Origin: Apostichopus japonicus
Taxonomy: Eukaryota > Echinodermata > Holothuroidea > Aspidochirotida > Stichopodidae
DNA length: 64,000 nucleotides
Reading direction: 5' to 3'
NCBI RefSeq assembly: GCF_037975245.1
Contig: NC_092564.1
Span: 13,230,484 to 13,294,483 of the forward strand
The translations under genes were made by a program, and so were the position numbers. Numbering within the stretch: position 1 is the first letter of the stretch; every line of letters starts with the position of its first letter. Positions 1-64,000 of this stretch are shown here, piece after piece. The notes beneath the pieces were generated by a model that was not told where the DNA came from, did not search any database, and saw only the letters and a list, made by a program, of their open reading frames with translations.

Positions 1-1600
1 AGTTTCACTCAACACCCTATGCTCTCTCAAGTTGCCTTTAAAGTAAAAAGATGATTGGTATGGATTACATCAGCATTTGTGCTGTGTCAATACCAATGTA
101 AACCAAGATTAAACTGTGGACATTGACAGAGAAGAAAAGAGTGGGTTTGGGGGGGGGGGGACGTGGAAGAGAGAGTGCCATCATTTCTTCCATTTTGGAG
201 AATTTACGGAAGAAGAAACCTGCAAAATCAGGTTTTGGAAAATCCATTGCAACATTTCACGACAGTTAATGACAACTGCAGGCCTAAGCAATACTATCTT
301 CAATGGTCTGGAAGAAACCAATCCACATATTCAAACTATTATGATAGCAAAATGTGCTGCTGTGTTCTGTTCAAATATTTGAATGGAATGTCAATATATT
401 AATAGAAGGAACTAGTAATTACATTTAAGATTTTGCTAAATATTGAATGGTATGTAAACATAAGTTGGAGGACACTGATTGCAATACAGCTGTGCTACAC
501 ACAATGTCATGACTGCTTTCAGAGCACTTAGCGAATACCCTACACGTATCGTGGCATTTTTTTTTATTGTATTTTTCCTTATTCATGTGATTTGATCACT
601 TGGCAGTTGACTACCATATCAATGAATAAATTACTCCCTAGATCATAGCTAGCAGGTAGAAAAAATGTTGTGTTAGCTCTCACAGCATCACAGCTGAAAA
701 ATTGATATACATGATTAAAAGCAAAGTTAACGATAAAAATTGAGTCAATTAATAATTTATATGCCAACATCAAATATTTCCAACATGATAGTAGGAACTC
801 ACTTGGTGTCAAGTCTGTTTTTTCTGCTCCAAATGAGAGATGAGGCAAGTTTACTGTCTTCAAATATAACACTGAATCATTTCACTGCTAAAAATAGGGG
901 GACTTGGAATCATTTAACTTGAGACTAATTGGATCATATCGTTGTCATTAGCAAGACTGAGAATGACCTTAATATAGGTGCACAAATTATTTTCAATATA
1001 TGAACTCTCAGCTGCTGAAGTGTGTTGAACTGTTAAATTTTTTAGCATATGATGACAATCTATAAAGGAAGTCTGGAAATTCTCTTGACAGAAAAAAGGC
1101 AAGTGAAGAGGGGGTGAAAAAAGTAAAGGAAAGGAGTTAATTGACAAGGAATTTTATACAACTGTTCAACAGTAGATGGAGCTCTTGTGTAAACTGCACC
1201 ATGTTCCTTCTTAATGTCCAAGAGAACTTGAGAATTTGAAGTTTTAACTCTGGCGATTCTGGGACACTAATAGTGTTACTTTTTGATGTTATAAGATTCA
1301 TCAACCCCGCCCTTCAGTTTTTCTAACTTTTTGAAAATGTACGTTATTTCTACTCTGATTGTAGTTTTTACCGACTGAATCCAGGAGGAAAGTTAGTAAA
1401 TACATAGTGATTGTTTCCCAGCAGTAGACTTGGTCAGCACTCACCAGAAAATTAACAGTAGCTGCAACACTTTTATCGCAGTAAATTAAATACACAATTC
1501 ATCAGAAAAAGTGAAATGCAAACAGCGGGGTTGAAATGTTCTCTAGTAACATGGCTTTTACTTCTTTGCTCTGTCCATTGTACAGTACAACGCAGATGCA
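1..1600. other. No gene recognised
   Basis: Only short unrelated open frames are seen. There is a G run near 150-161 and otherwise ordinary AT-rich sequence. It could be UTR or intron of a gene lying outside the window, but nothing in it supports that. Confidence 0.4.
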
Positions 1601-1917
1601 CCACCTGCTGTGATCTGTCCAGGGGACAGAGCACCACATAAGCACCATCTGTGGTGCTCTGTCCGGGGTACAGAGCACCACACTTGCACAATCTGTGTAG
1701 CTCTGTTCAGGTACAGAGCATCACATTTGCACCATCTGTGTAGCTCTGTTCAGGGTACAGAACACCACATATGCACCATCTATGGTGCTCTGTTCAGGGA
1801 ACAGAGCATCACATTTGCACCATCTGTGTAGCTCTGTTCAGGTACAGAGCATCACATTTGCACCATCTGTGGTGCTCTGTTCAGGGTACAGAGCTTCACA
1901 TTTGCACCATCTGTGGT
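1600..1917. repeat. Minisatellite, about 43-bp unit, hairpin-forming
   Basis: About seven imperfect tandem units run through this stretch. Each has the pattern GCACCATCTGTG, then GCTCTGTTCAGG, then TACAGAGCAYCACA. The CTCTGT and ACAGAG halves make every unit a hairpin; the clearest (1652-1680) has perfect 11-bp arms around a 7-nt loop. Open frames over it are by-products of the repeat. Confidence 0.85.
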
Positions 1918-2519
1918 CTACCAATTTACAGGACACTGAAGACACATGTGGAAAAACTTCAAAGAGCAATAATGCTAATTTTTCGTCCGGAACTAGTATT
2001 CCAGAAACAGAATTAATGATAAGCGATGCCAGAAGTAAACTTAAGGTGTCCTAGTGTATCTCATATGTAATTCAATTCTTTATTTGATATCGTACAGATT
2101 CCTAGACTAGAGCTTACAATATTCTTTATTCTTTATTCATTGGAAATATGTATGATATCAGGTTTTGATTGCCTGAATAGCAAGGGCAACCATTTCTCAA
2201 GCAGAAGGCATCGTGAGATATTTCTGTAAAAATTTTAAATGGAGTACACCAATGTCGCTGCCATCCATTTTGCTGAGCCCTGATACTGGTGACTTTTACA
2301 AGCTCTGACTTTAACCTAGCTGACTGCACAATAAACACAAATACTACAACAACGAACAGAACCACAACATGGGTTTAACTTCTAATGAGTGATTTTCAAA
2401 GTCACGTTTGGTAAAATGCCTCATTATACCTCAACAATACAATATCAAGGGGGATGAAAGGGTAGCAAACTCCAAAGACTTGCAAATCAATTCATACAAC
2501 ATTATATCAATTCATGCTT

Positions 2520-2780
2520 AGAGTTTCAATTGAGGGGTTTCTGATTACATGTGGAGATTTGGCATTGATCCTTTAGTTTTTAGAATGAGGGGTGTCAGAT
2601 TAAGAATTGATACTTCTGCATATAGTTTTTAGATTGGGGGGTATCCGGATATGTGTGGAGATCCCGCATAGATCTTTTAGTTCTTTAATAGAGGGATGTT
2701 TGACTATGTATGGAGATTTGGCATTGATCCTAAAGTTGTTAGACTAAGGGCTATCTGATTAAGAATATCTCAAAGCCTCA
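2520..2780. repeat. Degenerate tandem repeat, roughly 65-75 bp unit
   Basis: Three to four diverged units repeat the elements TGTGGAGATTTGGCATTGATCC, TTTAGTTTTTAGA and a G-rich GGGGTAT/GGGCTATCTGATTA segment. No coding signal is seen. Confidence 0.5.
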
Positions 2781-2874
2781 AAGCACTTTACATCGGACTA
2801 AAGTAAAATGTTTAGAATCCAAAGGTTATTAAAATTACTGTAAATAATACATGCAGAGATATAAAGGAATAAAG

Positions 2875-2878
<4 letters not shown>

Positions 2879-2914
<36 letters not shown>

Positions 2915-2942
2915 GTATATATACAGTATATATATATATATC
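2879..2942. repeat. TA microsatellite
   Basis: An alternating TA tract interrupted by ACGTATATATACAG. Simple-sequence DNA. Confidence 0.9.
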
Positions 2943-5900
2943 TGATTACGTGTGGAAAATTACTATAAATTTGGAAATGTTTGTGACATTCATTAGTTTG
3001 TTTTAATCTAAGAGGACAGACAAATTTATTACATCTTCATGCTCTCAAAACATGGATAAGTAGGTTCCTTACCCCCTCCCCCTTCCATTATCTACAAAGC
3101 ACTTGGAACGTTACAATATATGACCTAGTTGTGGACTTGAATATTCAATGGACTGATTCTGTGATCTTCAAACAGAATGGACCAAGGCTCTTCTACCACT
3201 TCCTCATCAAGTCTTACGACAGTCAGTGGTTGCTCTTACTACGTACAGTGCAATAAATTTCACGGTGATTAACCATGTAGGTACGATCCTGCTCGCCTAA
3301 TAAATTTCTATTCTTTTGTATCCTTTCAGACGGAAATGAAGAGACCTTGGAAAGAAAAACCAATCTCAAATCAATATTGCATTTAAGCCAACAGTGGGAG
3401 TATAAAGGGGAGTTATTAGTCTTTATACTGATATTAAACGACTGAGCGAGCAAAGTTTTTCATTAATATTTGATACATTTATAACCCTCTCTCTTCCTTT
3501 CTTCATGTACTAAATCACTGTTATAGAGAACCGATAATTCTCTTGTCAGTGAACTAAGCCATCAATCTGCTGAAAGGCTAATTGTAACCTAACTATGTCC
3601 CGATGTAATATTATTCATTTATTCAGGAACAAAGTAACAATAGATAATCAAACAGACAGTTATTGCAAAAGCTAGAAAAGCAGGAAGGCAAGGGGAAAGA
3701 TTTCATAAAAAATAAATTGTAAATATGCTATAAAATTGAAAACAAATAGTAGTAGCAAGGTTGAGTTGTAAGTTATTATTTTTTCTGATAAAATAGGATC
3801 AATATTAATGATTTTTTTTTCTCTTGTATTTTTGGTTCATGTTTTTAATATATATTTTGGTAAAGACTTCAGTCTTAATAGTGAAACTTATCACTCTCGT
3901 TGTGATAACCATCACTATATTTTTGACAAAAAATTGACAAAACAGATGGGAGTCAAACAAAATGACTGATAAAAAATATTGAAATGGAAAAAACACAAAA
4001 AGTATAAAAACAATTTATGAGATGTGAGGGTGTCTCCTTCAAACACTTAATTGACTAATATCTTATACTGTATAAGATCAACCTGTTTATGTTTTGAACA
4101 CCCAATGCCCCACCCCCTCCCCCAATCTTCCCTCACCCTGATGCAGCCTTCTTCATTTCAAAAGTATCAAAATGAAGTTGTCTGTTCATCATACTGATTG
4201 AACACTAGCAAACTAGCTGATTAATCAACTGTTGTTGTACATTTTTGTACGTTGTGCACATAAATGGTACATTCCTGCCATCACGGTAAACATGTTTGAC
4301 AACAGCATGCCAGCTCGACTCAGTGAATTTTGCCTTGCGCCCCTCCCCCCCCCCCCCAACATAGAAAACAGGTGGGCAAAAGTGTGGCCTGTAGACCACA
4401 TTCAGCCTCAAGCAAACTTTCTGCTGCCACAAGAAAGGTTTTCAAATCATTATTAATTTGGCCTGCAGAATCATATATGACAAAGGAAAAACTTAAAAGC
4501 TATGTTCCCTTTGGGTAGACCATATAAGAAGTTTGAGGCTTACTAAAGCTGTATACCGTTTTTTATATTTGTTATGCTGCAACATTAAACAGATGGACAA
4601 TATGCATGAAGAATAGTTTGATTGATTATTTGACCATATATGGTAATCATGGCATTTTACTAGAGTAGCTACAGTATATCAAGAAGTGTTGCCAGCAGAT
4701 TGGGTATACATTTTACTGTGGCCTTAAAGATCCATGTCCACCCACTCCTACTGTATGACAAATACACAATATATATTACGCTACATGCATACCTCCCTCC
4801 CTACAGGCTGTTCATGCTTCTCCTATTGCAATATATACTGTAGACTGACCTATGTCACAGACAAATGGACAAATTTCTATTTTAACAATATAGCTGTAAT
4901 ATTTATGATCTGTGCAATTATATCAATACAGAAGACTCTTGCAACAACATTTCTTGACCGATGACAGGGGGCTACAGTAGAACCATCGAAGGGAGAGGGA
5001 GAGCAAAAAGTATCCTTGAATGAACGTTAGTCGCTGGCACTCCATGCAGTGTACATAAACAGGACTGACTTAATATTTTAGCTTTCAGAGATGTCTTTTA
5101 TACAAACATGGCACGATATACCACTACTGTTTGTCAAATAAGTATGACAAAACGTCCCAGAATTGTCAACTAGCAGCTATAGACAGAACTGAGGAAAATG
5201 TAAAATGTATGCAAAACCATCTCCAATGTCTTAGTTCTAACATTTTATGCTCCAAAAGGCCTTGACCGCAAGCCAAAATTGTGTGCTCTAAATATTCCTA
5301 AATATACTTTACTTTTCATTTTTGGTAGATTTACCATAAAAGTTGTCCTACTAACTAGTAAAATAATTTAATTTCCGATCAATATCTATATATGGCAGTC
5401 GTTTCATCAAATTCTTGCTTGGATGAAACGAACCTGTTTTTTCTCTTTTTATTTTGCTGCTGTTGCGTAAATCTCCTCCTATTCCTCTTACACTACAGAC
5501 TACTGAGGCAGCTTAACTATTAATGCAGCCATCTTTACATACAATAAATTGGAAAATTACACAGATGATACATGGAAGACCTACTTGACAGTGTTATTAA
5601 AAGTGTTGAATGATCATCAATGTAAGCTCATGAAAGCATGAAATGATCCAAATACAATGGGCATACACATAATCCACTCCTTCAATTATTTACATATCAA
5701 CTGAAAGAGGAAGAAGAAACAAAATTGTGCATTGTGATGACACTGCACTAATTAGCAGACGTTGTTAACACAAAGTCAGCAGAATGTTGTCTTATGAACA
5801 GTACATTATGTCACTTATGAATATCGATTTAATACTTTAAAATGTCATATTTACAGCCTTTCTTCCATGAAAGTAGAACATAATAAACAGATTTAGTAGT

Positions 5901-6120
5901 ACCCAGAGTTTTTTTTTCAGTTTTTTTTGTTTACTAGCTGTTTGTTTTTGCATTTTCTCATGTCTATTAGGAGCTTTAATGCACAGGGTTTAAATGGCAC
6001 TTAAAGTAGGTCCAAAGTTTTTTTTTTTTGGTTACACAACCAAACTTTTCAAGTTCACTTATACAAGTAACTCATTGTATTATATCCCCCATAAAATTCT
6101 GGTCTAATGAATGGGGATGA
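2943..6120. other. No gene recognised
   Basis: Both strands carry only short, unsupported open frames. The region contains poly-C and poly-T runs (near 4100, 4345, 5910, 6020) and no conserved protein fragment that I can recognise. Confidence 0.4.
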
Positions 6121-6124
6121 AAGT

Positions 6125-6235
6125 CAATTTTTTCTTGTGGCTCATCTTTAGCCACCTTTCATCTTTAGCCTTCTTTAGCCTTTGTCGTCATCTTTAGCCT
6201 TTAGCATCTTTAGTCATCTTTAGCCTTTGTCGTAA
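6125..6235. repeat. Short tandem repeat of CATCTTTAGCC type
   Basis: The motif CATCTTTAGCC and shortened forms (TTCTTTAGCC, TTTAGCATCTTTAG) recur about seven times, with a partial larger unit containing TTTGTCGT repeated. Confidence 0.7.
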
Positions 6236-6244
6236 AACAAACAA

Positions 6245-6600
6245 TTGCTCGATGGTGGGGTTGTTTCAATATTGTTGGTATAGATATTAATGATACCATT
6301 TATACAATAGTTAATGTTTATGCACCAAACTGGGATGGTCCTCACAACACATTTTATTCGAAATGTTCTGCTTGCTTGTTAAACTATGGAGTATCTACAA
6401 GGTTTTTTCTCAGTTGCTCTGTGCAGAAATTCGTTGGTTAACTGATTGGTGATGTTAACATTCAAATCTCAATGTATGCGGATGATGCAGCTATTTTTCT
6501 CCATGATAATAATATCTCATTAAAAGAGAGTTATTGAAATCTTGAACGATTATTACAGACTTTCTGGCCTGAAAGTGAACTTCAGCAAATTTTTTACTCA
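6245..6600 (+). mobile_element. LINE relic with endonuclease and reverse-transcriptase fragments
   Basis: Translated pieces match a non-LTR retrotransposon of L1/Tx1 type. At about 6275-6390 there is an endonuclease-like segment reading GIDINDTIYTIVNVYAPNWD. At about 6455-6600 there is a reverse-transcriptase palm segment with ISMYADDAAIFLHD (the catalytic YADD box), then, after a frameshift, a stretch ending LSGLKVNFSK. In a full element hundreds of codons separate these parts, so most of the element is deleted. It is non-functional. Clade assignment is from the look of the motifs only. Confidence 0.7.
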
Positions 6601-6654
6601 CTATAAGAAAGTAACAAACCAAATATGAGCTATGTGGGGATCTTGGGATATCAT

Positions 6655-7120
6655 GTTTTCAAGGTTTGTGTGTATAACGCTTTACATAGTGTGACCTTTG
6701 ATGACCCCAAATGACCTTTGACCTTATAGGGAGCCACATGCAAAATATGAGAGCCAATAAAGTTTCTGGAGATATCATGTTTACAAGTGTTTCAAGTTTT
6801 GACTACTGGTGATCTTAAAATGACCTACACCAAATTGTATAAAACTGTACAATACATGCATGATTGAGCTCCTTTGATGTTCAGGTTCTGGAGATACAGA
6901 TTTTTATATTTTGCACTTTGCTGACCGAAAATGACCTTTGACCTCCACTCAATACATAGAGTGCTTGTACTCATATATAAAGAAGCCACATGCTAAATAT
7001 GAGAACTGCAGAGGTTACCCATCTTGAGATATCGTGATTACAAGCTAAGGTGTCAGATCCACACAAACAGGCCAACTTGACTGAATCTGGTTACTTGCCT
7101 GCGTATGGCAAGTAACCAGA
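6655..7120. repeat. Interspersed repeat with TGACCTTTGACC motifs and terminal hairpin
   Basis: The stretch contains repeated phrases such as AAATGACCTTTGACCT, GCCACATGCAAAATATGAG and GAGATATCATGTTTACAAG. It ends in a perfect inverted repeat with 13-bp arms (7087-7099 and 7107-7119) around TGCGTAT. Similar phrasing appears at 19.26-19.43 kb and 57.0-58.1 kb, so this is a dispersed repeat family. No protein is encoded. Confidence 0.6.
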
Positions 7121-7683
7121 AAGAATAAGCATAGAAGGATAATTACTTATTAATTGATGGGACAATAGGAAAAACAAGAACAAAGGAATGCCTGAACACA
7201 TTAACAGGTTATTCTAGCATTGTTGGTATTAGCTCATAGTTTGGTTGAAGGCTATACAAGTATAACATTAACAATTTTGGCCCCGGGTACTTGCCTAAAG
7301 TGGCATAGATCAGGGGTGGGCACATAATGGATCTTGTTGACAATAATGAAATTGTGTACCCCCATCCACGGGCCACAGCTCTTAAGGATGTACCAACTGC
7401 CATGATGTAGAAAAATTACCTCATGAGGTCAACAAAAGCCAAAACAGTCTCACATGCTCATTTTCCATCTTTTTATGTTGAAATATCCTATCAAACGTAG
7501 GCAATATGCCCAAAAGTATACATATTTCATGTTGCGCCCTACCATACGTGTTTTCAAAACCGTCTCGTTGGCTGCAATAAAACTGTCCAAGGGCCGCATG
7601 TGGCCCACTGTCGGCCCTTTGCAGCCCAGCTGTGGTATGGAACGGTAACTACAGTAGTAGAAACTATGTTTTTTTTAGTTTTT

Positions 7684-7689
7684 TTTATT
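7684..7689 (-). terminator. Candidate polyadenylation signal of the Praja-like gene
   Basis: AATAAA on the minus strand, about 135 nt downstream of the predicted stop codon at 7824-7826. The position fits a short 3' UTR and supports 7824-7895 as the terminal coding exon. Confidence 0.5.
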
Positions 7690-7823
7690 TATTTACATCG
7701 CACTACATGTTATACTGCTACATAGCACAGCACATGCCTAATCATCCATAGCTCTTCACAACCATAACCTGTCGTTAAAAACCGTACAATCAAAGCCTTT
7801 TCAGTGGATCTAAAATTCAAACA

Positions 7824-10800
7824 TCACTTTGGACTTGTCAGATGTTCCAGTGATAATATCGTCTCCCTGCGACATAATTTACAGAGTCGCCCCGATTAAT
7901 GTGAGAACAGCATATATGCTTTAAGACAGTCCAAACTGAAATGCTTTTTGCAAAGCATTTTTTTTTTTTTGACTCACCTTGTTTAACCAGACAGAGATGC
8001 AGGTAGAGTGAAAGAAGTGACAACATGATAACTCGGTAACAGTCTCTTGTAACTCATACTCCACATGGCATATGGCACATTTAAATTCCTTCTCTGCTAA
8101 GACCAAAACAAGAGGAGAGAGGGAGAAGAAAAGAAGCAAATATTATCTAAGTGTCATCAAAACATTTTACAAAGAAATATCTTTGCAAAAATACTTCCAA
8201 AAAGTCTCTCTTCACTTATGTTCACAGCAGGCATTAATAGTAACCATGGCATTCTAAGAGTACAAAACACAATGTCAACTTTTTCAAGACAGACCTACAG
8301 GCAATTTACCATCATTGAAATGTTTGAGCTACAAATGGATCAAAAAGCAGCAAAAGTTAAATGCATTCAACATGAACTTACGATACTAGTTGACTTCAGT
8401 AAACCATTCTTCAAGCACTAACATAGCTTTTATTAAGAACAAAATTTCAGCTGCCTGTTTTGGAATCCCTAGGTAATGTTGCATTTAAAGTCTCAGTACT
8501 TGTTTGCCAAATTTAAACTTCGACCTTTCCAGCTCACTGCGCTAAAAGCTCAGTGAAAATGTGACACCCTTCTATGCAGTTTTCATATCATATACTCATT
8601 ATTTTTATTGCGTTATCTGTCATTAAAAATTTTGATCTGAATAAAATTCGCCAGAATTATTAACGAGTCCGTATTTTCTACAAACTTCAATCAAAAGTTG
8701 CAAGCCCCGCTCAACAGATCATGAGCCAATCAAATCTCTCTGTTTTGTTTACGACCGTTAAGCCTAGGAATACTTTCACTTTCGTGGCTAGTCTGTCTTA
8801 GGTCCCTTCTCTTGAATAGTATCTTTCTCTCAGTCTTACTGATGAAGCTTGCAAAATTCCTTCCATTGCAACGAATAAACAGGTGTTTTCAGATGTTTCC
8901 TCCGTGGAATTATAAAAAGTGGACGATATGAGTATAGAACTGCTTTAAAATCTTGATCGGGCCGCATGTGTAGACTATTTTGTTTACATTTGTGTAATGA
9001 ACATGGGCGCCGGTCGCAGTGATTTACGGTAAATCGTTCGTGCCATCAGGGCAACAGAAAATAGATTTCTTTCTTTCCATTGCAACAGCTTTTCTCCATT
9101 AAACCCACCCTGGTCAGAGTGCATTTAGAATAAGAAACATTGAATCTACTTTGGAAGTTTGTTTTCCGAAATTCATCAGCAAACAGGTATTGAGACTTTA
9201 GAGTCAATAAATCCAACAAACAAGAGCACTAGCTTCTACAATCCTGAAAAGACTGCTCCTGTTCACTAATACATTATTTCAAAGAAATATGCATCACCTA
9301 AATCAGTCCTTTGAGATCTGAGATTTTCAAATATTCCAGTAAACCCAAAGGAAAAAGAAGCAAATTAAATACAAATATTGAAAATACCTATTTAACTATT
9401 AAAACTTTTTTGAGCTTTTAAACTCATAACAATAATTGATACAACACTCAAATATTGAACATATGACCTGGAGAGAATGAACAGACAGCTCATCTGTCAC
9501 TGCAACTGCACTCAGTTATTAATTTTCAAAAGACAGAAAAACTGTTAACAAACTTCTTTTCTACTGCAAAAGGCCTGTCTAGGCGAAATATGTACAAGTT
9601 AAAAGGGCCTGACATTTGGATCCTAGCAGGATCTTCTTCAGAGGCTAACTGACACAAAGTAAAACTAAAAACACATTAAGAGACAGAAATGGACAGAGAG
9701 ACTAGACTGGTAGGTCTAACTTTATTCGGTAAATCAGTTTGAATTCAGTACCTTTCATCTCAGCTGTTATTTTTCTCTTCGTTAGGTTCTCTATCAACTC
9801 CTCTGTTGCGGGTGGTGGTCTACTTCCTACCAAATCTCCAGTATCTGAGGTTAACCCTGCATCATGCATCTGCTGCGCAAGAAGGCTAAGAACAATGTTC
9901 TGCAAGGAATGCAAAAGTGAGACAAATATAGCTTCAAATTTGACAAAACATACTAAAAAAACATGACCACTAGAGAATACATATTTGGAAAGTGTAGGGA
10001 AAACATACATTGTCCTGTTTTGCATGAGGGCATGTTAAAGTAAAACTGAGGCATTGTTTTTGAAGTAAAACTGAGGCATTGTTTTCTTAAGTTGAAATAT
10101 GATCACCAAATAACAAACTGCAAACTGTGGACTGCAAAGTGAAAAAGTTCTTGGGTGCTTGTATTTCATATCCAGATCTACTTAACTATGATTACAGAGA
10201 TCTGCTTAGGCATTTATTATAACAATCCCTGTTTGTTTAAAAAGTAAGTAAAAAAATAAATGCAACACACATTGATTGGGAAAGCTGGTTTGACATTACC
10301 ACTAAATATGTCAAAAAGGACATGACGGAAAACTCCTGAAAAGTCTATTAGGTCTGACATCATTAGTACCACATAAACGTATATGTAAGAAGCATGGGGC
10401 TACTACTGTGGCTCTGTATAACCAGTTTGCAGTTTGTTACAACCACATCCATGAGACGGGTGGGATATCATCTATAAGAAGAATGAGACATTTTCTAAAA
10501 AGCAAAGATGACATTATTATTACAATATATGTACATGTTAAAAGCACGTTACAATTCCTGACAAAGCCTTTGGTTTGACATAACTATTACCACATATATA
10601 TATAACTGAATTATGCAAGGGCAGGAAATGCCATTTGTGATACTTAATTCATATAGATGGTTGAAATGACCTCTATCGCCATCCATAATATTTAAATTAT
10701 CAATACATAGATCCATGTGTTCATTTACTGAGCAATCCAAAACTCCTTTCAAAGTTTTCACAGAGAGACTCTAATGAGACTGGGAGAGGTGACAAACGCA

Positions 10801-13429
10801 TTAATGATTTTGGAGGGAAGTTTTGTTCTTTTAACAGACTCAGTTTAGAAAGTATCATGCAAAATAGAAAGCTTCATTTGCCAATTTGCTCTGCCCATTA
10901 CAGTACCTCTATGAGAAGCTGAACAAACTCATCACCAAGTTCCTGTCTGGCTGAGGTTAGCATCTGAATCATGATGGCTGGGGGTAGTTCGAAGAGGAGC
11001 GGTGCAAACAGAGGGCACGCCATGAGAGCCAGATGGTTGGTTACGTTCTCTCCGTCACGTCTGCTTGGAAGGAAGAAAACAAAAGGAATACTATACAACC
11101 TGTAATGGAGGTTACATTGAAGTGGCTGATCTGCATGCAGGATGCATGTTATTATGTTAATATCCATTCAGCCCTGGTAGAAGGCATCTAATAAGAGTAA
11201 CTATAACAGATTGGTGGATGGGTGGGGTGGGGTGGGGGTGAGGGTGGGGGACACATTCTACTACTAATGGACACAGCTGCTACCTTGATCTGAATGTCTC
11301 CTGGGTAGGAGGAGGCGGAGTTTCCAATGATCTGAAGCTGGGGGTGGGGTGGGGGTGGGGGACACATTCTTTTACTAATGGACACAGCTGCTACCTTGAT
11401 CTGAATGTCTCCTGGGTAGGAGAAGGAGGCGGAGTTTCCGATGATCTGAAGCTGGGGGTGGGGTGGGGGTGGGTTGGGGTGGGTTGGGGTGGGGGACACA
11501 TTCTTTTACTAATGGACAAAGCTGCTACCTTGATCTGAATGTCTCCTGGGTAGGAGAAGGAGGCGGAGTTTCCGATGATCGAGTTGCACCCAACAAGCTA
11601 TCTCTAGTTGGTGACTGATGGGACAAAGCCTCCCCATGACGTAACGGTGTTAACGATGGTAGTCTACTGCTGGCAGTGCTGTAAATCGATTGGCGAGGCG
11701 AGTGCGATGACTGCGGCTGTAGCAAGGTTCCATCGGACGCTGTGTTCACCAATCTTTGTCTAACCCTTTCTCTATCCCTCTGAATCTGACGATTCCTAAA
11801 CGCGGTGTAATCGTCTCTATTTGTCTGTCGTGACAGCAAACGAGCAGGCGGTTCCTGCACCAGCGGAGAGATGCTTCTCATGCCACGCAGTTCACGACCG
11901 CCAAACAAATTTGGCTCGTTTTCGTCAGATATAGGGGATGAGTTCAAATCCTGACCAACTCTGTTTGAAAGACTTGAAAACGGTGAAACATTTCGGCTAG
12001 CACGCACGACCCGTGGTCTCTCTGAAAAGGAACTAGATGCATTTGTCCTGATCTCAGGGCTACCTAATCTGAATAATTCATAGCTCAAGAGATCATCATC
12101 ATGTTCGTCAGAAGAAGACTCCGAATCCACTTCATCCCTTGTTCCTAATGATACAGTTCTCTCAGTTGTTAATCGTTCTAAATTGTCTCTTTGAAACCTG
12201 CCATATGCATTCTGTTCAGCAGGTGTAATTCTGTTTTGAAGTCTACTAAAGTTAAGGTTCCTCTGCCTATCTACAACTCTATCTCCATCCAAAGCTGGAT
12301 AAGTTCTGGATAGGGGTGAACTCGAATCCAGAGAAATCCTATCCCTCGGTGAAAAAGTTTCCAATGAATTAGAATTGGACATTGGACTGGTCAAGCCAGA
12401 GGCCAAAGAATGACCGTCTGATTGCTGCTCTTGTGTTGCCATTAATAATGGTGATGAGTTCATCACTCCACCCTCTGATGCCTGACTCCCAACTTGATTA
12501 CTTCTCAAGCTACGTACGGAACTGTTGGGGATTCTTTCGTCCATGTCACTTCGGTTTATCAGTTCACTTGAAAGTGGATTGCAATTTTCCCTGAAGATAT
12601 GTAAACTTCCTACTGGACTGGAACTCTCTGTTTGCTTTTCTGAATGTTTTACAATTCTTGAATCATTACTGGTTCCCTGAGAATTAATATTTCCATCTGG
12701 AGGCAGAGAGCCATGACTTTCTCCACCAACAGACTGTACTGTTTTACTATCTTTCACACGAACTCCCACTGCCGGTGGTCTTGTCGTCGACGATTTGTCA
12801 TGTGATTGACCACGTGAGAAGTTCGACGAAGGTTCATTACCACCGTCCGAGCTTTGCCGTTTCACAGGTAAACTGTTCGGTGCAGTCTCACATACCTCCC
12901 GAGTAGCTTTCTGTCCTATTTTGTTCTCCCTCGTCGATTTCTGTTGCCGAAAGTGCTTCCGAGTAATTTTGTTTAAATTCCCATGATTTGGCGTATTTCT
13001 GTTTGGGGCATCCCATACTCTGCCTTGGTCTTTCCCCAGGTCAGTAAAACCTGAGGTGTTTACCTTGGGGACGTGTTGATCTCTTTCTTTCTTACGACTG
13101 ACGTCGCTGGTAACTCTTCTCTTTACGTGTCGTTTCTGTTTTGCCGATGATTCATCGTCTTTATTCTCTACTTCGTGACTCTCCTTCTTCTCCTTTCTTT
13201 TCGGAATAGCCCCAGCATGGTGAAGCGACTGCGCTGACGGTTTGGTGTTCTGTGCGACGACTAGTCCAGGTTTCCGCCATCCTCTCTGAAATGGTATAGG
13301 CTCACCAGATGTTGACATTGAATGTGTCCTTAGGTGCGGTGTCCTGCCACTAGTTCCAACTTGAAGTTCCTTCCCCCGATCTGTAGGACCCTCCCGTCTT
13401 GAGTTGGTGAAGTTCGGTGATGGCTTCAT
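7824..13429 (-). CDS. Praja-like RING-H2 E3 ubiquitin-protein ligase
   Basis: The predicted protein is about 796 aa in five coding exons: 11529-13429, 10907-11060, 9752-9899, 7978-8093 and 7824-7895. All phases agree; all junctions except the last acceptor are GT-AG. Exon 1 encodes some 633 residues of Ser/Arg/Asn-rich, low-complexity and probably disordered chain. The small exons encode a helical segment (FELPPAIMIQMLTSARQE), a linker (RPPPATEELIENL) and the RING: KCAICHVEYE, then TELSCCHFFHSTCISVWLNK. The order linker, TEL-C-x-H-FF-H-x2-C, SVWL matches Praja E3 ligases, which transfer ubiquitin from an E2 to substrates. The last exon reads SGRLCKLCRRE, supplying the seventh and eighth zinc cysteines, with KL where Praja has PV and one extra residue. 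The first ATG after an in-frame stop is at 13427-13429. The acceptor before the last exon reads TTAA instead of TTAG (see findings), so the gene may be an allele with impaired splicing or carry a sequence error. Praja versus another RING-H2 family rests on motif resemblance. Confidence 0.8.
9605..9645 (-). ncRNA. Degenerate hammerhead-ribozyme-like motif
   Basis: On the minus strand the order is: GCCT (stem I), CTGAAGA (fits CUGANGA), a five-base-pair stem II GATCC/GGATC with loop TGCTA, then CAAA where active hammerheads have GAAA, TGTC (cleavage-site-like GTC), and AGGC pairing back to GCCT. Such minimal hammerheads are known from Penelope-like retroelements and retrozymes. The G to C change in the GAAA core predicts that this copy is inactive. 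It lies in intron 3 of the Praja-like gene. The family assignment is inference. Confidence 0.45.
11245..11580. repeat. Tandem duplication of the Praja-like exon end and splice donor
   Basis: Three tandem copies share the segment that contains the 3' end of the large exon, its splice donor and the start of the intron. Donor-equivalent GT positions are 11528 (real exon end 11529), 11394 and 11283, so the spacing is 134 and 111 bp. The copies are joined by G-rich spacers of GGGGTGGGGTGGGGGTGGGG type. On the gene strand the order is the real donor followed by two intronic copies. Confidence 0.85.
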
Positions 13430-13521
13430 ATTAATACGTGTACAGTACACACTTTTCTTCAAACCAGAGGAACTCTTGTGAGATGAAAATGACTTTGTTC
13501 TACCTCTTCCATGTTTTCAGT
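13427..13521 (-). promoter_or_regulatory. 5' UTR of the Praja-like gene with an upstream ORF
   Basis: A splice acceptor (TTCCTTTCTAG) places the exon start at 13521. An ATG at 13510-13512 opens a 17-codon frame (MEEVEQSHFHLTRVPLV) ending with TGA at 13459-13461, before the main ATG at 13427-13429. The main frame upstream of its ATG is closed by a TGA right after the acceptor. An upstream 5' non-coding exon must exist but I could not place it. Confidence 0.5.
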
Positions 13522-14344
13522 CTAGAAAGGAAGAAAAATAGTCTCAGTTTCAATGTGAAGCGCCTTGTTGGCTAATGTCAGTAACAATATTTTATTAAGT
13601 ACCAGAATCTATGTGCCCAATTTTTAATCAATTTTAATGAAGGCAACATTGATTTTGCCTTAACAGGTTCATGTACAGTTTTGCATTAGACAATTAGTGT
13701 AAACTACATCGTGACATCAAGTTACAACATGTACAACTAAAACATGAATTTAAGATTTAGTGAAGGTTCATGAAAAAATCTGACAACAAAGTTTCTTTTC
13801 TTTCTTTCATAGTTGGGGCTGTTTTGTGTACTGTCTTTGTTAATCTTACATTACTTTTTCCAATCCCCCCCCCCCCCCCACCCTACTTTATTACCTCCGT
13901 TTTGCATTAGTGGCTCTCAGCTGCTCCTGCTTCTTTGGCAACTTAGCAAGTACCATTTAATGTTAACTCATTATACAAGTTAGCAAGTGACTTCGATTTA
14001 TACCATAAACAGAGTAAAATAAATGTCACATGTCTAGTTCAGAAGCTGAAATGATTTCTCTCTCTCGATACAAATAATTATTAAAATTTGAATTTTGATG
14101 AAACTTTCACATCATTAGGTCAGCAATCTCTAACAATTTAATGCATGTATGAGTAACAGAGTGCACTTCCTCTAGTTATCAAACTATGCAACGACCAAAA
14201 CATTGGTCAAGTTAGACAGGTAGCTTTGTTAATAATCTTAAACATATTAGTCAACTTTATATACGGAACAGGAAGCCAGTTTAAAAGTTTGAAATCCCGA
14301 GGAAGTATAGTATCACATATTTTCAGACTTGAAGTAAACCTGAT

Positions 14345-15205
14345 CAAGTTATTTTGAAATGTTTAAAAATTTTTACATTTCTTACTGAGACTACTTTACC
14401 AAACACAGCACGCATAATCAATATACTGTAACACTGTATAAGGGCACTGGCAAGAAGTTTCTTTGCCAAAAGACTGAGAAACGGCTCTTTTCTGTAAAGA
14501 AATTTGAGCCGGCCATTTATCCTCTTCATAAGACTCACCACGTGTTTTCACCGGTAAGGAAGGCATGAAGTTCGGCACCTAGATACTTAATATTATTAGA
14601 ATTCTTGATAAGAACACCATTACATATTACACTAAGGAGATTCGCATTCTGTATCATACTAGGTCTACCAAACAAAATAGTTTGTCTTCCTGAGATGCAG
14701 GGTGAACAAATTGTCAGAAAACCAACTACAAAGGGATGTTAATTCTCTACTAAAAATAGTTTCAATGGTTTTAAAATCCCTGCCAGAAACCAATAGTGCT
14801 GTGTCATCAGTATAAAGTAGCACTCTGCTGGAAACAACATTATGTCACTGACATACAAGGAGAATAATAATGGGCCAATAATAGACCCCTGGGAACACCA
14901 TTAACAAGTTTAGCTTGACTGGACATGTGACCATTAATGTCAATCATCTGCTGCCTACCAGTTTAATTGGAAGTGAACCAATTAATACAAGAGACATGGC
15001 TGCACCCATATACCACACACCTTTAGGCTTCAGTTTAGCCAAAAGGAAGTTATGGTTTACAATGTCAAATGCCTTTTAAGATCAAGTAACACCATCCCAA
15101 CAAGATTGCCTTTAGCTGTCATTGACCTAATAAAATTGGTAAGATATATTATAGTTGTATCAGTAGAATAAACGTCTGAACCGCATTGAAAATCATTCAG
15201 TGTCT
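14345..15205 (-). mobile_element. Decayed non-LTR retrotransposon (reverse transcriptase relic)
   Basis: Conceptual translation on the minus strand, with several frameshifts and stops, gives reverse-transcriptase landmarks in the right order: YSTDTTIIYLTNFI and GNLVGMVLLDLK, then KAFDIVNHN (motif A), GSIIGPLLFSLYVSDI (motif B region), LYTDDTALLVSG (catalytic DD box), FTLHLRKTN, then a C-terminal KKLLASALIQCYSILI segment. This is a jockey/CR1/Rex-like element, inactive, lying upstream of the Praja-like gene in the same orientation. The endonuclease part is not seen. Confidence 0.8.
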
Positions 15206-16370
15206 TATACTGTATTTACTGAAGTACACACTAGGCCTAATTTGGTTGAACACAACCACACAAAGTACTAAGTAGTGTCTGACCAACCAACAACAATCAT
15301 GTCAAGTGCAAACGGAATTGTATTGCACTACGACACATTTGTACCCCTACGCAACAGTTAAATACATAATCTGTGTATTGGCCCCTGAAGTTTCAGTAGG
15401 CCTACTCGTGCTAGCATAGAACTACGTATATTATTAGCCTAAGTTTGTCTAGTGCTAGGCCTAGGCTGAGTTAATACATGTATGATGTATTACAAGAACT
15501 TTAAAGTTGAACGATGACACACTGGTAAGTGGTAACTAAGTTGCTAAGTTAGACTCAGCCCTAGCCTACCGTCTGCATTGCTTGAGGACTTTATTTTTAC
15601 ACCCATGATCACCCTGTAGCATGTACATCATTCATCTTTTGCGATGTGCGAGCTTCATTATTGGTATTCCCGATGTCATTTCACTGTGATGTTACTTTCA
15701 TTAGTGCTTACACTAGTTACATACGACGGATCATCCTGTCACTAGCCAGGCCTGATTCGGCTACGTAACTACGTAAATTTCATGCTGTGTGTTCGTACAG
15801 TACATACAATAACAAGTTGTAAGTGTTAATTGTGACTACGATTGTTTAATGCGTAACATGAACCCTTGATGTGTGGTCTCTCTCTCTGTCATAAAAAAAT
15901 ATACGTAAAAAACAATAATACTTGAGGGCAAGAAATTTTACTTAAGCTTAACTGTATTTTTCATAAGTTTATTTAATCCTACTTAAAATAGAGTAGAATA
16001 GAGAAGTTAATGTTAAAACGGCTTGAAATAAGTCCGTAATATGGCGAGAAGGCCTAGATCGATGGGTGACCAAATTGTAAGCCCCAAACCATGGTCGTGT
16101 TGGTTTGGATATTTGAAATTTGCATAGTGAGTTAATGAACGCCAAATGGAGTCGAGTTTTTGTAATATTGTGGTTCGGCTCAGACTGACTCTTTACTTTG
16201 GCGTTTCTCTCCTCTCCTCCGACCGACCTAATGCTCATTCGTCAAATAACACTATTGAAGCTGAACATACGAAAGCGTAGAAAAGCCATGAATGCGGCAA
16301 ACATCATACTTAAAGAAAAGTCACCTAATACAGAGCACTAAAACCAAACAATCAACAATCTGCATATCCA
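15206..16370. other. No gene recognised
   Basis: Between the LINE relic and the next repeats there are only short open frames. Several TAGGCCTA-type motifs occur. The promoter or first non-coding exon of the Praja-like gene may lie here, but no element can be assigned. Confidence 0.3.
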
Positions 16371-16373
16371 CTC

Positions 16374-16520
16374 CAGGCGCGTATCCAGGATTTTCTAACC
16401 CGGGGGGCGCGAATTACTATCTAAGCGGAGCGCCACCATCGGTTGGCGTGCAGCGTAGAAGAAAATTTCTGGTTTTGATACCCCCCAGATCACCGGAAAT
16501 GGCACTTCTCGGGCTTGAAA
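16374..16520. mobile_element. DNA-transposon fragment, CAGGCGCGTATCCAGG end
   Basis: It begins with CAGGCGCGTATCCAGG and continues with TCTAAGCGGAGCGCCACCAT, GTTGGCGTGCAGCG and CCCCCAGATCACCGG. The body is repeated in the same orientation at 17.53-17.74 kb. This copy keeps the left end only. The 150-codon open frame over it reflects repeat sequence. Confidence 0.6.
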
Positions 16521-17038
16521 ATGACCAACCAGATGTACACTTTTACCTGAGAACCAAGTATTTCCCAATAGTTTTCTTTCCATCCATAACCTTTTTGAAG
16601 ATGTTCACCAGTCACACATCATGTTCGACCTCATCGCATCTCCTGTGGATCATTGCTTTTGTAGGTAATTTCTACGTCGCGGTCCACAATACCCGACAGC
16701 CCCACGTTTCAAGGTTTTCAGCCCATTATTTGTTGAGAATTTGAAAATTCACATTTCTCGTGAATAAACTCACTTCAAAACATACCCATAATGTTGCAAA
16801 AAAATGTCATCTATGGACAACCAATATAGAAAAACCTCCTTGAACCCCTAACAGACCGGTCAAAATTACACTAGTAGAGGGAAGTATGATGAAGAATGTT
16901 GGTGAGGAAATTTTCGAAAATTCAGACACACTAATTTATTGGTGTAGAAATATTGCAACCTCTTATAACGGCTATTATAAAACTTGGTTGAAGGAAATGA
17001 AAAAAATAGCAGATATTTCCTTCAACCGAACAATACAC

Positions 17039-17440
17039 ACATAGGCGTAGGAGGCAGGGGCTCCTACTGAAAGAAAAATAAATTGCAATGATGTAGCTAA
17101 AGGAAATGAATAGTTTAAAAAATATCTCCTTGATAATTAAAATAAAGTTGTAAGCTTGGCCGACTAATTCGACATTACTAATGTAAAAGAGAATTTGACA
17201 TAATTGGACCTCCATGCTTTTTCTCCATCTACATAAGACATTTCGTTGTTTACAGCATCCCGCGGTATACTGCGCAATTTCCACGAACCGTACGGTACAC
17301 AATGACATGCGAGGTAATAACCGATGCTTACTTATAAGATATTGATATTAACGTGTTAAACGCGCGAAAAATTTAGGTTATATTTTTCGGGTAAAGTCGT
17401 TACAGTCCCAAAAATCAAATGGGTTACAATGACTACACAC
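17039..17440. mobile_element. Partial MITE, same family as the element at 21.27-21.64 kb
   Basis: It shares with 21269-21639 the left end CATAGGCGTAGGAGGC, the segment CTACTGAAAGAAAAATAAATT, the segment TGCGAGGTAATAACCGATGC and the right portion GGTTATATTTTTCGGG and AAAATCAAAT. The middle is different and the right terminus is decayed, so the target duplication cannot be read. Confidence 0.6.
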
Positions 17441-17529
17441 ATCGACAGTTTTGAGGCTGTTCATCCTGGAACCTCGATTTTCATGCTCACTGACATATGA
17501 TGTGATATCTGCTGTGTGGTTTACAAATT

Positions 17530-17738
17530 CGAACAGGCGCATAGCGAATTCTTTGCCAAGGGAGGGGCGAAGCCTGTAGGCAAACTATCTAAGCGTAGCG
17601 CCACCACGAGTTGGCGCGAAGCGTACAAGAAAATTTTGGCCGAAAATGCCTCCCAGATCGCTGGATATGACACTTCCACTGCCTTGTAAGTTGCATCTAA
17701 GTTGCCCCCAACGCCCCCCCCCCCTGGATACGCACCTG
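17530..17738. mobile_element. DNA-transposon fragment, right end of the CAGGYGCGTATCCAGG family
   Basis: The body matches 16374-16520 in the same orientation (TCTAAGCGTAGCGCCACCA, GTTGGCGCGAAGCG, CCCAGATCGCTGG). It ends in CTGGATACGCACCTG, the reverse complement of the left end of the other copy, which defines terminal inverted repeats of about 15 bp. A poly-C run precedes the end. Confidence 0.6.
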
Positions 17739-17739
17739 G

Positions 17740-19640
17740 TAGTGGTATCAAGTCTGAGTTAGTCATTAATGTATTGCTATATAAGAGACCGCCAAAGTGT
17801 TAAGTGTTTTTATAGCTTTGTCTTTTTGTACAGTTAAGAATGAAAACACTCGTCCTTGAAATATGAAATGCATAGTTTCCGGGAGCAAGATTTTGTTCAA
17901 CCCCCCTTCCAGTATTATGTGTCCTCATGTTACTGTTATCGTGCTGTCTGAAATGTCTAGACTGAAAAAGTTTAATTACCGCAATGACAGTCCATGGGGG
18001 AAAACGGCTTACTAAAATAAAGAGAAATACTGATCATGGCTATCAGAGGATATAGTTCATTTGTTTCAAGAACATACATTTACAGCAGAAAAGTATAACA
18101 CGGCATACCCAAAATAACATGACGCAGGCCACGTCGTCGACCATACTTTACAAGTGATATACAATAATAAAAACTTCGCCCCTGATTGTCCTTAAAATAC
18201 AACATGATAAAGTTCAAAATTCTGTATTTGCAGAAGGAAAAAGAAACAAAACGCCTTGTCTGTATAAAAAATCTGAGATAAACATATAATATTAAATTAG
18301 ATCTCGTTAGTTATTCATATACAAATACAGTACTGTATGATAGAAATTATTGGGCTTTACTCGTGAAGGGAAAGACTAGTGTGGATGTGATTAGATACTA
18401 TGGGATTACATTATATTCGAATAACTAGAGAAACTTATCGACATGATAGAACTCGAGAAATGTTAAATTACTTTTAAACTTGAGAAATGATATTTTCGTA
18501 AGCATGCTGAGCCTTGACTAGTGACATTTTGCAGTGTAAGATTTTGAATTATGTAATTCCTCTGTTATTGGGAATTCACTTTTGTTTAACATTAATCAAA
18601 TGGCAATTTAATATTGTGTTATTTTATCATATTTGTTGAAATTATAGGATCCATATTTGATGAGTAATCATGTCCTTATTTGCAATCAAATTTGGTACTC
18701 TTATTACAAGCAAAGAAAAACTAATTAAAAATGTTGGAAACTGCCAACGCATGTATGTAGATATTTCGCAATCTCGACAACGTAACAATTCTGCATTGAC
18801 ACTAATATGGAAGGTGAATGCAGTTATTGGTTTATCAACATGCTTCTGTTTCCCTGATGTCTTTAATATCGAGAATTCAGAGCTGTTGAAGATATTGTGC
18901 AGCATATTTGCACTAAACTTAGATACAAATAACATCTTAAACAGAATCGTGTACCAATTGAGTATGGTGAGAGCATGGATGCATACCAAGACAGTGACAG
19001 CAATGAAATATTACCCTGACATGGCGTAAACTTTCAGGAATTACTTAATAGTTCTTAAGAATGCAAATCATTCTCAGTTTCATAACAACAATAACTATTA
19101 AGATGTGACCAATTTAAGTTGTGCTTTCCTGTACACTATGTCCTTGCACAAAATTTCATGCCAAAACTTGTTCAAAACTTAGAACTGACCACATCCCTAT
19201 AACTAAGAATTACAAGCCTCTGTTGGAAACAAAATGATCCGGCTACAGTCTAGGGCTTTCAAGGGTTTTAAACTTTACCCTTTGCTGACCTCACTAACCT
19301 CTGACCTTTCACAAAGAATTTCTGGACGTTTGTGCTCATTATAGGGGAACCTACATACCAAATACGAAATGCACCCCAGTCAAGCTCTTCTGAAGTTGAA
19401 GCATTTACGACCAAGTGTCACATCCACATACACACACCCATACACACGCAATGCATTGCATAGATTCCTTCTTTCTTCAGCAAGGAATCATAAAGGTCAC
19501 AAACGTTTCACGAACAAAATTACTTTGTTTCTTTGAAAGTTGTTATCCTACACCCCATGCATCCACTCCTACCATTGACCATTCGCTGATGAGGATACAC
19601 AAGAACGTCATGGAAACTACTATAACTGTTATGTACTGCT
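17740..19640. other. No gene recognised; repeat tail at 19.26-19.43 kb
   Basis: Overlapping open frames of 115-119 codons on both strands at 18.64-19.03 kb show no motif or composition that supports coding. Near 19.26-19.43 kb the phrases CTTTGCTGACCTCACTAACC and CTCATTATAGGGGAACC resemble the repeat family at 6.66-7.12 kb. Confidence 0.35.
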
Positions 19641-19645
19641 GTATA

Positions 19646-19651
19646 TTTATT
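19646..19651 (-). terminator. Candidate polyadenylation signal of the minus-strand acyl-CoA dehydrogenase
   Basis: AATAAA on the minus strand, about 310 nt downstream of the stop codon at 19961-19963. Confidence 0.4.
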
Positions 19652-19960
19652 ATATTGTAGTGATGCATACCACATATGTAACTGTAGTGTTAACCCTGAC
19701 AGATATGAATATAGTGTGATGTATACAGCTCTATGGTTTTGTACAAACAGGAGTGCCACCGAGCATGACATTTTTAAAATATGCTTTCTAATTTATGTGT
19801 GATCACGTGATTATCTCTATAGTAACATACACCATAACGTTGATTGTGTTCTCTTGATTGTGACAAGGATTAAGATTAACCGCCTTGTTATCTTGGTGCT
19901 GTATTACGATAATAAGATAACAGCCTGTACACCGATGGCATATACAGTATGTATCCATGG

Positions 19961-22900
19961 TTACTTCTTCCGTCCGGGGAGGGTCCCCATGTATTTGCAG
20001 ATGATACTCAACATTACCTCATCTGCTCCACCTCCAATAGAACCTAGCCTAAATTAAAAAGAGGAAAATACAGAAAAGTGTTTGAACCATTCAAGAAACC
20101 AGCATGCAACTATGATATGGCGAGGAGGCCAGATGTGGCAACCCTTCCTCACTTTGAAACCTTTCACATTTTAATGAATCCAAACTGGTGTTTGTAAACG
20201 TGGGTTATAAGAAAGCAATTGTTATAAGTGGCATATGTATGTGGAGTAGGAAATGTGGTCCCCTCAGGGGCAATTTTGATGGAAAGAAAATAATTGGGGA
20301 TGTATTCTGTACCTGCCGTCACGGAACGTTCTGCTAACAGGATTGTGAGTAAACCCAGAACCACCTAAATATTGTAGACAAGAGTCGCTCACTTCACGGC
20401 AGAGACGACCGCCTTTAAGTTTCGCCATCGACGCACGCTTTGTGACATCCTGACCGTCTAAAAATTTGCCTAAAGTAAAAGTAAGATCATGTTTAATTGC
20501 ATAAAAAAACTGACTTATTGAAAGTGATAGCTGGAGGTCAATTATTTTCTAAATGTAAACCCAATCGAATTTAAGCAAACTCCAATATACCCAAATTTTC
20601 TCCCCTCAGACCCTTCCCGTGGACAACAAAAATCCCCCACCCTCTGTATGTAAGTGTCGGTTGCTCCCCCTCCATGGCGTGCAGAATTCTGGTGAAACAG
20701 ACAACACCTCAGGAAAAATATCGCCCTGGCCCATAGACCAGATCGAATATGGAACTGTAGGTTGGAAATTTACAACCATCTGTTACAAAATAAATACTGA
20801 AACGTACCGACAGTTCTGTAGAGCACGGATCTAAGCAGTTCAATTTCCGTTGCCAGCTCAGCCATTCTGAAATGGACCACCTGATTATCCAGTATTGGTT
20901 TCCCAAAGATCTTCCTCTCTCGACAGTAGTCAATCGTGTAAGCAATACACTTCTCTAAGCCAAGAAGGACTACAAGTGAATAATTTCAATATTAAAATTA
21001 TACCCATTTCGAAGCATGCGACTGTCAGTTAGATCAAATATTTAGAGTCGATAATATTCTGGACAATGAATAAATAACCAAAATGAAAACTTTTCATGGT
21101 TCCTTGCTGCTGCTCATTGATTTGATAAACAGGGAACACTCCAAATATGTAATGATGATGGGTTTGGATATTATGCTAAACTTTCACCTCTTCTAGCTAG
21201 AAAAACTAAACACACATGATGAATCTTTGAATGTGTAATGATAGTTCAAGCCATTATGTACATATCATCATAGGCGAAGGAGGCGGGGGCTGGGGGCTGC
21301 AGCACCCCCCCTAAAAAAAAAACAATTGTGAAAATTCGGGCAATATGCTGAGAATTTTTCGGGCACCTACTGAAAGAAAAATAAATTGCAATGTGTTTTT
21401 CAATGGTTAAACTTCTATTATGATTATCGTTATGATTGTAACGACCTCCCCAAAATTATAACCAATATGGAAGGGTAATAAAACGGCAAATGATTGTATG
21501 TAATTGGCATGCGATGTAATAACCGATGCATGCCTATATTATATGCACATTAAGGTGTTGAACGCGCACATTTTGGTTATATTTTTCGGGCAAGTCGTTA
21601 CAGCCCCCCAAAATCAAATTGGGCTCCTACGCCTATATGCATATCATACGGTGGGTAGGATATATGTCAGTTGAACCTTTCTCTATAACGCGCCTTGGAA
21701 AGTGACGAATTCAACCGAAAGTCAATCGAACAATTAGTTGAGATGCGACAACTATACCTTCAGTCTTTACCACACCAACTGTGATGATATGGAAATTCCT
21801 GTCGTTTTGTGAACTTGGTAAACATGAAATGGTTAATAAATTTATGTAATGATCAGTAGTTTTTTCCAGCCAACAAATCAGTTAAGTGGTACTGCGGTAG
21901 CCTGAATCAATAACTATAAAAATCACGAATCTATCAGTTACACCCACCCGATGCAACTCCAAATAATCTTTCTTCTTGGAACTGAAGCATCTGGTAGGTA
22001 AATCCCTGACCCTCGTCTCCGATGAGATACTTTTGAGGGATTCGGACATCTTCGAAGAAGACTTGAGCAGTGTCTGATGAGTGCATACCAATCTTTTCTA
22101 TCTTCGTAGTTCTGTCAACTCCTATAAGAGAAGAAAATATAGGACATTAAAAGTAAATATTAACTCTACAATTATTTCTCTTTGTAGAGCAATTTCCTTG
22201 TATGAAAGAAGCCTAGGTACTTTTAATGATATGGCAGTTATATATGGGAAAGACAATTTAGCATCCAAAGGTTAGCCTGAATTTTTGTGGAGTTTTAATA
22301 AACCTTTAGTATCCAAGGGCAGGCAGATCAGGGATTTGTTGAAAAAGGCTTTCTCTCCTCCAGTGTTTGCTAGCAGACACATCCAGTCAGCCTGTGTGCC
22401 TGATGTAATCCACATTTTAGCTCCATTGATGATGAAGTCGTCGCCATCTTTGACCGCGGTAGTTGTGATATCTTTTAATGAAGAAAGCATTCTCATTATC
22501 AAACAAAATCAAACCATCGGAATCATTTATGTTTTACAAAATCTATCATCATGTTCGGGAGGCCCGTTTTCAAATCAAGGGCTTGCCTTTGATTTAGCAA
22601 AAAGGAAAGAATTACGAATTTCTGACATGTCCCCTCCCGCCGCACCCACCCATCCCCACCCTCCACTTCGGTACCAACGAGCCTGTAGATTATGACAACT
22701 CTATTTTATTTATTTATTATAGATGAACGGATGGATGGATGAATGGATGGGGGTGGGTGGGTGTTTGGGTGGGGGCATGTTCCTTACATCAAACAGGTAA
22801 ATGAAACGCTGAGTCATGGATCTCACTTACTTTGTCTCATGTATTTTGACCTATACCATTTTTGTTCGCCTACCCCCCCCCCCTTCACCAACCTGCTGAG

Positions 22901-25315
22901 CCAACTCCACCTCCCAACCATCACCAGCATCTTTCCTAACAATCCTTCATTGATGTGTGATAAACTGGTGCACAAAATTCTGGATTACTTTATAGCGGAT
23001 TGAAATCTGCATACTTAATTAAGACTTACTAGCTACATCAGATCCGGCACCTGGTTCACTAACACCAAGACAAGCAACATAATCTCCTGAAATTGTGGGG
23101 GCTAAGAAATGTTTTCTTAATTCATCAGAACCAAATCTGTCATGAAAATTAAAATTTGAAAAAAAAACGTTACCGGGATTAATTTATCACTTGAAAGCTC
23201 AGAGAGCTGTCCAATTGTGTGGGAGCGGGATGTGATGTTTGGGAAGAGCTGACGCGTTTGTAAACTCCATATATGTGTAATGGGATATGTTTTTTAACAA
23301 GTTTGGATCTTGGCTCTCTTGGGGTGTTTCATCATCCACAATAACTAAATACAATACATTCTAACAGTGTCCCTAAACACATTTAAGTCCAATGGATGCA
23401 AAACATTATGACTTTTGTTTAGTCTTTACCTTAATCTAGCTTCAAGCTGGTATTTGTCTCCGCGTAAGTACTCGCCCCTCCCTCTCCTCCTCAAGAATCC
23501 ATCCTTTTCATCATCCCTATCCTCCTTATACGCTCAACTTCCTCCGCAAGATTCCATCCTCCATTAACCATATCTCCCTTACCCTCCTCTCCCCTCATCC
23601 TCTTCGCTTTTCTGCTTATAACGATTTAAGCACTGCATGCTTGCGTAAATTCTCAACATGCTCGTAAGCCATGAGCTATTTGGTATATAACTCGACAAGG
23701 CTTATATGCAAAATATTAATTTGAATTGACAATTGCGAATTCTCGCACGAATAACCCAAATATCATGATGACGAGAGAACTGACCTAGCCAGAGCTGGTG
23801 TAGCCATATCTGTTTGTACTCCTATAGCCATGGGTATACCACCACAGTCTATGTTTCCTAGTTCTTCTGCTACTGCAATGCTGTAACTAAAATCTAATCC
23901 AAGTCCCCCATACTCTATAGAAAAGAAGATCAGGAAATAACTGAGTAGTTATTTATTATAAGTAATAAGTGTTATAACCTCTGCACTGATTCAGTATAAT
24001 ATTCAATGATACTGCAGTGCAACATCGTATCTATAATTACAATTATGTGGTATAGTCTATCCTGAGTCTGTAGAACTGATTAAAATGTCCGAACAAAGTG
24101 TACTTGCACCTCTGTGCATTCCGTACCAGAACTTCAAGAATTTGAATGGTTTTCGACTAATGAGCAACCTTAATTAATGGCATTTCTTTTCATTGTAGGT
24201 GTAAGTTCTAAGTGTTAAGAAAATACAGAACTCTATAGCTCCTTACTTATCCTTACAAGGTCTACGCATTGACTCATTGAAATGGTTGTGTGAGGATATG
24301 TGGAGCTATACTGCAAGTTATATGGTAAATAACATAGTATATAAGATGCAATATTGATCCCTATAATCTTAAGCGTTGACTAACCTTCTGATCACGATAA
24401 TTGAGTGGTTCAAATGTTACAAAAGCTACAAACACCATAATGAGATCTACGTCGAAAAAAACAAACTTGAATTCAGCCTCAGTTTGGGTCAATTTGAATA
24501 TCATGTGAACACATGCACGGTTATTAAGGCTTTCATTCAACAAATTCCATCCATATGAATGCTGCTCTTACCGACTGGTTTATTTACTCCAAGGAATCCA
24601 TTAGAGCCAAGTATTTTCATCACTCTATGTGCTGGGAACATCTTCTCGTTTTCCCACTGCTCAACATGTGGGTTGATCTCATTTTCAATTATCTGCAAGG
24701 TGATTATTATACAGTATGGTCATTTCAATACCCATTTAAAACAGCTTCTGCATGTTGCGTCTCTCTACGCAATTAACCGACAATGAATTGACCAAAAGTA
24801 CCGAGAATTATTCAAAATAGGATTTCAATTTCCAAACTAAATAACCGTTTTACAGGCTATAGTTCACATTGTCTTTATTAATAACAAGTGAGTACTTTAA
24901 ATATTCTTTCAAAGTAACTAATTCTTTGAGTTTCATAGAGGCCAAGTCTAACCATTTTTCGTTTTTGTTTTCTTCAATGGTAACCTAATTATCACTATAA
25001 GTAGAACGAAATACGAGGGCGAACTTTGTCTCTGTACCAGCTATCTGTGAGGAATACATTCTGGAATTCCGTGAAACAGCCTACCCAATCATCCATCACA
25101 GGAACAAACATGATATTCGGTGTTAATTAACTTTAATCCGTAATTAATACCTTGCGTAGTGATTGTCTCAAAGCAATGTGTTCTTCGGTGAATATGTTCT
25201 CTTCTCTCATCGACTCAATTGAACTCTCTGCTAGTCTAGCCTGTGCGGACTGAAATCTTCTAAAGACATTCTGACTTGTAACTCGGCAACTCTGAGAAAT
25301 CCTTGAAGTCAACAT
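19961..25315 (-). CDS. Mitochondrial acyl-CoA dehydrogenase, paralogue A
   Basis: Nine coding exons: 25151-25315, 24572-24692, 23785-23914, 23030-23136, 22304-22471, 21948-22121, 20808-20969, 20313-20469 and 19961-20048. All junctions are GT-AG and phases add up to 423 aa, the usual length of a family member. Residues 1 to about 32 are Arg/Ser-rich without acidic residues, fitting a mitochondrial targeting peptide. Landmarks: [14 protein letters not shown] (96-109), the acyl-CoA dehydrogenase signature [10 protein letters not shown] (163-172), KMWITSGTQADW (193-204), FQEERLF (278-284) and [10 protein letters not shown] near the C terminus. These flavoproteins take electrons from an acyl-CoA alpha-beta bond and pass them to ETF. 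The Glu of the IYEGT motif of MCAD/SCAD is replaced by Gly (401), so the base is probably Glu281 in the ER position, as in LCAD and isovaleryl-CoA dehydrogenase. It resembles the ACAD6-like group; the acyl substrate cannot be read from sequence. The eighth exon is only of the 8b type found in paralogue B. Confidence 0.9.
21269..21639. mobile_element. hAT-like MITE with 8-bp target duplication
   Basis: The element is 371 bp, from CATAGGCGAAGGAGGC to GGGCTCCTACGCCTATATG, flanked on both sides by CATATCAT (21261-21268 and 21640-21647). Termini are imperfect inverted repeats with CA...TG ends and the duplication is 8 bp, both typical of hAT elements. It lies in intron 6 of acyl-CoA dehydrogenase paralogue A and has no transposase. 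A decayed relative lies at 17.04-17.44 kb. Confidence 0.8.
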
Positions 25316-26550
25316 GTTGGTGACTCGGCTCCGAATAGGTTTCTTCGGTGGCGAAACTTGAACTTAAACAATGTAGTTCGTAGAACGTTGATGTATATGC
25401 GACCTCGACATTGTGATGGATATACGCCTATCTTGTAAAGAGCCTGCAGCCAGCAACATAGATGTACATCGTAAATTTAGGTGTTTACTTTGAAATACCG
25501 AAATACACTTTGAACTTATTTATCGTTGAATTTGTCTGTGCAAGCATATTAACCAAAGTTCAAATAATTATTTTAATACAGAGATTACTAATCTATAGTA
25601 AGAATTAATATGAAAAGAGCAAGGCAATTATTGGCTTGGATGGGAATTGAACCAGTGATGTCAGGATTACAAGATTATTCAGCCCTTACATTATAGTGGC
25701 GATCCCTATCTAGCTTTTTTTATTCTTTTTTTGCTTGGGACAACGATCTTTGAGGCAACATATAACACCTCACATACCGGCGTGTAACCAGGGATGACAC
25801 TCACCAATTTATTTCGGCACAACCCAAAACAAGTAAGGAATTCCAAGGGGAAATCGCCTATTATATTACATAGCCTACATTTTTGATGTACGAAGATATA
25901 TATTGTATGCACATGGACCAATTGGTGTGACGTCCAGTGCTTACGGTTTTAGAAATGCTCGCATGAAATTTTTCACACAAATTCTGCCAACGTTGACGTT
26001 TGACCTCCATTGACATTGACATTGTACTTACAACGTAGTGTGTTGTAACCAAGCCTTTGTTTTCAAGTCACAATATCAAATAATTCTCAAGTCAAGTCGC
26101 ATATCATTTGATTTTATTGCAAGTCAAGTCAAACCTTAAATGCCAAATACAACAGCAACTTATCTATAAGGCCATCCTATGTGTTATACAACTTACACAT
26201 GAAGGTCCAACAATTAAGGTATTTTGTGAAGATATGCAGAACCTGTGGATGCTGTGCATACGAGTGTAGTGAGAGGCGAGTACATTTAAAAACAGGCTAA
26301 AAACCTTGCGAGTGGATTCGACAACAACACTGAAGTATATTATACAACAGACAGTTTTCGCTCCCTTTTTCAATAAATATATGAAACTTTGACGATATAT
26401 TAGGCCTACAGTGATTGATATGAAACATGACAATAAATTATTCAGTACGTTATATATAACCAAGACGAGAGGATGCTAAATAAACCAGTCAGTATCTCGT
26501 GGAAAAGTGGTCATTAATTCCCTTTCTCCGAAATCACCAAAACGAAGGCG

Positions 26551-26807
26551 GGTCGCGATTATTTTTCCAAACAGGTTTTTCTGTTGAATTATATGTATCT
26601 CCATTGGGGTAAATCATATATAGAGGAAACTATTAAATGAACACCATACATATAGGACGGTTATATCTTCGTTGCAACGAATGAATGCAGACATTTTGGT
26701 AACCTCGAAGTGAAGGTTACTATGGTGATGACGTAACTTTTCCGACCAATAATGAGCGACTATATACACATAATTGCAAACCTGTTTAGGAAAAAAAAAA
26801 CGCAGCC
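26551..26807. mobile_element. Small inverted-repeat element
   Basis: The left end GGTCGCGATTATTTTTCC followed by AAACAGGTTT is mirrored by AAACCTGTTTAGGAAAAAAA and CGCAGCC at the right, giving terminal inverted repeats of about 28 bp with a few mismatches. No target duplication is clear; GGGTCGCGA recurs directly outside the right end. Confidence 0.4.
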
Positions 26808-27099
26808 GGGTCGCGAATTTTTCAAGTCAAGTCACAAGTCCGAAAATATGATAGAATCTGACTCGAGTCAACAACACTGACCTACAGTTTTGAACTTAAT
26901 TCAAGAATATGACGGTCCTTGTTTCATATTTTGTACGCTAGTAATGGGAAGTAAAGATAACAGGGAAATCGGTGTCAGATTTTCACATTCTACACCGTTG
27001 ACCTCATGACCTTTGATGGTCGGCGTCAATTAATCTAGGGCAATAATGAATGTTTTTTATTTGCATTATGATGTTCATCATTTTGGCATTCTAACATTC

Positions 27100-27737
27100 T
27101 AAGCTAAACTAAGCTAGGCTAAGCTAAGCTAAGCTAAGCTAAACGAAACGAAACGAAACGAAACGAAACGAAACGAAACTAAACTAAACTAAACTAAACT
27201 AAACTAAACTAAACTAAACTAAACTAAACTAAACTAAACTAAACTAAACTAAACTAAACTAAACTAAACTAAACTAAACTAAATTATACTAAACTAAACT
27301 AAACTAAACTAAACTAAACTGAACTAAACTAAACTAAACTAAACTAAACTAAACTAAACTAAACTAAACTAAACTAAACTAAACTAAACTAAACTAAACT
27401 AAACTAAACTAAACTAAACTAAACTAAACTAAACTAAACTAAACTAAACTAAACTAAACTAAACTAAACTAAACTAAACTAAACTAAACTAAACTAAACT
27501 AAACTAAACTAAACTAAACTAAACTAAACTAAACTAAACTAAACTAAACTAAACTAAACTAAACTAAACTAAACTAAACTAAACTAAACTAAACTAAACT
27601 AAACTAAACTAAACTAAACTAAACTAAACTAAACTAAACTAAACTAAACTAAACTAAACTAAACTAAACTAAACTAAACTAAACTAAACTAAACTAAACT
27701 AAACTAAACTAAACCAAAACAAACTAAACTGAACTAA
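27100..27737. repeat. AAACT pentanucleotide satellite
   Basis: About 125 units of a 5-bp repeat. The array starts with TAAGC-type units, passes through about eight AAACG units, then continues as nearly pure AAACT to the end, with rare single-base variants (AAATT, GAACT, AAACC). It ends about 195 bp before the start codon of acyl-CoA dehydrogenase paralogue B. Confidence 0.95.
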
Positions 27738-27932
27738 AAGCAGACGTCCCTGATCATGTGGCTAACATGGCGTTCCAGGGTTGTAGTAGTTGTACGAAAA
27801 GTAAACAGAGTTAGCAGTCATTGCGTAATTTGGCTAGGGCCTAAGCGATCGTACTGTACATGCAAGCAGTGTATAATTGGTTGTCTATAACTGCCAAACC
27901 CCTCACACTGAAGAACGAACTAAGAACCGAAA

Positions 27933-30900
27933 ATGTTGGCTTCCAGAGTTTCTCAGAGCTACCGATTTACAGTTCAGAATGTTTTTAAAAGATTTCAATC
28001 CGCACAGGCTAGCTTAGCAACGAGTTCAATTGAGTCGATGAGAGAAGAAAGCATATTCACCGAAGAACACATTGCTCTGAGACAGTCTCTTCGCAAGGTA
28101 GCCTAATGTGGTTGTGTAACATTACTTAGGATACGGCACAACCTTGTTTTTAGGAGCTCGTAAAAATTCCAGTTTCAGTGCTCCGAATCGAAAACATAAT
28201 GACCATGTATCAGTGCCATTCGAAAATATATGTTCCGATTGGCTGTCCATTCAACGTGTTTTCAAATTTCTTTTGTGTGTTTTGTACCCTGACATTGGTA
28301 AAAGATTTAGGCCTAGCGTTAGGGCCCGGGCCTAGTATTACTATTAGCCATTGTCATTGGCCTAAATTAGCAATATAGCCTGAACGTCTGACAATACCTC
28401 AATAGGGCGACCTAACGATTGTAGACGGTAGCTTCTTGATGCTGTGAGCTCAAATATTCTTAAGGAAAATAGTGTCGATCTCACACTGTCACAGAAACTG
28501 TTCTGTGTTTTAGTTCTCTCCAGTCAACTAGGGCTAACTTCTAACTAAGGCCTATTGCTATGTGGTTCCATTAAGACTAGTAGAGTTTGGTTTCATTAGA
28601 TTCTGGCACAATGAAAGATTTAGTAATCAGGATATCCCAAATTTATGTTACCAGGTATCAAAGTTGCTACCAGCTTCAAAGACTTTCTTTTCTTTTGCAG
28701 TTAGCCTATTTATTTCATTGTGAAAGTGACTTTCAGAGTTCCAAGGAACTGAAAATATTCAATTTTGCACAGTGTCAAACTGGGTACCTTTTATTGCATT
28801 TGTAGATAATTGAAAATGAGATCAACCCACATGTTGAGCAATGGGAAAATGAGAAGATGTTTCCAGCGCACAGAGTGATGAAAACACTCGGCTCCAATGG
28901 ATTCCTTGGAGTAAATAAACCAGTTGGTAAGAATAATGCCAATTAATAAAACTAGTATTAAGCTGAATCAGTTCATAGTATGTTCACAGTGACACTTTTT
29001 AGAGTGGTTTAAGTCTCCAGGGTTGGTACATCATAGCTATATTGCCAGTTCCCAATTATGCTATATTAGAGCCTCAACGTGCATTTCATCTCAATGGTCT
29101 GAAAATCTTCTTTGGTACTATTGTGTAGTATATATATACTCACACTTTCATGACAATGAACATATTTGGTGGGGGGGGGGGGGCTCATTCTCATAGATCA
29201 TTCTTAAGTGAAAATCCAAATAATGCCATATTGTGTCCTGTGTTTGTTTACAAATGTTCCCATTTGAAAATATTAATTGATCGTATGCATGAATTTATGC
29301 TTTGAGGTTGCAGTACTACTACTTCTACTATACACTGTAGAATTGTATGGCAGAGACTCAAGGATTCCTTTGAATATACTGTATACACAAAGTGTTAGTA
29401 ACGTTTGACACAGGATATGGATCTGTATGTTAGTAATGATGTGCAGGTTCTTTGTAGGGACTTTTGAAGGTCTCAAGGCTGGATGTGTTCCAAATGGTAG
29501 AAAGTAGGATTAAACGTAACGTTTAGGCAAACTAGGAAGAATTTGTAACTTGTTTACGTCGCGGCGTCAATCGATTTGGGAATACGAAATTGCAATAGTG
29601 ACATACACCCTTGCTTCATATACTTGTGTAACAAAGTGTTTGTGAAGAAAGTATGGCTCTTTTTCCGAAAAGATCGTTTCTAAAAGGAGCATTTAATGGT
29701 GTATGTCTTTCTTTTCCATAACATGGAATGTTGCAAATAACTGAAATAGGACACATTGCCAATGTCTGCAAAATTCTAAACACGAAAACTTAAAAATCAC
29801 AGCTTGGATGAATTTTTCATCCTTGGTATGTTGATCCAACTTAGAGATAGAGATTTTGAGAAGCTATTTGGTTTAAGTGAAGCCATATGGACAAATACTA
29901 TCAAACAGCTTCTTGTCTTCTAACCTTCATGAATTTTCTTTCAGATGATACTGTATCTTCATAAAGTTCAATGGGCATTGCAGTCTCAACCAACATCTGA
30001 AAATAAACATTTTGCATTTGGAAAGACTTCCCAAGTCCTCAAATTAGGGCATAAGATCAGTCTTGAATAGTTCAAATTAGACTTTTGTTTTTGTTTTTTT
30101 GTACCCTGTACAACAGCACGGTCTATAATATTTGTCTCTACAAGCTCATTGTACAGCAGTTGAACACTGTCTTGAAAGTGTTCAGTTATTTTATTTCCTG
30201 ATCTTCTTTTCTATAGAGTATGGGGGACTTGGATTAGATTTTAGTTACAGCATTGCAGTAGCAGAAGAACTAGGAAACATAAACTGTGGTGGTATACCCA
30301 TGGCTATAGGAGTGCAAACAGATATGGCTACACCAGCTCTGGCTAGGTAAGCACCCACAGTAGTGATAAAATGGAGTTATCTGTTTTCAGTTCACTGTTT
30401 GAGTAAACATTACGGTGGAAGATTTGTGTTTATCTTATTTTAAATCTTTTACTCTTAGCAGCAGCAAGTGCTCCACCCAGTGGGGCTGAGCAGTAACTAG
30501 ATGGGAGGGGGAACTGGTAAAGAAGTATTAGTGTATGAGATGAGATTAAGGCTGTTTTCTGTACCAAGAAATTTCTTTAGTGTATATGATGTAGCAAACA
30601 TTGACAAGAGTAGGAAGATTTTATCCGGTGACATGTGCACAGGGCTGGAAAACCTTCCGAACCAGGTTCGCGGGAGAAAATCCTGGCTGGAGAAAATAAA
30701 TCGGGAAGAAAATAGAGGAAAAAAAAGGGGACGAAAAATATTTAAAAACCATGAAGGAAAAATAAATTTCAGAAGAAAAGTTTCAGAAACAAAAGAGAAA
30801 TGTTCAGAGAGTGTGCTCGCAATTTTAGTCACAATGTAGCAGGTAATGATGTGTCCCCAACCCACTCACATGGGCAATGTCAATGGCTAGTTTCGCACAC

Positions 30901-33900
30901 TTCAGGGTATATGGGTCACACGGACACCCACGGCCCAGCGCGGGAAGATTGCTGTAATAAATCAGCCTCACGGGAAATGTTTTGAACAATATTGCTATTC
31001 CACATTTTTTGATATTTATATGGTATGTTAGTTAGTAAACGTTTTCTTTCGTATGAATTTGACTTCAGTTCAGGTGCGGGATTCCCTTCAACAGACTCAG
31101 TAATCCTGCAAAGAAAACATTTGTCTGCTGGAAGTCCCTGCATCGTTTTCTTGCATTCGCGATGAGTTTACTGATCTGCCGTTTTTTAATTCCTTTTCTT
31201 ATAGATTTGGATCTGATGAATTAAGAACGCAGTTCTTAGTTCCAACAATCGCCGGAGATTTCGTTGCTTGCCTGGGTGTTAGTGAACCGGGTGCTGGATC
31301 TGATGTAGCTAGTAAGTCATGCATGCCACCTATAATTATGTAATCCTTCCAGCGAGTTAGAAAATCCAGGTTAGCTGTTCCTCTTTTTGTCATTTAGTCG
31401 GGAGACAAAATTTTCAATGAAGGGATATGAGGAACAGTGGTATTCTTTGGTAGGAAGGGTAATCAAGTAGGTTTGTTGGTGTTAAAGGTTTCAGTGTTAC
31501 TGCTTTAAATGGCAAATTAAGTGTTGATAGATTGTGGACCCTCTAGAAACATTGTTTGGCCCTTTAAGCATCTGAGGCTCCTCAATTAAAAGTAGCTGGA
31601 CTAGTTAGTGTCACACACAGACCATTAGCTCAATTCCCAATGTGCAAAACATAACTCAAATCAGAAAACAATAACCATAATTTTATCACCAATATTAGTT
31701 CAAATCGGTATCATCTAACATAGAGATAACATCTTTTAATTCTAAAGTATTCTAAGGCCTGCTTTAATAGCCATTTGACATAAACTTCTACAGTGTATTG
31801 TATTAACAAAGTGTGCAATATCAGGGAAATTTGTCATTTTCCAAGGTTTTGGCAGCAAATCTTTCAAGATATTGCATATGGTGAAGGAGGAATGTAAACC
31901 ATCTATAGGGCAAAATTAGAAAGGTTATAAGTTATCATTTAATACCCACGTAAAGGAGCATGGCAGGATGTTAGACGATATTATTTTTATCTTATTTTAA
32001 GACATCACTACTACTGCCGTCAAAGATGGTGATGACTTTGTGATCAATGGAGCCAAAATGTGGACTACATCAGGTATGCAGGCTGACTGGATGTGTCTGC
32101 TAGCAAACACTGGAGGAGAGAACGCCCACTCCAACAAATCACTTATCTGTCTACCCTTGGATACGAAAGGTTTGTCAATTATTCAATCTGGGATTAAGTT
32201 TGACCTTTGCATTAAGTAGTTGGTCAGGTACTATACTTCAGGACAGAGGAGCATCATCTACAAACATATAGTGTGATTTGTGGAGCATTATCTACAAACA
32301 TATAGTGTGATTTGTGGAGCATCTTCTACAAACATATAGTGTGATTTGGAGCATCATCTACAAACATATAGTGTGATTTGTGGAGCAGCTTCTACAAACA
32401 TATAGTGAGATTTGTGGAGCATTATGTACAAACATAAAGTGTGATTTGGAACATCATCTATAAACACATAGTGTAATTTGGAGCATCATCTACAAAGATA
32501 TAGTGTGATTTGTGGAGCATCTTCTACAAAGATATAGTGCGATTTGGAACATCATCTATAAACACATAGTGTAATTTGGAACATCATCTATAAATGCATA
32601 GTGTGATTTGGAGCATCATCTACAAACATATAGTGTGATTTGGAGCATCATCTACAAACATATAGTGTGATTTGGAGCATCATCTACAAACATATAGTGT
32701 GATTTGGAGCATCATCTACAAACATATAGTGTAATTTGGAGCATCATCTACAAACATATAGTGTGATTTGTGGAGCATTATCTACAAACATAAAGTGTGA
32801 TTTGCGTGATACTCTCTATCAGTCATGAAGTCCTTATTCATATGGTCTTTCTCTGCTTTTATTTATTATTAATATACATATATATATTTATATATATATA
32901 TAAATATATCTGTGATAGTATATATATATGTCAATCTGTTTATATGTAAATCTGTACCACTTGGCGACTGTTCATAGGGGTTAAATGCGGTCAAGCATTA
33001 TTTTACTCAAATTGCTCAGAGTCGTGGTATGAACCACAATCATAGTATGTGTGTTCACAGCTTGTACTGTACAAGCTTGTACTGTACTCACAAGCTTGTA
33101 CTGTACAAGCTGATGGACATAATATGTTTTTGCCATGAACAGTGGTCGAAACTTAAAAATATCAACAAACTGTAGCGTGAGAACTATATGAAACATATTT
33201 GGGTTTATGATATACATAATTCACATAAATTAGTATGAGAAATATGCTCATAAGTCAGCAACATATGATGAAATAGCATGACAAACTTGACCATAAGTCA
33301 ATGTTATGTTCTTGTATTGGCAAGAAAGGATCACTGATATGCTTTCTTGTTCTGAGGTTGTAGGCTGTATTTCTGTACTTATTTCTCCAAGGTGTCCATC
33401 GAGCTAAGAAGATAGAAAAGATTGGTATGCACTCATCAGACACAGCTCAAATCTTCCTGGAAGATGTCCGAATCCCTCAAAGGTATCTCATCGGAGACGA
33501 GGGTCAGGGATTTACCTACCAGATGCTTCAGTTCCAAGAAGAAAGGTTATTTGCAGCTGCTGGGAGTGAGTTGTTTGTTTCATAAACATTTTACGGTCAA
33601 CGTCCGGACATAAACATGAATGGATCAGTAGAAAGTTTCAAATACCACACCTTGAATATCCCTTCATTCATCTACAATGAATATTCATATGAAACCACTA
33701 TGGAAGCTTGCCTCATTTGCATATCGTCGATCATTCCTCCAATCATAGCAAAGATAGTTATAGAGAGTCATTGAACAACTTGCCTTGTTGAACTTGTAAG
33801 AAGATTTGAAAATGTTTCTGAAAGCAATGAATATCATTGAAAAAATTGTTTAAAAAACACTGGAAAAATTGTGAATAGTGTGTTGTCATTTTTAAAAGCC

Positions 33901-36900
33901 CTATGGCCATATAAACATATTTAGCAATTCTTTATCACTTAAAAACTGTTATAGCTATTATTGTGCCTGATAAAATGGAATATAATGAAACTAAACCTAG
34001 GACATTCAAGTAGAATGGCAATATAATTATACAATGGTTGACAGTACACATTTGTGTTGATTTGTCACTGGGCTATAAACTAGCCAATCTAGCTAGCTGT
34101 AGTTTACGTGGTTCAAATGTATAAATGTAATACTTTAATGATCTTATTGCAGTCCTTGCTCCATTGGAAAAGTGTATTGCTTACACGATTGACTACTGTC
34201 GAGAGAGGAAGATCTTTGGGAAACCAATACTGGATAATCAGGTGGTCCATTTCAGAATGGCTGAGCTGGCAACGGAAATTGAACTGGTTCGTTCTATGCT
34301 GTATAGATCTGTGGGTAAGTTTTAAGATTGTCAAATATTGTGTGGACCTGAATGAAGTATTTATAGCGTTGGCCTACTACTAATAAAGTAGAAGTTCATG
34401 ACTACTCTCTGCCAGTAAACTTTGCGCAGATGTGATTTGCAAGTATGCCATGTGAAACTCTGATTATATTTCTAGATTATTGTAAACTTAATAACATGTT
34501 TGTTAGCCTCTATATAGCTGTTGCACAAGGTGATAGGGTAAGGCTTTCGTTGCTGTAAATGTTACAACAGTTTTCATGGAAAGCACCTCACAGTGCTACT
34601 GGTTTAGTTTAGCCTATAAATTTCTCATAAGCCTTTCATGTCATTTCTTCAAGTTATGGGAAGTCTTATATCCAAGCCAATTGAGAAAAAAATATTAAAG
34701 AGTAAAATGAAGTGTTATTTGTATCAAAATTGATCAAGAAATTAATTTTCTTATATCATTTTAAATTCACCTTACAAAATCCACAACTTTGAATAACTTT
34801 CAGGTCACTTTGGCTTTCATTGGATGTGGGTTGTATCGTTGGTATCCAATTTGTCAAAATCAAAGTGAATAATTTATCGCTAGTTTAAGGCCAAGATCCA
34901 AGTGTTCGACAGATATTAACCTGCAGATCATCTGTGGTTGTCTTGCCTTAAATTACATCCCCCAGTTACAGTTACAATCTTGGAGAATGAAATTCTTATA
35001 TCATCAATAAGATATATAATAGTAATGGTTGTGATGAGCAAATCCCTGAAACAGGTGTGAAACTCTGTATTTAATTTGGAAGATATTTGGGACGTCATTA
35101 TACTTTGAAACACCTGTGGAAGTCTGAAAAAAGACTCTGTTATTACATTAGCCAATATTTGTACTGCCTATGTTAACTTTTAATTTGTTTGTATTCTTTG
35201 ATGAGTTTTCCAAATGTAGTAAGTTTTGAAATAAGGTAGCAGTTTGCACCATCAACAACTAGAATCGGACCACTTTATTCCTGTTGTGGTTTCTTTGGGA
35301 CCACACTATTCTGTTGCTGTTGCTGTTGGACCTCTATATTTCCTGTTGTGGTTGCTGTTGGACCACTATTTTCCTGTTGTGGTTGCTGTTCACACTTAAC
35401 ATGTTGTTTTTCAGGTTCTGAGTCTTTTCAGTAATGCACTTTAATTTGCTCCCTACAATAGCTCTTTACCTAAAAGGACAAGACGTGACCAAACTTGCAT
35501 CCATGAATAAACTTAAATCTGGCCGATTGGCTAGAGAAGTAGCTGACTCATGTTTGCAGTACTGGGGTGGCATGGGGTATACCGATGAGGTGCCTGTCAG
35601 CAGATATTATAGAGACTGTCGGTAATGCATCATTATTATTTCAATTCTTTCTTTCACTAAAAGTTTAATTAAGTAAGTGACACACCATCAGTGAGGATAT
35701 GGGGAATGAGTTCAAAAGCTGATGCGCAGATATTATTAAATACATCTTCAGTATCGGGCCTAATACTAGCCTCTCATGAATTAAAGACCTACTAATTTCT
35801 GGGCACAATCTGGAACCAATAGAGACAATTTTGCGCCCCGATTGGAGATCATGATCGAACATGATATCAATATGAACAAAATGATACTGTTGACCTGTTA
35901 TATCCAGGCAATTTATAAATAGGAAAAATTCAAAATATGCTCAAAATGCAAAGCTTCAGTGTCGGTTAAAAGCTATTCTTTCCTGTCTTAGGTGATGGTG
36001 TTTCTACTTATTACTTTTATTATTCTGTTCCGACATCACTACTTGTGGTGATGTAAAAATAATTTCTGTTTTTCTTCCACGCTAGCCAAGTATTTAGACG
36101 GAAATGATGTGACAAAGCTCGCAGCAATGGCGAAACTTAAAGGCGGTCGTCTCTGCCGTGAAGTGAGCGACTCTTGCGTGCAATATTTAGGTGGTTTCGG
36201 GTTCACTGAGAATCTTGTTAGTAGAATGTTCTTGGATGGCAGGTATGAAGAACAATTTATACGTTCATGTGCTTTGCTTACCAGCCATGCAGTGCAAGCA
36301 CTACGGATGACGCAAAATTAAGCGGCTTAAAAAATATTTCACCAGCGCAAGGAATCATTGCTTTAGACATTGTTCATTGTCCCATCACCTTTTTGCCTTC
36401 ATCATGTACTCATATCAAAGTAAATGGTTTGGTCTTTGGTTAATTTTTAGCAGTAAGTATCTTAGCATGAAGTCCCTCAAATGTTGACTGGCAGTGTGTC
36501 ATGATGATGGTGATAAGCACTCAATTTTTCAACCCATGACCCATTTGACTTGTTACTTGCCTTCAAGGACTTGACTTGAGGCTTGCCTTCAGAGGCTTGA
36601 GAGACTTAACTTGAGGCTTGCCTTTAAAGACTTGTATTGTATGTATTTTAGATCCTTCTGCAAGCAGGAACTCTCGAAGAAGCCATCATCGGCTTATCAA
36701 AGCCGCAAGCTGACCGAAGTCAGTCTCTTTGATTCATATTTAACGTTCATGATTATGAATTGTCAATTGTCAACAACTCTGTAACTAGACTACACATTAA
36801 TCTTGGAGTGACCTTATAATTGGAAGGCACCGGCGTTAACCACTGAGCTAACACTCCATCATAGATTGCCCTCATAGATTTGAGACTTGCCTTCAGAGGC

Positions 36901-38053
36901 TTGAGACTTGACTTGAGGTCTTGATGACAATGTAAGGAAATGTTCCTTGTTAAAAAAAACCTTTCCTCTGTGTTATTATGTGAAAGATGAAGGTGTATAT
37001 ATACATAATGATAGTTTCAAATTATCTTGAATATACTTTCGGTTAAATTCTTGAAATTAACATCCTGTGGATTCACAATAAGTATCCTATTTAGTGAGCT
37101 ACTAATTTAATTCTGCTGTCTGCTTGACGACCAACTACATCATAAAGGTTCTCGCATATTTCCATGATCACACCGAAAATTGTTTCCAAAAAAAAGGTTA
37201 GAAACTGTTCATTCTGTCAGTATAAGTGCTCTCAAACATGATATGTGAGGACAGTGTAGAGTGCTATTAGCAATAGAAAATTGTCCCAATTAGCTGAAGC
37301 ATTCACTTTATTATCAAAATGACTTTCCAAATATGATGTATTCATTCTTTCAAAAAGAAGGACATTTATTGTGAATATTTTGTGGGTGAAGAATTTGTTA
37401 GATGTCATATGTTAGTTATCGACTGCTAGGGGTGGATTTTGTTTACCCTAGTTTTGACCTATATGTCAAGTAGAGGATAAACTGTACTTCTTGAAATAAT
37501 TAGTCATCAGCTTTGCTAAAATGCAAGAAAATACAATTCATGATATCATCAATATTATTTTTTTAAGCTGTTCAAATTTATGCACAATTTTTGGAAGAAG
37601 ATGATTAAGTTATGTGACCTGATGTTTTTTTAACTTTTTGATTATTCTTCTTCTTCGCTCTATTAAATTTCCGAAATAAATCCAAGGTGATCTTATCACT
37701 ATTAGTTGGATAGCCACCAGATGTTAATTGTAACTATTTATACTTTGTCCTTCATGTGAATGTGTAGCTGCCTAACGTGTTAAAAGCAGTCTACCTTTCA
37801 AGCAGATTGTTAAATATTCAAATCATTTTACATCCTGTTTTGCATTAACCTAGAAATGCCGCAAATGCGGTGTCAGTAACAGCATCTTTGGTAAGGTGAT
37901 GTTGGACTGGAGAACACATAGTACTAGAAACCTCTTCTGTAATATCTTTCTGGTTTCTGTTTCAGGCTTCTTTCCATCGGAGGTGGAGCAGATGAGGTTA
38001 TGTTGAGTATCATCTGCAAATATATGGGATCCCTGCCCAAACAGAAGAAGTAA
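27933..38053 (+). CDS. Mitochondrial acyl-CoA dehydrogenase, paralogue B, with alternative exon 8
   Basis: Coding exons: 27933-28097, 28806-28926, 30217-30346, 31205-31311, 32002-32169, 33392-33565, 34153-34314, then either 8a (35462-35621) or 8b (36086-36242), and 37966-38053. Every exon except 8a equals its counterpart in paralogue A in length and phase, and introns fall at identical places, so the two genes arose by duplication. The product is 424 aa with 8a or 423 aa with 8b. The N terminus is a basic, hydroxylated mitochondrial presequence ([20 protein letters not shown]). The [10 protein letters not shown] signature, the EERL candidate catalytic Glu and the [11 protein letters not shown] terminus are conserved. 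[11 protein letters not shown] replaces MWITSGTQADW of paralogue A. Start context is GAAAATG with A at -3. The role is FAD-dependent acyl-CoA oxidation in mitochondria; the substrate is unknown. Introns are longer than in paralogue A and hold a 32-bp minisatellite. Confidence 0.9.
32248..32804. repeat. Intronic minisatellite, 32-bp unit
   Basis: About 17-18 tandem copies of GAGCATCATCTACAAACATA followed by TAGTGTGATTTG, with small length variants (extra TG before GAGC, AACATC, ACACATAG). It lies in intron 5 of acyl-CoA dehydrogenase paralogue B; paralogue A lacks it. Confidence 0.95.
35462..35621 (+). CDS. Alternative exon 8a of acyl-CoA dehydrogenase B
   Basis: 160 nt, entering in phase 1 and leaving in phase 2, with acceptor CCTACAATAG and donor GTAATG. 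It encodes [20 protein letters not shown] and continues through [20 protein letters not shown] to YRDCR. The QYWGGMGY and PVSRYYRD pattern is the standard acyl-CoA dehydrogenase C-terminal motif, so 8a is the canonical-looking version. Joining 8a directly to 8b gives a TGA within eight codons. Confidence 0.85.
36086..36242 (+). CDS. Alternative exon 8b of acyl-CoA dehydrogenase B
   Basis: 157 nt, same entry and exit phases as 8a, acceptor CCACGCTAG and donor GTATGA. It encodes [20 protein letters not shown], then [20 protein letters not shown] and MFLDGR. It is one codon shorter than 8a, loses the Pro of PVSR and changes YRD to FLD. It is close in nucleotide sequence to exon 8 of paralogue A (20313-20469), showing that the 8b type existed before the gene duplication. 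Confidence 0.85.
36640..36860 (-). mobile_element. tRNA-derived SINE-like element
   Basis: On the minus strand the head at 36801-36857 reads GGAGTGTTAGCTCAGTGGTT with a perfect A box (TAGCTCAGTGG), followed by a degenerate B-box region. A body follows with a GGCTTTGATAAGCC hairpin and CTTCTTCGAGAGTTCCTGC. It sits inside a run of ACTTGAGGCTTGCCTT repeats (36.54-36.64 and 36.87-36.93 kb). It lies in intron 8 of paralogue B. Confidence 0.5.
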
Positions 38054-38913
38054 ATCACAAGGTAACACATCTCCACCCGTCAGTTCAATGCCTTGGATGA
38101 TGATTCACTGTAACATCTGCTTTGGAAGGCAAAGTAATTGTAACAAAACAAAATTCAACTCAGTTTCAGGTCAAGTTGATCTCTAGTCATTAACTGAAGC
38201 CACCATATTATCTCTAAACATGGAGGTGGGGGGCTGTGGGCAATTTTACAAACTCATTCCAGTAGCTTCACTTTGAAAGTTTGTGATTTGAGTCATCACT
38301 TTTGACAACACTGGCTGGTCAGTTGTTTTACAAAAGTTCTGACAGTAGTGCAACTCTTGTAGTAAACCAAAAGTGAAAGTGTTACAAACATAAACGCCCA
38401 AGGAACAATGCCATAATCGTAATCATTCAGTCTGTCACAGAATGTACATACCCTCTGTAGAAACCAGCATGCACCATATGCCTATTGTGAAATAATATAT
38501 CTCTCTTATAGATGTTAAGGAGAGCAGGGAAGTGCAATGAAGAATATTTGAAATGGGAACCAATTTCATATTAGTGATCGTATGTTTGGGCTCAAGTTGT
38601 AGTTTACAAAAGAATGAATTGGTTCCCAGTCAACTCCACAGACCAACCCAATGGTTTGATGTTGGCATTCCCAATGACAGTGGGGAGGGGGTGGAATACA
38701 CCATCTCCATGTGTGTGTGCAGGGAGGGGTGGGGTGAGGGGTTGGACACTCTTATGTGAACTTGACACATGTCCACATGTTTTGTCCTCACAATTTCTGT
38801 CACCTTTTTATTTGAGAGGACCACCACCATTGGACAAGAATGGCCAAAGAATTGGTGAGAACATTGCCTTCATTATTACAGTCAAGTGTTATGCCTGAAG
38901 AGAGATCTCAGAC

Positions 38914-38919
38914 AATAAA
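38914..38919 (+). terminator. Candidate polyadenylation signal of acyl-CoA dehydrogenase B
   Basis: AATAAA about 860 nt after the stop codon at 38051-38053. It is the first clear signal seen downstream; an earlier variant signal cannot be excluded. Confidence 0.4.
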
Positions 38920-39334
38920 CCAAATAATCCTTAAATCAGACGAATTTCTTTCACTGTTATTTTCTTCTCCTTCTTGTTAAATTGACCATCAATCTAATTT
39001 GTAATCTAAATTATCAATGATCATAAGAAAATATTAGTAACTTTAAAATCACAAATTTTGTTTCTGATTTTACAGATTGCACCATCGATAATGTCATGTG
39101 ATCATATCATCGTCATCTCAGAAAATTTATAGAAGAGAAAACTGTCAAACTAAAATTGCTGGAACTGGTGTATGAAGAGAAGATTTGTTTTGGTAACTGA
39201 TGAATTGAAATCTAGGATCGTGCTAGATACCAGCCTTTTGCCCTATTCCGGAATGCTTGAAGTTTTACAAGCTTCATGAATTATATGTGATGAATGACAA
39301 ATTTCATTTATACAAATGGAATGGGATGAGGATA

Positions 39335-41446
39335 TAATAATAATAATAAATGAGACTTATATAGCGCCAAATCAGTAAACAAAAGTTACTGCTCAAAGCG
39401 CTTTACAAAGAAAGTAAATTAATTTACAAAAGAACAAGTGAAAAAATGGGTCTTAAGTAGACTTTTGAAAGTAGAAAGTTTATAGCATGTTCGAATGTGA
39501 TCTGGTAACTTGTTCCAGAGATAAGACCCAGAGTATTGGAAGCTTCTGTAACCATAGTTCTTCAATCGTGGTTTTGGAACAGTTAAAAACAGTTTGTTGG
39601 AGGAACGAAGTGTGCGAGTTGGAGTATATGGCAAGAGAAGTTGTGACAGGTACACAGGCCGTTCAAGATGATGAGCACAGAAGGTGAGAAGAAGTATTTT
39701 ATACTGGATTCTGTAGCTGATAGGTAGCCAATGAAGTTCCTTCAGAAGTGGGGTGGTGCGGCACTTTCTTCCTTTCCTTTTCACAATACGGGCAGCGGTG
39801 TTTTGGATCTTTTGGAGTTTCTTGATGGTCGAATCAGGAAGGCCAAATAAAAGTGAATTAAGAAAATCAAGCTTTGATGTCACAAACGCATGGACCAGTA
39901 TCTCGCAAGTCTTATTATCGAGGTAATTCCTCATCAAACTGATTTTCCTAAGTTGCCAATTTGCAGAACGACAGAGATTAGTAACGTGATTTTCAAGTGA
40001 CATGGTCTGGTCAAAATATGCACCAAGGTTTCTAACAGTTGAGGAGATATTAATAGAGTCTTTACCAACAGTAAGTGGTGGAAAATTAGGTGTAACTTCA
40101 GAGAAACGTGATCGAAAAACAATAAACTCTGTTTTATCACAGTTTAGTTTCAACTGATTAGTTGTAAGCCAAGTGTTTACAGCACTTATACAGGTTTCCA
40201 TTTTATGAAAAGCATTTGGCACATCATCCTTATCGAAAGCAAGAAGTAATTGAGTATCATCCGCATAATGATGGAAATGAACACCATGGTGCCGAATAAT
40301 ATCACTCAACTCCGCAAGATATAAAGAAAAAAGAACAGGTCCAAGTACAGAGCCCTGTGGAACACCAGTAACTAATGGACGAGGAGACGAGAGAACATCT
40401 TCAATTTTCACCTGTTGATAACGCTCAGTAATATAAGAATTGAACCAGGATAGAACAGTACCACCTAATCGATACTTTGACTGCAGTCTTTCTAACAAAA
40501 TGGAATGATTAACTGTATCAAAAGCTGTTGATAAGTCTAAAAGAACTAAAAGGACAAAGCAGTCTTCATCAAGCTTGGATGTAATAAAATTATGAACTGC
40601 ATTGAGGGCAGTTTCCGTACTGTGACCAGACTTATAAGCTGACTGGTATGGTTCGAGAAGATTCTCCTGTGTAAGATAATCCATTAAGCGAGATAAAACT
40701 GTCTTTTCCAAAACCTTTGAAACGAAACTCAAGTTCGAAATAGGGCGATAATTTTTTAAACAGTTTCTATCTAAGCTGGTCTTTTTAAGTACAGGAGTCA
40801 CATGAGCAACCTTAAAGGAATCGGGTACGGTTCCTGTTGACATAGAAGTATTGACAATATTCGTGATGAGAAGAATGAGTTCTGCTGAACAACCTTTAGC
40901 TAACCATGTTGGCAGCGGATCAAGCATACACGATTTTGATGGAGAGTTTTTGATAATTTTAAGTATTTCATCTTCAGTAGCTTCAGAGAAACTGTCGAAC
41001 GAAGATGCAGGCGATGGCTCAGTCAAACAATTTGCAGAAAGATGAAGGCCTTGACGATTTAACATAGTACAAAGTTCCAAGATCTTGGAAAAATAAAGGG
41101 AGAATCTCTCAGATAACTCTGTATGGCAGGAATAGTTCGGCAGGATGGCACACTTCTGTTTATTTGAAAGAAAATCAACAGTCTTGAAAAGATCTTTAGG
41201 AGATGATGTATCCGCAATAATAGTGGCGTAATAATTTCTCCTTGCAATACAAATTTTGTTCCGCACAACTTTACAATGTTCCTTAAAAAGTTCTCTATGA
41301 ACAGATAAACCTGTTTTGCGCCACTGACGCTCGTGCTGTCTCCTAACTTTCTTAGCTTGGACAATATCATGACTAAACCAAGGTTCAATATTCTTGTCAG
41401 GTTTGACATGCAAAATATGCAGCAGCTGTTTGCACTGAGTATTCAA
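39335..41446 (-). mobile_element. CR1/jockey-type non-LTR retrotransposon, 5'-truncated, open reverse transcriptase
   Basis: An uninterrupted frame of about 675 codons (39419-41446) encodes the linker after the endonuclease, the reverse transcriptase and the C-terminal region. Motifs in order: NYRPISNLSFVSKVLEK, LLDLSTAFDTVNH (motif A with catalytic Asp), VTGVPQGSVLGPVLFSLY (motif B), HHYADDTQLLLAF (catalytic YADD). No endonuclease domain precedes it: a TAA stop lies a few codons upstream in frame and flanking DNA is unrelated, so the copy is truncated at its 5' end, as is common for LINEs. The 3' end carries a GCGCTATATAAGTCTCATTT tail and an ATT trinucleotide run (39335-39352). The intact frame suggests recent insertion, but without the endonuclease it is not autonomous. 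Confidence 0.85.
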
Positions 41447-42315
41447 TGTTTATGCAAAACCCCTCCTTTGTGTTGCTCAATAGTAAAAGGACTGTTCAGT
41501 TAAATGTTTTCACAGTTTTAAGACTTTTCTGTTTAATTTAAAATCAAAGTAGCTAATGTGTTCATAAGGAACTGCTTGTGAAAGGGATTTAGGATGTATA
41601 CATGCAGTGGCATAGCTAGAGGGAGGGAGAAGAGTGCTCCCCCACCCAAACCCCCATCACAGAAATTTATCCTCCCCTCAAATTTGAATCTGTAGCAGAG
41701 GGTAGGCTCCATATGATCTCATGAAAACTCATATCGATACAAGTGCTATTTAAGTAAATTTAAATTCATCAATAAAACAGGGACATAAATTTGGCTTAGC
41801 CCGCTCACCCCAGGGAGGTTTGTACACAATATAACAGTTTTATATCAAAAGAAACGGGGAAAAAAAACGCTTTTGAAAGGTTATTTTGTAACAATGATAT
41901 TAGAATATCGTCTGCAAATGCAGTAAGTAAAAGATATCTGAAAAAGTATGATGTCCGCTAAAGCACAAATATTAAAAAAAAGAAAGAATTTTATTGAATA
42001 GTGCAGCTTAATATTCGAGTTACAAGAATAGCTGTGTAATCAATCCAAGGAATAATTAATCAGCTATTACATTTGTAAATGTACACAAATGTAAATATGT
42101 ATAGCAGTCTTAATACACTGAGAAGGCTACTATTTTCAGAAACCCTCTCAAAAACCTGTCTTGCCAGAACGAAAGGAAGTAAAATTCAGCTGTGTTACTT
42201 CCATAATTATAATAACAGGGTCCGAGTAGTTCTTTGAGCTTTAGAAACTTAATATATAGTTGTGGTGTAGCTGCTATGAAATGTCCAAGTTGTTATATAG
42301 CTGCATGATATTGAC
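41447..42315. other. No gene recognised; one hAT-like end
   Basis: At 41604 the sequence CAGTGGCATAGCTAG resembles a hAT terminus, but no matching right end or target duplication was found. The rest shows no coding or repeat structure. Confidence 0.3.
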
Positions 42316-42318
42316 TTA

Positions 42319-42723
42319 AGGCCTGGTCACACTATACCGATTTTTTATCGGAATACTATCCGATTTTCCCGAAGGAATCGAAACTGCCAAGTTTTCGTTC
42401 GGGTCTTCCAGCCACAGTGATAAAGGACCTGATTTGCTATCTGTTGAGCCATTCCGATGTGGAAAAGCCCTCTCCTAACTTTTGATATTGACTCCGTTTC
42501 CTTTTATCGGATAGCTATCCGATTTCTCTTACGATCTTTATCGTTTTTCGATGTGACGTCACTTCAGAATGTAGTCCGTTCCAGAACCCCTCAGATTTGG
42601 AGTAGGTATTCGAATATTCCACTGCACCCATTACATTCACTACCACAAACCTCACTGTTCTGTCTAAAATCGGATAAATCGGACCGTATTTCGATAAAAT
42701 ATCGCTGTAGTGTGACCGGGCCT
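42319..42723. mobile_element. MITE with TTA duplication (PIF/Harbinger-like)
   Basis: A 405-bp element with terminal inverted repeats of about 33 bp: left AGGCCTGGTCACACTATACC, right the complement of AGGCCCGGTCACACTACAGC, both continuing into a CGAT(A/T)TTTTATCG sequence. It is flanked by TTA on both sides (42316-42318 and 42724-42726). A 3-bp TTA/TAA duplication is the hallmark of PIF/Harbinger elements. No transposase. Repeated ATCGGATA/CCGATT blocks inside may be subterminal repeats. Confidence 0.8.
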
Positions 42724-42729
42724 TTACCC

Positions 42730-44315
42730 TCTTTATTGACAGATATCAAAACATGCTGATACACATAATTTAATATAGGCAAACTAAAAGGTGAACTAAT
42801 AATGTTATATTTAAAACATAAAAGTCATTATGATATCTGAAAGGGCGTTTAAATAGTCTTTTGAAGTTATTGAAGTCGGCATCCAAGTCAAAAGTAACCT
42901 TGTTATTTATCAAAGTTAGTGCCGATCAGACCTGACACTCTTGCAATGAAGGGAAATATGATCAGCACATGTCAATATAACTTCAAAAAGTCTACGGTGT
43001 TAGGCGTTGATAAGATGTATATTTAGGGCTTGATTTTCTACATCTTGAATATTTAAATGATCATTATTCTGTCAAAACTAAATGGAAATTTCAAGATCTG
43101 TCAAAAATCGGTTGAACCAGTTGAGGAATTTTCAATTCTTACCGGTTTAATTTGTCTGATGTCAGTGAAGTTACTGTTACAAATAATCTGCTTTGCTGAT
43201 GTTACTTTCTGATATGATAGTCACTGAGTATAACACATCGATTTATTACACGGCACGTAAACTTCTAAAACCTGCTAAGACAGATATCCTGAATGAGTAC
43301 AATATTCCTAAAAACAACAATATTGGTTAATGTTATTAATACCTATTGTAGGTTACTAGCTAGCTGTTTGACCAACTACGTCTGTATACGCTCTAATATA
43401 TTCTACTGCTTATTTAGAGAATGTCGAAGAAAAGTGTAAAAAAGTATTTCATAACATTACATATTTTATGATACTCATTTTCACTAGCTTTGTAAAAATT
43501 ATTTTCAAGAATGTCTTTCTTTTAGAGAGAAAATATTTTTGTAACAAATGTAAGATCAAATCTTTAAATATGAATGAGCAATGATGCAGAACTGGAAATG
43601 ATTGTTATGCACAGGGATGTTAGGCTCTTGGTACAGTATCGATCTTAAATAGAGTATTAATTAAATTAAATTAAATTTGTTTTTATTTAATAAAATTTAA
43701 TTTAATTAAATTGAAGGGACTGGTAACAATAACATGGCAAGTGTTCTCCAGTATCTGCTTTCTTTATTTTTTATAGCATTTGATTGTTTTTTGTTTAAAT
43801 TTTTGGTGTGTTTGTGAAAGGAGCGGGGGAAGGGGGTAGGGAAGGGGAGGAGGAGACACTTCCTTCATAATATCTCTTGATATTTTATGACTTAATGAAA
43901 AGGGTATTGCTTATCAGTGTGTTGCTGGTATGTAGATAATTCTGAATCAAAATGAGACAATGGTGAAAAGCTTGAGAAAATGTAAATAATAAATTCATTG
44001 CAAATTTAATCAGATTGACATGTCTACCTGTAATTTTGTTGTTTATTGTAAACATTTACACACATTGGACTCTCTTTCCTTCACATAGTTAAATCCAGAC
44101 AGTCTGTATTGCCCAAGCACCTCCTTCAGATGAAAAATGCAGCTATGAGCTACATCACATGAGCTCAAAATAATAAATTGCCTTATAATATCAAACAAAA
44201 CTTGTCAGATATGTTAAAGTAGTAGCCACAATGTTTCAAAAACTTCAACAAACCTAAAAATATCCTTTTAATAGTTTTGGAAATCTTTGGTCAAGTGTTG
44301 ATGGTCGCATACAGT
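42730..44315. other. No gene recognised
   Basis: AT-rich sequence with only short open frames. A TTAAATTAAATT run near 43.66-43.71 kb and a G/A-rich tract at 43.82-43.86 kb are simple sequence. Confidence 0.35.
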
Positions 44316-44319
44316 GAGT

Positions 44320-44621
44320 CAACTTAAGGCTTATCTCTGTCTTATCTTAAAGACTTAAAGTCTTATCTTAAATTTGGGGTTTGATGATAATCTTAACCTA
44401 CCCAATCATGGTAGTGTATGTGTGTTTGTGATACCTTACATCCCTGGGGATCAAGAACTAAAAGGAAAGAATAGAGGAAAGAAACATTAAATATTTAAGC
44501 ACTTGTGGCTCAATTTAAGGCTTATCTCTGTCTTATCTTAAAGACTTAAAGTCTTATCTTAAATTTTGGTTTTGATGACAATCTTAACCTATGCAATCAT
44601 GGTGGTGTATGTGTGTTTGTG
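44320..44621. repeat. Direct repeat of about 110 bp
   Basis: 44320-44430 and 44510-44621 are nearly identical (CTTATCTCTGTCTTATCTTA, GACTTAAAGTCTTATCTTAA, CAATCATGGTRGTGTATGTG). They are separated by about 80 bp of unrelated sequence. The core AAGACTTAAAGTCTT is close to palindromic. Confidence 0.85.
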
Positions 44622-45090
44622 GTACAGGTAGTTCAGGGGGTTGGGGGCCCCAAAGATTTGGTTCCTAATGTTTGAGTCAAGAGATCACACGACTGCTAGT
44701 TATGTTTTGCATGAGTATCCAGTCCACATGCATATGCCTTCGTTTTATTTTGTTAACAACTTCTTGTAGTTGACAAATTGATTGCCAAGTTCACTACCAG
44801 ATCTCTCATGGTGCCTGTTTTCTATAATATTACATTATGGCTTGGGAGCAGGTGCAGTCTAGATGAAATAAAGGTGATCAGCTCCAGGTAACTCTCTCTC
44901 TCTTGAACGGGACCCCCTGAAACCCTAGCTCTGCTACTATTTCCAGTGTGGCCAGAAAGTTGGCATGTCTGAGAAGAGGGAACTCATTATAAATGGAATC
45001 AAACAACTATTCTTAGCTGTTATGGGGAGGTTTATTTAATGATCAGCTCTACCAAATAGGTTAAATGATGATAGGATAAGTTTGCTTCTT

Positions 45091-45346
45091 ATATTATAGT
45101 AAATTTGATGCTGCATATTCATGTTCAACATGACCTTTGCTCCTATTATAGTCAAACTGATGCTGCATATTCATGGCCAACATGACCCTATGCTCCTTCT
45201 ATTATAGTCAAACTGATGCTGCATATTCATGGCACCATGACCTTTGCTCCTATTATAGTCAAACTGATGCTGCATATTCATGGCACCATGACCTTTGCTT
45301 CTATTATAGTCAAACTGATGCTGCATATTCATGGCAACATGACCTT
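45091..45346. repeat. Minisatellite, about 51-bp unit
   Basis: Five tandem copies of a unit containing TATTATAGTCAAACTGATGC, then TGCATATTCATGGCACCATG, then ACCTTTGCTCC. Spacing between copies is 56, 51 and 51 bp for the best-preserved ones. Open frames here on both strands are by-products of the repeat. Confidence 0.9.
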
Positions 45347-45750
45347 GACACACTACGCAGTAAATCAACAACAAACCATCGCAGATATCTCTAAATCCTT
45401 CTGTAAATCTTGGAGATCTTAGTTCAAGAGTACACTGTTAGAACCTGACATCTCGGATGTCAAAAGGTTGGTAAGGAAACAACAGACGGCTTCCGATAAA
45501 CCAATGGTACTAGCAACGTCAACTTCAACACGCACACACTTTCTTTACTATTGAATCTTCACTCAAGGACTTAATAAGAGTCAAGAGTACAATCCCAGTA
45601 CCAATCAAGCACTGGATAATAACATGTATTTAGCTGGCTGAACTATCTATGTTGAGCGTTCATAAATAAGCCACGATGTCATCCTTCTGATGCGAGACTA
45701 CTGTGGTCCCCTCTTCAGCGGTTTCCCGGCGTGGTAGGGATAAATAGCGG

Positions 45751-48700
45751 TCAGGTCTTGGCTGCTTTCTTCTGTTTCTTACGCCGATCCATCATGGCGT
45801 TCTCAATCTCGGTTGAATAGGTCTCCCGGATTATCTTGAAGGCCTTCTTAGTGGCATATGGGATGCTTGTCACAGGGTCAATGTACTTTGCAGGCATCCT
45901 TGTAACAGGGCAATACAGTTTAGTTGGAGGTCTACCCGACTTCTTGGGGAAAATCACAGGGTACAGTTTTTCGTCACTTAACGTTATGAAATTTCGACTG
46001 CACTTCTTCTTTGAAACAGGCTTTTCCTCAGTTGTTCTATAAGATTGTGAGAATGAAAACAAACTTTTTGCAAGGATTAAAATAAAGAAAACAAAACAAA
46101 AGAATAAGAAGAACACTTTACACTTCTGCACAGGGTTCAGCAGCAGTACAGATTAAAGAACTATTTATTACATCAGAACTGCTAAAGATAAGGTATTTCA
46201 CTACCTTGACTTTTACATATTGAAAAATTAAGAGCACATCACAGAGCTACATCATGGACCCTGCTGCTGGTGATTTTCAATGACAATAATTACATATACA
46301 TTTAATTGATTGATGCAACTTTATTATATGCCTAAAGGGGTTAATCACTTAATACATACATGGAAGTATAAACATAAATTTTGATCAACAAATAAACAGA
46401 TACGAAGAGAGTAAATGTAGCTCATTCAAGAGAAAGCGAAAATAGAAAAATGAAAACTGTAGTACAAAGCAAATTTAGACATCCAGAAACAGCATAAAAG
46501 AACAGGAAACAATAGCAACCAAGCCTGGGGTAACAGCAGTCTAAATAACTTGAAAGAATGAATTTAAGGCAAAATTTTAGTCTTGATATGTCATAGTCCA
46601 TGATAAAAACAAATATTTGAGTGCTAGTAAAGTTTTTGTAGCTAGTTCGGTTTTCACCAACATATTAAGAAACTTTGTGCCTAAAGTTATCCAATAAATA
46701 AATAGGCACTTGGATTTTCAGCTTAAAATGCACTTTCACTGACCCGTAATCCAGGAATGTATATTAGTTCCCCATTGACCTTGCCCATATTAGTTGATAT
46801 TGACTGAAAATCATTCTTGATGGATTTTTTTCCCCTTTTAATTACCTATTCTTTTTTTTTTTTACAAGCTGCTAATATACTGCAAATATCCTGTATCTAG
46901 GTTAACGTATCGAAATCTCGAGGGCTGGATATTTAAATTCTTAGTAGGAATCTCCTGAGGTTGACCTGTCTTTTGCATGATCAACAAAAATGTCAATTGT
47001 AATGACATTTGACAATAAAGATGAATAATGACCTCAACATAAACATTTGAGCTTATTCCCAGTGTTCACTTTACTCAAAGGAAATTGCACGTATACTCAC
47101 CCTGTGGAGACCACATTGACAATATTATCTGCCGTGGGACTTGGTAGCTCTACTATAAGGGGCATCGTAAGGGAATGGAAACGTATCTTGGGTCCCACGT
47201 GGACTCGTTTGGGTATTTTGACTTTCTTCTTTTCGGCCTCCATCTGTTGGTACACCTCTGTTGGTATAAAGCGGACAATTTTATTCTAACTAGATTCAAA
47301 CATTTGTTATTCAACAATAGAAGTAGGTCTTTAATTCATGATATAATGAGTAAATGATGATCAAAGCATTACAAAGTAAGTAAAACTGAGTAAAACCACA
47401 GATGTGGATCCATGGTGGTTGTCGGGTGGTTGCCAACCTCAAACAAATAAAAATGCCTTGGAATGCATCATTTTCACATCTAACATTTGTTTTTCTGGAA
47501 TAGGACCCCCAGATCCCCTTTCATAGTTATCAGCTTCCACAACCCTAGGGCCAAATCCTATTCTTTTTAAAATACTAGATCAACTACTGCAAGATTAAAT
47601 ACAAAATAAGCCCATGGATTTTCACAATGCCAATGGGCTTCCTTCTTTGTAGTTTGAGAACTGTCTGGTCCTCATTATAATCTCATCCAAGATGGCCAAC
47701 TGCCTTCTGATATTACGTACAATATGAACTTAATTTTATATCACATATACCATATATATACTACATGGTGTTTCCGCTATGGATATAAGCAGAGTGACTT
47801 CTCTGAAGCTATTGAACTAGAGATACTGTAGAATCTCAATCCTATTGCTGTACTTGTACTTTGACGCATTGTGTATTATATTAGTTAAGACAGTTTATCG
47901 CAAGGTGTCGTAGGCGAAAGTTATGACAGTTATTTTTGTTAACAGGCAAAAACTGATACAAAATAACACAGAGTAACTTTGCCAAGGTCAAAATTTAGTT
48001 ACCTTTAACATCAATGGCAAACAAGAAAAAATTGGTAGGTAAAACTTGAAAATGTGCTATGATTTCACAATGGTATACTATTATATGATATTCAAGAAAC
48101 CATTTACTTTTCAAGAGTGCAATGTGGTTACCATTTGGATACGGCTCCAAGAAGTCGAGACCATCAAATTAAGACCTTACTGGCAAGTAAGGAATCTATA
48201 AGTCACTTGCAGACCAGTGGTATTACTGTCACATTACCCCAGTCTGTTATATAATTGTTCACTCAAGTGTGTTAGTAACTCCTTGGTCAGTTCTGAAGTT
48301 TTACCTGATACTAGTACTTGGGATGATTCATATCCTTTGTTTACCTCCTACTCTAGAAATGCTAGAGGGCATTTCAGAAGGTAGATACTCCAAGACTGTG
48401 TGTAGACATAGCTTCAGATGATAGATATTTGCTTTGTGCATCAATGTAAGACAAATATCTCTCAGAATTTGTCTCTGTTATGATTTTACGCTGCCAAAAA
48501 TAAGCAATTTCTGGAAACAATGCCATAAAGTAACCAGTGACAAAATTTTGAGAGAATTGCCCAAGGGCAGCAGAAATGACAAAGAAGCACAGTAACTTGA
48601 CAAATAGTCTACCTATTGAGATAAAACTGGTGGAAAGAAAACATCAGGACCAAAACAAGGATGCATCATTCATGGGAAACCTTCTCTCTTAATAGTATCC

Positions 48701-51700
48701 CTCCTCTATTAATGACATCATATCAAAGGAAATACGACAGTGTTGGGTTGTTACTTACTTAATGACGCTAGATTATGCTTCTCGGTTATCCTAGCTTCTC
48801 TAAGGAGTTCTTCCTGAGTCAGCCTTCTCATACCAGGAGGGGCTTTCTTGGCCAATGATGCTCGGTTGTGGCGTGACTTCTCCTCCCTCTCCTTTATTCG
48901 CCTCTGAAATTCATTCACTCGTTGCACAGTTGATCTCCTCGACGATTTACGGACTGTCAAATAAAAACAGACAGAAACACATCGGGGGTCTCAATCTACA
49001 ATCATCGGGCAAGGTTCTAGAAATCAGAGACATTAGTATGAATGTCTCACTTCATCAATGTATGTTTGTTTATTTCCTTTATTTCATTGTTTACAGATTT
49101 TATGATGGAGATTTAAAGATCCCGTCTCTTTCCTCAACATTTTAAGCCTGTAATACCTCCCTCTTCCTTGTGGACCAATAGATAAAAAATTACATGCCAC
49201 CGATTAGCTTGAACAGTGAATTAATCAAAAGTAGTTTCTCCAAGGTTTGAGGAAAATTGACTATATCCAGCTGTTGCCAATTTCATTTAAATTTTCATTC
49301 TTTGACACACAACTTAATCACTATATGACATCAAATCTACTAAAATATTGCTCTCATTTAAGAATTATATCAAGGAACCACGACACTGTAGTCATAACTA
49401 TTATGAATAGCAAAAGGCATTGAACCATGTAAGGTAAGTTTCTTGAAGCACACAGAAGTTGCTGCTGTCATGAAATGTTCTTGACAGCAATGTCATGATC
49501 TGTAATTCATGTAATTTAGTTTTATACAGAAAATGCTTTACACAGTAATTGTTCTTAATTTTTATCTGCATTTGCTTGCTTCGGTAGGTGTCTGATTTCT
49601 GCCTTGAAAGTTTTTTTTCTCCATTTTATCTGCTTTTACCCTTTTTCCATCATCTATTTTACCAGTCAGGTTCTGGTCTGATCAGGATTTGTTCCTTGTT
49701 TGTTTTTCCATTTTTACTGTTTCCACAAATCATCTGTACAGTAATTGCTATAGACAACCACCTACTGAAGTGACACCCCACAGTCAACACCAGGGACATG
49801 TCTTATACTGTCCTGTCGTCTTCATCTACCAGGCCTCTAGGTCAGGACAAAAATGAGATGGCTAACCTTGAGAATCAACACCACCTGCTGCCTGTCTCCG
49901 TCTAGAAGTAGTGGTTTGCTTTGATGATTCCTGTCGAACTGTAGCAGCCTTGTTCACCTCCTGTTGTTTCACTGGCTCCTGGGAAGAGGACCAATCAGAT
50001 TGTATTTTCCATTTAAATACTGCAATTTACAGTTCAAGTTTGAAAGATGTGTTTCAATACTTTGAAAATCAGGTAATGTTAGTTCCAGTTTCAACTTTCC
50101 TTCACCAAGTACTAGAAACTACCACCTTAAATGTTCATTTGAATGCGGTCCCTCTACAAATCATAATTACTGACGTTTCATCAGGATAAAAATTTTTAAT
50201 TATCAAAGGCACGAAGAATTCGTCTCCATCTTCTCAGATGTAAAATTTGTATTACAAGAAAACAGAAATTTTAAACAACTTTGAGGCAAAAAGGTGTTAT
50301 GGCTTACTATTGATTTATTGAGTTACATCTGAGGAACTGATCTAATGAACTATGTGTTAGACTGTAGTCCAGCCACTTTTACTGATGAACCTCAGATGTT
50401 CGAAGGGAAATTTCTCAAAAAGAGAAAGTGGTATAGCAACCCATTGTAACAGTCTAGAACATATATCAAAATGAGTTTTGTGCCAGTCATCCTTTAAGAA
50501 GACCCAAGAACAAGAAAAAAGATCCAATCTAGAAAAAAATCAATGTCTGGAGACTTCTTCAACTGGAACACATCAGAGCTCTGTTGCTCCTGGACCACAC
50601 CAAAGACCCATCTTATTATTTTAACCTAATGACCAATTAGCATCCACAATAGGTCTGCCATCTTTGTTCTACCTCAAGCACTCCTTGAAATCTCATATGA
50701 ATCACACATATAATATTATGCTATTGTTTGACCTGCACCTCATACACACACCTTGTAGGCTTTTGTTACAACTCTCTTGGCTCTCTTTGGTGCATCATCG
50801 TCTTCCTCACTAATTACTTCATCATCTTCGGATGCGCTAATGTCACTATCTGAAGAGCTCTCATCACCAGGCTTTTCTTCTTCCCCAGATGAAAATTCTT
50901 CATCACCAGATTCCTTGGGAGTGAAGAACAGTGTTGAAAGGAAACTCGTGCAACTCAATGTGAAACATTATGGTTGATGCAACACTCATCAAAGCCGATA
51001 ACTTGTATGGTCAATGAAGATTATTAATTTACTGCACACCTTCCCAGGCAACTCAAATCTATAGTCCCCCTCTAAGTTGTCCAAATCACAACCAAACTAT
51101 CTTCAGAAAATTAATTGTACTTACTGTTTGGCATTATGCAAGCTGTAATGATTTCATTGTTGTACAAAACCAAACTTGACTGATTGAATATGGTGGCAAA
51201 TGTCCAAATTGTCAAAACTGTTTTAAAAACTAAAAATCTTCCATGAAACTTCAAAAGCTTAAGATATCAGCAATGGCCTTCATGTTAGCTTCTTTAGTTT
51301 CCACCTAAGCACTGGGTACACAGCCATTATTGATATGACTTGGGCATACAGACTGGCTAAACCCTTCATTCTTCCAGGAAACACATAAAGTGGTCTTTAT
51401 TGTTATCATCACAAATGTTCTTCAAGAGCCTCAATTTCATAAGCCTTTCTTATCTTCTCGTTGAATTCTCAGTTAAGTAGGCTGCATGTTTGGAATGTTG
51501 ATTAATAGCTGGCAAAGTTCAAAGTGCAATAATTTAACAAAATATCACTAAATTTGAAAAATTCATTTCTACACCAAACATAATGCTATGAAGATGTGAT
51601 TATGACCTAAAGAGGCAGAAAAAAATCCAGCATTTTTGTTAAGCAAGTTTGTTCAGCCACAAAAAAGTTCCTTAAATATTTATGTTTTTTTCGTTAGCAA

Positions 51701-51825
51701 TACTGTACCTCTTGAAACCCCCCATAGGTGGTCTTATAGAAGTCATCTTCTTGTTCTTCATCAAGCATCCTCTGCATGCGGTTTCCCGCGGTTCCTCTCT
51801 TCTCTCGTGTCGCAGCTAGAGACAT
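45751..51825 (-). CDS. VPS72/YL1, H2A.Z-binding subunit of SRCAP and TIP60 complexes
   Basis: Six coding exons: 51709-51825, 50752-50913, 49867-49978, 48759-48953, 47101-47257 and 45751-46036. All junctions are GT-AG and phases sum to 342 aa (vertebrate proteins are about 364). Order of parts: MSLAATREKRGTAGNRMQ and DDFYKTTYGGF at the N terminus; an acidic Glu/Asp/Ser block (40-85); KRVVTKAYK; a basic segment VRKSSRRSTVQRV; RLTQEELLREARITE; then the YL1 C-terminal domain with GRPPTKLYCPVTRMPAKYID and IPYATKKAFKIIRE (about 282-319); and a basic tail. In other animals YL1 is a chaperone for H2A.Z-H2B and a subunit of the SRCAP and TIP60/p400 chromatin-remodelling complexes. The match along the whole length makes the identity secure. 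The start is the only ATG preceding the conserved N terminus. Confidence 0.95.
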
Positions 51826-52337
51826 GGTTACATCGGACAAGTTAACCTTCTCCTTAGAATTCTTTGATTAGCTTCTAGGAGATAAATAACACAAATTCTA
51901 TTTTTTTGTCAAATCTTAACTGTGAATCAAGAAGAAAGATACTGTTCTTATCCTCACCAACAAAAGATGATACCTATAACATTTTCTGAAATTTCAATAA
52001 AATTCTGTCCTGAGGAAAACACAAACAAATCCCAGTTGAAATTGGATTTTTGGAGATATGTAGTGCAAAAGCTACATGCTGAGAGTCAAATGCCTGAACA
52101 ATTAACAAAATATTCAAAATCATTTGAAATGCTTGGAACTCCAGTAATAACTATTTGACAAAATGACTGAAAACAAGTGATCTAACGTGACTTAGTTGGA
52201 CAATATTGTAGCCAATAACCTGAGCTTATCTTTAGAATAGGCCTATTTAGACTAGTAAAGGCTAGCTACTAGTATAGTAAAGGCTTCATAATTGACGCAC
52301 CCCCGTAATTGGCGCACCTTAAATTATTACTAGCAAC

Positions 52338-53047
52338 GGTTTCAGTTGTTTTCCGCATACGTTACTTTCCGCTGATTACTTTCCGCTGAAAAAATTCTTC
52401 TGCGGAAAACACCTTTTTTTCACCTTCCTGTATACTATATTTTTCGCATATTTTAGGATACCAAATTCAGGCAGGATGATTAAAATAACATGAGAAAGTA
52501 TCAAAGAACGTCGATAAAGGATGGTTAGACTGAGTTCATGTCAGAAAAGTTAAGCTGCTTATAATACAGAGGAGGCTTGGGGGTGTGTAATTAGGGATTA
52601 TTAAAGAAGTATGTGGTGGTCGGCCGATAAAAGGGCAAAGGGACACCCGCGTTATGAAGGATTGACTATCTAATAAAGTATTAAAACTGCGGTCCGCGTA
52701 ATGATAGTTTAAAAAAAAAAGTTGTAAAGGCGGTATCTTTGATTTTCGCTGGAAATGGCTGTATAAGTAAGGGCTGTTTTAATACTCGAACACGCATTTT
52801 GCACCACCTGTCTTACGAGTTACATCTAAAATCATGGCCGATTTATCCTGTTACAGTTAAATCCTATCTTCTCCACCTTCCTAAATCATTCCATGTGCCT
52901 AATCAATTCAGTAAGTTATTCTGTCCCTCCAAAAAAAAAACGTTACTTTCCGCTGAAAAAAACGTTGTTTTCCGCTGACAAATTTGTTTGCGGAAAACAC
53001 CGTTTTGTTTCAGCGGAAAGTAACGTGTGCGGAAAACAACGGTACCC
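52338..53047. mobile_element. MITE with 9-bp target duplication (Mutator-like)
   Basis: A 710-bp element flanked by ACTAGCAAC on both sides (52329-52337 and 53048-53056). The first and the inverted last 38 bp align without gaps with about four mismatches, both containing GTTGTTTTCCGC and ACGTTACTTTCCGCTGA. Extra copies of TACTTTCCGCTGAAAAAA and GCGGAAAACACC lie next to each end as subterminal repeats. The centre has no recognisable protein. A 9-bp duplication with long terminal repeats fits Mutator-like elements; the superfamily is inference. Confidence 0.8.
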
Positions 53048-53059
53048 ACTAGCAACGAC

Positions 53060-55725
53060 ACAGCAGGCCACCTAAACTTTTGCAGTCAAGCAGAATAACA
53101 TATTTCATGAGTATGAATCCATTTCAGCTATTTGCTGACCAAATTTTTTATTTTTAAAGCTTTTAACACCCTTCCCCCCCCCCCCCCCCCAGTTTTGCAC
53201 GTTTTTGGGCATTTGGAAATCTTACACCCTAAAAATAATCAACATAACCTCAATATGATAACGCTACTCTCTGGGACCTGACCTGTCTGAGCTTAGAGAC
53301 TCAGAGCATAGCAAACAGCATCTAAAGTCAATGGATGTATACTAAGGCCTACACTACAGTTAGCTTATCGACAAATGTGTCAATTTAGGGGTATGAAAGA
53401 ACTTGACACGGCAGACATTTTGTGGTCAAATTCTGCTCAATTGTACGGTGCATAAGCACAGAACCTTAAATATTTTGAGATCAATACTGACTTCGCAATA
53501 CTGACTATATAGGCCATTTTTTCAGTCAAATGCACTGGCTAAACAACTAGAGACATTACACACCCTTGTGTAATTGCATCGTCCAAAATTAAAGGTTAAA
53601 ATTTTACTTGCAGGGACTGATATAGGTTTTGAATAGGAAAAGCCCTAATTTGAAAATCGTTCCTAGCCTAGGCAATTTCACTGAATACCGCAGTACACGA
53701 ATCGTGTGGCATACACTGCAGTACAGACTGCAGTAGCCTACAGAGCTAGGCCTAACACTGGTAACAGTAACAAGTTGGTCTAGGCCTATCTGCAATGTTG
53801 ATTAGGCCTACATTATGCCAGGCGAATCAACACTTTTGTGACAAAAGGGCATAGAAATTTGAAAGAAATGAATTTTTATCTTCTCAATTACCTGTTCCTA
53901 CACTAGTAAGCAGCTACACGTATACCTAGGCTATAGAAGTTTCGAACGGATCACTGTCAATTAAACTGACATTTAGCCAAGATCCAGATCCGCGACATTT
54001 CTGTTGGCACTATACTGTATACATAAATTATGTATATTTCTATTGCGCGTACTGTGTGTATCTCAAGTTAATGGAGCGCCAAATGGTAAAAAAATCACCG
54101 TTGTTACGTTGGAATTTAGCTTTGTGTGAGAAACAATGGAGTTGAACCACAGCTAACGCTGTGTCAAATTTAACATAATAAAGATTGATGACTCGTAGCG
54201 TCACATTCATTCACGGTCATAAAAAATTAGTAGTATATCAGATATATTAAACAAACTCTTTGTGCCAAATGAGTAGCAACACCAAATACATTTGTTTTGC
54301 ATGAAATAAATCGCAACATCAAAGCATGTGTATCTAACCATGGAGGTTAAAACAGACCTCCATGATCTAACAAAGGTCTCCATGGTGAAGGGGTTTTCGG
54401 AAAACCAATGTGTATAGCTATGTAAGCGAAATTTCTCTAACAAGTTAACTTTGATTTAGTTATTGACACTTTATTCAAAGTAGTCCTAGCGTCGTATGGA
54501 ATTTATAGTCGTCTTTAATAAATACACAACATCTCCATTTCAAGTGAGTCAATATCATGTAATAAAATAATAAACATTTGTACATGACACACACGTACTA
54601 TTACATGTTTGTAAATGTATGTGATATCGTTGAATCGTTAATATAAACAGAGCCTTCCCCACTCCCCGAACTTTCTTTCAAATGACTTACATTTTTTGAC
54701 CTACGTACAGAAAGTGTTATACGCTGGCAACAGTGAGAGTTGTACGACAAGAATGATGGAATGATACTTGATAGACCATCTAAACTCGGAAACTCAAAGT
54801 TTTCAAAGGGAAGAGGGGAAATGCAAAACGTACTTGTTTTAAGTGCACACCATGGGAATAATAGGAGGAAGTTGAGCACGCCCTATATCCCCCTCCACCC
54901 ACGCTTCATCGATGAACCAATAATATGAGAAGTTGAAAACTTACTGTGACTTTGTAGTATATAGCTCACACCGGTGAAGCATCTTATTAGCTCAGTTAAT
55001 ATTACCCAAATAAGGACATTAATGTGACGTAATGGTGAGTTGGTTTTGTTTAACCGAAACCGACTGGGGGGGGGGGGGGGACTGGGGAAAGCATCACGAT
55101 TGAGTGATTCCCTCGACCCTTTTGGCGCAGCCCTTGGTCAATATTACTGTTCATTTTTTTTTTTTTTTTTGTAAACAGAGAAATGGTTTGTTTTAGAGAA
55201 CTCAGGGTAAGAGTAGTGTGTTAACTCACGATTTACTTACGTAGGACCTACATTAACAGCTTTTAGAATGAAAAAATATATATCTTCAGTGATTTCTGGG
55301 ATGTATGATGTGCATGATAGTGCATTTTTAACTTATTTTACTTTACAACTCCATCAGCACGGTAATAATAGCCAGAGTATATACACCTACCCCTATCCCC
55401 CTTTCAACCTCAAGCTTTTGAAGAACACGTGTCTCACTGACGATGGTAACTGAACACCAACGTACCATCAATTTAAAAAAGAAACGTGGTGTTTATTTCC
55501 TGCAATTGATACCTTCTTTCCAGAGTTAGGAATAAGATCCTGAATTGATAGCTTATTTTACTGGTTGTGTTGAATATATTTGACCTCGTTAGTGATATTT
55601 TCCACGATCACGCCAGGGACTATCAGGTTCATCACACGATTCATATTCATTTGCAATGAATTTTCTCTAATCAGAAGGACAAGAACAAGGTTTGCAGTCG
55701 TAAGGAACATGTGAAACGAAGTCAT
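53060..55725. other. No gene recognised; diverged repeat at 54.6-54.96 kb
   Basis: Poly-C (53.17-53.19 kb), poly-G (55.06-55.08 kb) and poly-T runs are present. The stretch at 54.62-54.96 kb shares phrases (ATCGTTAATATA, GTTATACGCTGGCAACA, GATGGAATGATA) with 59.06-59.29 kb in the C-type lectin intron, so these are two copies of a repeat. No coding evidence. Confidence 0.4.
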
Positions 55726-55731
55726 AGAAAG

Positions 55732-56097
55732 CAAGGGCGTAGGAACCGGGGGGCTGGGGGCGCCAGCCCCCCCCCCAGTGAAAAATGTGGTGGGCGGAAG
55801 TATCATTCCGCCCCCCCCCGCTTCACAAGTCATAAAACCCCTTTTTCATTTCCAAATGAGAAAAAAAATCTCATTTGGAGCACCAAATTGCATCTAAGGC
55901 CAGGTGAAAATGCAAAATTATTTACAAAATGGAGTGGGTGTTGAAGTGTGCTATATTGCACCAAATTGCATCTGAGGCCACCTGAAAATGAAAAAAATTT
56001 CCAAAGGGGAGGGGGACACCCCCTCCCCTTAGACCCCTCCCCCAGGCCGGCCATCAGTCTTCAGCCCCCCACTCAAAAGTACCTTCCTACGCCACTG
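55732..56097 (-). mobile_element. hAT-like MITE, copy 1
   Basis: A 366-bp element starting CAAGGGCGTAGGAACC and ending GTACCTTCCTACGCCACTG, flanked by ATAGAAAG at both sides (55724-55731 and 56098-56105). Termini are inverted repeats of about 14 bp around GGCGTAGGAA. The 8-bp duplication and CA...TG ends fit hAT elements. Inside, AATTGCATCTRAGGCCA occurs twice. It is in opposite orientation to the copy at 60435-60799. No transposase. Confidence 0.9.
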
Positions 56098-56579
56098 ATA
56101 GAAAGAGTGTAGTTTTAGTTGGTGCTTTTGATGAATTTGGACACAAAATAAAGTTTAATCTGTCAGAGAACTTCGGAAGAATATCTATCATATTATAGTG
56201 TCATTTTACATTTCTGAACCCAAATTAGTTATTTTCGTTAAAATATCATTTAAATATTATCATAAAGAGTGTTCTCCTTAAAAGAATTAAAGCCGGGTTA
56301 CAGAAAGATGTAATGCATATTCGAGAAAAAATTGAAATTGAAATGATGTTTTGTCTGATAATTGAAAAACATATTGTAAGCATCCTAGTAAAATTTGCAA
56401 GCAATACCTACCTAGCGTTATCGAGATATTGACAAATGGTCACAGTTTGTATTAAGTGAATTTGGACGCAAACAGACGTGATGCAATACTTGCGCACGGA
56501 CTGCAAAGTGTTTTTATTTTTCTTTCTTTTTTCACTATTGTACGAAGCTATAGAGAGGACATGGTACAACATTTTTTTC

Positions 56580-56900
56580 ATTACGTACGTACGTAATAAT
56601 AATACGCAAGTACGTAATAAGACTACGAACGCACGTAATAATGTCACGTACGTAAGTGATATTTATTACGTACGTACATGGTATGTATTACGTACGCACG
56701 TGATACTTACTACGTACGTACGTAATAATTATCACGTGCGTACGTGATAATATTACGTACGTACTTAGTATTATCACGTACGTACGTGCTAATTATAACG
56801 TACATATTAATTACTACTTACGTACGTAATAATTAATCACTAAGTACGTAATAATTATAACGATTGTATAGGCCTACGTACGTGGTTTTATTACGTGATA
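56580..56900. repeat. Palindromic ACGT satellite, about 22-bp unit
   Basis: About 12-15 tandem units close to ATTACGTACGTACGTAATAA. Each unit is a near-perfect palindrome with two or three CpG sites. Variants include CACGTACGTACGTG and TACGTGCGTACGTGA. Unit length is 21-22 bp in the best-preserved part (56.66-56.80 kb) and decays to the right. Confidence 0.9.
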
Positions 56901-56989
56901 TAGCCTTTGTTAACACTTTTCTAACGTAAGCGAGACTACGTGATATACTGCCCGATACATTTCCATTTCAAAGATGGAGAAGGATGAAG

Positions 56990-58160
56990 TTGTCCGGCAC
57001 ATTTTGGTTCCTTGCTTTTTGCAAAGCAAGTAACCTATGCGTTCAACTTGGCGTGTGTGTGTATGTATGTGTGTGTGTGTGCGTGTGTGTGTGTGTGTGT
57101 GACGCTTGGCTTGTGTACACTATATCTCAATAAGGAAATGATGTATCATGATCAAACTTGTTGGGTGGATAGCCCATAGTAAGAGGAAGATCCCTATTGT
57201 TTTTGGTGCCCGCAAAGGTCACCAAAGGTCAGTTAGATGCCAAAAACCAATATATTAAAAACAGCAATAACTCCCATTGACAGGGTCCGACATGGTTGAT
57301 ATTTTGGGAGTAGTTGTGAATGGGGTAAGGGATCGTTTCCAAACATAACGGTAATGTGATCGAATGTCAACAAAGGTCATTTAATGATAAAAAAACTAGT
57401 ATTTTTGCGATAACTTGAGAACAAAATGTCTGTTAGGGTTGGGAGTTGCTTGAATGTTTTCCAATTGTCGACCCGCATCTGGGTGACCCTTGACCTCAAT
57501 TTGACCTCTGGTGACCTTTACGTGTTTTTGGGGATTTTTACAGTTTTGATGCTATTTTCAGATGTCAAAGGTACCTTCTGATCATAAATGTCAGTAGGTT
57601 GACCCTGTGTGACCTTTATGTGCGAAGTTATATGGGGTCAAAGTTTTTCGGTAGGAGTTAGGATGGTTGTACAGACTTGTCGTTTTGTTTTTTGGAATCA
57701 GGAGATTAAACTATATCTGAAACCAAGGTCAAAAGGTCAAAGGTCACATTAGAAAAAATGTGCTTATTTTGGGAGGAAACGAGCAAAGAAGAAAATTTTT
57801 GGTTTCGATGCTAGATTTGGATATCAAAGGTACCTTCCGATCAAAAATGTCAATTGGTTGACACCCGTGTGACCTTCGTGTGCGAAGTTATACGAGGTCA
57901 AAGTTAATTTTCACACATTTGATGCAACAACTCCCAGTTCCAAGGTGTGACATGGTTGATATTTTTGCACAAGTTGCAAATGGCATACGGGAATATTTTC
58001 AAACTTAACGGTCATGTGATCCGAGGTCACCAAAGGTCAATTAATGTTAAAAAACTAGTATTTTGGGGGTAGAAAACGGGCAAAGAAAAAAATGTTTGAA
58101 TTTGAATAGTTTGATGCTCTATTTAGGTCTCATGCATAGGTGTGTATGCATGTGTATGAA
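56990..58160. repeat. Interspersed repeat with GGTCA-type phrases and GT microsatellite
   Basis: It opens with GGTTCCTTGCTTTTTGCAAAGCAAGTAACC, an inverted repeat related to the terminal hairpin at 7087-7119, followed by a GT/GTAT microsatellite (57.05-57.10 kb). Then phrases recur: CACCAAAGGTCA, GATGTCAAAGGTACCTTC, GTGTGACCTT, GTGCGAAGTTATA. The internal recurrence at 57.6 and 57.85 kb shows an internally duplicated repeat. No coding potential. Confidence 0.65.
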
Positions 58161-58299
58161 AACGTGCAAAAGCATTCAATCTATCGACGGTGTCATTAAA
58201 CAGTGGTAGTTTACGCACAGGTTCCATCTAATTTTAATTTTCTTTCTCCTGTCTCCTTAATTCTTTATCGTGTGCTCCCGAGGCGTGCGGGCTGTATTC

Positions 58300-58400
58300 A
58301 TCATTTTCTCTCTATCTCTCTCGCTGTCGGTCGGTATGTCTGTCTGTCTCTCTCTCCACCCACCCACATATATCTCTCTTACCTCTCTCACCACCGCTCT
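58300..58400. repeat. CT-rich microsatellite
   Basis: TCTCTCTATCTCTCTCGCTGTC and similar CT runs. Open frames here are low complexity. Confidence 0.8.
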
Positions 58401-58514
58401 CTGTTGTTGGCTTACAAAAAGGAAACTTAATCAAAACATCCTGGCGAAGTTTCAATCATCTTGTTCGCAAAGAGGACTGACATAAAAATAGATTTACTTT
58501 TGTTTATTTTTCAC

Positions 58515-58520
58515 TTTATT
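58515..58520 (-). terminator. Candidate polyadenylation signal of the C-type lectin
   Basis: AATAAA on the minus strand about 210 nt after the stop codon; a second copy lies at 58503-58508. Confidence 0.4.
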
Positions 58521-58728
58521 ATTGTGACCTTTTGCAGAAATTTGGAGAAATCAGAATGGCTACTTCGGCCAGCTTACACTAATGTATAGATAGAGGAGAT
58601 ACTAACAAATTAAACCAAAGTGTTAAAATGAGCTTTTGGATTCCAGTATTTTCAACACTATCAACCACTGCTTATAAACTGTGCTACAACCTGGCGGTGG
58701 TAAGAAACTTTATCGATCCAAAGGAACA

Positions 58729-61188
58729 CTAATGATTAATAAACACAGGCACCACTTTGCACATGAATGGCAAACTGCTTGAACAGGTTCCATCATCCCA
58801 AGCACCAAAATAACGCCCAGTACCACTGGTATCAAGAGCACCGCAATCTTGGTCACCACCGCTGTTGTTAGGTTGACCACTGCCCCATTTTTCATACTTA
58901 GATGGAGACTGATCCGTCCAAACCCAGCTGCCTTCCTCTGCTATTTCATTATAACCTATCCAGCAAAACTGTCAAGAAAGAATAAAAGACTGATAGATAA
59001 AATAGAGCCAATTCCATTCTTTTTTCAGGATGCACAACACAAGTGAGTTTTCTGTATTTTGTGACGTCATATATATCGTTAATATATATAGGGGCGTACA
59101 AAGGGGCATTTGGACGTGTTCCGCCTCCATCTCCAATCTTTCTAGCAAAAGGGTTACATCTTTTTAACCCACGCACCCACGCAAAGTCGTATACACTGGC
59201 AACATTTCAAGTTGTACTACACAAATGAAGTATACATGATGGAATGATAGCACCACTGCGGCAACTAATTAAGCCCACTAACCGAAACAAAAAATTCAAA
59301 GGGGGGGGGAGGAGACCCCTCCTGGGTTAGACGTCAGCCAAATTTTGTCCCCCTCCCCCACTCTACAATTCTCCGGCTACGGACCTCAAAAAACACCGTA
59401 CTATAGTACTGTTAAGTAACCAACGAAGTCATTTGGGGTATCAACTGGTTTGCTATACTTGTGTTCATATACGATGTTGGTAGACAGGAAAATGTTTGTT
59501 CTTGACAAACATCAGTAATGTAAGAGTGGTATTTTAATCCGGTCGGGCTAATTTCTGAGGTATATAGGCAGGGTTGTTAATACAAATTGAAAATATTGGG
59601 GGGGGGGGGAGCATAAATGACTGAACATTGGATAAAACTGAAGGAATGTGAGCGTAGCGCTCACCGCGAGCCCGTTGGCGCAAAGCCTTTGTCTGGTGGC
59701 ATCCAGGGACCGGCCTTAGGGCTCCTGATGGGGTCCAGGGCGACGCCCCGGCGGGGATCCAGGGAGTGGATTCACAACTTTAAATATTCACGATTCTTTC
59801 TGTTTGGTCCCTGAATTGATATTAAAGCTTTATAGGAAGCCTTATCTATTTAACATCCGGGTGTGACTTAGGACCTTTATCATGATTAATAAATTGTGAC
59901 TTAAAGCAAAAACGGAAACATTCTTAAAGTTTGCACCCAAAAATAAAATCATCTTCATACAGAGATGTCTACAACATGCACACTTATTGTATCATAAGTA
60001 TATTTAATTTACTATTGGGTAAATTGGCACTCATTAAAGGAAACATAAAAACCATAAATGTCACTTTCCAAGCCTAGAAAGTTGCATCTGAACATCGTTA
60101 GTTTGAAATCTGATTTTTTTTAGAAATTTACACTTCCAAAGAAAAAGTGAACTGAGAAAAATTGTATTCGGTAAAATAACTTTGTATGGTAAAACAGAAC
60201 TTAACGTTACTTTATAAGCTCAGGTGCAGAATTCATTGTTTGACTCAGGTAATTCACCGTATTTGATATATAAACGCATGCTAGGGCATTCTGATGGAAA
60301 GCCAAAACAAACGCACTGTCATCGCATCCGCGATCGGGCATGTACGTGATGAGCGGTTAAAATAAACCTTGTGTTCTTTATGAACGCCATTCCTACAATA
60401 CGTGCCAAGAATGTTGAGGTTGTACACACTACTGCAGTGGCGTAGGAAGGTACTTTTGAGTGGGGGAGCTGAAGACTGATGGCCGGCCTGGGGGAGGGGG
60501 TCTAAGGGGAGGGGGTGCCCCCCTCCCCCTTTGGATTTTTTTGGAATTTCCAGGTGGCCTCAGATGCAATTTGGTGCAATATAGCACACTTCAACACCCA
60601 CTCCATTTTGTAAAGAATTTTGCATTTTCACCTGGCCTTAGATGCAATTTGGTGCTTCAAATGAGATTTTTTTCTCATTTGAAATGAAAAAGGGGTTTTC
60701 TGACTTGCGGAGCGGGGGGGGGGGCGGAACGATACTTCCGCCCCCCATATTTTTCACTGGGGGCTGGCGCCCCCCAGCCCCCCGGTTCCTACGCCCTTGC
60801 ACTACTGACTAATTAAATCAGAAGAAATTATATGATCATTGCGCTAAAACTAACTGAAATAACCCATGCTGTCCAGACGTTCACATTATCGTAGGCCTTC
60901 TTTTATTTAGGAAGTGGAAATATCACGGGGACAGCTTCCCCCGTCTTCACCATCCCGCCCCCTCCCCTCACCCCTACCGCAGACTACGGCCCTGTACTTG
61001 GAATTGGTCAACTTAATCACAATTAAAATATTTTGTGAACAAATGTACATAACTACTAAACTAAATATTGAGATACAATGACAAACAACAATTAACACCC
61101 AGGATTAGCAAACTATGTGAATCTGTCTCAAACTACTATATGAAATATATAATTATCTCAAAAACACTCAAAACTATCACGAGTGGCA

Positions 61189-61273
<85 letters not shown>

Positions 61274-61943
61274 TCAAACTGTCACGGTCACGTGATCGTG
61301 TTTACTCACCTTTCTGGCGGTAGAGGGTTCTCGGAGACTCTCCCACAAAGCTCGAACAAAGGTGTTTTCAAGTTCCGAATGGATTGATACAAGATGAGCT
61401 AACTGATCCTCTCCCCCGTCGTGGACGGTTCCAAACTGGTTGCAGTATTGCTCGGCTGATACCCAGTCCAATTGAGGGTTGTTAAAAAACCTTTAACGTG
61501 TGAAAAAAAATATCGTGCACAATTAGCTACAAAATAAACTAAAACAAACCTGTATGATGTTAATCATGACTTACTCAGTATAGCCAGCCAACAAGACACA
61601 GTAATTTCTTTTTCTTCCTTAGGGTAGGCTAATCAAGTTCTGGCAGCGACTACGGTACAAACGCACTAGGAAATGAGGTTCCATACCGTCAGCATTTATA
61701 CACTTCCGATTGAAGAAGAGCCAAGACGGGGTCTACTGACGTGGATACCTATATATTAAAATATGTAATACATCTAATTACATCACGATTCGATATGTCT
61801 CACCTGTAACAATGCTGACCCCAAAATGTCCAGTGAGGGGGGCAGTGAGCTTCGATACCACTCCCTTCCAGGTGAGCGACACAGAGTTGTCCGAAGCCGC
61901 AGATAATCAGAAATATCGTTGCCAGTCCTCCTCCGCGAATCAT
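58729..61943 (-). CDS. Secreted C-type lectin, single CRD
   Basis: Three coding exons: 61804-61943, 61310-61490 and 58729-58968, all GT-AG, 186 aa. Residues 1-23 (MIRGGGLATIFLIICGFGQL and CVA) form a signal peptide. The rest is one long-form C-type lectin domain: C34-PPHW and C45-YRF, WVSAEQYC63, WIGYNEIAEEGSWVW (110-124), QPN (139-141), C149, WDD (164-166), C169 and C177. These are the expected disulfide cysteines. C-type lectins bind sugars through Ca2+; the classic site is EPN (mannose) or QPD (galactose) plus WND. Here QPN and WDD are mixed forms, so sugar preference cannot be predicted. A further Cys (109) precedes WIGY. In invertebrates such secreted single-domain lectins usually act in microbial recognition or aggregation. 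Intron 2 (2.3 kb) holds a hAT-like MITE and a long TA tract. Confidence 0.9.
60435..60799 (+). mobile_element. hAT-like MITE, copy 2
   Basis: A 365-bp element from CAGTGGCGTAGGAAGG to GGTTCCTACGCCCTTG, flanked by CACTACTG at both sides (60427-60434 and 60800-60807). It is the inverted, highly similar counterpart of 55732-56097. It lies within intron 2 of the C-type lectin gene. Confidence 0.9.
61189..61271. repeat. TA microsatellite
   Basis: About 40 uninterrupted TA dinucleotides in intron 2 of the C-type lectin, ending about 40 bp downstream of the exon 2 donor. Assembly length is uncertain for such tracts. Confidence 0.95.
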
Positions 61944-62509
61944 TTTGGAAGTTTACTGTAACCGAAGGTGATGAAGGTGGAAATGAAATTCACTGAAAGG
62001 CGACGAGTGTACAATCAGATGACATAATAGTATATTTGCTCAAAACCAACTTCCCGAAGCCACCCCCCCCCCCTTCCCCCTCCTCTCACCCTGCAACATT
62101 TACAACTGCTTCTTTATTTTAACAAACAAAACTTACCGGCAAAATGTGCCATCAGCAAAATTAGGAAAGAGTTGTTATCTCAAAATTGTTGTAAACTAAC
62201 GTCCTTTATTAATTTCAAGAGTCCTGGGGATATATTTTTTCTCCAGCATGAAGGCAGTATGGCGATGGTAAAAGGCCCTTTATTGAGGTAGGTGAAAGGG
62301 GAAGGTGGAGCTTGGAGTCGAGTACACCCACTTATATTTAATCCGGCGTGACGGTGAACTGCTTTGTAAAAGCGTATATTATGAAACTATACTATACTAT
62401 ACGGGGGGTGTCCATCTAACATTTGTTTTTATAGGATTTTCACTGGTGGTACGGTGGCCAAATGGAATTTCAACCTCTGGTATTAAAAGTTACTACTAGA
62501 CGACTAATA

Positions 62510-63290
62510 TTTTACCTCCAAAATTCTTCTTCTTTTTTGGATGAATTTTATCTATTTTCTCAAAACTTTAGAATTTTTTCCCCTAACTTTTCGAAGTTAT
62601 GTACGGACTATTTCGACTTTCACACCACAAATTGTGACTTTTTATCGCAATATTACGACTATTTCATATCACACATTGGAATATGCCTGATATGAATATT
62701 CGATACAATTAAAAAAAAATGACTATTCTGGCAATATCGATTATTTTATGACAAAGCTTCAGAAATTACAATATTTATATTGATTCTTCGACTATTAAAT
62801 TTGGACAATTTTCTCCAATTTCTGTATCAACTTTTGACCTTCATCAGTAAATATTGACTCCATTAGCAGAATGTAGACCTCATTGTTACTGATTTATTGT
62901 GTGTTTTATTTTAGGTCGAAGCTTTCACACTTTTGTATCGTAAGTTTGGAGCATTTGTATCAAAATTTCGACTTATTTTGCCAAAGTTCTAACTATTTTA
63001 TTTGAAAATTTCGACTTTTTGATCATAACTGCGTTGTCAAAACTACGACTTCCTTTTAATCGAAATTTTAACTATATTTCCTCAAAGTTTCAAATATATA
63101 TCAAATCTTCGACTTCTTGGACCCAACTTTTACCGGAAATGGTAACTTTTCTGGAAATGTTAATATATTTTCCTTACATTTCAAACCTTTGTTTGCAATT
63201 TCGGAAGTTGTATGTCAAAATTTTAATTGTTTAACCTGAAAATTGCCACCTTTTACAAGTAAATTTCGAAATATACAACGAATTGTGAGA
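62510..63290. repeat. Degenerate tandem repeat of TTTCGACTATTTT type
   Basis: The phrase (A)TTTCGACT(A/T)(T/C)TT, or variants such as ATTACGACTATTT, CTTCGACTATTAA and AATTTCGACTTTTT, recurs some 15-20 times at about 25-45 bp spacing, separated by T-rich CAAAA/CTCAAA linkers. The pattern is too diverged for an exact unit. No coding potential. Confidence 0.6.
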
Positions 63291-63294
63291 TATA

Positions 63295-64000
63295 TGAAAC
63301 GAATAATTTTACAGCTTGGGTACCTGACACCATTTGTTTTTTATGTTGTTGTTTTCGCTAATGCAAAGGATCCAGCTGAATGACAAAACGAAACATTGAA
63401 GTGCATCACTAGTTGATATATATTGTAAATATCTATTGAAATCATTAGTTAAGGCCTCAGGCCTACAACAAAATAGCATTTGGAGTGGTGTTTAATGGTA
63501 ACGAAAATGACTTCCAAGCAACAGGCCAAAAAGTTTGTAATATTAATATCTCACCTGATTGAGCTCGTTACAATAAGAATCTTGAAGGCAGCTTGTAGTC
63601 AGTTGAACAATAGAACGGGAATGAACACGAAATATCAATATATATCACATGTCGATGTAATTGTAGGTGGGGCATTAATGTACGCATGCGCGAATAACGA
63701 AATGGGTTGCATCGAGCGACGGGCGAGTATATCTGTTTTTATGTGATTGTGCTTCGCTAATCGTCTCATAATTCAGTGACATTTGACACCAATGTTTTCT
63801 ATTCTCTGGAAGTTTCTGGAAACAATACATTCTCTAGTTAAGAAAAATCCTTCCAAGGTCACCTGTATCATGATGTGGAAACATTAATGTACCAGCAATT
63901 CCCTGACTGAACATAGACAACTTTTCCAAGGAAAAAAGAGAGAACAAGAAAAGTGTCTATTATATTGGAGGAAAAACTTAGTATCCCCCGTAGGACCTCC
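63295..64000. other. No gene recognised
   Basis: Ordinary AT-rich sequence to the window end. One 88-codon open frame at 63480-63746 shows no recognisable motif. Confidence 0.35.

What the first reader, a model, noticed from the sequence alone, without database searches (positions are those of the whole stretch)
35462..36242. Frame-enforced mutually exclusive exons 8a and 8b in an acyl-CoA dehydrogenase
Two homologous exons 464 bp apart share entry phase 1 and exit phase 2 and have good splice sites. Both cannot be included together: 8a joined to 8b reads into TGA within eight codons. 8a carries the family-typical QYWGGMGY and PVSRYYRD segment. 8b changes it to QYLGGFGF, is one residue shorter, loses the Pro and replaces YRD by FLD. 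This would give two enzymes differing in a conserved C-terminal segment near the active site. I do not know of a described case in this family.
Basis: partly seen in the sequence, partly recalled or inferred. Interest (0 to 1): 0.75.

Follow-up and report, generated by a model that had tools for sequence, protein, structure and literature searches.

The report
Swappable exon in echinoderm acyl-CoA dehydrogenase
An echinoderm gene for a fat-burning enzyme carries two alternative versions of one exon, and a neighbouring inverted copy of the gene keeps only one of them, which suggests an old either-or splicing switch that still needs RNA evidence.

Summary
A nine-exon acyl-CoA dehydrogenase gene (27933-38053, +) has two homologous exon-8 copies, 8a (35462-35621, 160 nt) and 8b (36086-36242, 157 nt), with the same phases and GT-AG sites. 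Including both, or neither, breaks the frame.

Its only exon 8 is 8b-type: 83% nucleotide identity to 8b, the same one-codon deletion, W377L, M380 also lost. 8b and P's exon 8 differ by dS 0.46-0.49, like the less similar exons (0.38-0.59). So the exon pair probably predates the gene duplication, and P lost 8a. With equal branch times a neutral 8b is rejected (omega 0.26, p=0.01); without that constraint it is not.

Best reading: a PKM-like either-or exon pair, enforced at least by reading frame. Splicing is not shown; a retired 8b remains possible, and exon 8 evolves faster than the less similar exons (omega 0.28 versus 0.13). Isoform B changes two residues fixed in 80 of 80 bacterial homologues (M380, R393); the catalytic glutamate lies in shared exon 6. 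New member of a known kind; literature searches listed no acyl-CoA dehydrogenase case.

The parts
27933..28097 (+). gene 1 exon 1 (from start codon; phase 0 exit)
   Evidence: reading frame and splice sites; paralogue match
28806..28926 (+). gene 1 exon 2
30217..30346 (+). gene 1 exon 3 (98.5% identical to paralogue exon 3: likely gene-conversion patch)
31205..31311 (+). gene 1 exon 4
32002..32169 (+). gene 1 exon 5
33392..33565 (+). gene 1 exon 6; encodes E281, aligned with catalytic Glu254 of isovaleryl-CoA dehydrogenase
34153..34314 (+). gene 1 exon 7 (common upstream partner of 8a and 8b)
35267..35390 (+). 31-nt x4 TGTT-rich tandem repeat just upstream of exon 8a (possible regulatory tract, untested)
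35462..35621 (+). exon 8a, family-typical version (QYWGGMGY ... PVSRYYRD), 160 nt
36086..36242 (+). exon 8b, divergent version (QYLGGFGF ... VSRMFLD), 157 nt
37966..38053 (+). gene 1 exon 9, coding part (common last coding exon, ends with stop codon TAA)
25151..25315 (-). paralogue P exon 1
24572..24692 (-). paralogue P exon 2
23785..23914 (-). paralogue P exon 3
23030..23136 (-). paralogue P exon 4
22304..22471 (-). paralogue P exon 5
21948..22121 (-). paralogue P exon 6
20808..20969 (-). paralogue P exon 7
20313..20469 (-). paralogue P single exon 8, 8b type (QYLGGSGF ... PVSRTFRD), 157 nt
   Evidence: no exon-8a relic found in P introns 7 or 8
19961..20048 (-). paralogue P exon 9, coding part (ends with stop codon TAA)

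Best explanation
Exons 8a and 8b are an old tandem exon duplication used as alternative, either-or exons of an echinoderm, presumably mitochondrial, acyl-CoA dehydrogenase. Exon 7 joins 8a or 8b, and either joins exon 9. Transcripts with both carry an early stop and should be degraded; transcripts with neither are frameshifted, so only single-exon transcripts make enzyme. The two enzymes share everything else including the catalytic Glu (E281), but differ in 54 versus 53 residues of the C-terminal helical domain that include the Q-x-x-GG-x-G segment. From recalled knowledge of the family this segment contacts the FAD of the neighbouring subunit and the subunit interface, so the swap most likely tunes FAD holding, tetramer stability or substrate range rather than the chemistry. 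The pair predates the head-to-head gene duplication; sister gene P then lost 8a and is locked in the 8b form. Shown: anatomy, frame logic, homology, conservation, paralogue pattern. Inferred: that both exons are spliced, mutual exclusion, NMD, mitochondrial location, and the functional difference.
Against: No transcript data. Codon ML with free branch lengths does not reject a neutral 8b (2dlnL about 3.1; that fit ran into its bounds). Exon 8 evolves faster at the protein level than the less similar exons: omega 0.275 versus 0.127 for exons 1, 2, 4, 5, 9 and 0.184 for all others. 8b has Leu at R393, invariant in 80 of 80 bacterial homologues and kept in P. Acceptors of both exons are in the lower part of the range and each has a better-scoring AG upstream. 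No mechanical exclusion device was found: the intervening intron is 464 nt and its 94-nt AG-free zone puts the branch point roughly 370 nt or more from the 8a donor; no U12-type introns seen; whole-intron pairing no better than 12 shuffles each. The 54-column tree does not group 8a with 8b and P. Conservation of 8b could in part reflect gene conversion with P.
Confidence: 0.65

Rival explanations
1. Retired exon: the pair was once alternative, but after gene duplication P took over the 8b form and gene 1 now uses only 8a; 8b is a relic that still looks intact.
For: 8b alone lost R393 while P kept it. ML with free branch lengths cannot reject a neutral 8b. Omega of 8b-P is 0.275 against 0.127 for exons 1, 2, 4, 5, 9; amino-acid differences 10/51 versus 25/214, Fisher p=0.17 (the 214 codons include the stop codon). 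Simulated drift at 0.225 substitutions per site leaves no stop in 36% of runs. Sharing out of tandem exons between duplicates is a documented fate (PMC9741552, section 12).
Against: With equal branch times omega is 0.26 for 8b and 0.20 for P and a neutral 8b is rejected, p=0.010. 8b has the better donor and acceptor of the two. No indel, although about 3.6 would be expected neutrally under my assumed 0.1 indel per substitution.
Confidence: 0.2
2. Not strictly exclusive: one exon is the default, and double inclusion or decoy acceptors are used to make NMD targets that lower enzyme output (a poison-exon switch).
For: Double inclusion gives a stop 135 nt before the last junction. AGs at 35415 and 35992 score above the true acceptors; the first reads into a stop.
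Against: A pure poison exon need not keep a 53-residue frame with omega about 0.25-0.28; P uses an 8b-type exon as its only exon 8.
Confidence: 0.08
3. 8a and 8b have different origins: one was carried in by ectopic recombination, or copied between the two genes after the gene duplication, rather than by tandem duplication of one exon.
For: The exon-8 tree (54 columns) does not unite 8a with 8b and P. Exons 3, 6 and 7 have low dS between the genes (0.03, 0.21, 0.24), so sequence exchange has probably occurred.
Against: 8b-P dS (0.46-0.49) matches that of exons 1, 2, 4, 5, 9, so 8b is about as old as the gene split. No third close gene was listed in the assembly. The tree is short and the 8b/P branch long.
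Confidence: 0.05

Closest known systems
PKM exons 9/10 (PKM1/PKM2)
   Same: Either-or neighbouring exons in a metabolic enzyme; the isoforms differ in activity and regulation (PMC13296549, passages). That PKM is tetrameric with two exons of equal length mod 3 is recalled.
   Different: Different enzyme; here no regulator is known and there is no RNA evidence; here a linked paralogue keeps only one exon type.
OGDH exons 4a/4b
   Same: Ancient exon duplication in a dehydrogenase-complex gene giving two isoforms by mutually exclusive exons (PMC7969005, passages).
   Different: OGDH exclusion is enforced by distant branch points close to the 5' splice site of a short intervening intron; here the intron is 464 nt and the AG-free zone only 94 nt, so that device is not met.
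KHK exons 3A/3C
   Same: Either-or exons within the catalytic domain of a metabolic enzyme (PMC13296549, passages).
   Different: Different enzyme family; the passages seen mention no linked single-form paralogue.
PGM1/PGM5 outcome of gene duplication
   Same: One duplicate keeps both tandem exons, the other loses one (PMC9741552 section 12).
   Different: Here the two genes sit head to head about 2.6 kb apart and have probably exchanged sequence.
Bacterial acyl-CoA dehydrogenases ending IGGGADEVM (80 loci); likeness to citronellyl-CoA dehydrogenase AtuD is recalled, not tested
   Same: 60-71% identity in the best segment; same position of the catalytic Glu in 80 of 80.
   Different: In the 80 loci one form only, all with M380, R393 and a residue at 384.

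Membership tests
Acyl-CoA dehydrogenase family | N-terminal, middle and C-terminal Pfam domains above cut-off | tested here: met
   PF02771, PF02770, PF00441 in isoform A, isoform B and P; PF00441 150.2, 131.6 and 128.8 bits against cut-off 22.4
Acyl-CoA dehydrogenase family | Catalytic glutamate | tested here: met
   E281 aligns with residue 254 (Glu) of 1ivh and is E in 80 of 80 bacterial homologues; in exon 6, shared by both isoforms. That Glu254 is the catalytic base of IVD is recalled
Acyl-CoA dehydrogenase family | Q-x-x-G-G-x-G segment and following conserved Arg (R390) | tested here: met
   Kept in 8a, 8b and P; each fixed in 80 of 80. R390, not R393, aligns with the GCDH Arg that I identify as R402 (numbering offset recalled); R402W loses tetramers (PMC10487539, passages)
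Acyl-CoA dehydrogenase family | Enzyme activity of isoforms A and B | not testable with these tools
   needs expression and assay
Mutually exclusive tandem exons | Adjacent homologous exons with the same phases and lengths equal mod 3 | tested here: met
   160 and 157 nt, both phase 1 in and phase 2 out, 63% aa identity
Mutually exclusive tandem exons | Only single-inclusion transcripts keep the frame | tested here: met
   double inclusion stops at the eighth codon; skipping shifts the frame
Mutually exclusive tandem exons | Both copies under purifying selection | tested here: inconclusive
   8b: p=0.010 with equal branch times, not rejected with free branch lengths; 8a keeps all 19 near-invariant exon-8 positions
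Mutually exclusive tandem exons | A mechanical exclusion device (close branch point, U2/U12 mismatch, or competing RNA pairing); found in some but not all known cases | tested here: not met
   464-nt intron, AG-free zone 94 nt; all introns GT-AG with U2-like donors; whole-intron pairing energy within 12 shuffles, a crude test
Mutually exclusive tandem exons | Transcripts with one or the other exon and not both | not testable with these tools
   no transcript collection available

The most novel reading that the evidence does not exclude
Isoform B, lacking M380, R393 and one loop residue, is a weak or altered subunit that co-assembles with isoform A (and with P) into mixed tetramers, so splicing sets the activity or substrate range of a mitochondrial acyl-CoA dehydrogenase, with the linked paralogue P as the fixed 8b-type partner.
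Probability: 0.12. Interest if true: 0.65.

Novelty: new member of a known kind. Interest (0 to 1): 0.45.

Why it matters
Either-or exons in metabolic enzymes are known from cases such as PKM, KHK and OGDH. A case in an acyl-CoA dehydrogenase would add acyl-CoA oxidation to the processes tuned this way. The head-to-head paralogue that has only the 8b form makes it a natural experiment on how alternative exons are shared out, or retired, after gene duplication, testable with ordinary RNA-seq and enzyme assays.

Tried and rejected
First thought that R393 corresponds to human GCDH R402 (disease allele R402W). Alignment put R402 at R390, kept in both isoforms; GCDH has Met, human LCAD Val and the 6es9 enzyme Cys at the R393 site, so R393L is unusual in the subfamily but not unheard of in the superfamily.

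Splicing motifs (seven motifs in seven regions, unadjusted): TGTT excess in intron 7 (19 versus 10.1, 0 of 300 shuffles), in the 250 nt upstream of 8a (10 versus 3.1, 0 of 300), upstream of 8b (5 versus 1.9, 7 of 300) and in intron 8b-9 (19 versus 13.0, 10 of 300); YCAY excess in intron 8b-9 (36 versus 24.6, 2 of 300) and downstream of 8b (10 versus 4.0, 1 of 300). The one upstream of 8a overlaps a 31-nt tandem array. Not built on.

Errors mended: one search used a wrong end for exon 6 (corrected). One search took wrong frames for some loci (redone, 80 of 80 loci). The 'all but 8' row left out the wrong stretch and is not used; one search replaces it, and because exon 8 then came out faster than the less similar exons I lowered the main confidence from 0.68 to 0.65 and raised the retired-exon rival from 0.18 to 0.20. 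One codon of 8a (position 384) was dropped before the codon models.

Literature (open-licence papers only). (mutually exclusive + acyl-CoA dehydrogenase + exons): 25 papers, 20 listed, none about alternative exons of this family as far as titles and abstract starts show. (acyl-CoA dehydrogenase + exon duplication + alternative splicing): 1 paper, on pine genomes. The other searches were 22, 25, 40, 41, 49 and 59. Seen beyond listings: passages of PMC9741552 and its section 12, and passages of PMC10487539, PMC7969005, PMC13296549 and PMC1940037. Structure prediction never ran, so there is no model.

Full report

THE HOST. Contig C35 of the assembly encodes cox1 followed by what I read as nad4L, then cox2. 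The cox1 frame is open under several mitochondrial codes, but residues that I recall as conserved (for instance FSTNHKDIG) come out only with AAA as Asn. By recalled knowledge that code and gene order mark an echinoderm; the species is unknown to me. A mitochondrial location of the enzyme is inferred from the family and the N-terminal extension, not tested.

THE PARALOGUE. On the minus strand, head to head and about 2.6 kb away, lies a second intact nine-exon gene P, 25315 down to 19961, open to its stop. In the 54 matches listed for the whole 671.6-Mb assembly, exon-8 matches of 60% identity or more are only 8a, 8b and P (counts are lower bounds). P has a single exon 8, and it is of the 8b type: 83% nucleotide and 79% amino-acid identity to 8b, against 69% amino-acid identity to 8a. 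It shares with 8b the missing position 384, W377L and loss of M380 (F in 8b, S in P). The exon-8 tree joins 8b and P with 0.97 support. Exons 1, 2, 4, 5 and 9 of the two genes differ by dS 0.38-0.59 each (0.51 together), 8b from P exon 8 by 0.46-0.49, and exons 3, 6 and 7 by 0.03, 0.21 and 0.24, a sign of sequence exchange. So 8b is about as old as the gene split, and 8a, more distant from both, is older. The simplest history: an exon duplication, then a head-to-head gene duplication, then loss of 8a from P. No exon-8a relic is detectable in P introns 7 and 8, though the sequence just upstream of 8a matches P intron 7 slightly better than most shuffles. Against this history, the short exon-8 tree does not unite 8a with 8b and P.

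WHAT CHANGES IN THE PROTEIN. Of 126 positions at least 97% fixed in 80 bacterial homologues, isoform A departs at three, all outside exon 8; isoform B departs at those plus M380F and R393L; P departs at M380S and at four outside exon 8. M380 and R393 are fixed in 80 of 80, and in 59 of 59 of the loci not containing the search peptide that overlaps M380. Position 384 is filled in all 80. In distant family members the R393 site holds Val (human LCAD), Met (human GCDH) or Cys (6es9), so Leu need not kill the enzyme. R390, aligned with GCDH R402, whose Trp variant loses tetramers (PMC10487539, passages), is kept in all three. The catalytic Glu by alignment with IVD Glu254 is E281, encoded by shared exon 6. 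The C-terminal domain score falls from 150.2 bits (A) to 131.6 (B) and 128.8 (P). The FAD and subunit-interface role of the exon-8 segment is recalled from the family's structures and was not modelled here; structure prediction never ran.

HOW EXCLUSION MIGHT WORK. The intervening intron is 464 nt; the AG-free zone before 8b is 94 nt, so its branch point should lie some 370 nt or more from the 8a donor, too far for the device used by OGDH (PMC7969005, passages). No U12-type introns, and no pairing between whole introns beyond 12 shuffles each (crude). Frame plus presumed NMD is the only enforcement seen; a regulator acting on the exons, as in PKM (PMC13296549, passages), would have to do the rest.

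VERDICT. A real, probably functional either-or exon pair, a new member of a known kind, made more informative by the linked paralogue. No such pair in acyl-CoA dehydrogenases appeared in searches 21 (20 of 25 papers listed) and 50, which cover open-licence papers only. RNA evidence is missing and decisive.

Noticed in passing
19961-25315 (-) and 27933-38053 (+): Head-to-head acyl-CoA dehydrogenase gene pair with uneven divergence: exon 3 is 98.5% identical and the similarity extends into the end of intron 2, other exons are 83-93% identical, most introns unalignable; suggests patches of gene conversion.
   Followed up: partly
27099-27738: (CTAAA)n array, about 128 copies, lying between the two divergent start codons.
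   Followed up: no
32248-32804: 32-nt unit repeated 17 times in intron 5.
   Followed up: no
39419-41446 (-): 675-aa open reading frame with a reverse transcriptase domain (PF00078, E 5e-34), a retroelement just downstream of the gene.
   Followed up: partly
11525-13462 (-): 645-aa open frame, Ser/Arg rich by eye, no Pfam match.
   Followed up: partly
G000:C29:14745-31219: cox1 pieces in several places on a second contig besides the mitochondrial-looking contig C35: misassembly or nuclear copies.
   Followed up: no
35415 and 35992: AG sites scoring above the true acceptors of 8a and 8b on a small matrix; use of 35415 reads into a stop.
   Followed up: partly
G000:C4 (about 4.70-5.35, 7.90, 8.87-8.88 and 25.81-25.86 Mb): Many other acyl-CoA dehydrogenase C-terminal domain matches, some closely clustered, on the same contig as the window.
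   Followed up: no
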